A stretch of 42,533 bases of DNA from Candidatus Gottesmanbacteria bacterium RIFCSPHIGHO2_02_FULL_39_14 (lineage in GTDB: Bacteria > Patescibacteriota > Microgenomatia > 2-02-FULL-39-11), in assembly GCA_001779205.1 (NCBI GenBank), contig MFJM01000014.1:33236-75768 (forward strand). The letters are read 5' to 3'. The position numbers were made by a program, and so were the translations under genes. This document shows positions 1 to 42,533 of this stretch, piece by piece (position 1 is the stretch's first letter; each line of letters opens with the position of its first letter). Under the pieces are notes generated by a model. The model was not told the DNA's origin. It made no database searches and worked only from the letters and a program-made list of their open reading frames with translations.

Positions 1-123
1 GCCGCTCCTGGCCGTTCTGGTAGATGCCGATCCTTTCGCTACAAACTTTTTCGCCGCCTCAACTTGACTATTTATCAGTAAAAAAGAAATAAGCCAAAGA
101 ATTATTGTTATTATTAATCGCAT
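1..123 (-). CDS. N-terminal part of a secreted protein (runs off the left edge)
   Basis: An open frame starts with ATG at 123 and stays open for all 41 codons to the window edge. The first 20 or so residues (MRLIITIILWLISFLLINSQ) form a typical signal peptide: one positive charge, a hydrophobic core, then a polar region and VEAAKK, a plausible cleavage zone near residue 24. What follows is basic and Ser/Thr-rich. The protein is therefore probably exported or membrane-anchored, but no family can be named from 41 residues. No clear Shine-Dalgarno lies upstream. The frame and signal peptide are seen directly; export is inferred. Confidence 0.6.
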   Translation of the reverse strand, partial: MRLIITIILWLISFLLINSQVEAAKKFVAKGSASTRTARSG

Positions 124-187
124 ATTTTTCAATTTTATCTCGATATGATAATAAAAATCAAACAAACCAATATTGTTCCTACAGGAG

Positions 188-304
188 TTACGCAGAACAG
201 TGTCATCCTGAGCGTCAGCGAAGGATCTCTCGCGAATGCGAGATCTCAGACAAGCTGAGAGATTCTTCACGTCGCTACGCTCCGTTCAGAATGACAGTGC
301 GTAA
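188..304. repeat. MITE-like imperfect inverted repeat with internal hairpins
   Basis: The left arm begins TTACGCA (188-194), followed by GTCATCCTGAGCG. The right arm reads CGTTCAGAATGACA and ends TGCGTAA (298-304), so the two ends are inverted copies of each other over about 50 bases with mismatches and small gaps. The interior contains further palindromes around CTCTCGCGAATGCGAGATC and CTCAGACAAGCTGAG. There is no transposase and no convincing gene inside. The 'GTCATCCTGAGCG...' sequence is a familiar type of dispersed repeat in bacterial genomes. A short non-autonomous element or a REP-like hairpin are both possible. Confidence 0.7.
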
Positions 305-415
305 GCAGAGTTAATACTAGTCTTTAAAAAAAATTATCTCAAGTTATTGGACCAAACAAGCAATGACATTTATGAGTGGAAGCGCAAAGGACATAACGTT
401 GGCATGCAGAGTCGG

Positions 416-832
416 TTAGAGAAGATTGGTCGGTAGATTAATATTCCGGAAATGTCGGTCAAAGGTAAAAATTCCATCAAGATGATATTGCCGAAAATGA
501 ACGATGATTACTCCATCCGTAAAGGAAAGTTTATGGTCGGAAAACTTAAGTAGTTCCTGCCAAGCTTTTTCTCTAACAGCCGGTTCAACTTCTAATAAGC
601 TGAGTTGATTTTCTTCAAGCAATCGGGTGATGTATTTATGAAAAGTGTAGGCAATATTTAAGCGAAGATCATAAATAAGACGGGTATAAGCTTCATCCAG
701 TACATAATCATTGGTGAAAAAGAGCGCCCGTTTGTTCTTTAAGGAATTAAAATAGCGTTTAGCCAATAAATGATTCTGATCGTTTTGTATCTCTAAGGCA
801 AGAAAAGCTCCGGCATCGATAAAAATTTTCAT
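416..832 (-). CDS. PIN-domain toxin (VapC-type)
   Basis: This 138-residue protein has the PIN-domain layout of VapC ribonuclease toxins. It begins MKIFIDAGAFLAL, with the first metal-binding Asp at residue 6; a mid-protein acidic position lies in NDYVLDEAYTRL; and the C-terminal part has SFTDGVIIVHF and FTFDRHF, which supply the remaining acidic residues. VapC proteins are Mg-dependent RNases, usually acting on tRNA or rRNA. The gene overlaps the upstream antitoxin gene by four bases (ATGA-type), as expected for a translationally coupled toxin-antitoxin pair. The target RNA cannot be told from sequence. Confidence 0.85.
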   Translation of the reverse strand: MKIFIDAGAFLALEIQNDQNHLLAKRYFNSLKNKRALFFTNDYVLDEAYTRLIYDLRLNIAYTFHKYITRLLEENQLSLLEVEPAVREKAWQELLKFSDHKLSFTDGVIIVHFRQYHLDGIFTFDRHFRNINLPTNLL

Positions 833-1092
833 CGGGAATAGATTTCGTCTATACTTTCTGACAAATTAACCTTTTTTTTACCCTTTATTTTTATTGCTCC
901 GATCATTTTCTCCCACATAGAATACTCTCTTGATCTGACAGGTTTAATGGCGGCTAATATATTACCCAGACGGGTGGCAGCCGCATCGATTGTTTCCCGA
1001 ATTAATTGCGAACGGGTAAAATCACTGATTTCAGTTACTTCATCTATAACTTTGACACTTCTGGGATCAAGATACAGCTGGTATCGTTTCAT
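829..1092 (-). CDS. Ribbon-helix-helix antitoxin partner of the PIN toxin
   Basis: An 87-residue protein starting MKRYQLYLDPRSVKVIDEV, followed by SDFTRSQLIRETIDAA. This is the strand-helix-helix pattern of CopG/Arc-type DNA-binding antitoxins, with the beta strand at residues 2-8 and helices at about 10-18 and 24-38. The C-terminal half is basic and would be the toxin-binding tail. It is the first gene of a two-gene operon with the PIN toxin. The start codon lies only six bases from a -10 box inside an inverted repeat, so the message is probably leaderless and self-regulated. Confidence 0.8.
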   Translation of the reverse strand: MKRYQLYLDPRSVKVIDEVTEISDFTRSQLIRETIDAAATRLGNILAAIKPVRSREYSMWEKMIGAIKIKGKKKVNLSESIDEIYSR

Positions 1093-1127
1093 ATATACAT
1101 CATATAATAGGTGTATATTTATGTCAA
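1093..1127 (-). promoter_or_regulatory. Toxin-antitoxin promoter and probable autoregulatory operator
   Basis: On the minus strand a -35 box TTGACA (1127-1122) is followed after exactly 17 bases by a -10 box TATGAT (1104-1099), six bases before the antitoxin ATG at 1092. A perfect inverted repeat, ATATACA (1093-1099) and TGTATAT (1112-1118), brackets the -10 box. A ribbon-helix-helix antitoxin bound here would occlude RNA polymerase. The boxes and the repeat are seen directly; the operator role is inferred. Confidence 0.65.
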
Positions 1128-1196
1128 ATAACCGTTCACATTTAATTCGTAAATTGGTTTTTAATTTTTCTCTGGAGTATAATTACATCCTATAAT

Positions 1197-2237
1197 ATGA
1201 GTGTACCAGAGATGATAAATTTAGCACCAAGTGCTGATCAGGGTGCCGGTTTAAACCGTGATCAAAAGATCCAGAATGGAGAAATCGGTGGTGCAATTGA
1301 ATTATGGAGCAATCCTGAAGGATTAGCCCCTCAAGATATTGTTTTTACTCTCGATAGGACTAATCCGATTACCGGAGATCCACAACAAGACACCTGGATC
1401 ACGGATGAAACCCTTCGACAGAGTTACGCTGCAGCAGCTGCCAGAACGGATGAATTAAGAGGTCCAAATACACAATTTCAAGATACCAATGATCCAAAGG
1501 TAACGATACACGAAATAAGTCAAGAAGGACAAAAGTTACAAATTATCGGTAGATTAAGCCGATATTATGTATTATGGGGTCTTCCCGGTGTCGCCGAAGA
1601 ATTATGGAAAAAAGGAATCAATGAGTTAAGAGAAAACAAAAGAACAGAGGTTCCGCTGGGAAATTCTACCCATAATATCCTGCTTGTCCGAAATAGCAAA
1701 ACCAATGAAACAATGATGGTAATAATGGCAGTAACAGGACTGCATGGTTTTGCTGCTGGCAAACTAACTATTACTTGCGAACACCAACAGCATCCGGATA
1801 GACATAGTCGTCCCGTAGATGCCGTTGTTGACGGGTTCAAAAGAGAATTCGGAATTGAAATACCGGAAGAGAGAGTCCGTTTGCATAAGATCGCTGCTGA
1901 AACAAGATCAGCTTATGTTAGCACCATTCACATTGCAGATATGACTGATACGCTAACCGAAGAAGATGTGATTAGACAATGGGGTAACAAAGTCGACTGG
2001 CGTCAAGGTTCATCGCTGTTGTTTGTTCCGGTTAGCCAACTGGCAGAGTGGAAATCAGAAGATATACCATATGATATTTGGTCAAGAAAAGAGATTATCA
2101 GGCATTCTTTCCCTAGGACTTTGATGGATCAACAGGATTATAAACTTCATCATACCGGACCATTGAGAGTGCTGGCTGTACAGGAATATCTTAATTCTAA
2201 AAAAATGGACACTCTTCAGCTCGCAACCGGTGAATAA
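1197..2237 (+). CDS. Unknown protein with a possible degenerate Nudix-like C-terminal domain
   Basis: A 346-residue soluble protein that I do not recognise. The first 120 or so residues are polar with no motif I can name. From about residue 165 the order of segments resembles a Nudix fold: a strand pair (HNILLVRNSKTNETMMVIMAV), then GKLTITCEHQQ, then a helix containing DAVVDGFKREFGIEIPEE, which recalls the REx2EExGu Nudix helix but lacks its EE pair, so catalysis is doubtful. A TATAAT box at 1178-1183 allows the ATG at 1197 with a leader of about seven bases; a second TATAAT at 1191-1196 abuts it, and the Met at 1212 (MINLAPS) is an alternative leaderless start. Confidence 0.6.
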   Translation: MSVPEMINLAPSADQGAGLNRDQKIQNGEIGGAIELWSNPEGLAPQDIVFTLDRTNPITGDPQQDTWITDETLRQSYAAAAARTDELRGPNTQFQDTNDPKVTIHEISQEGQKLQIIGRLSRYYVLWGLPGVAEELWKKGINELRENKRTEVPLGNSTHNILLVRNSKTNETMMVIMAVTGLHGFAAGKLTITCEHQQHPDRHSRPVDAVVDGFKREFGIEIPEERVRLHKIAAETRSAYVSTIHIADMTDTLTEEDVIRQWGNKVDWRQGSSLLFVPVSQLAEWKSEDIPYDIWSRKEIIRHSFPRTLMDQQDYKLHHTGPLRVLAVQEYLNSKKMDTLQLATGE

Positions 2238-2297
2238 AAGAATTTTCTTATGGTTTCTCTTGAATCATTTTCATCTAGAAACTATAAATAATTCATA

Positions 2298-2308
2298 CCT
2301 GATATACT
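2298..2308 (+). promoter_or_regulatory. Extended -10 promoter of the 2319 gene
   Basis: TGATATACT (TG at 2300-2301, -10 hexamer TATACT 2303-2308) lies ten bases before the ATG at 2319 with no Shine-Dalgarno in between. This implies a transcript leader of only about three to four bases. Confidence 0.5.
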
Positions 2309-2318
2309 AATTATAGTT

Positions 2319-2924
2319 ATGTCTAAGAAAATTCTGATTATTATAGGAATTCTTATTCTGATTGTTATAGCCGGTTTATCTATCGGCCGTCTATTTAAAA
2401 AAGGCAAAGTTCAGCTTCTGGATTCTCAAATACCGGTCCCGTCTGTTACTCCGGTTGAGCTTGCTACCTGGGAAGACCAATCGGAGTTTGAGTTTAAGTA
2501 TCCTAAAAATTTAAATCTTAATCCCCATCCTGAAGATGAAGAAAATTATGCTCATTTGGAATTAACCGGGGAAGGAAGTCAGGAGTCAATCATTCTCTGG
2601 ACTAAAGATACCAAGTACCAAACTGTTGATGATTATGCTAAAGGCGCAAAAATAACCAATTATATCGGAAGTCAATTAGGAGACCTGCCGGCGGTTAAAG
2701 TTTTAGACGAGTCTGACAGTAATAATTTTTCCCTGTTAACCATAAGAGACGGATATCTTTACCAGATAGATGTCAAAAATATGGATCAGGAAATTTATAA
2801 TATTATCGTCAATTCTTATCGTTTTACTGGCGATTCCGAAGAAGAACTTCCGGCAACTCAAAACTCCGCTCAGCCTCCCCCCATTTCAGAAGAAATCTAT
2901 ACCGAAGAAGAAGTCATTGAATAA
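2319..2924 (+). CDS. Membrane-anchored protein of unknown function
   Basis: A 201-residue protein with one N-terminal membrane helix (about residues 4-23, rich in Ile and Leu, followed by RLFKKGK as the cytoplasm-side or stop signal). After it comes a polar domain of about 130 residues with alternating strands (FEFKYPKNLNLNP, SIILWTKDTKYQTVDDYAKG, NFSLLTIRDGYLYQIDV), recalling small lipoprotein or PsbP-like sensor folds. It ends in a Pro/Glu-rich acidic tail. The soluble part probably faces outward. The stop overlaps the next start by one base (TAATG), so it is coupled to the methyltransferase gene, though no shared function is evident. Confidence 0.75.
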   Translation: MSKKILIIIGILILIVIAGLSIGRLFKKGKVQLLDSQIPVPSVTPVELATWEDQSEFEFKYPKNLNLNPHPEDEENYAHLELTGEGSQESIILWTKDTKYQTVDDYAKGAKITNYIGSQLGDLPAVKVLDESDSNNFSLLTIRDGYLYQIDVKNMDQEIYNIIVNSYRFTGDSEEELPATQNSAQPPPISEEIYTEEEVIE

Positions 2925-4135
2925 TGGACAGTTATTTTTTTGTTCTGGGCAGATACCCTTCATTATCAACTGCCGAAATATTATCTGTTTTAAGACTTCT
3001 TGGGATTAATTTTAATGTCACACACCAGTCATCGGAAATAACTACAATTACCGTCTCCCAAAAAATAAATCAGGGTCATATTATTAACACTCTGGGTGGT
3101 ACCGTTAAAATAGGCCAAGTTTTTGGTCAAGCGTCATTTGATCAGGATGAGTCACAATTTCTTAAATATTTTGACTCACAATTTCTAAAAGAAAATCTTC
3201 TTCCGCCCAATGTAAACAAAATTCATTTCGCTATCAGTATTTATGATGCCGGAGCGGGTCCGAAAATTACGGATAAAATAAGCCAAAAATTAACTTTTTT
3301 AAATAAAAACCTGAAAGAGAAGTTGATGGAAGCCGGTTTTAAAGCCGGATTTTTAAGAATTAAAGGAAGATCAATCTCTTCAGTTTCATTTTATAAAAAT
3401 CAACTTCTGAATAAAGGATTTGAATTGGTACTTCTTGTTGCTCCCGATAAAATAATTTTAGGTAAAACATTAAACATCCAGGATTTTAATTCCTTTGCCA
3501 AAAGAGATATAGAACGGCCGAAAAAAGATAAAAAATCGGGAATTCTACCGGTAAAATTAGCCAGAATGATGATTAATTTAGTTTCACCTAAATCCTCTTC
3601 CGTCCTTCTTGATCCCTTTTGCGGCTCGGGCACTATCCTGATGGAGGCAAGCCTTTTAGGAATTAAAAATATTATTGGTGCGGACATTGATGGAGCGGCA
3701 ATATCCAATACAAAAACTAATTTAGACTGGCTTTTTAAGGAATTCAGGCTAAATCCGGATCAATATAAATTAACGTTAAAAGTTTCCGATATCCGTAATT
3801 TGGATAAAATATTAAGCCCGAATATCGCTGATGCTATTGTCACCGAGCCCTTTCTCGGCCCGCCACTCTATAAAACTGCGGACAAGTCAAAGTCTGAAAA
3901 ACTAATTTCCCAGCTGACACCCCTCTATAAAGAAAGTTTTAATGTTTTCCGACGATTATTAAAAGAAAAGGGTCAAATTGTCATCATCTTTCCGGTATTT
4001 CATACGAAGGATAAAGATTATTTCATTGATAAGAAAATAATTGATTCCTCAGAATTCAAAATATTACAATCCCTTTTATATTCCAGTCCCGGCCAATTCG
4101 TTGGCAGACAAATTGTCCACTTGGTAAAATCTTAA
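2924..4135 (+). CDS. tRNA (guanine-N2) G10-type methyltransferase family protein
   Basis: A 403-residue protein. The N-terminal part (FFVLGRYPSLSTAEILSVL, residues 4-22) resembles the NTD/THUMP-like substrate-binding region of archaeal Trm-G10/Trm11 enzymes. The C-terminal half is a Rossmann SAM-methyltransferase: LLDPFCGSGTILMEA (about residue 227) is the SAM-binding motif I, NIIGADIDGAAI follows, and DAIVTEPFLGPPL (about residue 305) takes the place of the catalytic motif IV (D/N-PP-Y/F). The role proposed is N2-methylation of G10 or a nearby guanosine in tRNA using SAM. The EPFLGPP variant differs from the common DPPY, so exact substrate and activity are uncertain. Confidence 0.75.
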   Translation: MDSYFFVLGRYPSLSTAEILSVLRLLGINFNVTHQSSEITTITVSQKINQGHIINTLGGTVKIGQVFGQASFDQDESQFLKYFDSQFLKENLLPPNVNKIHFAISIYDAGAGPKITDKISQKLTFLNKNLKEKLMEAGFKAGFLRIKGRSISSVSFYKNQLLNKGFELVLLVAPDKIILGKTLNIQDFNSFAKRDIERPKKDKKSGILPVKLARMMINLVSPKSSSVLLDPFCGSGTILMEASLLGIKNIIGADIDGAAISNTKTNLDWLFKEFRLNPDQYKLTLKVSDIRNLDKILSPNIADAIVTEPFLGPPLYKTADKSKSEKLISQLTPLYKESFNVFRRLLKEKGQIVIIFPVFHTKDKDYFIDKKIIDSSEFKILQSLLYSSPGQFVGRQIVHLVKS

Positions 4136-4136
4136 C

Positions 4137-5315
4137 ATGTTCTTTTTCCAGGATGATATCGGCCTGTTAATTCAGCATGCCACTTATGATTTTTGGCGCT
4201 TTCTTTTTCTTCCCCAAGCCGAACACTTTGCTCCTCTTCTTCATGCCCTGACTTTTTTGGAATACCAATTATTTGGATTGAATTTTTACGGTTATTTTTT
4301 TGTCTCTCTTTTTTTTCACTTTATTAATTTATTTCTCCTTTACCGGATATTGAAAATGCTTCAGTTGCCTGAAAAACTCTCTCTTGCTGTCTCCATGCTG
4401 TTTTTTATCAACCTGACATTTGTTGAGCCGTTGTTATGGTTTTCCGCCCAGGGAGTCATTCTGGCTAATATTTTCATCGCATTGACTTTTTTTTTCTGGC
4501 TTAAAAAATCTTTACTTTTATATATTTTTCTTCTCGCCGCCTCATTTTCCTATTCGACCGGAGTAGGCTTGGGCATTATTTTCGGCCTTATAGGCTTAAT
4601 TTATAAAAAATTTATCCCCGCTTACTTTATTCTTGGTATCTTATCGATCCTAGTCGGTCCGCTGGTAGCCACAAGCTCATTAGGGCAAATCACTCCTCAG
4701 TTTCCTAATCGCCTTTTGAATACGCTTCAGTTTTTAGCTTTCGTCATCGGCGGAGTCGGCAGGGGAGTCTTCGGAAGGTTATTTTTACCCGGCTTTGAAC
4801 CCCGCCATTTCGAAATCGCTAAAACACTATTATCCTTTCTGCCGTTTGCGGCAATTTCTGCCCTGGTCTTTTCTCTGCAAAAATCCTCTGCCAATAAATT
4901 CCGTCAACTTTTATTTTCTTTGTCACTTTTGATTGTTTATCCTTATATCTGGGCCGGAGCGATCAGATACCAGTTCGGCATCAAGCAGGCATTATCCGAG
5001 AGATATGCCTATCCCTCTTTGTATTTTACCGTTATATTAATCGGAGTTATTTTAAATTATTTCTTTGCCAAAAAAATTCTCTCCTTTTATAAAATTATTA
5101 TCGCTCTTATTTCTATTCTTCTTATTTTTCAAACTTTTAATTTTTATATAAAGGCCGTTGAATTCGAAAAACGCCCTCTTTTAACAAAAAAATATTTTTC
5201 TGATCTAAAGAAGAAATTAGAAAAAAATGACACCGTTCCTGATCTTCCTTTACCTTCATACATTAATCAGCCCCTTACCGTTTCCGATCTCCTTCCTCTT
5301 ATATCCCCTCTCTAA
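4137..5315 (+). CDS. GT-C type integral membrane glycosyltransferase-like protein
   Basis: A 392-residue, very hydrophobic protein with about nine membrane helices. It opens MFFFQDDIGLLIQHATYDFW and continues HFAPLLHALTFLEYQLFGLNFYGYF. In lipid-linked-sugar glycosyltransferases (GT39/PMT and related GT-C proteins) the first external loop carries an acidic pair and a His-Pro region of this type. These enzymes usually have a membrane helix before the acidic loop; here the acidic pair is at residues 6-7 and an in-frame stop (4125-4127) precludes extension, so the protein may lack its first helix. The gene follows the methyltransferase stop by one base. Acceptor and donor are unknown. Confidence 0.65.
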   Translation: MFFFQDDIGLLIQHATYDFWRFLFLPQAEHFAPLLHALTFLEYQLFGLNFYGYFFVSLFFHFINLFLLYRILKMLQLPEKLSLAVSMLFFINLTFVEPLLWFSAQGVILANIFIALTFFFWLKKSLLLYIFLLAASFSYSTGVGLGIIFGLIGLIYKKFIPAYFILGILSILVGPLVATSSLGQITPQFPNRLLNTLQFLAFVIGGVGRGVFGRLFLPGFEPRHFEIAKTLLSFLPFAAISALVFSLQKSSANKFRQLLFSLSLLIVYPYIWAGAIRYQFGIKQALSERYAYPSLYFTVILIGVILNYFFAKKILSFYKIIIALISILLIFQTFNFYIKAVEFEKRPLLTKKYFSDLKKKLEKNDTVPDLPLPSYINQPLTVSDLLPLISPL

Positions 5316-5362
5316 ACTTTTTGCTTTTGCCTTTCGTTTATCATATACTTAAGCCTCAATTA

Positions 5363-5806
5363 ATGATCAAAGACGAAATCCAAAAATTAATTCATAAATA
5401 TTTAAAAGACCATGATAAAGAAAAGGTCAATATTTTCCGTTACCTTCTCTCCCAGATAAAATATCGGGAAATCGATCTGAAAAAAGAGATAACTGATGAG
5501 CAAACGATTGCTGTTTTACAAAAAGAAGTAAAAAAAAGACAGGAAGCCATTGAACTTTTCCAAAAAGGCAACCGTCCTGATTTAGTCGCTGCCAATAAAA
5601 AAGAAATAGAAATTATTAATCAGTTTCTGCCCGCCCAACTATCCGATGAAGAAATTACCAAAATTATTGATGATATACTTAAAAAACAACCAGATCACCT
5701 GAATCCCGGGGAAATAATAGGTCAGGTTGTAGGTATAACCAAAGGCAGGGCATCCGGAGGTAAGATAGCCGAGTTAGTAAAAGAGAAAATAAAAAATGCC
5801 GGTTAA
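5363..5806 (+). CDS. yqeY: YqeY/GatB-tail domain protein
   Basis: From the ATG at 5363 the protein is 147 residues: MIKDEIQKLIHKYLKDHDKEK, an all-helical YqeY domain with KKRQEAIELFQKGNRPDLVAANKKEIEIINQFLP in the middle and the conserved C-terminal GxIIGxVVGxxKGRASGGKIAELVK stretch. The same fold is appended to GatB of the tRNA amidotransferase, and free-standing YqeY proteins are thought to act on tRNA; the precise role is not known. A longer frame begins at 5321, but I chose 5363 because a TATACT box at 5344-5349 places transcription start just before it and homologues begin at this Met. It overlaps the next gene by 11 bases. Confidence 0.85.
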   Translation: MIKDEIQKLIHKYLKDHDKEKVNIFRYLLSQIKYREIDLKKEITDEQTIAVLQKEVKKRQEAIELFQKGNRPDLVAANKKEIEIINQFLPAQLSDEEITKIIDDILKKQPDHLNPGEIIGQVVGITKGRASGGKIAELVKEKIKNAG

Positions 5807-6440
5807 AAAAACATTAACCAGATCTAAATCAAAACAGAAAAAAAATTGGCGGGAAGGTTTACCCAAATTTTTTTTAATACCGAAAAACCTGATCATCATA
5901 GGACTTCTCATCCTGGTTCTTCTGTTTTGGTTGGGGAGAAATTATTTTATTGTGGCTTCCGTCAACGGACAGCCCATCTCCCGCTTTGAATTAAACAGCC
6001 GTCTTAATACTCAATTTGGCCAGGCAATTTTAGACCAACTCATCAATGAAAGACTGCTGCTCGGAGCTGCCCGTCAACAGGGTATTTTTATAACTGCCGA
6101 AGAAATCGAAAAACGTATCAAAGAGATCGAAAAAAGTCTTGATGGTAAAATGTCTCTTCGAGAGACTCTAAGTCTTCAAGGACTTACCCCTAATACCTTC
6201 CGCCGGCAACTTGAATTACAATTATCCATCGAAAAACTTTTTTCTGATAAAGCCACCGTTTCCGCCTCCGAAATTGATGACTATCTGGAAAATAATAAAA
6301 ATCTCTTTCCGCAGGCTACAGACCCGGCAAAATTAAGACAGGAAGTGGAAGGATTTATCAAACAGCAGAAGATGGGTAAACTCTACGAAGAATGGTTCAA
6401 TAATATTAAAAAAGATGCCAAAATCACCCGCCGTGTTTAA
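5796..6440 (+). CDS. Membrane-anchored SurA-N type chaperone
   Basis: A 214-residue protein with a very basic N-terminus (residues 1-25), one membrane helix (about 32-50) and an extracytoplasmic helical domain. The domain begins VASVNGQPISRFELNSRL, continues ILDQLINERLLLGAARQQGI and TAEEIEKRIKEIEKS, and ends in a region where LRQEVEGFIKQQKMGKLYEEWF matches the C-terminal helix of SurA_N domains. There is no parvulin domain between, so it is a chaperone module rather than a prolyl isomerase. It precedes the cyclophilin gene by eight bases, so the two probably form a folding pair outside the membrane. Confidence 0.75.
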   Translation: MPVKKTLTRSKSKQKKNWREGLPKFFLIPKNLIIIGLLILVLLFWLGRNYFIVASVNGQPISRFELNSRLNTQFGQAILDQLINERLLLGAARQQGIFITAEEIEKRIKEIEKSLDGKMSLRETLSLQGLTPNTFRRQLELQLSIEKLFSDKATVSASEIDDYLENNKNLFPQATDPAKLRQEVEGFIKQQKMGKLYEEWFNNIKKDAKITRRV

Positions 6441-6448
6441 GACCATTT

Positions 6449-7114
6449 ATGGAGAAAAAGACAACTGACTGGAAAAATTTCCTTCTCTATATACTGGCAA
6501 TTGTCGGAGCTTTTTTAATACTCGCACTGTTTTTTTCTAAAGAAAAATCAATCCCGAACCAAACACAAAATGAATCAACCCAATCAGCATCAATGACCGG
6601 AAAATATAGTTCACCACCGGAAATGGGAATTGATACCAATAAGAAATATTCGGCTTCGGTCACCACCAATTACGGCAATTTTACCTTTGAGCTTTTTACC
6701 AAAGAAACGCCAATTACCGTTAATAATTTTGTCTTTCTCGCCAACGACGGTTTTTATAACGGTACTGTTTTTCACCGCATTATTAAAGGCTTCATGATTC
6801 AGGGAGGCGATCCTCAAGGAGATGGAACCGGTGGTCCCGGGTATTCCTTTGCTGATGAACCGATCAACAGGGATTATAAACGGGGTATTGTTGCCATGGC
6901 CAATAGCGGTCCGAATACCAACGGCAGCCAGTTTTTCATCATGCATCAGGATAACAACCTGCCCAAAAATTATGTTATATTCGGCCAAATCACCAAAGGC
7001 ATGGAAACCATCGACAAAATTGTCGAAGTAGAGGTTGAAACCAACAGTCAGGGTGAGCCATCCAAACCCAAAACCAAAGTCACCATCAACAACATTACAA
7101 TTAACGAAAACTAA
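6449..7114 (+). CDS. Membrane-anchored cyclophilin-type peptidyl-prolyl isomerase
   Basis: A 221-residue protein: cytoplasmic tail, one membrane helix (about residues 11-28), a Ser/Thr/Gln-rich linker, and a cyclophilin domain from about residue 70. Diagnostic stretches are TVFHRIIKGFMIQGGDPQGDGTG (catalytic Arg in FHR and the QGGD loop), GIVAMANSGPNTNGSQFFI and NYVIFGQITKGMETIDKI. It catalyses cis-trans isomerisation of X-Pro bonds, here presumably on exported proteins because the domain follows a single N-terminal anchor. It follows the SurA-N gene, suggesting joint work in extracytoplasmic folding. The usual cyclophilin Trp position is shifted or absent, which is common in bacterial members. 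Confidence 0.9.
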   Translation: MEKKTTDWKNFLLYILAIVGAFLILALFFSKEKSIPNQTQNESTQSASMTGKYSSPPEMGIDTNKKYSASVTTNYGNFTFELFTKETPITVNNFVFLANDGFYNGTVFHRIIKGFMIQGGDPQGDGTGGPGYSFADEPINRDYKRGIVAMANSGPNTNGSQFFIMHQDNNLPKNYVIFGQITKGMETIDKIVEVEVETNSQGEPSKPKTKVTINNITINEN

Positions 7115-7141
7115 GTTAATCTCAAATGATTTGACACAATT

Positions 7142-7150
7142 TGTTATAAT
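7142..7150 (+). promoter_or_regulatory. Extended -10 promoter of the his leader
   Basis: TG at 7142-7143, one base, then a perfect TATAAT at 7145-7150. A TTGACA at 7131-7136 is only eight bases away and cannot be the matching -35 box, so the promoter is read as an extended -10 type. Transcription should begin near 7156-7158, immediately before the structured leader. Confidence 0.65.
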
Positions 7151-7156
7151 GGAAAA

Positions 7157-7436
7157 GACAATTTAGAAAAGCGTATGCCCCGACCAACCGTCGGGGTAGA
7201 ACCGGAGTCACGATCCGGGAGCTGTCCCGCAAAATCGGGAACGGAAGTTGAACCGTAAAAATACAACAGTCGGTGTCGTCCCGAGCTACGGGACGGAGCC
7301 AACCAAAGAGTCCCGCCCTTTCTGGAGAAAGAGCGGGGAAGAAGGATGGGACCGCGGGAGGTCTTTTTTTAATGCCTCTCGTTCCTTATTCATTAGTCTA
7401 TTGGACTAGTGGGTAAAGAATGAGAGGTTTTATTTT
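7157..7436 (+). ncRNA. T-box riboswitch, predicted tRNA-His specific
   Basis: The hallmark is AGGATGGGACCGCG at 7343-7356, matching the T-box consensus AGGGTGGNACCGCG with one change. Antiterminator: AAGGA (7342-7346) pairs TCCTT (7383-7387), the seven-base bulge TGGGACC (7347-7353) holds the acceptor-reading UGGG, and GCGGGAGG (7354-7361) pairs CCTCTCGT (7375-7382, two G-U pairs). The same 7375-7398 strand alternatively forms the terminator. UGGG fits an acceptor end CCCA, and C73 is the discriminator of tRNA-His. Upstream hairpins are CCCCGAC/GTCGGGG (7178-7196), GTCCCG/CGGGAC (7278-7294) and a strong stem at 7312-7337. The only His codon triplet in the leader is CAC at 7209-7211, the candidate specifier. 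A canonical long Stem I is not clearly resolved. T-boxes raise expression when the cognate tRNA is uncharged. Confidence 0.85.
7375..7436 (+). terminator. Conditional terminator of the T-box leader
   Basis: A hairpin of about 24 pairs: 7375-7398 (beginning CCTCTCGTTC) with 7404-7427 (ending GAATGAGAGG), a five-base loop TATTG at 7399-7403, and the tail TTTTATTTT at 7428-7436. Most mismatches are G-U pairs. Its 5' strand is also the 3' strand of the antiterminator, so the two folds exclude each other. Confidence 0.85.
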
Positions 7437-7445
7437 GGAAACAAT

Positions 7446-7518
7446 GGTGGCTGTAGCTCAAAAGTAGAGCGTCCCGTTGTGGGCGGGAATGTAGCGGGAG
7501 CGTTACCCGTCAGCCACC
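7446..7518 (+). tRNA. tRNA-His (GTG), with unusual D and T loops
   Basis: A full cloverleaf can be drawn. The extra G-1 is 7446, facing the discriminator C73 at 7518, the signature of tRNA-His. Acceptor stem GTGGCTG/CAGCCAC (7447-7453 and 7511-7517), bases 8-9 TA, D stem GCTC/GAGC around loop AAAAGTA, anticodon stem TCCCG/CGGGA around loop TTGTGGG with anticodon GTG at 7479-7481, five-base variable loop ATGTA, T stem GCGGG/CCCGT. The T loop is AGCGTTA instead of the usual TTCRANY, and the D loop has a single G instead of the GG pair, so the elbow contacts are degenerate. CCA is not encoded (CCT follows C73). The gene lies inside the his transcript, downstream of the T-box terminator and three bases before the hisG ATG. 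A functional tRNA or a tRNA-like regulatory element are both possible. Confidence 0.8.
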
Positions 7519-7521
7519 CCT

Positions 7522-8394
7522 ATGAAAAAATTTAATAATGGAAATTTAAAACTGGCTATCCAAAAAGAAGGGCGATTGACGCAAGATTCGCTTGCCTTTT
7601 TACGGCAAACGGGTCTTGAATTTGAAAGTTACCAAAAGCTTCTTTATTCTTCCTGCCGGAATTTCCCTTTAGAAATTCTTTACCTTCGGGATGATGATAT
7701 TCCCAATTATGTTTCAACCGGTGTTGTAGATTTAGGTATTGCCGGTCAAAATATCCTCTCCGAGAAACGGGAGCCTGTTAAAAAACTATTAAATTTACGT
7801 TTCGGATTTTGTTCGCTGGTTATTGCCGTGCCCAAGGATTCCCCGATTAAAATATTGAGCGATCTCAATGGTAAAAGGATAGCCACATCTTATCCTAATT
7901 CTTCCAAAGTTTTCTTTAAGAAAAATAATATCCAAGCAGACTTAGTTCAAGTCAGAGGATCAGTTGAAATTACTCCCGCCATTGGCGTTGCTGATGCCAT
8001 CATCGATCTTACTTCAACCGGCAGTACGCTTATCCTTCAAGATCTTCGTGTTTTAACAAAAATTTATGATTCTGAAGCGGTTTTAGTTGCTAATAATGAT
8101 TTGTCGAAAAATAAAAAAAAATTAGTCAATAATATTATTACCCGTTTTAAAGGAGCTCTATCAGCTAAAAATTATAAATATATTAATCTTTCCGCAGAAG
8201 AAAAAATTTTACCGCGACTCAAGAAAATTATACCTGTATTAGGTTTTCAATATTTTTCATTCATTCCGCAAAAAGGGAAAGTATCAGTTACATCCGTAAT
8301 AAAAGAAGATATTTTTTGGGAAACAATTGAGAAATTAAAAATTATGGGAATCAAAAGAATTTTAGTCTTACCTATTGAAAAAATGATTATATAA
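7522..8394 (+). CDS. hisG: ATP phosphoribosyltransferase, long form
   Basis: First enzyme of histidine synthesis: ATP plus PRPP gives phosphoribosyl-ATP. At 290 residues it is the long HisG form. The catalytic domains include LAIQKEGRLTQDSL (residues 10-23), STGVVDLGIAGQNIL, RIATSYPNSSKVFF and the PRPP loop region GVADAIIDLTSTGSTL (about 152-167); a C-terminal ACT-like regulatory domain (from about 215) normally binds histidine, so no HisZ partner is needed. It is the first protein gene after the T-box and tRNA-His. The ATG is three bases after the tRNA's last base, so tRNA 3'-end processing would release a message starting only a few bases upstream of the start codon; no Shine-Dalgarno is present. 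Confidence 0.95.
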   Translation: MKKFNNGNLKLAIQKEGRLTQDSLAFLRQTGLEFESYQKLLYSSCRNFPLEILYLRDDDIPNYVSTGVVDLGIAGQNILSEKREPVKKLLNLRFGFCSLVIAVPKDSPIKILSDLNGKRIATSYPNSSKVFFKKNNIQADLVQVRGSVEITPAIGVADAIIDLTSTGSTLILQDLRVLTKIYDSEAVLVANNDLSKNKKKLVNNIITRFKGALSAKNYKYINLSAEEKILPRLKKIIPVLGFQYFSFIPQKGKVSVTSVIKEDIFWETIEKLKIMGIKRILVLPIEKMII

Positions 8395-8399
8395 AAAAA

Positions 8400-9485
8400 A
8401 TGATTAATCAACTTGTTAGAAAATCTATCCTAAAGATCGAGAAGATAAATTGGGGAAATATTCCTAATGACAAAGGAGCGCGATTATTATGGGGTGAAAA
8501 TCCAATTGCTCCTATAGGAGCGGTAAATGCCATAAGAAATGAGGCAATCCGGGTCAATTTTTATCCCAGTCCGACGAAATTAATACTGAGGAAACTACTT
8601 GCAAAATATAACAAAGTCTCTCCTGAAAATATAATCATTACCAATGGTAGCGACGAGGCAATTGAACTGATTGCTAAAGTATTTATTTCTGAGAAAGACC
8701 AAGTAATCTTTCCTGTTCCTACTTTTCCGGTTTATAAATCAGCAAGTTTGATGATGGGTGCCAAAGTAAAGACAATACCTTTAAAGAAGGATTTTTCACT
8801 TGATATTAAGAAACTTTTCAAGCTTGTTAATAATAAAACAAAGATTATCTGGATTGCCAACCCGAACAATCCTACGGGTAATATTTTATTAAACCAAACA
8901 GAAATTCAGAGTCTAACAACCAAACTTGATTGTTTATTGGTTATTGATGAATGCTATTTTGAACTTGCCCAAGTTACCGCTGCAGGACTTGTTAACAATT
9001 ATCCTAATATTGTTGTTATCCGAAGCTTTTCCAAAGTCTTCGGTTTAGCCGGTGCCCGTCTAGGCTACATTATAGCCAATAAAAAAACTGCTTCATATTT
9101 AAATCGTCTTCAGCTGGCAAACCAAGTCTTTAATGTTAATCGCTTTGCCCAAGCAGCTGCTCAGGAAATCTTGAAAAATCCAAAGATTGTGCGGCAATTA
9201 ATAAATAAATACAACCGTCAAAAACAAAACTTTGAAAAACTATTAAACCAAATCGAAAGCATTCGTGTCATACCTACGAAGACTACTTTTTGTCTCTTAA
9301 AAATAAACGAAGATATCTCCTCCACCCAATTAAAAGAGAAGCTGCAAAAAAAAGATATTTACATTAAAAATTGTAGCCTCTATCAGCTTCTCGGAGAAAA
9401 GTATGTCTATCTGGGAGTTCCCGCTGAAAAATATCAGCAGTTTGTCGTAAATGCTATTAAAAAAGTTGTAGGAGAAAAATTATGA
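8400..9485 (+). CDS. hisC: Histidinol-phosphate aminotransferase
   Basis: A 361-residue fold-type I PLP aminotransferase converting imidazole-acetol phosphate and glutamate to histidinol phosphate. Seen motifs: NGSDEAIELIAKVF (cofactor phosphate site, about residue 83), WIANPNNPTGN (about 151), VIDECYFELA (Asp contacting the PLP ring nitrogen), the Schiff-base Lys in VIRSFSKVFGLAGARLGY (about 204) with the following Arg for phosphate binding. It starts five bases after hisG and ends with a four-base overlap into hisD. Position in the operon supports HisC rather than another class I aminotransferase. Confidence 0.95.
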   Translation: MINQLVRKSILKIEKINWGNIPNDKGARLLWGENPIAPIGAVNAIRNEAIRVNFYPSPTKLILRKLLAKYNKVSPENIIITNGSDEAIELIAKVFISEKDQVIFPVPTFPVYKSASLMMGAKVKTIPLKKDFSLDIKKLFKLVNNKTKIIWIANPNNPTGNILLNQTEIQSLTTKLDCLLVIDECYFELAQVTAAGLVNNYPNIVVIRSFSKVFGLAGARLGYIIANKKTASYLNRLQLANQVFNVNRFAQAAAQEILKNPKIVRQLINKYNRQKQNFEKLLNQIESIRVIPTKTTFCLLKINEDISSTQLKEKLQKKDIYIKNCSLYQLLGEKYVYLGVPAEKYQQFVVNAIKKVVGEKL

Positions 9486-10837
9486 AAAAAGTAATAAAAG
9501 AAGAAAATATATCACTAATAATTCAATTATATGAACTTAAGACAATGAATATGAAAGATAGACAGAAAATCATTCAGAGGTCAAGAAGTGACATCAACAA
9601 AGTTAAAAGACGAGTTCTTCCAATTATTGAGGATGTTCGTTCTCGCGGTGATCGGGCAATTCTTGATTATTTGGAAAAATTTGATGGGATGAAATTGAAA
9701 CAAGAAGAACTGCGGATTTCAAATACTGAGATTGAAGAAGCCTATGCCAAAACAGATCCGCTGGTTCTTAAAATGATAAGACAACAAATTGAACTTTCGC
9801 AAAAATTTCACCGGGAGCAATTTCAAAGAATGGAACTTCAATGGGAAATAGAAACCATACCGGGAGTTAAGCTCGGACAAAAGAGAACGCCGATTGAGTC
9901 GACCGGTTTATACGTACCGGGTGGCACCGCGCCCTATCCGACGGTGATGCAGATTTTAGCTGTTCCCGCAAAACTAGCCGGAGTAAAAAGAATTATCGGT
10001 GTAACTCCGCCCCGTGGTAAAAATTATGAGGTTATTGTTGCTGCCAACGAAGCAGGAGTTGATGAAATCTATCGGATTGGAGGAGTAGCAGCAGTGGCAG
10101 CTCTTGCTTATGGTACTGAAACTATCAAACCGGTTGATAAAATTGTCGGGCCGGGAAATATCTATGTAACAGCCAGTAAAATGCTGGTTTTTGGAGATGT
10201 AGGCATTGATATGCCTGCTGGACCGTCTGAAGCCATAATTCTCGCCGATGAAGGAGCCAATCCCGCCTACTGTGCGGCTGATATACTGGCTCGTGCTGAA
10301 CATGATCCAAATGCAGCCGGAGTTCTCGTAACCTGGAGTAAAGTAGTTGCAGAAAAAACTAAAGAGGAGATTATTCGTCAATTACCCACTCTTTCAAGAT
10401 CGGTAATTATAAAACAATCTCTTGCCAGGTATAGCGCCATAATTATTACTTCAGACGAAACCGAGGCAGTCGAATTTACCAATGAATATGCTCCAGAACA
10501 CTTGGAGGTTTTAACGAAAAATCCATATAAACTTTTGCCTAAATTTACCAATGCAGGATCAATCTTTCTTGGTTATAACACGCCTGTTCCCGTAGGTGAT
10601 TATGCCTCAGGCACCAATCACGTTTTGCCAACTGGCGGTTGGGCAAAGATGTTTTCTCCGGTTGGGGTGGAAACATTTATGAAGGTTTCAGAATTCCAGT
10701 CGGTAACTAAGGAAGGTTTGGAAAGTCTCGCGCCTATTATAGATGTAATTTCAGAGGTGGAAGGACTTGATGCTCACTGGAATACTATCGAACAAAGATT
10801 ACAAAAAGGAACTAGATTATGGAAAAAACAAAGTTAG
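9482..10837 (+). CDS. hisD: Histidinol dehydrogenase
   Basis: A 451-residue Zn-dependent, NAD-linked enzyme that oxidises histidinol to histidine in two steps. Recognisable stretches: PIESTGLYVPGGTAPYPTV (about residue 139), RIGGVAAVAALAYGT, DKIVGPGNIYVTASK, DMPAGPSEAIILAD, ILARAEHDPNAAG (His-Asp metal and substrate ligands) and EYAPEHLEVL (about 339) with the catalytic Glu-His pair; GDYASGTNHVLPT carries the C-terminal ligands. Residues 1-20 precede the usual family start, and a Met at residue 21 or 23 could be the true start, but the ATG overlapping the hisC stop (ATGA) favours the longer form. The hisB gene begins 19 bases before the hisD stop. Confidence 0.96.
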   Translation: MKKVIKEENISLIIQLYELKTMNMKDRQKIIQRSRSDINKVKRRVLPIIEDVRSRGDRAILDYLEKFDGMKLKQEELRISNTEIEEAYAKTDPLVLKMIRQQIELSQKFHREQFQRMELQWEIETIPGVKLGQKRTPIESTGLYVPGGTAPYPTVMQILAVPAKLAGVKRIIGVTPPRGKNYEVIVAANEAGVDEIYRIGGVAAVAALAYGTETIKPVDKIVGPGNIYVTASKMLVFGDVGIDMPAGPSEAIILADEGANPAYCAADILARAEHDPNAAGVLVTWSKVVAEKTKEEIIRQLPTLSRSVIIKQSLARYSAIIITSDETEAVEFTNEYAPEHLEVLTKNPYKLLPKFTNAGSIFLGYNTPVPVGDYASGTNHVLPTGGWAKMFSPVGVETFMKVSEFQSVTKEGLESLAPIIDVISEVEGLDAHWNTIEQRLQKGTRLWKKQS

Positions 10838-11481
10838 GAATTATTATTAATAAAATTTCCCAAAAAGAAGTCTCCCTTACACGGGTGACTCTGGAGTCTC
10901 GTATCGATGTTTTAGTAGAAGATGCTAAAAGACGTCAGTATAAGATTAAAACCCCTAGTAAATTTTTTAATCATATGTTGACAAGTGTCGCCTCTAGAGC
11001 GTGCTTAAATTTTGACATTGTATATAAATCCACATCCGCTGAAACGCTTGATCATGTTATTGTTGAAGATTCAGGTTTAGCTCTTGGACGCGCCGTCCGT
11101 GAAATGTTAGATGCTAAACAAACTCAAGGTGTAAATGGGAGAGGTTCATATTCGGTTGCCTTCGATGAAGCACTAGTAGCAGTAACTTTGTCTTTTGACG
11201 GACGTGCTTATACATATCTAAGAGGAGAAGTCCCGGGCATTAAGTTGGAGCAGGTGGAGGACATCTTAAGTACCAACTTAAAGCAATTTTTTGAAGGATT
11301 TGCCCAGGGAGCTGGTTGTGTAATGCAAATACAATTTTTTGCAGGCAATGATAGTCATCACACTTGGGAAGCAACATTCAAGGCTTTCGGGGAAGCTCTA
11401 AGAGAATCATTATCTCCCTGTCCCTATAGAGCACTAACTACCATCGGTTTAAAAGGAACAGGAATAGAGGGGAAACAATGA
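10819..11481 (+). CDS. hisB: Imidazoleglycerol-phosphate dehydratase, divergent
   Basis: A 220-residue protein of the monofunctional IGPD family, which dehydrates imidazoleglycerol phosphate to imidazole-acetol phosphate using two Mn ions. Family landmarks: TRVTLESRI (Glu near the start), KFFNHML (residues 48-54), VEDSGLALGRAV, FDEALVAV, and a perfect HHTWEATFKAF (180-190). The first metal motif, normally HHxxED, reads HVIVED (79-84), so one metal-ligand His is Val; FFDHML is FFNHML; and the C-terminal PSTKG is replaced by TIGLKG. The gene is in frame and centrally placed in the operon, so it is expected to work, but these changes are unusual for this enzyme. Confidence 0.85.
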   Translation: MEKTKLGIIINKISQKEVSLTRVTLESRIDVLVEDAKRRQYKIKTPSKFFNHMLTSVASRACLNFDIVYKSTSAETLDHVIVEDSGLALGRAVREMLDAKQTQGVNGRGSYSVAFDEALVAVTLSFDGRAYTYLRGEVPGIKLEQVEDILSTNLKQFFEGFAQGAGCVMQIQFFAGNDSHHTWEATFKAFGEALRESLSPCPYRALTTIGLKGTGIEGKQ

Positions 11482-12131
11482 TAAAAACCTGTATTTTTGA
11501 TATGGATGGCGTCATTATTGACAGCGAGTCATTATGGGAATTTTACGAGCAAAAATTCTTACCTCAGATTATGGGAAAGAAAATTTTTGCCGGAATTAAA
11601 GATCAAATTCTGGGCAATTCAATAGAAAAAATATATGATGAAGCCTTAAGTTTTGGTTTAAATTTCGATAAAAACCAATTTAAACGAATTTATTTTCAGT
11701 ATGCCAAAATCGTTTATAAAAAATCCAAATTGACGAAAGGCATTGAAATACTTTTAAAAACACTCGGTAATAAAAATATTAAATTAGGGCTGGTCACTGT
11801 CTCCAATAAAAAGTGGATTGATATTGTCTTATCCAAATTTAAACTGAAAAATCCGTTTCACTATATCTTGTCTTTAGATAGTGAAAAAGTAAGACCTAAA
11901 CCGTTTCCTGATGGATATCAAAAGGCCATGAAAGCGCTTAAATCAGCCTCTTTTGAAACCATTATCATCGAAGATTCTCAAAAAGGTATCCAGGCAGCCA
12001 AAACAAGCGGAGCATTAACGATATGCTATCTCGAACATTTGCCTAAAAGTTATTTACCTCAAGGGGCAGATATCTATGTAAAAAATGTTAAGGAACTAAC
12101 AGATAAAATAGAAAAACTAGCCTTTCTATGA
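11478..12131 (+). CDS. HAD-superfamily phosphatase, probable histidinol-phosphatase
   Basis: A 217-residue haloacid dehalogenase-like hydrolase. Motif I is CIFDMDGVIID (nucleophile Asp8, acid-base Asp10), motif II is LGLVTVSN (about residue 104), motif III Lys lies in EKVRPKPFPDGY, and motif IV is IIIEDSQKGIQAAK. Residues 15-85 form a helical cap as in subfamily I phosphatases and beta-phosphoglucomutase. Its four-base overlaps with both hisB and hisH, and the absence of any other histidinol-phosphatase in the operon, point to dephosphorylation of histidinol phosphate. That function is inferred from context; the superfamily is clear. Confidence 0.8.
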   Translation: MIKTCIFDMDGVIIDSESLWEFYEQKFLPQIMGKKIFAGIKDQILGNSIEKIYDEALSFGLNFDKNQFKRIYFQYAKIVYKKSKLTKGIEILLKTLGNKNIKLGLVTVSNKKWIDIVLSKFKLKNPFHYILSLDSEKVRPKPFPDGYQKAMKALKSASFETIIIEDSQKGIQAAKTSGALTICYLEHLPKSYLPQGADIYVKNVKELTDKIEKLAFL

Positions 12132-12739
12132 TTACTATTATTGATTACGGTATAAGTAATATTGGCAGTGTAGCCAACGCTTTAAATAAACTGGGATTTT
12201 TTTTCAAAATCTCTGCTGATCCGCTGGTTCTCAGGCAATCAACTGTTCTCATTCTTCCCGGTGTTGGTCAGGCTGCCACAGGCATGAGAAATCTTAAAAA
12301 TAGAGGACTTGATAAAGAAATTATCAAACAAATTAATCAGGGAAAATCTTTTTTAGGCATCTGTTTAGGCATGCAACTATTATTTGATTTCAGCCAAGAA
12401 GGTAATGTCGATTGTTTAGGAATACTAAAAGGTGAAGTAAAGAGATTCAAGTTAGAAAGAAAAATACCCCAGATAGGCTGGAATCAAGTTAAATTTGTTA
12501 ATAAAAAAAATAAAAAACAATTTAAAGAAATTCCCGAAAACAGTTATTTTTATTTTGTTAATAGTTATTATTGTGTACCGGAAGATAAATCAATAGTTGC
12601 AGGAGTAAGTGAATACGGTGAAACATTTGCTAGTGTAGTAGTAAAAAATAATATTCTGGCAACCCAATTCCATCCCGAAAAAAGCGGTGAATCAGGTTTT
12701 CAATTAATTAGAAATTTTATCAACATATCACCATGTTAA
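12128..12739 (+). CDS. hisH: Imidazole glycerol phosphate synthase, glutaminase subunit
   Basis: A 203-residue class I glutamine amidotransferase. It supplies ammonia from glutamine to HisF. Seen: [18 protein letters not shown] at the N-terminus, the oxyanion region [14 protein letters not shown], the nucleophile Cys in [12 protein letters not shown] (about residue 80), and the His-Glu pair in TQFHPEKSG (about 181-186). Length and motif spacing are normal. It overlaps the phosphatase gene by four bases and hisF by seven, matching the tight HisH-HisF complex. Confidence 0.95.
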
Positions 12740-13491
12740 CTAAACGAATAATTCCCTGCCTTGATATGACACAGGGTAAAGTTGTAAAAGGCATTCAGTT
12801 TGTAAAGTTTCGGGATGCGGGAAATCCGGTAGTATTAGCTGAAAAATACGATGCTGATGGTGCGGATGAACTGGTATTCTTGGATATTACAGCTACCGTC
12901 GAAAATAGGGATATTCTTATTGATGTAGTTAGAAAAACAGCAGAAAAAGTCATTATCCCTTTTTCAGTTGGTGGAGGTATTCGTAGTAAAGATGATATGA
13001 GGCAAATTCTACGAGCCGGAGCTGACAAAGTTTCAGTCAATACCGGTGCATTTAAAATTCCTTCTCTTATTTCAGAATGTGCCAATGCTTTTGGTAATCA
13101 ATGTGTAGTTTTATCTATGGATGTAAGAAAAATTACTCAAAATAGATGGAATGTTTTTATTAATGGAGGAAGAACTGATACCGGTATCTCAGCTATTGAC
13201 TGGGCGGAAAAAGCAGTCAATCTTGGCGCAGGAGAAATTTTATTAACCAGTATAGATAGAGATGGCACAAAAAAAGGTTATGATCTCGAGCTAACGAAAG
13301 CTGTCTCAAAAAGTGTAAATGTTCCCGTTATAGCATCTGGCGGAGCCGGAAAACTTGAAGATTTTTCCGATGTTTTTACAAAAGGAAAGGCAGATGCGGC
13401 GTTGGCTGCTTCTTTATTCCACTTTGGAGAGCTGAAAATAAAAGATGTTAAAGGTTTTCTTCTGTCAAAAAATATTCCTATAAGGAATTAA
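12733..13491 (+). CDS. hisF: Imidazole glycerol phosphate synthase, cyclase subunit
   Basis: A 252-residue (beta-alpha)8 barrel. The two catalytic aspartates are in place: Asp11 in RIIPCLDM and Asp130 in VVLSMDV. Phosphate-binding loops are FSVGGGIRS (about 78-86) and [13 protein letters not shown] (near residue 200). It uses ammonia from HisH to make imidazoleglycerol phosphate and AICAR from PRFAR. HisA, the sister barrel that makes PRFAR, is not in this operon. This protein reads as ordinary HisF, so whether it also isomerises ProFAR is an open question. Confidence 0.95.
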
Positions 13492-13493
13492 AT

Positions 13494-13787
13494 ATGATTA
13501 ATCTTATACCTGCTATCATTCAAGATTTTATAAGCGGTGAGGTTTTAATGCTTGGCTTTATGAATAAAGAAGCTTTAGCCAGAACTAAAAAAACCGGCTG
13601 GGTCTATTTTTGGAGCAGAAGCAAAAAACGATTATGGATGAAGGGTGAGATTTCCGGAAATAAGTTAAGAGTTAAAGAAATATATTCTGATTGTGATAAA
13701 GACGCGATTTTGATCAAGGTTAAGTTAGTAGGGAATATCGTTTGTCATACAGGAAAAAAGTCCTGCTTTAATAACTTGATAACTTAA
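13494..13787 (+). CDS. hisI: Phosphoribosyl-AMP cyclohydrolase
   Basis: A 97-residue stand-alone PR-AMP cyclohydrolase, opening the adenine ring in the third step. The conserved pieces are [11 protein letters not shown] (residues 19-29), [19 protein letters not shown], the metal-binding SDCDKDAIL (about 66-74) and CHTGKKSCF near the C-terminus, with the two Zn-binding Cys. The next gene, hisE, is separate, so the fused HisIE arrangement is not used. It begins two bases after hisF. Confidence 0.95.
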
Positions 13788-13789
13788 AT

Positions 13790-14101
13790 ATGACTCTCAA
13801 TACGCTTTATCAAAAAATTCGTCAGCGTCAGAAAACTTTGCCTGGAAATTCCTACGTTGCCTCTCTTTTTCTTGCCGGCAGGGATCGTATTATTCAGAAA
13901 GTTGGCGAAGAAGCAAGCGAAGTCATTATTGCTGCTAAAAATAATAATAAAAAGCAAATTATTTCCGAAGTTGCCGATTTATGGTTTCATTTACTTGTCT
14001 TGTTGGTTGATAATAAAATAACCATTAAGGATATTATTTTAGAGTTGACTAAAAGAAAAAAAATAAACCCAGATGAAAATAGTAATCGGCGACCTGACTG
14101 A
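13790..14101 (+). CDS. hisE: Phosphoribosyl-ATP pyrophosphatase
   Basis: A 103-residue all-helical MazG-like protein that hydrolyses PR-ATP to PR-AMP and pyrophosphate. Seen: TLYQKIRQRQKTLPGNSYVASL at the start, the metal-binding GEEASEVIIAAKN (about residues 44-56) and SEVADLWFHLLVLL (about 64-77), whose Glu/Asp residues chelate Mg. The C-terminal end, KKINPDENSNRRPD, runs past a macro-domain-like start codon at 14073 and may have been altered by a rearrangement there. It is the last gene of the his operon. Confidence 0.93.
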   Translation: MTLNTLYQKIRQRQKTLPGNSYVASLFLAGRDRIIQKVGEEASEVIIAAKNNNKKQIISEVADLWFHLLVLLVDNKITIKDIILELTKRKKINPDENSNRRPD

Positions 14102-14398
14102 AATTCAAGCTGACGCTATCATTAATCCTGCCAATACTTTTAAGCTGGCCCAAAAACTGAAAATAAAATCCGTATCCACTCCACTCCTCCTGTATCTGAA
14201 GCAAGAGCTAATTTACCAAAACTTATCGAAAAAGTGGAAAATTTGAATTTTATAGTCTTAATGAATAAATACCAGCCGAAAGCTGCTCTTGTTGATCTTT
14301 CCTATTTTGAAAAACTGATCAGTATATACAAAGAATGGGGAAAATATAAGAATTTTTCTAAGCTTAAAAAAATTCGTCAAAAAGTTCCAGAACATTAG
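14073..14398 (+). pseudogene. Macro-domain start joined to a frameshifted Phd/YefM antitoxin
   Basis: The frame from ATG 14073 begins MKIVIGDLTEIQADAIINPA, the classic first strand and ADP-ribose loop of a macro domain, but about 30 codons on it changes character and stops at a TGA near 14245. In the +1 frame the downstream DNA encodes VSEARANLPKLIEKVE, then IVLMNKYQPKAALVDLSYFEKLI and a basic tail ending in TAG (14396-14398), a Phd/YefM-type antitoxin with no ATG of its own. At the junction the five bases CCACT are tandemly duplicated (GTATCCACTCCACTCC, near 14175-14190); removing one copy rejoins the frames as KIKSVSTPPVSEARANLP. The macro domain is truncated and the antitoxin has no start and no toxin partner, so this is debris at the end of the his operon. 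Confidence 0.7.
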
Positions 14399-14435
14399 GA
14401 TCACACACCTTTCACATCCGAGGCGTGATATTAAA

Positions 14436-14831
14436 TTAAAAGGGTAGGAAAAAATAAGGATTTGGGCCAAAAAATATACTAACAATAATACCAGCAATCC
14501 AGGCAAAAGGGATAAGCAAAATTTCAATAAGCGATGATCTTATTTTGTCTTTAGCTTGTTTAATTTTTGATTGATCAGTTCTTGAAAAAAACCATCCAAT
14601 AACTCCAAATAACAGTTGTACAATAGTGACGATGATAAAAATAGTGACAAATAACACAATAAAATTGGCTATAATGTCACTGCAAATAAAACTACCAATA
14701 GACGGAAAACAATATCTAGCATAAAGAGGAAGTAAGAATATCAGTAATGGTCCGAATAATCTCAAAAAAAGCCGTTTCATTAATTTCATTTTGTAGATAT
14801 TGTAGCCTCTTGTCAATCGTAACAACTCCAT
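14436..14831 (-). CDS. Small integral membrane protein of unknown function
   Basis: A 131-residue protein with three likely membrane helices: about residues 20-40, 50-80 (FIVLFVTIFIIVTIVQLLFGVIG) and 103-125. Between the second and third is a basic cytoplasmic loop (SRTDQSKIKQAKDKIRSSL). The Shine-Dalgarno GGAGGTGAT ends directly before the ATG at 14831, which fixes the start and is unusually strong for this window. No family is recognised. The layout resembles small membrane proteins of the TrbC/VirB2 or pilin type, but I see no specific motif for them. Confidence 0.65.
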   Translation of the reverse strand: MELLRLTRGYNIYKMKLMKRLFLRLFGPLLIFLLPLYARYCFPSIGSFICSDIIANFIVLFVTIFIIVTIVQLLFGVIGWFFSRTDQSKIKQAKDKIRSSLIEILLIPFAWIAGIIVSIFFGPNPYFFLPF

Positions 14832-14887
14832 ATCACCTCCGAGGTGTTTTAATCGGCCATCACTATCAAAGTGTTATAGTTGATTTA

Positions 14888-15460
14888 TCAATTAGTAGTA
14901 AATTTTGAAATAAGGGATTCCATACTATGACGAATTTCACCTGCTGTTATTCTTTTTACTATTGGATGTGAAAGAACAAGAAAAATTTCTTGTTGTTCTG
15001 TTTGTTGGACAAAAAAAGCATTATTGTTTCCTACCAAATCTTCTGCAATCTTTGAATTTTGGATACTAGGATGAATATGATGGATTGGTGAGTCCCAAAT
15101 AATACCAATTGTTGCTGCCGGATGCTTCAGTGCATGCCATTTAAATCTTTTTTCATCTAAATCTGTTTTATTAGCAGAACTTGTAAATGGTTTTAATCCT
15201 AATTCTAATAATCTTTTTATTGAAGATCTAAGTGGATATTCGATGAAATGACTAATTTCTTCTTCTGAAGGATTAGCTGATAATATACCAGTTGATTCTT
15301 CAATCGGAGGAATTGACTCAATAGGTGTTAAGTCAGTAATATGAGCATGTCTATCCGTATATTTTCTTCTGACTTCACTAACTTTGGGTCTATTCCCTTT
15401 CTCGATTTCACCTAGAATGCGGGGTATTTGATCTTCAATGGTAAATTCTTCATCTTTCAT
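14888..15460 (-). CDS. Protein of unknown function downstream of valS
   Basis: A 190-residue soluble protein, acidic at its start (MKDEEFTIEDQIPRILGEIE) and with no membrane segment or metal motif that I can name. Noticeable stretches are EEEISHFIEYPLRSSIKRLLELGLKPFTSS and RFKWHALKHPAATIGIIWDSPIHHIHPSI, which has several His but no standard spacing. It overlaps the valS stop by 11 bases, so it is the distal gene of that transcript. Coding is supported by length, the overlap and ordinary composition. The function is unknown. Confidence 0.65.
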   Translation of the reverse strand: MKDEEFTIEDQIPRILGEIEKGNRPKVSEVRRKYTDRHAHITDLTPIESIPPIEESTGILSANPSEEEISHFIEYPLRSSIKRLLELGLKPFTSSANKTDLDEKRFKWHALKHPAATIGIIWDSPIHHIHPSIQNSKIAEDLVGNNNAFFVQQTEQQEIFLVLSHPIVKRITAGEIRHSMESLISKFTTN

Positions 15461-17654
15461 TTTTCGGCCAGGGAGTGATAATCAGAGGTTTTGCATTTTC
15501 ACCTGTTAACTTCTTGTTAATCTCCTCCGTAATATGGGGCATGAAGGGGTGAAGCATAACCATACAAGTCATATAAGCTTGATATAAAGTATTAAGAGCC
15601 TCATAATCATTATTCTTCAACCGTTCCTTTACTTTTTCGATATAAATATCAGCCAGTTCATGCCACAGGAAGTTGTAGAGTATTTCGGCAACCGGAGCAA
15701 AGCGGTAAGTGTCCATATTTTTAGTTATCAGTTTAGTAAGCATTTTAAATTTTTTTAATAAGTTTTTATCATCACTGTTTTTTGGAAGATAATTTATATC
15801 GGGATTAAACTTTTTATTATTTTTTTCAAAAAATTCCATATTCATTTTGATAAATCTGGCCATATTCCAGATTTTATTGCCGAAATTGCGCATAGCCTCA
15901 ATTTTTTTCTCTGAAAGTTTGACGTCGCTCCCGACACTGGTCCCGTAAACAAGAGACATTCTTAAAGAATCAGCCCCGTATTCATCAATAACTGTTAAAG
16001 GATCAATCACATTACCTTTGGATTTGCTCATTTTTTGTCCGAAAGCATCCCTTACCAGTCCATGCAGATAAACTAATTTAAACGGAACTTTGCCTGTGGA
16101 ATACAATCCCAGCATGATCATCCGAGCTACCCAGAAAAAAAGAATTTCATATCCCGTCTCCATCACGCTCGTTGGATAAAAATACTCAAAATCACGACCA
16201 TCATCCTGGGCGAAGCCCAGGGTAGTATACGGCCATTGTCCCGAGGAAAACCAGGTATCCAGGGTATCCGGATCCTGGATAAGATTCGTCTTCAAGCATT
16301 TCGGACAGGTTTGGGGAGTTTTGGCTGAAACAATAATTTCTCCGCAGCCTTCATCTTTTATCTTTGTCAGTTCAGGATTCATTAGTAACTGCAGTTGAGA
16401 TAAATTTTTCTTACCGCAGTACCATACCGGAATCCTGTGTCCCCACCATAATTGGCGGGAAATACACCAGTCTCTAATATTTTCCATCCAGATAAAAAAG
16501 TTTTTTTCAAATCGCTCGGGTTTGAATTTAATTTCTCCTTTTTTAACCGATTCCATAGCCCGTTGAGCTAATGGTTTTGTTTTGATAAACCACTGCAATG
16601 ATACCAAAGGCTCAACGATTGTCTGACAGCGTTCGCAGACAGCTACATTGTGGCTGTAATTAAAGTCAATTTTTTCAATTAGCCCTTTTTTCTTCAGGTC
16701 TTCGGCAGTTTTTTTTCGTGCAGCTTCCACAGTCATTCCTTTGTAAGGTCCTGTTTTATTATTCAGGCGTCCGTCAAAATCAATAACCTGTTTAACTTCC
16801 AGATGATGTCTTTGCCCCATGGCAAAATCATCCGGATCGTGTGCCGGCGTCACTTTTACAACCCCTGTTCCGAATTTAGGATCGACAGCCTGATCGGCAA
16901 TTACTTTTAAGGAAAATTTTCCTAATAAACCTTCAGCCTTTATTTCTTTTCCGATGTATTTTTGATACCTTCTGTCTTGCGGATGAACTGCTACCGCCGT
17001 ATCCCCGAATTTTGTTTCCGGCCGCACCGTTGCCAAAACAAACGGACCGTATTTAATGTAATAAAGAGGATCTTTTTTTTCTTTATAAACTACTTCCAAA
17101 TCCGATAATGCCGTGGAGCACCGGACACACCAGTTGATCATCCGGAAATCACGGTAGAGAAATCCGTCATCATATAAATTTTTAAATGTCTGGTAAATCG
17201 GTTTATTGAATTTCGGGTCCAAAGTAAAGCTTTCCCGGCTCCAGTCGCAGGAAGCTCCGATCGCCTTCATCTGACGCTCCATCACCTCTTTATTTTTTAA
17301 AGTAAATTCCATAGAGCGCCTAACGAATTCCTCACGTCCCAGATCAAAGCGGCTTTTATGCTCTTCTTTCTCCAGTTTCCGCTCAAAAACTACCTGGGTT
17401 AAAATGCCGGCATGGTCAGCTCCGGGCAGCCAAAGTGTGACTTCTCCTTTCATCCGGTGATAGCGGATCATAATATCCTCTAGAGTCAAAAAAGCTGCAT
17501 GACCGATGTGCAGGTAACCGTTAGCATTCGGAGGCGGCATAATGATTGTATAAGGCTTTTTCTTGGGGTCTGTCTTAGGAGTAAAAAAACCTTCTTTTTC
17601 CCAAAAAGCATACCATTTTTTCTCAACTTCCTGGTGTTTATAGACTTTATCCAT
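15450..17654 (-). CDS. valS: Valyl-tRNA synthetase, short form
   Basis: A 734-residue class I synthetase that charges tRNA-Val. The catalytic Rossmann domain has ANGYLHIGHAAF (HIGH at 49-52) and QKMSKSKGNVIDP (about residue 540). The editing (CP1) domain includes TVRPETKFGDTAVAVHP and GTGVVKVTPAHDPDDF, the valine-specific proofreading pocket. Zinc-type Cys clusters are seen at WCVRCSTAL, CERCQTIVEP and CPKCLKTN. The anticodon domain follows, and the protein ends at ITPWPKNER without the C-terminal coiled coil that takes most bacterial ValRS to 850-950 residues. It lies 13 bases downstream of tsaD. Confidence 0.96.
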   Translation of the reverse strand: MDKVYKHQEVEKKWYAFWEKEGFFTPKTDPKKKPYTIIMPPPNANGYLHIGHAAFLTLEDIMIRYHRMKGEVTLWLPGADHAGILTQVVFERKLEKEEHKSRFDLGREEFVRRSMEFTLKNKEVMERQMKAIGASCDWSRESFTLDPKFNKPIYQTFKNLYDDGFLYRDFRMINWCVRCSTALSDLEVVYKEKKDPLYYIKYGPFVLATVRPETKFGDTAVAVHPQDRRYQKYIGKEIKAEGLLGKFSLKVIADQAVDPKFGTGVVKVTPAHDPDDFAMGQRHHLEVKQVIDFDGRLNNKTGPYKGMTVEAARKKTAEDLKKKGLIEKIDFNYSHNVAVCERCQTIVEPLVSLQWFIKTKPLAQRAMESVKKGEIKFKPERFEKNFFIWMENIRDWCISRQLWWGHRIPVWYCGKKNLSQLQLLMNPELTKIKDEGCGEIIVSAKTPQTCPKCLKTNLIQDPDTLDTWFSSGQWPYTTLGFAQDDGRDFEYFYPTSVMETGYEILFFWVARMIMLGLYSTGKVPFKLVYLHGLVRDAFGQKMSKSKGNVIDPLTVIDEYGADSLRMSLVYGTSVGSDVKLSEKKIEAMRNFGNKIWNMARFIKMNMEFFEKNNKKFNPDINYLPKNSDDKNLLKKFKMLTKLITKNMDTYRFAPVAEILYNFLWHELADIYIEKVKERLKNNDYEALNTLYQAYMTCMVMLHPFMPHITEEINKKLTGENAKPLIITPWPKNER

Positions 17655-17667
17655 AGAATTTGGATTA

Positions 17668-18708
17668 TTATAGCATTATAATCCCGCCATTGGCGCGGAC
17701 TTCAACCGCTAAATCAGGCTTTGCCTCTATTTTTTGCCAAGCTATATATTTGTTAAAAAAGTAAGCATAGCTTCCAATATAAGCAGCATTGTCAGTGCAA
17801 AGAGATGGTAAGGGAATGAATAGATTAATATTTAGTTTTTCAGCTTTGAACCTTTCCGCCAATCTTTTATTGGCAGCAACACCTCCACCAAGTAAAATAC
17901 TCTTTACTTTATATTTTTTAGCTGCTCTCAACGTTTTTTCAACCAAAACATCGGTTATGGCTTCCTGAATTTCATAAGCTAATTGCTGAATGGTTGAATT
18001 GTTAAATTGTTTATCAGCTTTTAGTTTATTTACTTCTCTCAACACTGCCGTTTTCAATCCCGAAAAAGAAAAGTTAAGACTCTTATCATTTATCATTGGT
18101 CTCGGCAACTTAATTTTGAATTTTGAATTTTGAATTTTGAATTTTGCGGCCTCAGCCGCGATGGCCGGTCCTCCTGGAAATCCCAATCCTAATAAACGGG
18201 CAGTCTTATCAAAAGCCTCTCCTGCCGCATCATCAATTGTCCCTCCGACCCATTTCAATTTATTTATTTTTTCCATGACAAAAAGTTCGGTATGTCCTCC
18301 CGAAACTACCAATCCTATTGCTGGAAATTCCGGTAATTTCTCATTTAAAAAATTGGCATAAAGATGTGCCAGAACATGATTAACGGGTATAAGTGGTTTT
18401 CCTGTCAACAGGGAAAGCGTTTTGGCTGTCTCAACTCCGACTAACAGTGAACCGATTAAGCCCGGTCCAATGGTTACTGCCAAACTGTCAATTTCTTCCC
18501 ATTTTTTTCTTAAAGGATTTAATGCTTCATCAATCACCGGAATTATTGCCCGTACCTGTTCTCTGGCTGCAGTCTCCGGAATAATTCCTCCTGTTTTCTG
18601 GTGCATTTCCGCTGAACTGGCTATCACATTGGAGATGATTTTCTTCCCATTCTCAATTACCGCCGCCGCCGTCTCATCACATGAAGTTTCAATGGCTAAT
18701 ATTTTCAT
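17668..18708 (-). CDS. tsaD: tRNA threonylcarbamoyladenosine transferase catalytic subunit
   Basis: A 346-residue ASKHA-fold enzyme that transfers the threonylcarbamoyl group to A37 of ANN-reading tRNAs, with TsaB, TsaE and TsaC-type partners not seen here. Motifs: MKILAIETSCDETAAAVIE at the N-terminus, GPGLIGSLLVGVETAK, the metal-binding HVLAHLYAN (His-x3-His, about residue 110), GLVVSGGHTEL, and DDAAGEAFDKTARLLGLGFPGGPAI. Residues 187-199 are an odd Lys/Phe/Ile/Asn-rich insert (KFKIQNSKFKIK) encoded by five perfect heptamer repeats (18112-18146), placed in a loop before the LNFSFSGLKTAV motif. The C-terminal LLGGGVAANKRL motif is intact. Confidence 0.95.
   Translation of the reverse strand: MKILAIETSCDETAAAVIENGKKIISNVIASSAEMHQKTGGIIPETAAREQVRAIIPVIDEALNPLRKKWEEIDSLAVTIGPGLIGSLLVGVETAKTLSLLTGKPLIPVNHVLAHLYANFLNEKLPEFPAIGLVVSGGHTELFVMEKINKLKWVGGTIDDAAGEAFDKTARLLGLGFPGGPAIAAEAAKFKIQNSKFKIKLPRPMINDKSLNFSFSGLKTAVLREVNKLKADKQFNNSTIQQLAYEIQEAITDVLVEKTLRAAKKYKVKSILLGGGVAANKRLAERFKAEKLNINLFIPLPSLCTDNAAYIGSYAYFFNKYIAWQKIEAKPDLAVEVRANGGIIML
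18112..18146. repeat. Five tandem copies of AATTTTG inside tsaD
   Basis: The heptamer AATTTTG is repeated five times without error (35 bases, plus strand). On the coding strand it is CAAAATT. Because seven is not divisible by three, gain or loss of one or two units would frameshift tsaD, and three units would be tolerated. Simple heptamer repeats like this arise by slippage. Confidence 0.9.
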
Positions 18709-18715
18709 CTATTCT

Positions 18716-19198
18716 TTATATATTTTCTTTTTTCAATTTCTCTGCAATTTGACTGCTGGAAAGAGATTTGAAGAATTTCAATTTAACCAATTTACCTGAA
18801 ACCATTTCTGCTTGACGCCTTTTTTTATCAAGAATCGGATCATTTTCAGCAGCCGCAATAATATCTGGTTTAATTAAAGTTATTAATTTATCATAATCTG
18901 AATTCTTCAGATGCGGCAGAAGAACGATATAATCAACCGATAGTAATGAAGCCAATGTATGCGTCCGTTCATTTTGTGTGAACACCGGTCGGTTTTTGCC
19001 TTTCAATTCTTTGACTTTTTTATCAGATTCAAGTAATACCAGAAGTTTTCCTCCCAATTTTTTAGCTTCTTCAAGAAAACGGATGTGACCGATATGCAGA
19101 ATATCAAAACACCCACCCACTAAAATTATTTTTTCTTTTCGCCCATGAACAATCGAAGCCAATTTTACTGCCTTTTTTATATCAACAATTTTATTCAT
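18716..19198 (-). CDS. Cytidylyltransferase-like nucleotidyltransferase
   Basis: A 160-residue protein of the cytidylyltransferase/RfaE C-terminal domain family. Signature: ILVGGCFDILHIGHIRFLEEAKKLG (about residues 24-48), with the HxGH motif, followed by LLVLLESDKKVKELKGKNRPVFTQNER, the nucleotide-binding loop with the conserved Arg of this family. Such enzymes transfer a nucleotide to a sugar or alcohol phosphate, for example heptose or glycerol phosphate. The substrate here is not evident. It overlaps the VanW-like gene by four bases and lies eight bases before tsaD. Confidence 0.85.
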   Translation of the reverse strand: MNKIVDIKKAVKLASIVHGRKEKIILVGGCFDILHIGHIRFLEEAKKLGGKLLVLLESDKKVKELKGKNRPVFTQNERTHTLASLLSVDYIVLLPHLKNSDYDKLITLIKPDIIAAAENDPILDKKRRQAEMVSGKLVKLKFFKSLSSSQIAEKLKKENI

Positions 19199-20622
19199 TC
19201 TCTCGTACCCCGTAAGAAAACCGCCTGCCAGGGTTGGAAGTTGGAGAAGAACGATTTTTCAAAAATCGTTTCTCCATTCCTGGTAACTTTATAGTCAAAA
19301 TTAACCTTAGCTCCCCAAGCTCTCCAGTCAACCTGTTTGACAACCCCTTTTGCTAAAGTCGGATCATCCTGATAAAGATCAGGCGGCGGGGGAGTCTGGG
19401 ATAAAATTACCGGCTTCGTCAACTCGATCTTTCTTCCGTCGCTTGTTCCATAAAGAGAAAATACCAATGTTTTATTAACAGTATCCGTCTCTGCCTGAAT
19501 AAGAATGTGGGAAGAAGTATCATTCTTGAATTTAAGATCAACACTCGGAGCAAACACAGTGGCATCTATACCCGGCCCAGAATCCTGTTCATAATAGGAA
19601 ACGCGGTAGGAATGGGCATGTCTTTCCTCAATCGGCAAACCGGAATTTAAGGCTGCCCGAAAAAGCGTGGTTGAAACTTGGCAGACTCCGCCTCCGTCAC
19701 CCAACACTGTCCTTCCGTCTTTAATAACATAGGCAGGTTGAAACCCTGTTGATGCTGACACATCTCCTAAGGCATTATTAAAAGAAAATGTTTCTCCGGG
19801 CGGGATAAGACGTCCGGATATCCTCGAAGCAGCCAGTTCTATATTGTGTATTCTGCCGGCAATTGATCCGGTAAATTTGGATTTCCCGACTCCCAATTGT
19901 TCCTTAATTCCGAAATTATTGGAATTTTCAGTAGTTATATCAGGATAGACTGTCACAACATCCAAACCGATTATTTTCACTTCCTCCCTATCAATATTAT
20001 TATTTCTAACTGTTAGAATATAATCCAATACCTGTTCTTGGGTTTTCTCGCGATTAAGTTTCAGACCGTTTTTAGAAGGTTTAAAAACTTTAACTTTCCC
20101 GTCTTTAAAATTAAACAAGGCATCCTCGCTTGGCTGATCGATTAAAGAAGAGAGATAGTCGAAAGTCTCTTCCAGGTATTCCTGGTTAAAAGTTACCACA
20201 CTTTTCAGTCTTATTTGAGAGTTTTTTGCCCTCCATTTCTGATAAATATCGGATAATAAATTGCCGCTCCGCCCTATTAAATAAGCTTGTGTTGAGGAAA
20301 GTTGACTGTCGTATCTGGCTTGCATTTCGCTCCCCGAAATCGTGGCGATTTTATCTTCATACGTAAGTTCTACACGAATATTTTCAAAAGCTTTATTTTT
20401 TTCGTTGAAATATTGTTCTACTTCCTCCTTTGTTTTTCCGCCGAAACGTATATTGTCAATAATCACCCCGGGATAAATTTTATTCTGGTATAATTTTTCA
20501 AACTGAAAAAAAAAGGAGGCAATAAAAACAACAAACAGGATTGACAAAATCAATCCCGAATAAAAAAACATTCTCAAAATTGAGAATTCTTGTCGATCTC
20601 TTTTGCTTGCTTCCTTGACCAT
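19195..20622 (-). CDS. VanW-family protein with a peptidoglycan-binding-like domain
   Basis: A 475-residue membrane-anchored protein. One N-terminal helix (about residues 17-42) is followed by YQNKIYPGVIIDNIRFGGKTKEEVEQYF, typical of the domain that precedes VanW (PG_binding_4 type, residues about 50-210). The VanW domain spans about 235-400: FTGSIAGRIHNIELAASRISGRLIPPGETFSFN, then GFQPAYVIKDGRTVLGDGGGVCQVSTTLFRAALNSGLPIEERHAHSY with the conserved Cys and His. The C-terminal region after YGTSDGRKI is a short beta-rich tail. The protein is presumably outside the membrane, associated with the cell wall. The VanW role itself is not established. Confidence 0.88.
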   Translation of the reverse strand: MVKEASKRDRQEFSILRMFFYSGLILSILFVVFIASFFFQFEKLYQNKIYPGVIIDNIRFGGKTKEEVEQYFNEKNKAFENIRVELTYEDKIATISGSEMQARYDSQLSSTQAYLIGRSGNLLSDIYQKWRAKNSQIRLKSVVTFNQEYLEETFDYLSSLIDQPSEDALFNFKDGKVKVFKPSKNGLKLNREKTQEQVLDYILTVRNNNIDREEVKIIGLDVVTVYPDITTENSNNFGIKEQLGVGKSKFTGSIAGRIHNIELAASRISGRLIPPGETFSFNNALGDVSASTGFQPAYVIKDGRTVLGDGGGVCQVSTTLFRAALNSGLPIEERHAHSYRVSYYEQDSGPGIDATVFAPSVDLKFKNDTSSHILIQAETDTVNKTLVFSLYGTSDGRKIELTKPVILSQTPPPPDLYQDDPTLAKGVVKQVDWRAWGAKVNFDYKVTRNGETIFEKSFFSNFQPWQAVFLRGTRE

Positions 20623-20638
20623 GGTTTGACCTTGCGGT

Positions 20639-20650
20639 TATCATATCATA
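20639..20650. promoter_or_regulatory. Overlapping divergent -10 boxes between the VanW and solute-binding genes
   Basis: In the 31 bases between the two starts, TATCAT on the plus strand (20639-20644 or 20644-20649) and TATGAT on the minus strand (20645-20640 or 20650-20645) overlap. The spacing to the ATGs (about 4-9 and 17-22 bases) is compatible with short-leader transcription in both directions. The hexamers are only fair matches. Confidence 0.35.
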
Positions 20651-20653
20651 AGA

Positions 20654-22222
20654 ATGGATAATTCCTCAAAACAAAATACGGACGCATCCCCCGTCTCAGG
20701 ACAAATTTTTTCTGACAAGGAATCTGCCTATCAGGAAGCAGTAAGCTCCCCTGTTGAAGATTTAAAACAGGAGGATTTATATTCCGAAAGTCCTCCTCCT
20801 GCTTCTTATCCGGAGGGAGTCTCTCCTCCGCCACCTGAAATGGCTGCACCTCCTCCACCGTTTGTCGAAGATCCGCGAAGGAAAATATTATTTTTAGCCC
20901 TTTTTATTATCATTATTCTTAGCTTGGGATTTTTACTTATTCGCTTTTTATTATCCAGATTTAGACCGGCCACCACTAATAATACAGTTAATATAACCCT
21001 CAATTATTGGGGTTTATGGGAAGAAGAAACAGTGTTTAAACCGATAATTGAGGATTATCAGAAAAAAAATCAGGGTATTACTATTAAATACCTGAGACAA
21101 AACCCCATAGATTACCGAGAAAGACTTCAGGCAGCCATTGAAAGAGAAGAAGGTCCTGATCTTTTCCGTTTCCATAATACCTGGCTGCCTATGCTTTCCG
21201 GTATTTTATCTCCTCTTCCCAAAGATGTCATGGCGGATGAGGAATTTAGTAAAACTTTTTATCCGGTCGCGTCCTCAGATCTGAAGGCCGGAAACGCTTT
21301 CTACGGTTTGCCCTTGGAAATTGACGGCTTGCTTCTCTTTTATAACGAAGACATCTTAAAGGGGGCTAATGTGCCCGTTCCTAAAACCTGGGTTGATGTC
21401 CAAAATAGTATTTCCAAATTAACAGTTAAGGAAGACAACCGTATTATCACCTCGGCCATTGCCCTGGGTGTAGCGGAAAATATCGAACATTTCAGTGATA
21501 TTTTAGGCTTGATGATGCTCCAAAATGGCACGGTTCTTAATAAGTCGCTCTTTATATGTCCCGATCCTAAAGACACTGACTGCGCTATACAAGCTTTAAA
21601 GTTTTACCGCCAATTTGCCGACCCGCCAAATAATACCTGGGATAATTCTTTGGAAAATTCAGTGAATGCCTTTGCCGGAGGTAAAGTGGCTATGATTTTT
21701 GCCCCGGCCTGGCAGGCTAATGTTATTCAAATAATAAGTCCCGATCTTAACTTCAAAACCGCTAAAGTCCCTCAACTTCCCTGCAATCAGGATCCCTGCC
21801 CGGAAGTTCATTGGGCAAGTTACTGGGTTGAAGGAGTTAATAACAAAAGTAAATACAAAAAAGAAGCCTGGCAATTTCTTAAATATTTGGTATCCAGCGA
21901 AGTTCAGCAGGCTCTTTACGCCGAGCAAATAAAAATCAGAAAATTATTCGGCGAGCCTTATTCAAGGGTTGATTTGGCTAAAAATCTAAATGATAATCCC
22001 TATCTTGCCCCTCTTTTGGAAAGTGCTCCCAGAATGCAGTCATTTTATCTTACTTCCCGTACTTTTGATGGTGATACCGGTCTCAATAGTACTCTTATTA
22101 ATTATTTTAAAGACGCTGTTAATTCGCTGATTGAGAAGGGTGCCAGCGAGGAATCAGTCCTAAAAACAGCAGACAGCGGTTTTCAACAGGTATTTCAAAG
22201 ATTCGGACTTTCTTCCCAATAA
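20654..22222 (+). CDS. Membrane-anchored extracellular solute-binding protein
   Basis: A 522-residue protein in three parts. Residues 1-75 are a cytoplasmic, Pro/Glu/Ser-rich disordered region with PPPP-type runs. Residues about 77-100 form one membrane helix (LFLALFIIIILSLGFLLIRFLL). The rest is a family 1 solute-binding fold: LNYWGLWEEETVFKPIIEDYQKKN, ERLQAAIEREEGPDLFRFHNTWLP, FYGLPLEIDGLLLFYNEDIL, FAGGKVAMIFAPAW and EAWQFLKYLVSSEVQQALYAEQ. These proteins bind sugars or oligosaccharides for ABC importers. No permease or ATPase gene lies in the window, and the anchor is a transmembrane helix rather than a lipobox, so a separate role in sensing or capture is possible. Confidence 0.87.
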   Translation: MDNSSKQNTDASPVSGQIFSDKESAYQEAVSSPVEDLKQEDLYSESPPPASYPEGVSPPPPEMAAPPPPFVEDPRRKILFLALFIIIILSLGFLLIRFLLSRFRPATTNNTVNITLNYWGLWEEETVFKPIIEDYQKKNQGITIKYLRQNPIDYRERLQAAIEREEGPDLFRFHNTWLPMLSGILSPLPKDVMADEEFSKTFYPVASSDLKAGNAFYGLPLEIDGLLLFYNEDILKGANVPVPKTWVDVQNSISKLTVKEDNRIITSAIALGVAENIEHFSDILGLMMLQNGTVLNKSLFICPDPKDTDCAIQALKFYRQFADPPNNTWDNSLENSVNAFAGGKVAMIFAPAWQANVIQIISPDLNFKTAKVPQLPCNQDPCPEVHWASYWVEGVNNKSKYKKEAWQFLKYLVSSEVQQALYAEQIKIRKLFGEPYSRVDLAKNLNDNPYLAPLLESAPRMQSFYLTSRTFDGDTGLNSTLINYFKDAVNSLIEKGASEESVLKTADSGFQQVFQRFGLSSQ

Positions 22223-22227
22223 GAATA

Positions 22228-23124
22228 ATGAGAATGGCGGTTGTCAAAACTCTTGCCTATGCTGATATATTTGATTACCCTTTAACTCTTACGGAAATTA
22301 ATAAATATCTCATCGGTTTTTCTCTTAAGGGCAAAAAAACTCATCGTTCCTTAATCACCAATATCAAAAAAATTCCTCAAATTAAAGAGTCTGACGGTTA
22401 TTACTTCTTTTCAGGTCGTGAAAAAATTGTTCGAGAAAGAAAAAGAAAATTGATCGAATCCCGCAAAAAAATGCGCATCGCCCGACGGATTGCCCGGTTG
22501 CTCTTTTATCTGCCTACTATTAAAATGATTGCCGTTACCGGAAATTTAGCTTTATATAACGCCGATATTTCTGACGATATCGATTTTCTGATCGTTACTC
22601 AGTCAAACAGGATTTGGCTAACCCGCTTTCTATGTGTTGTTTTGTTAAAACTTTTAGGTGTTAACCGCACTCCTAATACACCCACTGTCTCTGATAAAAT
22701 CTGCCTCAACATGTTTATTGATGAAAATAATCTCACCTTGCCAAGAACAGAACAGGATTTATATTCCGCTCATGAAATTATTCAGGCCAAACCGATTTTA
22801 GAAAAAGCAGGTTACAAAAATATTTTGCAAAGAAGCAATCCTTGGGTAAAAAAATTCTTGCCTAACGCACTTGTCATCCCGAGCGAATCCCGATATACAT
22901 CGGGGGAAGTCGAGGGATCTCCCCGATTATATCGGGGCAATTTAACTTCTGTATTTTTTAACTTCCTCGAATATTGTGCCAATAAATTCCAGCTTTTTTA
23001 TATGAGGTCCCGCCGCACGACCGAAGTCATCCGCGACGGCTTCCTCCGTTTTCACCCCCACGATGCGCGAAAAAGAATATTGAAATCATACAAAAATAAT
23101 CTTAACAAATATCGGTTCTTATAA
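22228..23124 (+). CDS. Nucleotidyltransferase-fold protein carrying a translated repeat
   Basis: A 298-residue protein. The first 75 residues look like a winged-helix region (ADIFDYPLTLTEINKYLIG, then YYFFSGREKIVRERKRK). Residues about 105-135 hold a nucleotidyltransferase core: MIAVTGNLALYNADISDDIDFLIVT, with the DxD pair in DDIDF. No other family motif is clear. From residue 215 to 237 the reading frame passes through a DNA repeat with internal inverted arms (22873-22937), giving a Ser/Gly/Glu-rich stretch, then returns to a protein-like sequence. The gene follows the solute-binding gene by five bases. The biological substrate is unknown. Confidence 0.75.
   Translation: MRMAVVKTLAYADIFDYPLTLTEINKYLIGFSLKGKKTHRSLITNIKKIPQIKESDGYYFFSGREKIVRERKRKLIESRKKMRIARRIARLLFYLPTIKMIAVTGNLALYNADISDDIDFLIVTQSNRIWLTRFLCVVLLKLLGVNRTPNTPTVSDKICLNMFIDENNLTLPRTEQDLYSAHEIIQAKPILEKAGYKNILQRSNPWVKKFLPNALVIPSESRYTSGEVEGSPRLYRGNLTSVFFNFLEYCANKFQLFYMRSRRTTEVIRDGFLRFHPHDARKRILKSYKNNLNKYRFL
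22873..22937. repeat. REP-like repeat inserted in frame in a coding sequence
   Basis: The segment begins GTCATCCCGAGCG, the same kind of opening as the 188-304 repeat, and contains two nested inverted pairs: ATCCCGATATACATCGGGG at 22888-22906 and CCCCGATTATATCGGGG at 22921-22937. It lies within the 22228-23124 gene without breaking the frame. Confidence 0.75.
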
Positions 23125-23134
23125 TCCCATCGGG

Positions 23135-23143
23135 TGTTATACT
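23135..23143 (+). promoter_or_regulatory. Extended -10 promoter of the 23165 gene
   Basis: TGTTATACT (TG 23135-23136, TATACT 23138-23143), 22 bases before the ATG at 23165. The leader would be about 15 bases and has no clear Shine-Dalgarno. Confidence 0.55.
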
Positions 23144-23164
23144 AAAAATATATTTACTGGCTGT

Positions 23165-24214
23165 ATGATAGACCTCGAAGGTGTAAGAATTAAATCAACT
23201 GGTATCGATTTGCGGGTAAATCAACGAAAACTTGTTGCACAAACATTTCTTGATACGATGAAGCAGACTGATACTGAATTACTTGAAAAACTTACTCCCG
23301 CAAAACTCTCACCCGAAGAAACAAATAAGTTACAGACAGTTGAAACAGCAGTAAAAGAATTTCTCACAGCAAAGATGGTTCAATTGGGAATACCTATAGA
23401 AGATATTCACCTCCCATTTGTAAAATATATTGATCCCAGAAAGGAAGATAAAAAAGATAAAGTAAGACGCTTTGGTTATCATGGCGGATTATCCATAGTT
23501 TGTGTAATTATTGATCACGCAACACGGGGTGACTTATTTAATGCCTTTTTGGCAACTGCCCATGAACTCAGTCATGCGTCAACCGCCAAGGAAGCTAGAC
23601 TTTTTTGGAAAGACAAACAGGGAAAATCTGTAATTGAAAAGGAAAGTATTGCAAGAGGACTAGGTATTACCGGAGGTCAGGGAGAAGGACTTGGAATAGG
23701 TTTGGAAAATGGTTTGGCAATATGCGATCAAATAGACTTTTGTAATGGATATCTTAGAAACATTTTTCCTGCAGATTATAAGAAAAGGCTAAAATGGATA
23801 AAGAGAATAAAAAAGAGACGTGATTTCATTCAGTTAAACAGTTCGGAATTCGGCCCTATACCGGAAGAAGTACTTGTTCCCTTTATTTTTAGTCAATCCC
23901 CCAAAGTTGGATTTCTAAGCAAACTAGAAGTCCCGATCCTCAAAGACGATCTTCTAAAAAACTATATGTTTATTCGGAAGATAGCAATAGATATCGGAAG
24001 AACAATTGTTTCTGACCAAAGTGCCAGATTATCAGATAAAGAATTATTTAATTTAGGTAGGAATTATCTTGATAGACATAGATATTCCCGAACTAATGAA
24101 GCTCATGGAAAAATTGTAGAATTATACGGTGGTAAAAAAGCTCGGATTATATTTAAATTAGGTGATTCCGGAGAAAATATAGAAGAAGCGATGCATACAA
24201 TTATCAATCCTTGA
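23165..24214 (+). CDS. Unknown protein with an HExxH zinc-peptidase-like motif
   Basis: A 349-residue soluble protein. The helix FLATAHELSHASTAKEARLFW (about residues 131-151) contains HELSH, the HExxH zinc ligand pair with catalytic Glu used by gluzincin and metzincin peptidases. A third ligand is not certain; Glu residues follow at KESIARGLG and ENGLAICDQ. The N-terminal 75 residues are helical and the C-terminal third is basic and polar. No signal peptide or membrane helix is seen, so it is probably cytoplasmic. It could be a metallopeptidase acting with, or on, the downstream toxin-antitoxin system, but it has its own promoter and this is only proximity. Confidence 0.65.
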   Translation: MIDLEGVRIKSTGIDLRVNQRKLVAQTFLDTMKQTDTELLEKLTPAKLSPEETNKLQTVETAVKEFLTAKMVQLGIPIEDIHLPFVKYIDPRKEDKKDKVRRFGYHGGLSIVCVIIDHATRGDLFNAFLATAHELSHASTAKEARLFWKDKQGKSVIEKESIARGLGITGGQGEGLGIGLENGLAICDQIDFCNGYLRNIFPADYKKRLKWIKRIKKRRDFIQLNSSEFGPIPEEVLVPFIFSQSPKVGFLSKLEVPILKDDLLKNYMFIRKIAIDIGRTIVSDQSARLSDKELFNLGRNYLDRHRYSRTNEAHGKIVELYGGKKARIIFKLGDSGENIEEAMHTIINP

Positions 24215-24252
24215 CAAAATACTCAGTAAGATTTATAGTATAAGTATTACTT
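24211..24252 (+). promoter_or_regulatory. Promoter and probable operator of the second VapBC module
   Basis: TTGACA (24211-24216), exactly 17 bases, then TATAGT (24234-24239). The palindrome AAGTATTACTT (24242-24252) covers the expected transcription start, and a second TATTACTT copy follows at 24262-24269, just before the antitoxin start. An AbrB-type antitoxin could bind here. The TTGACA overlaps the stop codon of the preceding gene. Confidence 0.6.
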
Positions 24253-24271
24253 CTTAAAAAATATTACTTAT

Positions 24272-24511
24272 ATGCAAGTTATTACTACTGTCACTCAAAA
24301 AGGACAGGTTACTTTACCGAAAAGATTAAGAGAGGCTGTCGGAATCAAAGAATACGATAAAGTTATAATCGAGAGCGGAAAAAATCACTTATTGGTTAAA
24401 CCTACTAAAGATATATTGGATTTAGCCGGAAGCTTTATTCCCCAAAAAAATAAAGGAAAATCTCCACTTCAAGCAAGAATTGCCCATGAAAAAACTTATC
24501 AAAGAGTTTAA
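24272..24511 (+). CDS. AbrB/SpoVT-type antitoxin
   Basis: A 79-residue protein. The first 50 residues form the swapped-hairpin AbrB DNA-binding domain: MQVITTVTQKGQVTLPKRLREAVGIKEYDKVIIESGKNHLLVKP, with the signature TQKGQVTLP-R. The remaining 30 residues are a basic tail that would bind the toxin. Its stop codon is directly followed by the ATG of the PIN gene, so the two are co-translated. It is the antitoxin and probable repressor of its own operon. Confidence 0.9.
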   Translation: MQVITTVTQKGQVTLPKRLREAVGIKEYDKVIIESGKNHLLVKPTKDILDLAGSFIPQKNKGKSPLQARIAHEKTYQRV

Positions 24512-24931
24512 ATGATTTATTTTATTGACTCAAATGTTTTCCTTCGCTTGCTTATAATAGATAATAAAAAACAATATAACGATTGTTTTTCTTTCATTGA
24601 AGCGATTAAACAAAACAAGTTTGACGCCATAACCAATACTTTGGTATTAGCCGAAATTGTCTGGACATTGTTATCATTTTATAAAATCCCAAAAGAAAAA
24701 GTAATAGAAGGAATTAAAGGAATTGTACAATTACGTGGATTAAAAATAATTGATTCTTACAATCAATTGCTGGCTTTAAAGTTGTATGAAATTTATTCCA
24801 TAAAATATATTGACTCTTTAATTGCTTCAAGTGAAGGGATTTCAAATAAAAAGATATGCATTGTTTCCTATGATACTGATTTTGACAAACTCCGCTTACT
24901 CCGCAAAGAACCGGGACAAGTTACCTCTTGA
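24512..24931 (+). CDS. PIN-domain toxin (VapC-type)
   Basis: A 139-residue PIN ribonuclease toxin. The first acidic ligand is in MIYFIDSNVFLRLL (Asp6), a central Glu is in NTLVLAEIVWTLLSFY, and the last pair lies in KYIDSLIASSEG and SYDTDFDKL, so all four positions of the active site appear present. It probably cuts a specific RNA when the antitoxin is degraded. It immediately follows the AbrB-type antitoxin with no gap, and its stop codon overlaps the -35 box of the groESL promoter. Confidence 0.9.
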   Translation: MIYFIDSNVFLRLLIIDNKKQYNDCFSFIEAIKQNKFDAITNTLVLAEIVWTLLSFYKIPKEKVIEGIKGIVQLRGLKIIDSYNQLLALKLYEIYSIKYIDSLIASSEGISNKKICIVSYDTDFDKLRLLRKEPGQVTS

Positions 24932-24956
24932 CAAGATTTTAAACTTTTTCTAAAAT
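24928..24956 (+). promoter_or_regulatory. groESL sigma-70 type promoter
   Basis: TTGACA (24928-24933), a 17-base spacer and TAAAAT (24951-24956). The operator described separately starts at the end of the -10 box, so binding there would block transcription. Confidence 0.75.
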
Positions 24957-24981
24957 AGCACTCACTTTAATAAACTGCCAA
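24955..24981 (+). promoter_or_regulatory. Degenerate CIRCE operator (HrcA-type)
   Basis: The consensus is TTAGCACTC-N9-GAGTGCTAA. Here ATAGCACTC (24955-24963) matches 8 of 9, the spacer is exactly nine bases, and AACTGCCAA (24973-24981) matches 6 of 9. The position, right after the -10 box of groESL, is where HrcA normally acts. The weak right arm leaves some doubt. Confidence 0.5.
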
Positions 24982-25016
24982 ATTATAGAATTTATATTTT
25001 ATAGGAGGTATGTATA

Positions 25017-25319
25017 ATGTATATCAAAGCATCATCTATCAAACCCTTGTTTGATAATATTTTAATAAAACCGTCAGAAGAAGAAGCTAAAACTCCTTCA
25101 GGTATAGTTCTCCCCGATACTGCTAAAGAAAAACCCCAGATAGGCAAAGTCATGGCAGTCGGGCCGGGAGGAACCACCGAAGACGGAAAGAAAATCATCA
25201 TGCAAGTTAAAGTCGGACAAAAAGTTGTCTATAAAAAATGGGGTGGTAATGAAATCAGAGTCGATCAGGAAGAATGGCTGTTAGTTGAACAAAAAGATAT
25301 TTTAGCAATTATTGAATAA
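25017..25319 (+). CDS. groES: Co-chaperonin GroES
   Basis: A 100-residue 10-kDa chaperonin, the lid of the GroEL ring. Typical features: the start IKPLFDNILIKPSEEEAKTPSGIVLPDTAKEKPQIGKVMAVGPG, in which residues about 21-35 are the mobile loop that contacts GroEL (TPSGIVLP), and the C-terminal VVYKKWGGNEIRVDQEEWLLVEQKDILAII. A Shine-Dalgarno AGGAGG (25003-25008) lies eight bases before ATG, unlike most genes here. Controlled by the promoter and operator above and followed by groEL after 14 bases. Confidence 0.97.
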   Translation: MYIKASSIKPLFDNILIKPSEEEAKTPSGIVLPDTAKEKPQIGKVMAVGPGGTTEDGKKIIMQVKVGQKVVYKKWGGNEIRVDQEEWLLVEQKDILAIIE

Positions 25320-25330
25320 AAGGAGGATAA

Positions 25331-26968
<1,638 letters not shown>

Positions 26969-26996
26969 AGTAATTTAGCGTTATAAAAACAAAAAG

Positions 26997-27034
26997 TCCC
27001 GCTGATGACGGAAGTCATAATAGCGGGATTTTAC
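26997..27034. terminator. Bidirectional terminator between groEL and the RelE-type gene
   Basis: TCCCGCT (26997-27003) pairs with AGCGGGA (27022-27028), with an inner ATGAC/GTCAT stem around GGAA. T-rich tail ATTTTA on the plus side and an A-rich run (26985-26995) on the other, suiting convergent genes. Confidence 0.75.
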
Positions 27035-27291
27035 TGGTAAGTAGTACTTGTTCTTCTTCTGATATCCGCAATAATTATGATTTTTTTCTCATCATCTGTA
27101 TCAAAAAGAATTCGATAATCTCCGATTCTTTTTCGATATTCGGCAACGGGATAGTTTGTCAGCTTAATCGTACCTGAAGAATAAGGATTTTCTTCCAATT
27201 TTAAGATAATTTCTTTTATTTTTAACTGATATTCTTTAGGGATTTTTTTATATGATTTTTCAGCTTGCTTTGTAAAAAGAGCCGTATACAT
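27031..27291 (-). CDS. RelE/ParE-type toxin
   Basis: An 86-residue protein of the RelE/ParE fold. It opens MYTALFTKQAEKSYKKIPKEYQLKIKEIILKL, followed by NPYSSGTIKLTNYPVAEYRKRIGDYRILF and a final beta strand KKIIIIADIRRRTSTTYQ. The RxGDYRILF core (about residues 55-63) is the most diagnostic element. RelE members cut mRNA on the ribosome, ParE members act on gyrase; the Arg-rich end fits RelE more than ParE. It sits one base after the antitoxin stop on the minus strand. Confidence 0.88.
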   Translation of the reverse strand: MYTALFTKQAEKSYKKIPKEYQLKIKEIILKLEENPYSSGTIKLTNYPVAEYRKRIGDYRILFDTDDEKKIIIIADIRRRTSTTYQ

Positions 27292-27292
27292 A

Positions 27293-27604
27293 CTATCTAA
27301 TGCCTAGCTCTTTGAATAATTTACTGGCTTTTTTCCCTTTTCCCTGTTTTACCTGCTCAACTTCATAGATTATTGATTTAATATATTCTTTATTTGCCAA
27401 CTCTTTCAAAGAATCCTCCAACTCTTCATTGAGCTCCTTCATCTCAATATATTTATCCAAAGATAAAAGCATCGCTGCGGGTTTACCGTTCTGGGTAACC
27501 ACGATTTCCTCTTTTCTTCTTTGTAATTTATTAAGAAGGGCAGTTAAATTTTTTCTCAATTCATAAGCCCCGATAAAAGTTGACTGAATTATATCCATAT
27601 CCAT
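27293..27604 (-). CDS. Phd/YefM-type antitoxin
   Basis: A 103-residue antitoxin. The DNA-binding fold is seen in IIQSTFIGAYELRKNLTALLNKLQRRKEEIVVTQNGKPAAMLLSLDKYIEM (residues 4-55), where VTQNGKPAAMLLS is the usual Phd/YefM hairpin. The C-terminal part is helical and basic, ready to wrap the toxin. It precedes the RelE-type gene in a two-gene operon. The start has two nearby ATGs (residues 1 and 3), both 27-33 bases downstream of the -10 box. Confidence 0.88.
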   Translation of the reverse strand: MDMDIIQSTFIGAYELRKNLTALLNKLQRRKEEIVVTQNGKPAAMLLSLDKYIEMKELNEELEDSLKELANKEYIKSIIYEVEQVKQGKGKKASKLFKELGIR

Positions 27605-27630
27605 TATGATAACTTTATATAAACATAACG

Positions 27631-27659
27631 ATTATATAATGTAAAAAAAATTTTGTCAA
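27631..27659 (-). promoter_or_regulatory. Consensus sigma-70 promoter of the RelBE module
   Basis: On the minus strand TTGACA (27659-27654), a 17-base spacer and TATAAT (27636-27631), an ideal match. The palindrome TTTATATAAA (27615-27624) between the -10 box and the ATG is a candidate operator for the antitoxin. Confidence 0.75.
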
Positions 27660-27675
27660 CTTAAAATGTTACGTG

Positions 27676-27684
27676 TGCTAAAAT
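27676..27684 (+). promoter_or_regulatory. Extended -10 promoter of the aldo/keto reductase gene
   Basis: TGCTAAAAT (TG 27676-27677, -10 TAAAAT 27679-27684), nine bases before the ATG at 27694 and with no Shine-Dalgarno. The predicted message is leaderless or nearly so. It faces away from the RelBE promoter only 17 bases distant. Confidence 0.55.
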
Positions 27685-27693
27685 GAATTATTA

Positions 27694-28737
27694 ATGAAGT
27701 ATAGAATTTTAGGAAAGACAGGTCTGAAAGTATCGGAAATTGGCATGGGTACCTGGCAACTGGCCGATGATCCCAACTGTTGGGTTGGAGCAGATTTAAA
27801 GGAGAGTTTAAGATCTTTACATAAATTTGTTGAGTTAGGCGGAAATTTTATTGATACTGCTTGGGTTTACGGCTATTCATCACAATATCCCAGCCGTCAT
27901 CCGTCAGAAGAATTAATCGGTAAATATCTGAAAGAATCAGGTAAAAGAAACAAAATTGTTATTGCCACCAAAGTAGTACCGAAGAATTGGAAATGGCCGG
28001 CTTGGAACGGAATACCGATTTCGGAAGTATTTCCTCCCAAGCATATAGAGAAGTGTGTCAATGATTCTTTGAGAAGTTTAGGGATCGAAACAATTGACCT
28101 GATGCAGTTTCACGTCTGGCAGGATTATTTTGCTGATGATGATAATTGGAAAAATACAGTAAAAAAAATAATTAAATCAGGTAAAGTGCGGTTTTGGGGT
28201 CTGTCAATAAATGATTTCCAACCGAGTAATTGTGTTAAAACAATTAAAACTGGATTAATTTCTACCGTTCAGTGTATTTTTAATATTTTCCATCAAAAGC
28301 CAAAAATTAGACTCTTTCCCATAGCTAAACAATTTAATATCGGTATTATTACCAGAGTACCGTTAGACGAAGGAGGATTAACAGGAAAATTTAATTCAGC
28401 AACAAGATTTTCTTCAGGCGATTTTCGGCAAAAATATTTCACGCCAGCAAGGCTGGTTGAACTAAAAAAAAGAACTGATAATCTTGAGAAATTATTAAAT
28501 GGAGAAGCAAAGAATCTTACTGAACTTGCCCTCCGATTTAATTTGTCATTTGAAGAAGTGACGACTGTCATTCCGGGAATGAGGAAAATCGGGTATGTCG
28601 AGACCAATACTGCAGTTTCTGATAGCCGAATATTATCAAGAGATTTATTGAGCGTACTTAAAAATCATGCCTGGGAACGGAATTTCTACCCCATGCCCGA
28701 TCCTTCCTTGGCTGTTTCAAATTATATCGAGCAATAA
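27694..28737 (+). CDS. Aldo/keto reductase
   Basis: A 347-residue NADPH-type (beta-alpha)8 reductase. Seen: MKYRILGKTGLKVSEIGMGTWQLA (family start), FIDTAWVYGYSS with the catalytic Asp-Tyr, ATKVVPKNWKW (catalytic Lys), and SLGIETIDLMQFHVWQDYF (catalytic His). The C-terminal VTTVIPGMRKIGYVETN is the cofactor-binding loop. Substrates of this subfamily are usually aldehydes or ketones; which one is unknown. A terminator follows the stop directly. Confidence 0.92.
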   Translation: MKYRILGKTGLKVSEIGMGTWQLADDPNCWVGADLKESLRSLHKFVELGGNFIDTAWVYGYSSQYPSRHPSEELIGKYLKESGKRNKIVIATKVVPKNWKWPAWNGIPISEVFPPKHIEKCVNDSLRSLGIETIDLMQFHVWQDYFADDDNWKNTVKKIIKSGKVRFWGLSINDFQPSNCVKTIKTGLISTVQCIFNIFHQKPKIRLFPIAKQFNIGIITRVPLDEGGLTGKFNSATRFSSGDFRQKYFTPARLVELKKRTDNLEKLLNGEAKNLTELALRFNLSFEEVTTVIPGMRKIGYVETNTAVSDSRILSRDLLSVLKNHAWERNFYPMPDPSLAVSNYIEQ

Positions 28738-28740
28738 TAA

Positions 28741-28768
28741 GCACCGAATTTATCGGGGTTTTTTTCAT
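28741..28768 (+). terminator. Terminator of the aldo/keto reductase gene
   Basis: CACCGA and TCGGGG form a short GC stem around ATTTA, then TTTTTTT from about 28761. Position just after the stop codon fits a Rho-independent terminator. Confidence 0.7.
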
Positions 28769-28795
28769 TGAGATTAGAAAAAAACAGCTCTGATA

Positions 28796-28804
28796 TGGTA
28801 TATT
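28796..28804 (+). promoter_or_regulatory. Extended -10 promoter of the PEGA/SH3 gene
   Basis: TGGTATATT (TG 28796-28797, -10 TATATT 28799-28804), six bases before the ATG at 28811. A leaderless transcript is expected. Confidence 0.5.
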
Positions 28805-28810
28805 AAAACC

Positions 28811-29665
28811 ATGAACCGGAAGACTATTCTGGTTATTATTTTATTTTTATTTGCCTTACTTTTCGTAGTCTATAAACTGGTTATTGCTAAGCCGGGTGGA
28901 ATCGCCGGACTTAAAGTTATCTCCGATCCCAATTCCAGTATCTATCTGGATGATAAATTTATCGGTAAAACCCCTTACGAAGGCCGTCACTCCAGCGGCG
29001 AATACATTTTAAAATTAACATCTGAAGATGGCGGATCTAATAATGTTCCCTGGCAGGATAAAATCATTTTAACATCGGGGACTCTGACTTACATTAAGAA
29101 AGATTTGGGTTCAAGCGATTTATTTTCTTCCGGTGAAGTTGTTTATCTGGAAGCTATAGATAAAGATGAGATTCAATTAACCATAACCTCAACACCCGAT
29201 GCTGCCGTTGTCTCCATTGACGGATTGGAAAAAGGTATCACTCCTTTAAATTTGCCCATCACCGAGGGTGAACACGATGTGGTTGTCAATTCCACCGGTT
29301 TTATCGGCAGGACAGTCAAATTGAAAGCAGTAAAAAGTTTCAGGGTTGTTGTAAAAATACAATTAGCCTTGTCTCCCGAATCTACTGTTTCACCCACGCC
29401 CTCGGTACCTGGAACTACACCCGCAGATACCTCTCCTTCTCCTGAAAGTAGTCAAACCAATAAACCATATGTATTAATAAAAGACACCCCTACAGGATTT
29501 TTACGGGTACGTCTGGATGCATCTCTGTCGGCTACAGAAGTTGCCCAATTGACCCCTGGTGCCAAAGTGCCGTATTTTGAAGAAAAATCCGGCTGGTTTA
29601 AGGTGGCCTATGAAGAAGGAAAAGAAGGTTGGGTTTCTTCCCGTTACGCCGAAAAAGTGGAATAA
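28811..29665 (+). CDS. Membrane-anchored PEGA and SH3-like surface protein
   Basis: A 284-residue protein with one N-terminal membrane helix (about residues 5-24). Two PEGA-like beta domains follow: GLKVISDPNSSIYLDDKFIGKTPY (about 34-57) and LTITSTPDAAVVSIDGLEKGITPLNLPITEGEHDVVV (about 122-158). A Pro/Ser/Thr-rich linker (about 190-220) leads to a bacterial SH3 domain: LRVRLDASLSATEVAQLTPGAKVPYFEEKSGWFKVAYEEGKEGWVSSRYAEKVE. It probably sits at the cell surface, binding cell-wall or polysaccharide material. It is convergent with the WecA-like gene. Confidence 0.85.
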   Translation: MNRKTILVIILFLFALLFVVYKLVIAKPGGIAGLKVISDPNSSIYLDDKFIGKTPYEGRHSSGEYILKLTSEDGGSNNVPWQDKIILTSGTLTYIKKDLGSSDLFSSGEVVYLEAIDKDEIQLTITSTPDAAVVSIDGLEKGITPLNLPITEGEHDVVVNSTGFIGRTVKLKAVKSFRVVVKIQLALSPESTVSPTPSVPGTTPADTSPSPESSQTNKPYVLIKDTPTGFLRVRLDASLSATEVAQLTPGAKVPYFEEKSGWFKVAYEEGKEGWVSSRYAEKVE

Positions 29666-29673
29666 GCTTTAGC

Positions 29674-30756
29674 TCATTCCATGTCGTTGGCCGTTTTTTC
29701 AGGTAGTTTTTTGAAGAAGTTTACCCATAAAATAAAGGAAAAAATAATAATCACGATTAGTAATGCAGCGAATAATTTCTGTTTTGGGGAAAGTACTAAC
29801 GCCAGAAATCCCGCTATTAGGGAAATGCTCCAATAAAACAGAGCGATTCTTCTTTTACTCCAGCCGATAATTAGTAAGTGATGGTGCAAATGACCCGAAG
29901 TTGCTTTAACCGGAGATGATCCGGAAAAAATTCTCCTGAAAAAAATAAAGGCCGCATCGGTCATCGGAACTGCCAGAACAAATAAGGCTGTTCCGAACTT
30001 GGCATAGGAAAGAATAGCCAGAACTGACAGCATGAAGCCTGCTAAAGTCTTACCTCCATATCCGGGCATAATTTTTTGCGGGTAATAATTCCAGGGGAGA
30101 AAGCCCAAAAAAGCTCCGGCTGTGATAAAAGATAAAGCTGTCACATAATGTTGGCTGGGATCGGCAATATATCTTAAGGATAAAATTCCGATTATTATTG
30201 CTGAAATTGCTACAAAACCGGGCAGTTGTCCGTCTACTCCTCCTGACCAGCCGACTATATTCGTTGTCCAGACAATCCAAAGAAGCGCAAAAAAATGAGC
30301 TGCTGAAATCGTTAAGTCAATTCCTAATACATCAAAAGTCAGGTTTATTTTATCAAAATGTAAGATTCCTCCCAAAGGATTGGTAATGTAAGGAATATTA
30401 ATTCCGGATAAAATTACGGCTAAAGCAGCCAGACAATTAAATAAAAATCTAATATACGGTGAGCGGTCTCGTTTGTCATCCCATAATCCGACTAAGATAA
30501 GAATTAGACTCCCTATAAAAATTCCTATTAACTGAAGATTTATTTTTAGTAAAAATATTATGGGTAAAAATATCCCTAAAAAAATCGGTACTCCTCCTCC
30601 TCTGGGGATACTTCCCAAATGGGTATGAGCAGGATGAGGACGACGGGCAATATCATCAACCAGCCTATATTTTTTCGCCCATTTGATAGTCAATGGAGTC
30701 AATGAAAAGCTGATTAGAAGTGAAATAATTGATAGAATGATAAATGTCAAAAGCAT
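29674..30756 (-). CDS. WecA/TagO-type sugar-1-phosphate transferase
   Basis: A 360-residue integral membrane enzyme with about ten helices. It joins a UDP-sugar-1-phosphate to undecaprenyl phosphate, the first step of a surface glycan. Diagnostic cytoplasmic loops: VDDIARRPHPAHTHLGSIPRGGG (about residues 36-58), GLWDDKRDRSP (Asp pair), NIVGWSGGVDGQLPG, and FFRRIFSGSSPVKATSGHLHHHLL, whose HLHHH motif is typical of WecA/TagO rather than MraY. With the GT2 and GT39 neighbours it suggests a lipid-linked sugar pathway. It ends facing the PEGA/SH3 gene. Confidence 0.9.
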   Translation of the reverse strand: MLLTFIILSIISLLISFSLTPLTIKWAKKYRLVDDIARRPHPAHTHLGSIPRGGGVPIFLGIFLPIIFLLKINLQLIGIFIGSLILILVGLWDDKRDRSPYIRFLFNCLAALAVILSGINIPYITNPLGGILHFDKINLTFDVLGIDLTISAAHFFALLWIVWTTNIVGWSGGVDGQLPGFVAISAIIIGILSLRYIADPSQHYVTALSFITAGAFLGFLPWNYYPQKIMPGYGGKTLAGFMLSVLAILSYAKFGTALFVLAVPMTDAAFIFFRRIFSGSSPVKATSGHLHHHLLIIGWSKRRIALFYWSISLIAGFLALVLSPKQKLFAALLIVIIIFSFILWVNFFKKLPEKTANDME

Positions 30757-30776
30757 TAAAATCGGCTTGTGTCTGA

Positions 30777-31130
30777 TTAAGTTATTAAAAAGATAATCCT
30801 GATAAACGTTAAAAGTAAAGCTAGAGTTACCATCAATGCCGATATGAGAAGAATTTTAGCAGCTAATTTTTCCCAATGAAAAATAAATATCGCCAGAATA
30901 AAATGTATTGTGAATAGTGAAACTGAAAAAAAGGGCAGGATCAGAAAACCAATAGGACTTGTCAATTGCTCATTACCCCGGGCCAACGAATAGAATAGTG
31001 GCATTTCGGCAGGCAGTTCCCTCCATTTCCAGATAATCATGGCTAAAAAGAGGAAACTGATTAAAATAAAAGACTGGCAAATTTTTATAACCAGAGAATC
31101 CTCTAAGAGTTCTTTAATCTTTCTTTTCAT
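30777..31130 (-). CDS. Small membrane protein of unknown function
   Basis: A 117-residue protein with three helices: about residues 20-40 (ILISFLFLAMIIWKWRELP), 58-82 (FLILPFFSVSLFTIHFILAIFIF) and 93-115. Between the first two is PAEMPLFYSLARGNEQLTSP, a short extracytoplasmic loop. No enzymatic motif is visible. Its ATG shares one base with the stop of the upstream GT39-type gene and it lies 20 bases before the WecA-like gene, so it belongs to the same envelope operon. Confidence 0.7.
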   Translation of the reverse strand: MKRKIKELLEDSLVIKICQSFILISFLFLAMIIWKWRELPAEMPLFYSLARGNEQLTSPIGFLILPFFSVSLFTIHFILAIFIFHWEKLAAKILLISALMVTLALLLTFIRIIFLIT

Positions 31131-32440
31131 TATTGTTGAATAAGAAGCTCAAATGATGCGTCATCTTTCACCATAAATACCCGCGAAGGAGGTAAGGGGA
31201 AATCTGTTTTTGAAATATTAGGAAAAACTACATTGACACCAATATAGTTGGGAATATGGATATTTTGCGGGTTATAAACAAAAGTTTTATTGGGATATTT
31301 ATAATAATAGGCAGATTCCAAAAAGCCAATCGGTGTCAAAGCGTAAACTTCATCGTTTTCATTTGCTATATAATTGATCTCATTAAATATTGTTTTGAAA
31401 TCGGTTTTTTTCCTGAAGGGAGTAATATAAATGTTAAATAGTATAATAAGTAGCATCCAAACAAAAGCAACACTCTTTCTTACGGTTTTATTTTTTATGG
31501 AAATTATCCCGATAAAGACGGCTATTACCTCAAATACCGTCACAAAAATCATATATCTGTTGACATATATAGGACGCTTCCCAACAGAATAAGACAAAAC
31601 TATAAGAAGCGGAATGACAATAGGGTATATAAAAATATCTCCCTTCAATTTTTTATTCATGACTCCCAGAATTAAAAAGAAGAGTATTGCCAAAGATAAT
31701 AAAAATGTATATTGCCATAACGATCCTGGTGTTCCTTCGTAGGCGGTAAATAAATTCCCGAGAACTGATTTAATTAGCTGTAGGTCAACAGGATATAACC
31801 AGGATTCTTTGGATTTGATAAATTGAACTGCCAAAATAGGAATCCAGGGAAGAAAAAACAAAATCGGGGAAAGTGTTTTTAATAAATATCGTCTCGTTTT
31901 AATATGAAAAAAGTTATAAACAACCAGAGATAATATAACCAGGATAAAAAAAGAATGGCTATAAAGGCCTAAAATTGAAGCAATGATATAACCTTTCCAG
32001 TTTTTAATATAGAAGTAATAAATTGCTGCCGTTGCCATTAAAGCGTAAAGCGAATACATCCTCATTTCGAAGGCATAATAAATTAACATCGGGTTGAATA
32101 AATAAAAGAATGCCAGATAATATGGTTGTTTTTTAGAGGTTAAATGCCTGCTTAAAAGAAAGGCAAAGTAGGTTCCCGTCAAATGGAATAGGAAAGATAA
32201 AAGCCGAAGCAATATGTCAGATTGTCCGGCTAGATAAATCCATAAGTGAAGAAGAAGATAATAGAGAGGCGGATTAAAATCATTGGCAGTATTAATAATA
32301 ATTCTAAATATGCTGGGTTTAGCCATAAAATAAGAAAAGGCTTCATCTCTCCACACAGATTGCGTCAGATAAAAAATAGGAGTTTGGTATGTCAGGAAAT
32401 TTAAAAGACCAACGACTAAAGACCAAAGACTATTCATCAT
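31130..32440 (-). CDS. GT39/ArnT-like integral membrane glycosyltransferase
   Basis: A 436-residue protein with about ten membrane helices. The N-terminal outer loop is SVWRDEAFSYFMAKPSIFRIIINTANDFNPPLYYLLLHLWIYLAG, the typical GT-C acidic loop (WRDEA) followed by the NPPLYY motif. This is the arrangement in bacterial lipid-linked mannosyl and arabinosyl transferases. The donor should be a polyprenyl-phosphate sugar, the acceptor a surface glycan or protein. It overlaps the upstream GT2 gene by four bases, indicating a joint pathway. Confidence 0.85.
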   Translation of the reverse strand: MMNSLWSLVVGLLNFLTYQTPIFYLTQSVWRDEAFSYFMAKPSIFRIIINTANDFNPPLYYLLLHLWIYLAGQSDILLRLLSFLFHLTGTYFAFLLSRHLTSKKQPYYLAFFYLFNPMLIYYAFEMRMYSLYALMATAAIYYFYIKNWKGYIIASILGLYSHSFFILVILSLVVYNFFHIKTRRYLLKTLSPILFFLPWIPILAVQFIKSKESWLYPVDLQLIKSVLGNLFTAYEGTPGSLWQYTFLLSLAILFFLILGVMNKKLKGDIFIYPIVIPLLIVLSYSVGKRPIYVNRYMIFVTVFEVIAVFIGIISIKNKTVRKSVAFVWMLLIILFNIYITPFRKKTDFKTIFNEINYIANENDEVYALTPIGFLESAYYYKYPNKTFVYNPQNIHIPNYIGVNVVFPNISKTDFPLPPSRVFMVKDDASFELLIQQ

Positions 32441-33921
32441 ATTTTCTTCGTCACCTTATATTCTATTCTTTTACCAAGAAGTAATCTGGTATGAGCTTCC
32501 AAAGCCGGAAGTGATGATAATAAAAAAGAGACAACCGGAAGAAGTATCCATTGAAAAAGGAGGAGCGGAGTTTTCGCAATAGAGAAGCTGGCCGGACGTT
32601 TAGGCCTGGATTTAGCATCGATAATTATTAACACCAAGAGAAATACAGTAGTTATGGTTAAAATGAGACCCGAAAGCCTGGGCAAATTATGTCCTAATGC
32701 AGTCCGGCTGAAGACCGGATTGATCACTTGTAGCACATAGGCCCCCAGAGTCAAAAGAAAAAAAGAGGTCGGCCAAAATAGATGCGTTTCCCCCACATGT
32801 ATAAGTCTTAATACCTTAGGTAAAATTGGAATTTGCGGAGTTGTCAACGACATATATAAAGCGTAAGGAATATCGGTTACTCCCCATGCCCAACGCTTTT
32901 CCTGTTCATATCTTGAACGCATAGTTGATAAGAAACCGTAATTATTGACTGCATCCCGTGTTATGGTCAGATAAATTGGCAATGTTTTTACTTTTTCCCC
33001 GTATGTAAAGAAAGCCTGAAGGAAAATATGCCAATCTTCAGGAATGATATCAGTATCCCAATAACCGATATCCTCTAACATCCTTAACGATAAGGAATAA
33101 GTGGAAATCTGAATTAACGAGTCCGTCCGGGCTAAAGCTGCCAGTCTGCCGATCGAAGAAATAGTAGCCTGGATTCTGACAGGCAGGGAAACCTCCCAGA
33201 AATTACTATAAAGAAGAACCGGTGACCAGTAAAAATGGTAATATCGCTCCCTGTCATTAAGAAATAGGTAAGCCAGGTATGAAAAATATTTTGGCGGGAT
33301 AAGGGAATCAGCATCACAGGAAGTCACCGTTACCAGATCCCTGTTAATTTTAAGTTTGCGGACTGCTTTACTTAGAAATTTAGAGGCAAAAGCCGAATTA
33401 CTGGCTTTGCCGACAACCTCATTTTCAATTCTAGGATGAAAAGTTGCAGTAATAAAACCGAATTTATTTTTAAATCCTTCAGTTAATATTTTTGCCCGAC
33501 GGTAAGCCTCCGTTCCTTCTCTTTTTTCCATTGCCAGAATTATAATCAGTCTCTTTTTGGGAAAATCCTGGCCAGAAAGAAATTCTAAAGTCCGGGTTAC
33601 TTTCTCAACACTTTCTTTGTAATTGGTAATTATGATTGCCTGATAAATATTTTTAAAATCAGCGTGTTTTTTAGCCAATTTTAACCAATTTATTTTAGAC
33701 ATTCTTTTCAATTTCAGATAACTCCAGGTGGAATATAATGTTACTGTCAAAGATTTATAGAAAAAATAAACATCAAAGGTCAATAGAAAGTAGGCCACCA
33801 CAGCCGGATGAAAAGGGGAAAGCCAGATGGGTAGGGTAATCATCAGCCAGGTAATTAGGGGAAAAATAATTTCGAATAGACGTTGGAACTGTCTCGGGTA
33901 TAGATCGAAATATCGGCCCAT
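32437..33921 (-). CDS. Membrane-bound family 2 glycosyltransferase (cellulose-synthase-like)
   Basis: A 494-residue protein with two N-terminal helices, a cytoplasmic GT2 catalytic domain and further C-terminal helices. Catalytic elements: AIIITNYKESVEKVTRTLEFLS (about residue 94), the metal-binding VTSCDADSL (about 200), the acceptor-site DTDIIPEDWHIFLQ and the QxxRW box in RSRYEQEKRWAWGV. These match processive or polyprenyl-linked GT2 enzymes. It follows tatD by 16 bases and overlaps the GT39-like gene. Product sugar unknown. Confidence 0.88.
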   Translation of the reverse strand: MGRYFDLYPRQFQRLFEIIFPLITWLMITLPIWLSPFHPAVVAYFLLTFDVYFFYKSLTVTLYSTWSYLKLKRMSKINWLKLAKKHADFKNIYQAIIITNYKESVEKVTRTLEFLSGQDFPKKRLIIILAMEKREGTEAYRRAKILTEGFKNKFGFITATFHPRIENEVVGKASNSAFASKFLSKAVRKLKINRDLVTVTSCDADSLIPPKYFSYLAYLFLNDRERYYHFYWSPVLLYSNFWEVSLPVRIQATISSIGRLAALARTDSLIQISTYSLSLRMLEDIGYWDTDIIPEDWHIFLQAFFTYGEKVKTLPIYLTITRDAVNNYGFLSTMRSRYEQEKRWAWGVTDIPYALYMSLTTPQIPILPKVLRLIHVGETHLFWPTSFFLLTLGAYVLQVINPVFSRTALGHNLPRLSGLILTITTVFLLVLIIIDAKSRPKRPASFSIAKTPLLLFQWILLPVVSFLLSSLPALEAHTRLLLGKRIEYKVTKKI

Positions 33922-33937
33922 AAGTTATTTAATTCTA

Positions 33938-34735
33938 TCACAAATTCCTACCCACGAAAAAAAGACGATCCGCATTCTCATTGGTTTTATTGGCTAAGTC
34001 TTCCGACTTAATTTTTAAAATTCCGGCTATAAACTCTGCAGTTTCAGTAAGATATGCAGGCTCATTCCTGGTTCCTCGGAAGGGCAGGGGAGTTAAAAAC
34101 GGAGCATCTGTCTCTAATAGAAGTCTGTTTTGAGGAACACGTTTGACCAATCCAGCCAGACTTTTATTTTCCGGATAGGTAATATTCCCGTCAAAACCGA
34201 TATAAAAATCCAGTTCCAAAACCCGATCCAGATAGTCTGCTGTTCCTTCAAAACAGTGAAATACTCCCCTGACCTGCCCTCCTTTTTTCAGGAAATTATT
34301 TAATGTTTTCAGTAACTGTTCCTGAGCCGCCCGGCAGTGAATAATAACCGGTAGATTAAATCTTTCGGCAATTTTTAATTGCTCGATAAAAAGAGTCACC
34401 TGATTGTCTTTTTCTCTATCCGTTAATTCCGGATAATTTTTATATCGGTGATGATCAAGGCCGATCTCGCCGACAGCTACAGTTTTTTTATCCCGGGTTA
34501 AGAGTACCAAGGTATCAGTATCAAGATCTTCTCCGGCATGGTGGGGGTGAGTTCCTACGGCTGCATAAATACCATCATATTTTCCGGCTATTTCGACCGC
34601 CCGTCTAGATGAATCAATTTTCGCCCCGGGAATAATTATCTTGGCCACCCCTGACTCTTTAGCCCGAACTATTACTTCATCGAGATCTTTCTTAAAAGCC
34701 TTGAAGTTCAAGTGGCAATGGGTGTCGATAAGCAT
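33938..34735 (-). CDS. tatD: TatD-family metal-dependent DNase
   Basis: A 265-residue amidohydrolase-fold enzyme. All metal-ligand groups are visible: IDTHCHLNF (residues 3-11), AVGEIGLDHH, PVIIHCRAAQ, VFHCFEG, and LLLETDAPFLTPLPFRG. TatD proteins are 3'-5' exonucleases used in DNA repair or clearance. The ATG abuts the metG stop codon, a pairing common in many bacterial genomes. Confidence 0.93.
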   Translation of the reverse strand: MLIDTHCHLNFKAFKKDLDEVIVRAKESGVAKIIIPGAKIDSSRRAVEIAGKYDGIYAAVGTHPHHAGEDLDTDTLVLLTRDKKTVAVGEIGLDHHRYKNYPELTDREKDNQVTLFIEQLKIAERFNLPVIIHCRAAQEQLLKTLNNFLKKGGQVRGVFHCFEGTADYLDRVLELDFYIGFDGNITYPENKSLAGLVKRVPQNRLLLETDAPFLTPLPFRGTRNEPAYLTETAEFIAGILKIKSEDLANKTNENADRLFFVGRNL

Positions 34736-36166
34736 TTAACTGATTCTGGGAAATAAAGGCGGTTGAGATTTAATATTATGTTCTTCGAATTGTTTAAATA
34801 TCTTTTCTGCCGTCTGTGGTAGAAAAGGTTGTAAGTTATAAGCTATATCCAAAATATTCTCAACATACAAATTAAGTTTTAGATATAAGAGCTTTTTATC
34901 AGTTATCTGCCAGGGTTTGTTTTCATTAATCTCCTGATCAAGCCATTTTAATCCCCAATTAATATCGGACTTCCAAATATAGCCCAATGCTTTATCGAAA
35001 TTGAATTTTTCAAGACTTGTTGCCAAAGTTTTATTAAATTTTCGCGATCTACGGCTGATCTCATGTACAAATCCGGAGGTTTCACAAAGTTTAGCCACTC
35101 TTGAAACCAGATTACCTAAACCATTAGCCAAATCTGCGTTATAACTGCTTGTGAATTTACTAAGAGATAAATCTCCGTCATTTCCAAATTCATAAGCGGT
35201 TAACAATAAATATCGAGCTCCGTCAACCCCGTATTTGTTGACCAATTGCTCTGGAGAAATAATGTTACCTAGTGATTTAGACATTTTTTGCCCGTCAATG
35301 GTAAAAAAACCGTGGGCAAAAATAGTCTTAGGCAATTTTTCATTTAACGCAATTAAAATCGCCTGCCAGATGACAGAATGAAACCAAAGAATATCTTTGG
35401 CCATCAGTTGTAAATCAGGCGGCCAAAAGCGGTTATGATTTGACAGAAATTTAATTGAAGTGTAATAAAATAAAAGGGCATCAATCCAGACATATATTGT
35501 TTGATTTGGATCCCATGGAACTGGAATTCCCCAGGAAACTCCGGCACGAGAGATAGAAATATCATCGACCCCTTGCTTTAATCTGTTTACTATTTCATTG
35601 TGACGTTTAAGCGGTAAAATGACATATTCTTTTTCTTTAATTTTTTTAAGAATTATTTTTGATAATTCTTTAAGTTTCAAAAAATAATTTTTTTCTTTTT
35701 GAAATACCGGTTCACGTGTAGGGTGGAGAGGACATTTCCCGTCAACAAGATCGGTAATATTAAGAAATTTTTCACAACCGATGCAATACCAACCCTCATA
35801 AATTCCTTCATATATATAACCCTTTTTATAAATTTTAGACAAAACTTCCTGCACTATTTTTTCATGCCTAGGATCTGTAGTTCGGTGGAAAAAATCATAT
35901 CTAATATTAAGGAGTTTCCAAGCCTCCATAAATCGAGGTGCAACAATATCAGCGTATTCTTTTGGTGATTTGTCATGTTTAGCGGCTGCTTGTGCAACAT
36001 TTGCTCCATGTTCATCTGTTCCGGTAATAAAAAAAACATTTTCTTTGCCCAATTTAAATCTATAGTATCTGGCGATTACATCAGCTGCCAAAGTCGTATA
36101 AGCGTGACCAACATGGGGCACATTATTCACATAATAAATGGGTGTTGTCAGATAAAATTTCTTCAT
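34736..36166 (-). CDS. metG: Methionyl-tRNA synthetase, without C-terminal tRNA-binding domain
   Basis: A class I synthetase of 476 residues from the preferred start. Motifs: NNVPHVGHAYTT (the HIGH equivalent), a zinc knot CIGCEKFLNITDLVDGKCPLH (about residue 130), and GQKMSKSLGNII (about 295). The anticodon domain ends at the C-terminus, with no EMAP/Trbp111-like extension; that domain is the separate gene at 42016. The usual annotation would start at 36172 (MAMKKF), but TGATATAAT (-10 at 36180-36175) predicts transcription from about 36168, which makes the third-codon ATG at 36166 the likely leaderless start. Confidence 0.94.
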   Translation of the reverse strand: MKKFYLTTPIYYVNNVPHVGHAYTTLAADVIARYYRFKLGKENVFFITGTDEHGANVAQAAAKHDKSPKEYADIVAPRFMEAWKLLNIRYDFFHRTTDPRHEKIVQEVLSKIYKKGYIYEGIYEGWYCIGCEKFLNITDLVDGKCPLHPTREPVFQKEKNYFLKLKELSKIILKKIKEKEYVILPLKRHNEIVNRLKQGVDDISISRAGVSWGIPVPWDPNQTIYVWIDALLFYYTSIKFLSNHNRFWPPDLQLMAKDILWFHSVIWQAILIALNEKLPKTIFAHGFFTIDGQKMSKSLGNIISPEQLVNKYGVDGARYLLLTAYEFGNDGDLSLSKFTSSYNADLANGLGNLVSRVAKLCETSGFVHEISRRSRKFNKTLATSLEKFNFDKALGYIWKSDINWGLKWLDQEINENKPWQITDKKLLYLKLNLYVENILDIAYNLQPFLPQTAEKIFKQFEEHNIKSQPPLFPRIS

Positions 36167-36174
36167 AGCCATGT

Positions 36175-36183
36175 ATTATATCA
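36175..36183 (-). promoter_or_regulatory. Extended -10 promoter of metG
   Basis: On the minus strand TGATATAAT: TATAAT at 36180-36175 with TG at 36183-36182. The TGA also ends the upstream 103-residue gene, so stop codon and promoter share bases. Confidence 0.6.
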
Positions 36184-36492
36184 GTTTACTCTTTGTTTCC
36201 TGAAATAACCTTCTAGGAGAATATTGATAGCCAGGATAATCAGCAAGTTTAATAAATTCAGTTGCTTTAATTGCCTTAACAACAACAGAATAATTATGGA
36301 AAAAATAATTCTGAGGTTTCTGTTTTTATCCAGAAAAAATGACAATAAAACCAATAAATAAAAGAAAAGTATGACATAAAAAATAAAAATTGAAAAAAAT
36401 GTGGTAGGAGAAAAATAATTGATATAAAAGAAAAAAAATCCTGAAAATAAAATTAAAATAAGTTTCCTATTTTTTTTGACCCTGCGCTTCAT
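36181..36492 (-). CDS. Small hydrophobic membrane protein
   Basis: A 103-residue protein that is mostly hydrophobic, with about three helices (residues 11-30, 33-54, 62-75 and 82-93 are all Ile/Leu/Phe-rich) and basic ends. No motif is recognised. Composition is extreme, so an artefact cannot be fully excluded, but it has a start, a stop that merges with the metG promoter, and no competing frame. Confidence 0.5.
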   Translation of the reverse strand: MKRRVKKNRKLILILFSGFFFFYINYFSPTTFFSIFIFYVILFFYLLVLLSFFLDKNRNLRIIFSIIILLLLRQLKQLNLLNLLIILAINILLEGYFRKQRVN

Positions 36493-36533
36493 ATATTAAT
36501 TTTAGAGTCCTCGTTGTAGAATGGGAAGGCTTA

Positions 36534-37484
36534 ATGTCTAACGAACTCATTATCTTATTATTTGCCATCTTTTTTAGTTTATTTATTCTTGTTTTTCTAA
36601 TAAGACGAAATCGACCTTCTCAGGAATTACTGGAATGGCTCAAATCTACCAATCAAAGGCTGGACACGCAGAACAAAAATATCATCTCCACTCTGGAACA
36701 ATCAACGCGGACTTTAAATCAAAGACTTGATACTGCCGCCCGTTTTATCATGGATGTTAAACAAAATATTGGCGAGATGAGCGAAATCGGAAGGTCGATG
36801 AAGGAACTGGAAGACTTTTTAAAAAGTCCTAAATTAAGGGGTAACCTCGGTGAACAGGTTCTGAAAGAACTTTTATCGCAAATGCTTCCCAAAAACTCTT
36901 TTTATCTCCAGTATGCCTTCAAAAACGGGGTAATAGTAGATGCCGCCATCAAAACCAGCAATGGCATAATTCCGATTGACTCCAAGTTTCCCCTGGAGAA
37001 TTTTCGTAAAATGCTTAAAGCAGAAAACGATACAGAAAAAAAAGCCGCCGTTAAAATATTTGTAACTGATGTCAAGAAACACATCGACGATATTAGTAAA
37101 AAATATATCCTTGTTTCGGAGGGAACCATTGATTATGCGCTTATGTATTTGCCCTCGGAAGCAATTTATTACGAAATCGTCAATAATCAGGACCTGTTTG
37201 ACTATGCCAATCAAAAGCGAATAATGCCCGTATCCCCGGTTACTTTTTATGCCTATTTACGGGCAGTCTTAATGTCCTTTGAGGGACAGAAGATCGAAGT
37301 TAAGGCCAGGCAAATCTTACAAATGTTAAGGTCAATCCAAAAAGATTACTCAAATCTCGAAGAAAGTCTTCTGCTTTTGTCTAAACATTTGAATAACGCT
37401 TATAATCAGATGTCCCAGGTCAATAAAAACGCCACTCATCTCGGCCAAAAAATCTCTTCTTCACACTTGCTGCCTGACAGTTAA
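36534..37484 (+). CDS. rmuC: RmuC-family DNA recombination protein
   Basis: A 316-residue protein with one N-terminal helix (about residues 4-22), a coiled-coil region (about 28-80) and the RmuC domain. The diagnostic stretch is FLKSPKLRGNLGEQVLKELLSQMLPKNSFYLQYAF (about 97-131), then ASNGIIPIDSKFPLENFRKML, a PD-(D/E)xK-like nuclease core. RmuC limits sequence inversions; its enzyme activity is unproven. A GGGAAGG Shine-Dalgarno-like stretch and a TAGAAT box precede the ATG. Confidence 0.88.
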   Translation: MSNELIILLFAIFFSLFILVFLIRRNRPSQELLEWLKSTNQRLDTQNKNIISTLEQSTRTLNQRLDTAARFIMDVKQNIGEMSEIGRSMKELEDFLKSPKLRGNLGEQVLKELLSQMLPKNSFYLQYAFKNGVIVDAAIKTSNGIIPIDSKFPLENFRKMLKAENDTEKKAAVKIFVTDVKKHIDDISKKYILVSEGTIDYALMYLPSEAIYYEIVNNQDLFDYANQKRIMPVSPVTFYAYLRAVLMSFEGQKIEVKARQILQMLRSIQKDYSNLEESLLLLSKHLNNAYNQMSQVNKNATHLGQKISSSHLLPDS

Positions 37485-37501
37485 AATTTTATTATCGGAT
37501 T

Positions 37502-37762
37502 ATGGATAGAATTAGCCAAGCTCGGCAGGGATTTCTGGAAAAAAATTTAGCTAAAACTGAAATCTCCCATAGCAAAAATGCCATAATCTTCTCTTTAATT
37601 ATTTCCGCAGTGACTCTATTTTCCGTTGGATTTTATAAGGCAAAAATAACAACCAATAGTAAGTTTTTGAAAAGTGGATTGGAAATATTAATTATCGGTT
37701 TACTGTCTGCCTTCATCGGTTATTTTATCGGCAGCCTTTTCAAAATTAATTCCACTTACTGA
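37502..37762 (+). CDS. Fragment related to the C-terminus of VIT1/CCC1 transporters
   Basis: An 86-residue protein with two helices (about residues 27-46 and 60-80). The order AIIFSLIISAVTLFSVGFYKAKI followed by LKSGLEILIIGLLSAFIGYFIGSLF matches the last two membrane helices of VIT-family iron/manganese transporters, which normally have five and a cytoplasmic metal-binding domain. The part before, MDRISQARQGFLEKNLAKTEISHSK, is not homologous to the missing portion. It is either a truncated relic or a small stand-alone protein. Confidence 0.5.
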   Translation: MDRISQARQGFLEKNLAKTEISHSKNAIIFSLIISAVTLFSVGFYKAKITTNSKFLKSGLEILIIGLLSAFIGYFIGSLFKINSTY

Positions 37763-37780
37763 TTTCCCGGATTTCTCCGG

Positions 37781-37789
37781 TGTTATAAT
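37781..37789 (+). promoter_or_regulatory. Extended -10 promoter of the UvrD-like gene
   Basis: TGTTATAAT (TG 37781-37782, TATAAT 37784-37789), nine bases before ATG at 37799. Predicted leader of two to three bases. Confidence 0.6.
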
Positions 37790-37798
37790 GATAATCCG

Positions 37799-40723
37799 AT
37801 GAAAAACTCTGCAACTTCTATTATCCTCAATCGCGAACAACAGCAAGCTGTAACACATAATAAAGGACCTCTTTTGATAATAGCCGGAGCCGGTACCGGT
37901 AAAACTACCGTTATCACTGAAAGAATCAAATGGCTGATTGAAGATAAAAATATAAATCCTCAGGAAATTCTGGCTTTAACCTTTACCGAAAAAGCCTCCC
38001 GGGAAATGGAAGAGAGGGTAGATGTAGCACTGCCCTATGGATTGCCGGAAATGTGGATATCCACTTTTCACTCCTTTGGCGAGAGAGTTTTAAGGCAAGA
38101 TGCCCTTACCATCGGCCTTGATCCTGGATTTAAATTGATGTCAGAGGCCGAATCCGTCATTTTTTTCCGCCAAAACCTCTTCCAATTCGATCTTCAGTTT
38201 TACCGTCCTTTGGGTAATCCCCATAAATTTATCGAAGCCCTCCTTACTCATTTTGACCGCCTTAAAGACGAAGATATCTCACCGAAAGTTTATCTTGCCT
38301 GGGCTAAAAAGAAAGCCTCCAATCAGTACCTTGAACTGGCCAATGCCTTTTCTACATACGAAGAATTAAAAATAAAAGAAAGCGTCATGGATTTTGCAGA
38401 TCTGATCACTAATACTCTTTTACTCTTCCGAGACAGAAAAAATATTCTCCGGGAATATCAGGATCGCTTCAAATATATTCTCATTGATGAATTTCAGGAT
38501 ACTAACATTGCTCAGAATGAATTGGCCATACTTTTGTCAGGAGATAAAAAAAATATCACTACGGTAGCCGATGATGATCAGGCTATTTACAGATGGCGCG
38601 GAGCTGCTGTCTCTAACATCATCCAGTTCAGAAAACGATTTCCTAAAGTAAAAATAATTGTTTTGAAACAAAATTATCGTTCTACCAGTGCCATATTAGA
38701 GGCTTCCTATAAACTTATCCAGAATAATAATCCCGACCGTCTGGAAGTTAAGGAAAAAATCAGTAAAAAACTGATTCCCGTAAGAAAAATTGCCGGTGAC
38801 CCAATAGACTTTATCTTTGCCAACCGGGTGGAAAATGAAGCGGAGGAAGTTGCCCGGAAAATAAAAGAGGAGATGAAGGAAAATAATAAAAATGTCACAT
38901 ATTCCGATTTTGCCGTTTTAGTCCGTGCCAATCAGCATGCCGATGCTTTTATTCGGGCCTTTCAGAGAGCCTCAATTTCTTATCAGTTTTTGGGTCCGGG
39001 CATGCTTTTCAAACAGCCGGAAGTAAAAGACCTGATTGCCTATCTGAAATTTCTGGTCAATATTGATGACAGTGTGGCGCTTTTCCGGATTCTCAATCAT
39101 CCGATATTTGATATACCTATACGCGATTTAACCTCTCTTCTTAATTTCACCAGGAGAATAGGCGTCACTCTTTATGAGGCCCTGGATATATTGGTTGCTG
39201 ATAAAAAACAATTGTCCGATCTCTCGAGCCGCCGGATAAACTACCGTCCATATTTACCTTATTTTTCTGAAATATCCGTCTCCAAATTTATAAAAATATT
39301 TGACATGATCGACAAACACCTTCAATTAATAAAAAAAGAAACTGCCGGCCAAATCCTTTATTCTTTTTTGGAAACTTCCGGACTCCTGAAAAAATTCACT
39401 AAATACGAATCGAGCAGGGAAGAAAAAGAAGTCTTAAATATCTCTAAATTTTTCGATAAACTTAAAAGTTATGAGGTAACCAATGAAGATGCCTCAGTTC
39501 TTGCCATAGTTGACTGGATTGACATGTCCATGGAATTGGGCGAATCTCCTTTGAGCGCCGATACCGACTGGGTTAAAAATGATGCCGTCAATATCCTGAC
39601 TGTTCATTCCGCTAAAGGCTTGGAATTTAAATACGTCTTTTTAGTTAATCTGGTTTCGGACAGGTTTCCGACTCGTGAAAGAAAAGAGAAAATTCCCGTG
39701 CCCGTAGAACTGGTTAAGGAAATCTTGCCGGTTGGTGATTATCATCTTGAGGAAGAAAGACGACTTTTTTATGTAGGTCTGACCCGTGCCCGGGATAAAT
39801 GTTACCTAAGTGCTGCCTCATACTATGGAGAGGGTAAAAGAATCAGAAAAATTTCATCCTTTGTAATTGAAACTCTTGGTAATGAAGTCTTGTCTAAAGT
39901 TAATAAATCAGAACAAGAGCAAAACAGCCAGCTTACTCTTTTGGAATGGAAAAAAGAAGAAGAGGAAGAAAAAAAATCTATTCATCCATCGATTGAATAC
40001 CTGTCATTTACCCAAATAAATACTTTCCTCACCTGCCCCTTACAATACAAATACCGCTTTGTTTTAAAAATTCCCGTCCCTGCCTCAGCGGCAGCATCCT
40101 TCGGTTCTTCAATTCACCTGGCTTTACAAAAATTTTACGAAAACTATAAACAAGATAAAAATGCTGATAAAAAAATTTTATTAAATCTCCTGGCTGAGGT
40201 CTGGATTCCGCTGGGTTACGGTAACAAAAAATATGAGGAAAAAATGAAAGATCGAGGGAAAAATATGCTCTCTCTTTATTATGACAAAGCCCATAGTCAA
40301 GATATTGTTGTCACTGACTTGGAAAAACTCTTCCGCCTAAAATTAGATACCAATCTGAAATTAGGCGGTAAAATCGACCGGGTGGATAAGTTAGAGACTG
40401 GAAAAATAGAAATTATCGACTATAAAACCGGCAGACGTCCCAAAGATACTGAAATTGCCAAAAACCTTCAGATGACCGTTTATGCTCTGGCTGCTAATGA
40501 TAGAGGTCTTTACAATTTGCCCCCTCAAAACGTTCTCCTTTCCTTTTATTTTCTGGAGGAGGGGGTAAAAGTTTCCTCACAAAGAAATCAGGAAGACCTG
40601 GATAATGCCAAACAGCAGTTGATCACTATTGCTCATGATATCAACAACAGCGATTTTAAGCCAAAAGTCGGTTCCTGGTGCGACTTCTGTGACTTCCGCC
40701 TTATATGCGAAGCCTGGCAATGA
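37799..40723 (+). CDS. UvrD/Rep-type helicase fused to a Cys-cluster nuclease domain
   Basis: A 974-residue SF1A helicase. Walker A AGAGTGKTT (residues 29-37), Walker B LIDEFQDT (about 228), DDDQAIYRWRGA, KQNYRST, NILTVHSAKGLEFKYVFL and ERRLFYVGLTRARDK are all present. After about residue 735 comes a RecB-like nuclease: LSFTQINTFLTCPLQYKYRF (first Cys, near 745), the catalytic EIIDYKTG (about 870), then WCDFCDFRLIC at the C-terminus giving three more Cys, as in AddB-type Fe-S nucleases. Helicase and nuclease on one chain resembles AddA/RecB, likely for double-strand break repair. The TGA stop overlaps the next promoter. Confidence 0.93.
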   Translation: MKNSATSIILNREQQQAVTHNKGPLLIIAGAGTGKTTVITERIKWLIEDKNINPQEILALTFTEKASREMEERVDVALPYGLPEMWISTFHSFGERVLRQDALTIGLDPGFKLMSEAESVIFFRQNLFQFDLQFYRPLGNPHKFIEALLTHFDRLKDEDISPKVYLAWAKKKASNQYLELANAFSTYEELKIKESVMDFADLITNTLLLFRDRKNILREYQDRFKYILIDEFQDTNIAQNELAILLSGDKKNITTVADDDQAIYRWRGAAVSNIIQFRKRFPKVKIIVLKQNYRSTSAILEASYKLIQNNNPDRLEVKEKISKKLIPVRKIAGDPIDFIFANRVENEAEEVARKIKEEMKENNKNVTYSDFAVLVRANQHADAFIRAFQRASISYQFLGPGMLFKQPEVKDLIAYLKFLVNIDDSVALFRILNHPIFDIPIRDLTSLLNFTRRIGVTLYEALDILVADKKQLSDLSSRRINYRPYLPYFSEISVSKFIKIFDMIDKHLQLIKKETAGQILYSFLETSGLLKKFTKYESSREEKEVLNISKFFDKLKSYEVTNEDASVLAIVDWIDMSMELGESPLSADTDWVKNDAVNILTVHSAKGLEFKYVFLVNLVSDRFPTRERKEKIPVPVELVKEILPVGDYHLEEERRLFYVGLTRARDKCYLSAASYYGEGKRIRKISSFVIETLGNEVLSKVNKSEQEQNSQLTLLEWKKEEEEEKKSIHPSIEYLSFTQINTFLTCPLQYKYRFVLKIPVPASAAASFGSSIHLALQKFYENYKQDKNADKKILLNLLAEVWIPLGYGNKKYEEKMKDRGKNMLSLYYDKAHSQDIVVTDLEKLFRLKLDTNLKLGGKIDRVDKLETGKIEIIDYKTGRRPKDTEIAKNLQMTVYALAANDRGLYNLPPQNVLLSFYFLEEGVKVSSQRNQEDLDNAKQQLITIAHDINNSDFKPKVGSWCDFCDFRLICEAWQ

Positions 40724-40729
40724 TATACT
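40721..40729 (+). promoter_or_regulatory. Extended -10 promoter of the Nif3-like gene
   Basis: TGATATACT: TG at 40721-40722 and TATACT at 40724-40729. The TGA is the UvrD-like gene's stop codon. Confidence 0.55.
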
Positions 40730-40731
40730 AA

Positions 40732-40761
40732 GGGGACTGTCCCCGCATGGGGACTGTCCCC
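40732..40761. repeat. Paired palindromes GGGGACTGTCCCC just before a start codon
   Basis: Two identical 13-base palindromes, each GGGGAC-T-GTCCCC, at 40732-40744 and 40749-40761, with GCAT between. They lie between the predicted -10 box and the ATG at 40767. Two tandem hairpins would occupy most of the leader RNA. Confidence 0.85.
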
Positions 40762-40766
40762 GAAAT

Positions 40767-41549
40767 ATGATTTCTTTAGCAGATCTGTCATTATATCTGA
40801 ACAAATTAATGTTTTTTGATCCCAAATTGGATGTAGAGAAAGTAGATCCTTATATGACCAATGGTTTAATGATTAAGGGATCTGATCAAATTGAAAATAT
40901 CGGTTTTGCCGTTTCTGCTTCAGTTGAACTCTTTAAACTTGCTAAACAAAATAATTGCCAGGTAGTTATAGTCCATCATTCATTTAATCTGCCCAAAACA
41001 AATAACTATGATTATATTTTTCAAGAAAGATTCGCTTATCTTATTAAAAACAACTTATCACTTTTCGCTTATCACTTTTTATTAGATGCCCATCCGGAAA
41101 TAGGTAATAACGTTTCCATCTTAAAAACTATCGGTGCTACTCCTGATAAACCTTTTCTTCACCATGGTAATCCCTGGGGATATACCGGAATATTTCACCG
41201 TCCTCGTCCCGTCTCAGATCTTAAAAAAATTCTCTCCTCCTATTTTTCCCCGCGTTCAGTTTATTATGATTTCGGTTCTCAGTCAGTAAAAAAAGTCGTC
41301 GCTGTCTCGGGCAAAGGTGCCCCATTGGCATCGAGTATGTCTGATTTAATCAATGACAAAGTCGATCTCTATATTACGGGAGAAGTCCATGAATGGAACA
41401 GGGAGTTATTCCGTGAAGCGGGAATTAATTTCATCGCCGGCGGCCACTATCACACAGAAATGTTCGGCATAAAAGCCCTGTTGGAAAAACTAAAAAAAGA
41501 CCTTCCTCAAATAACTCCCCTCTGGCTGGATCTTACAAACGAAGTATGA
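40767..41549 (+). CDS. Nif3-like dinuclear metal center protein
   Basis: A 260-residue protein of the NIF3/YbgI/DUF34 family. Metal ligands are visible in VVIVHHSFNLP (about residues 70-80) and near the C-terminus in ITGEVHEWNRELFREAGINFIAGGHYHTE (His and Glu ligands). An upstream in-frame extension from 40629 lies within the UvrD-like gene and the palindromes, so I placed the start at 40767 (MISLADLSLYL), which is the family start. The biochemical role is not settled. A four-base overlap (ATGA) couples it to the next gene. Confidence 0.9.
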   Translation: MISLADLSLYLNKLMFFDPKLDVEKVDPYMTNGLMIKGSDQIENIGFAVSASVELFKLAKQNNCQVVIVHHSFNLPKTNNYDYIFQERFAYLIKNNLSLFAYHFLLDAHPEIGNNVSILKTIGATPDKPFLHHGNPWGYTGIFHRPRPVSDLKKILSSYFSPRSVYYDFGSQSVKKVVAVSGKGAPLASSMSDLINDKVDLYITGEVHEWNRELFREAGINFIAGGHYHTEMFGIKALLEKLKKDLPQITPLWLDLTNEV

Positions 41550-41992
41550 AAGATGAAAAGCGAATAAACCTGGCAAAGAAAATTATTAATAATAATATCT
41601 ACTTAACTTTAGGGACTGCAGATAATAAAATTCCCTGGACTGCGCCATTATTTTACGCAGTCAATAACAAATACGAATTTTATTTCATTTCAAAGAAAGA
41701 TTCTCTTCACATAAAACATATATCTAATAATCCTAAAGTTTCATTTTCAATTTTCGATTCTCATCAGAAAGAAGGAACAGGCAACGGGGTCCAGGGATCG
41801 GGTATTTCTATTCGGATATCTGATCATGAAATAGAGGAAGCATTAAAATGGTATAAGTCGGATTTTATTGAAATGAAAAAAGAATCTTTTACAGGAAGCG
41901 CTCCTCTCCGTTTTTATAAAATAATTCCTGATCATTTCTATATCCTGGATCCGGATGAAGAAACCGATGTTCGGATAGAAGTGGTCTTATGA
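41546..41992 (+). CDS. Pyridoxamine 5'-phosphate oxidase-fold flavin-binding protein
   Basis: A 148-residue split-barrel protein. NIYLTLGTADNKIPWTAPLFYAVNNKYEFYFISKKDSLHIKHISNNPKVSFSIF (residues 18-70) is the usual PNPOx/FMN-binding start, with the strand-helix order of the family. It probably binds FMN or F420 and reduces a small substrate, or simply protects. Nothing specific to pyridoxamine oxidation is visible. It is convergent with the tRNA-binding gene. Confidence 0.8.
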   Translation: MKDEKRINLAKKIINNNIYLTLGTADNKIPWTAPLFYAVNNKYEFYFISKKDSLHIKHISNNPKVSFSIFDSHQKEGTGNGVQGSGISIRISDHEIEEALKWYKSDFIEMKKESFTGSAPLRFYKIIPDHFYILDPDEETDVRIEVVL

Positions 41993-42015
41993 GACTAATT
42001 CAAAACGTAATGAAA

Positions 42016-42369
42016 TCATCCCGCGCGGCAACCGTTCGGAACCGATTTTTCTGGTATAGCTAAAACCGGAGTAATACCGTCTGGATAGCCTATATCAAAC
42101 AGCATTCCCTCCGATACTATTCCCATCATTTCTCTCGGCTCCAGATTAACAACAAATAAAGCCTGCTTTCCTTCAATCTCTTTTGGATTGGTTCTTTCTT
42201 TCTTGAGTCCTACAACAATATTTCTTTTATGATCACCAAAATCAACCACCAGCTTGACCAGTTTATCAGAATTTTCAATATCTATTACCTCCTCGATAGT
42301 TCCTATTCGTATATCAATCTTTTCCAGGTCCGAATATTTAATTGTTGGTTTCACCGTAGCCTGCTTCAT
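42016..42369 (-). CDS. Stand-alone tRNA-binding domain (EMAP/Trbp111 type)
   Basis: A 117-residue OB-fold protein: IKYSDLEKIDIRIGTIEEVIDIENSDKLVKLVVDFG, KRNIVVGLKK and ALFVVNLEPREMMGIVSEGMLFD are characteristic. In most bacteria this fold is the C-terminal end of MetRS, which lacks it here. It therefore probably supplies tRNA-elbow binding to MetRS in trans, as Trbp111 proteins do, though the two genes are 6 kb apart. It follows a partial aldolase gene by eight bases. Confidence 0.88.
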   Translation of the reverse strand: MKQATVKPTIKYSDLEKIDIRIGTIEEVIDIENSDKLVKLVVDFGDHKRNIVVGLKKERTNPKEIEGKQALFVVNLEPREMMGIVSEGMLFDIGYPDGITPVLAIPEKSVPNGCRAG

Positions 42370-42377
42370 GTTATTTT

Positions 42378-42533
42378 CTATCTTAATTTTGCCAGATCAT
42401 TAATAAATACATCAACTGCTTTTTCATCCGTTGCCCAGGAAGTTACTAACCTGATGGCAGAATTAGTTTCATCTATTATTGTCCAAACATAAAATCCGTA
42501 TAATTCTTCTAATTTTTTAATAACTTTATTTGG
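42378..42533 (-). CDS. C-terminal part of a probable threonine-aldolase-like enzyme (runs off the right edge)
   Basis: The last 51 codons are in the window and end with TAG (42380-42378). The sequence KKLEELYGFYVWTIIDE followed by IRLVTSWATDEKAVDVFINDLAKL resembles the C-terminal end of low-specificity L-threonine aldolases (fold-type I PLP enzymes) with a strand-helix ending in a vRLVTSW-type motif. The catalytic part lies outside. The family call is tentative. The tRNA-binding gene follows it in the same direction. Confidence 0.5.
   Translation of the reverse strand, partial: PNKVIKKLEELYGFYVWTIIDETNSAIRLVTSWATDEKAVDVFINDLAKLR

Follow-up and report, generated by a model that had tools for sequence, protein, structure and literature searches.

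A predicted histidine-sensing T-box riboswitch with putative tandem terminators upstream of a tRNA-His gene and the his operon in a Candidatus Gottesmanbacteria genome

Introduction

T-boxes are known as sensors of tRNA made elsewhere. The locus described here, in a Ca. Gottesmanbacteria (Microgenomates, CPR) genome, raises the question of whether the leader of a histidine operon is such a sensor, and what to make of a gene for the very tRNA it would read lying between the leader and the first enzyme gene. The window (the whole stretch of DNA analyzed) is 42,533 nt long; coordinates below are positions within it. A first-pass annotation had placed a T-box riboswitch controlling a histidine operon at 7157–7436, in a probable CPR bacterium. 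Both operon and host are borne out, the operon by a run of enzyme genes at 7522–14101:

7522..8394, + strand: hisG (TIGR00070, 191 bits), start codon 3 nt after C73 of the upstream tRNA gene
8400..14101, + strand: hisC, hisD, hisB, HAD phosphatase, hisH, hisF, hisI, hisE (Pfam, NCBIfam)

The nearest HisG is that of Ca. Gottesmanbacteria RBG_16_37_8 (82% identity). The host genome (1.44 Mb) is 85.5% complete. The operon includes hisF and lacks hisA; a search of the incomplete genome revealed no further full-length protein of the HisA/HisF family.

The leader and its fold

The leader has a His (CAC) specifier and a UGGG site for the tRNA end, upstream of the his operon. Its parts, in order, are:

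7131..7150, + strand: putative promoter, TTGACA-N8-TATAAT (from sequence; the 8-nt spacing recurs in his leaders of the Gottesmanbacteria-like family)
7202..7218, + strand: short Stem I hairpin, CCGGA-GUCACGA-UCCGG, with CAC (7209–7211) in the 7-nt apical loop and a 3-bp base helix (AGC/GCU type) further out (covariation)
7225..7240, + strand: Stem II hairpin with an A-rich loop (92% paired, 77 double changes)
7241..7267, + strand: Stem IIA/B-type pseudoknot, ACGG/CCGU and GUUG/CAAC (88% and 84% paired; 12 and 27 double changes)
7269..7303, + strand: further stem GUCGG.../...CC-AC, before Stem III (inner helix 88% paired, 29 double changes)
7311..7338, + strand: Stem III hairpin (75% paired, 76 double changes; one slid control equally high)
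7342..7387, + strand: antiterminator, with helices A1 (7342–7346/7383–7387) and A2 (7354–7361/7375–7382) and bulge UGGGACC (7347–7353) (sequence; 3' strand in at least 42 of 48 leaders; RF00230)

The hallmark reported at 7343–7356 is there letter by letter (AGGATGGGACCGCG), giving the T-box sequence with its UGGN bulge as AGGAUGGGACCGCG; the antiterminator pairings given above, also proposed in the first-pass annotation, hold in the same way. CAC at 7209–7211 had been called the only His codon triplet of the leader, and there is indeed no other CAC or CAT within 7157–7342. It is complementary to the GUG anticodon of tRNA-His, and UGGG is complementary to C73 of the same tRNA.

For covariation, 38 leaders drawn from many families were scored for paired cells and double changes, against slid versions of the same helices. 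The helices covary, so the outcome that would have refuted the first-pass reading was not seen, and the slid versions score far lower except for Stem III. For the specifier hairpin the figures are 97% paired and 45 double changes, vs. 29–46% paired when slid; the base helix occurs as AGC/GCU, UCC/GGA, UGC/GCA, and GGC/GCC. Stem I had been suspected of being short or divergent: it totals about 8 bp (3-bp base plus 5-bp hairpin), with the codon in the 7-nt apical loop GUCACGA. Stem II and the IIA/B pseudoknot of the T-box class are present by the same measure; the register of Stem III is variable or uncertain, one slid control having reached its score.

The Rfam T-box model (RF00230) aligns end to end at 7137–7389, covering all 219 model positions and with every element in its expected order; the score is 27.1 bits (E 3e-4). 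This is under the gathering cut-off of 93 bits, which counts against the identification; his leaders of relatives reach up to 45.8 bits. The cut-off is a search threshold rather than a mechanistic feature, and much of the shortfall is probably due to the absence of a long Stem I. There are also no expression, binding, or termination data. A resemblance of 7200–7240 to a cobalamin riboswitch was rejected, no such family being among the Rfam matches at E ≤ 10; miRNA and other Rfam matches in the region are weak and mostly to the distal terminator hairpin.

Regulation by a His leader peptide was also considered. Other CPR his operons (L040, L048, L049, L060) do carry a HisHis leader peptide and an attenuator-like hairpin, without a T-box, but in the window leader CAC occurs only once and no peptide of this type is encoded, and its T-box parts covary; for this locus attenuation of that kind is ruled out as scarcely conceivable.

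The T-box at 7157–7436 is real, and the proposal that it senses histidine through tRNA-His stands, on the RF00230 match, the CAC specifier, and the match of UGGG to C73. As far as can be judged from sequence, the element works like a T-box: the mechanistic features examined are met, the Rfam cut-off is not, and the response to tRNA is inferred. The full reading, of a transcriptional, His-sensing riboswitch of a short-Stem-I class with tandem terminators, which controls a gene for its own ligand, has a probability of roughly 0.8 in our estimate, in the absence of biochemical data.

The promoter-like TTGACA-N8-TATAAT, with its odd 8-nt spacing, is kept through the Gottesmanbacteria-like family (his leaders L035, L036, L039, L041, L055, L057, L058, and L059, besides the window); most his leaders of other families have a spacing of 16–18 nt.

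Distribution

A 15-mer pattern, AGGRTGGGACCGCGG, is found in 46 of 374 genomes of the class, vs. one match for the reversed control pattern; because of this difference, and because the helices covary in 38 leaders, the T-box pattern is more than chance. A second, phylum-wide draw gave three matches outside the class. All leaders but one, which is incomplete, carry the specifier sequence GUCACG 116–184 nt upstream of the T-box. The presence of a T-box in a CPR genome had been flagged as notable beforehand. The presence holds, but T-boxes are not rare in this class; yet a literature search found no paper joining T-boxes with CPR or Patescibacteria.

The same genome has three further T-box leaders, upstream of trpE (L001), a SerB-like phosphatase gene (L002), and the ornithine carbamoyltransferase gene (L003). 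In the last, an argF leader, the loop is the same except that it holds an Arg codon (GUCGCGA), for which the genome encodes a matching tRNA-Arg(GCG). His T-boxes are also found upstream of genes that are, judging by translations only, hisS-like (L155, L160, L171, L179) and M20-peptidase-like (L146, L152, L154, L181, L183).

Predicted tandem terminators

The first-pass annotation had described one terminator competing with the antiterminator for a shared strand. That hairpin (T2) is as described, and antiterminator and terminator are mutually exclusive, with the common strand (7375–7387) kept in relatives; a second hairpin (T1), with seven U residues after it, was missed:

7348..7370, + strand: putative first terminator T1, GGGACC-GCGGGA-GGUCUU and U-run, its 5' arm being the tRNA-binding UGGG bulge (43 of 46 informative leaders; −7.4 kcal/mol)
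7374..7436, + strand: second terminator T2, a long hairpin followed by UUUUAUUUU, which takes the antiterminator 3' strand (about −26 kcal/mol for 7374–7428; 41 of 48 leaders)

T1 lies between the T-box bulge and the antiterminator 3' strand, inside the antiterminator loop. Its consensus is GGGACC-GCGGGA-GGUCYU followed by U5–9; some leaders have a second, 8-bp register (GGGACCGC/GCGGUCUU). In several leaders the antiterminator 3' strand is set apart from T1 by inserts of 20–130 nt, which argues that T1 is a separate decision. Either hairpin can also occur without the other: T1 is the sole terminator in L151 and L159, where the antiterminator strand and T2 have been lost, and in L161, L171, and L181, T1 or its U-run has disappeared and only T2 remains. 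Since T1 is complete before the antiterminator 3' strand, and given these inserts and single-terminator leaders, two successive checkpoints are inferred, the first of them putatively blocked by the tRNA end itself.

T1 could instead be a hairpin that hides the UGGG site or pauses polymerase. At 6 bp in most leaders, and −7.4 kcal/mol in the window, it is short for a terminator and could act as a pause site. A role of that kind would leave the run of five to nine U residues in 43 of 46 leaders, the 8-bp stems, and the retention of T1 alone in L151 and L159 to be explained, and is rather unlikely.

Among 89 other T-boxes of the class, 18 have a hairpin and U-run upstream of the T-box, vs. 0.2 expected by shuffling, the trpE leader of the same genome included; tandem terminators may therefore be general in the class.

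A tRNA-His gene behind the switch

The coordinates given in the first-pass annotation are correct, but it ended at 7436 and so also missed the gene that follows:

7446..7518, + strand: tRNA-His (GUG) gene, with G-1 at 7446, C73 at 7518, and a variant elbow (D loop AAAAGUA, T loop AGCGUUA) (RF00005, 45.9 bits; ARAGORN; 22 of 22 pairs intact)

It begins 10 nt past the T2 U-run, and 3 nt separate its end from hisG. By the tRNA-His model, a tRNA-His gene is found downstream of the His T-box at 23 of 48 loci, in eight families, upstream of hisG but also of non-his genes; in members of families f1, f8, f18, and f21 it starts directly at the T2 U-run. All copies have G-1:C73, the GUG anticodon, and 21–22 of 22 pairs. 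About half of the His T-boxes lack a downstream tRNA, so it is not essential to the switch. Eighteen of the 23 genomes with a T-box-linked copy have a further tRNA-His elsewhere, and the other five are ~81–94% complete; several of the tRNA-bearing genomes, the window's own included (85.5%), are incomplete, which limits these copy counts. Most members of the same family without hisG have a single, canonical tRNA-His (pattern search).

The non-canonical elbow (A18 in the D loop; T loop AGC[GA]TTA) is shared by the window copy with L173, L174, L205, L206, L208, L210, L213, and L221. G18 is replaced by A together with U55 by G, and in most copies U54-A58 becomes A54-U58; because positions 18 and 55 change together, the elbow seems rebuilt, not lost. 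It might nevertheless be asked whether the operon copy is a pseudo-tRNA, a specialized T-box ligand kept out of translation. Both loops of the window copy are non-canonical while its sister species has canonical ones, short-Stem-I T-boxes do not need the elbow (PMC7583486), and tRNAOther of B. cereus provides a precedent (PMC3399842). The same variant (AAAAGUA/AGCRUUA), however, is in the only strong tRNA-His match of other genomes such as G016 (100% complete), G116, G142, and G233, where translation must use it, and the paired change at 18 and 55 again speaks for rebuilding. The pseudo-tRNA reading is improbable and was dropped once the elbow had been found in sole tRNA-His genes elsewhere. 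Stems and identity elements of the window copy are intact, and by sequence it is probably a working tRNA that looks translation-competent.

A parallel arrangement is found for tyrosine. In L233, L258, L287, L315, and L326 a T-box is followed within 75–134 nt by tRNA-Tyr. These are UGGU T-boxes, as is L254, with its tRNA-Tyr 607 nt away; all six have an extra terminator hairpin about 40–70 nt upstream of the T-box. A similar protein follows in L233, L287, and L315, without a convincing Pfam match in the two fragments tested. Among the genomes with this arrangement, another tRNA-Tyr is present in G068 and G110; none was found by pattern search in G056 or G028.

The tRNA-His gene could still be without regulatory meaning: a passenger behind an ordinary His T-box, or a processing site at which RNase P and RNase Z free the leader and the hisG mRNA. 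It lies anywhere from 3 to about 60 nt before hisG, L034 and L037 have T-boxes with no tRNA, and L169 has only a remnant, all of which would suit a passenger. A chance companion would not be expected to recur with its T-box in eight families, before unrelated genes, and again for Tyr, nor would the tRNAs found be only cognate ones; we regard this explanation as unlikely, though it keeps some weight. A literature search for T-box-driven tRNA genes found none, with the two main T-box surveys (PMC2650889, PMC2271356) lying outside the search.

Proposed mechanism

In the mechanism favored here, tRNA-His would be held by two pairings, of its GUG anticodon with the CAC loop and, in the uncharged state, of its free 3' end (CCCA) with UGGG; this binding, and its effect on both terminators, are inferred. 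Polymerase would meet T1 first, formed by the UGGG bulge and the following GGUCY and complete before the antiterminator 3' half exists, so that T1 could be blocked only by the bound tRNA end itself. The antiterminator would then form around the bound end, blocking T2. The read-through transcript would begin with tRNA-His and continue into the his enzymes, and would presumably be cut to release the tRNA. Empty tRNA-His would thus switch on the making of histidine together with a tRNA-His gene (in most cases an additional copy), in a positive loop on the sensor's own ligand, and starvation would raise enzymes and tRNA together. What is gained by more tRNA in starvation is a guess: the positive loop might sharpen the response.

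In a wider reading, of a T-box class in Microgenomates, the tRNA acceptor end would be a direct antiterminator at a first terminator built from UGGG, before any antiterminator exists, and read-through would make more tRNA: a self-reinforcing, doubly gated His circuit, with a parallel in the T-box-driven tRNA-Tyr gene. We offer this broader picture tentatively, at a little short of even odds.

Comparison with known systems

The classical transcriptional T-box (RF00230; B. subtilis, glyQS type) shares with the window element the T-box sequence, a UGGN bulge matching the discriminator base, a specifier codon, the pseudoknot, and an antiterminator opposed to a terminator. It differs from the window element, in which Stem I is short, without the elbow-binding tip, and has the specifier in its apical loop, and which adds a terminator (T1) arising from the UGGG bulge and a tRNA gene in the operon. 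A codon in the apical loop of a short Stem I is already known (PMC7583486), from the ileS T-boxes of Actinobacteria (Mycobacterium, Nocardia; PMC7583486, PMC3896937). Those regulate translation, whereas the window element has intrinsic transcription terminators; a translational (antisequestrator) platform is absent, with two hairpins with U-runs in the leader and the tRNA gene between these and the first ORF.

The T-box proposed for a his operon of Corynebacterium glutamicum (PMC3896937) likewise has a His specifier and UGGN before his genes, but stems II and III are missing from it, its tRNA-end site is UGGA, its specifier sits in a bulge, and its status was considered doubtful; the window element has all parts. 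In B. cereus, tRNAOther (PMC3399842) is also a tRNA tied to the control of a T-box gene. It is outside translation, and there is no report that the T-box it acts on also drives its transcription, in contrast to the window tRNA-His, which looks translation-competent.

Implications

These results show that RNA regulation by tRNA sensing is a common feature of a large CPR branch in which regulation has received little study. T1 provides a testable case of a tRNA end set against a terminator without an antiterminator helix. The switch appears to have under its control a gene for the tRNA it reads, and this holds in several lineages and for two amino acids or more; tRNA supply itself would then come under starvation control.
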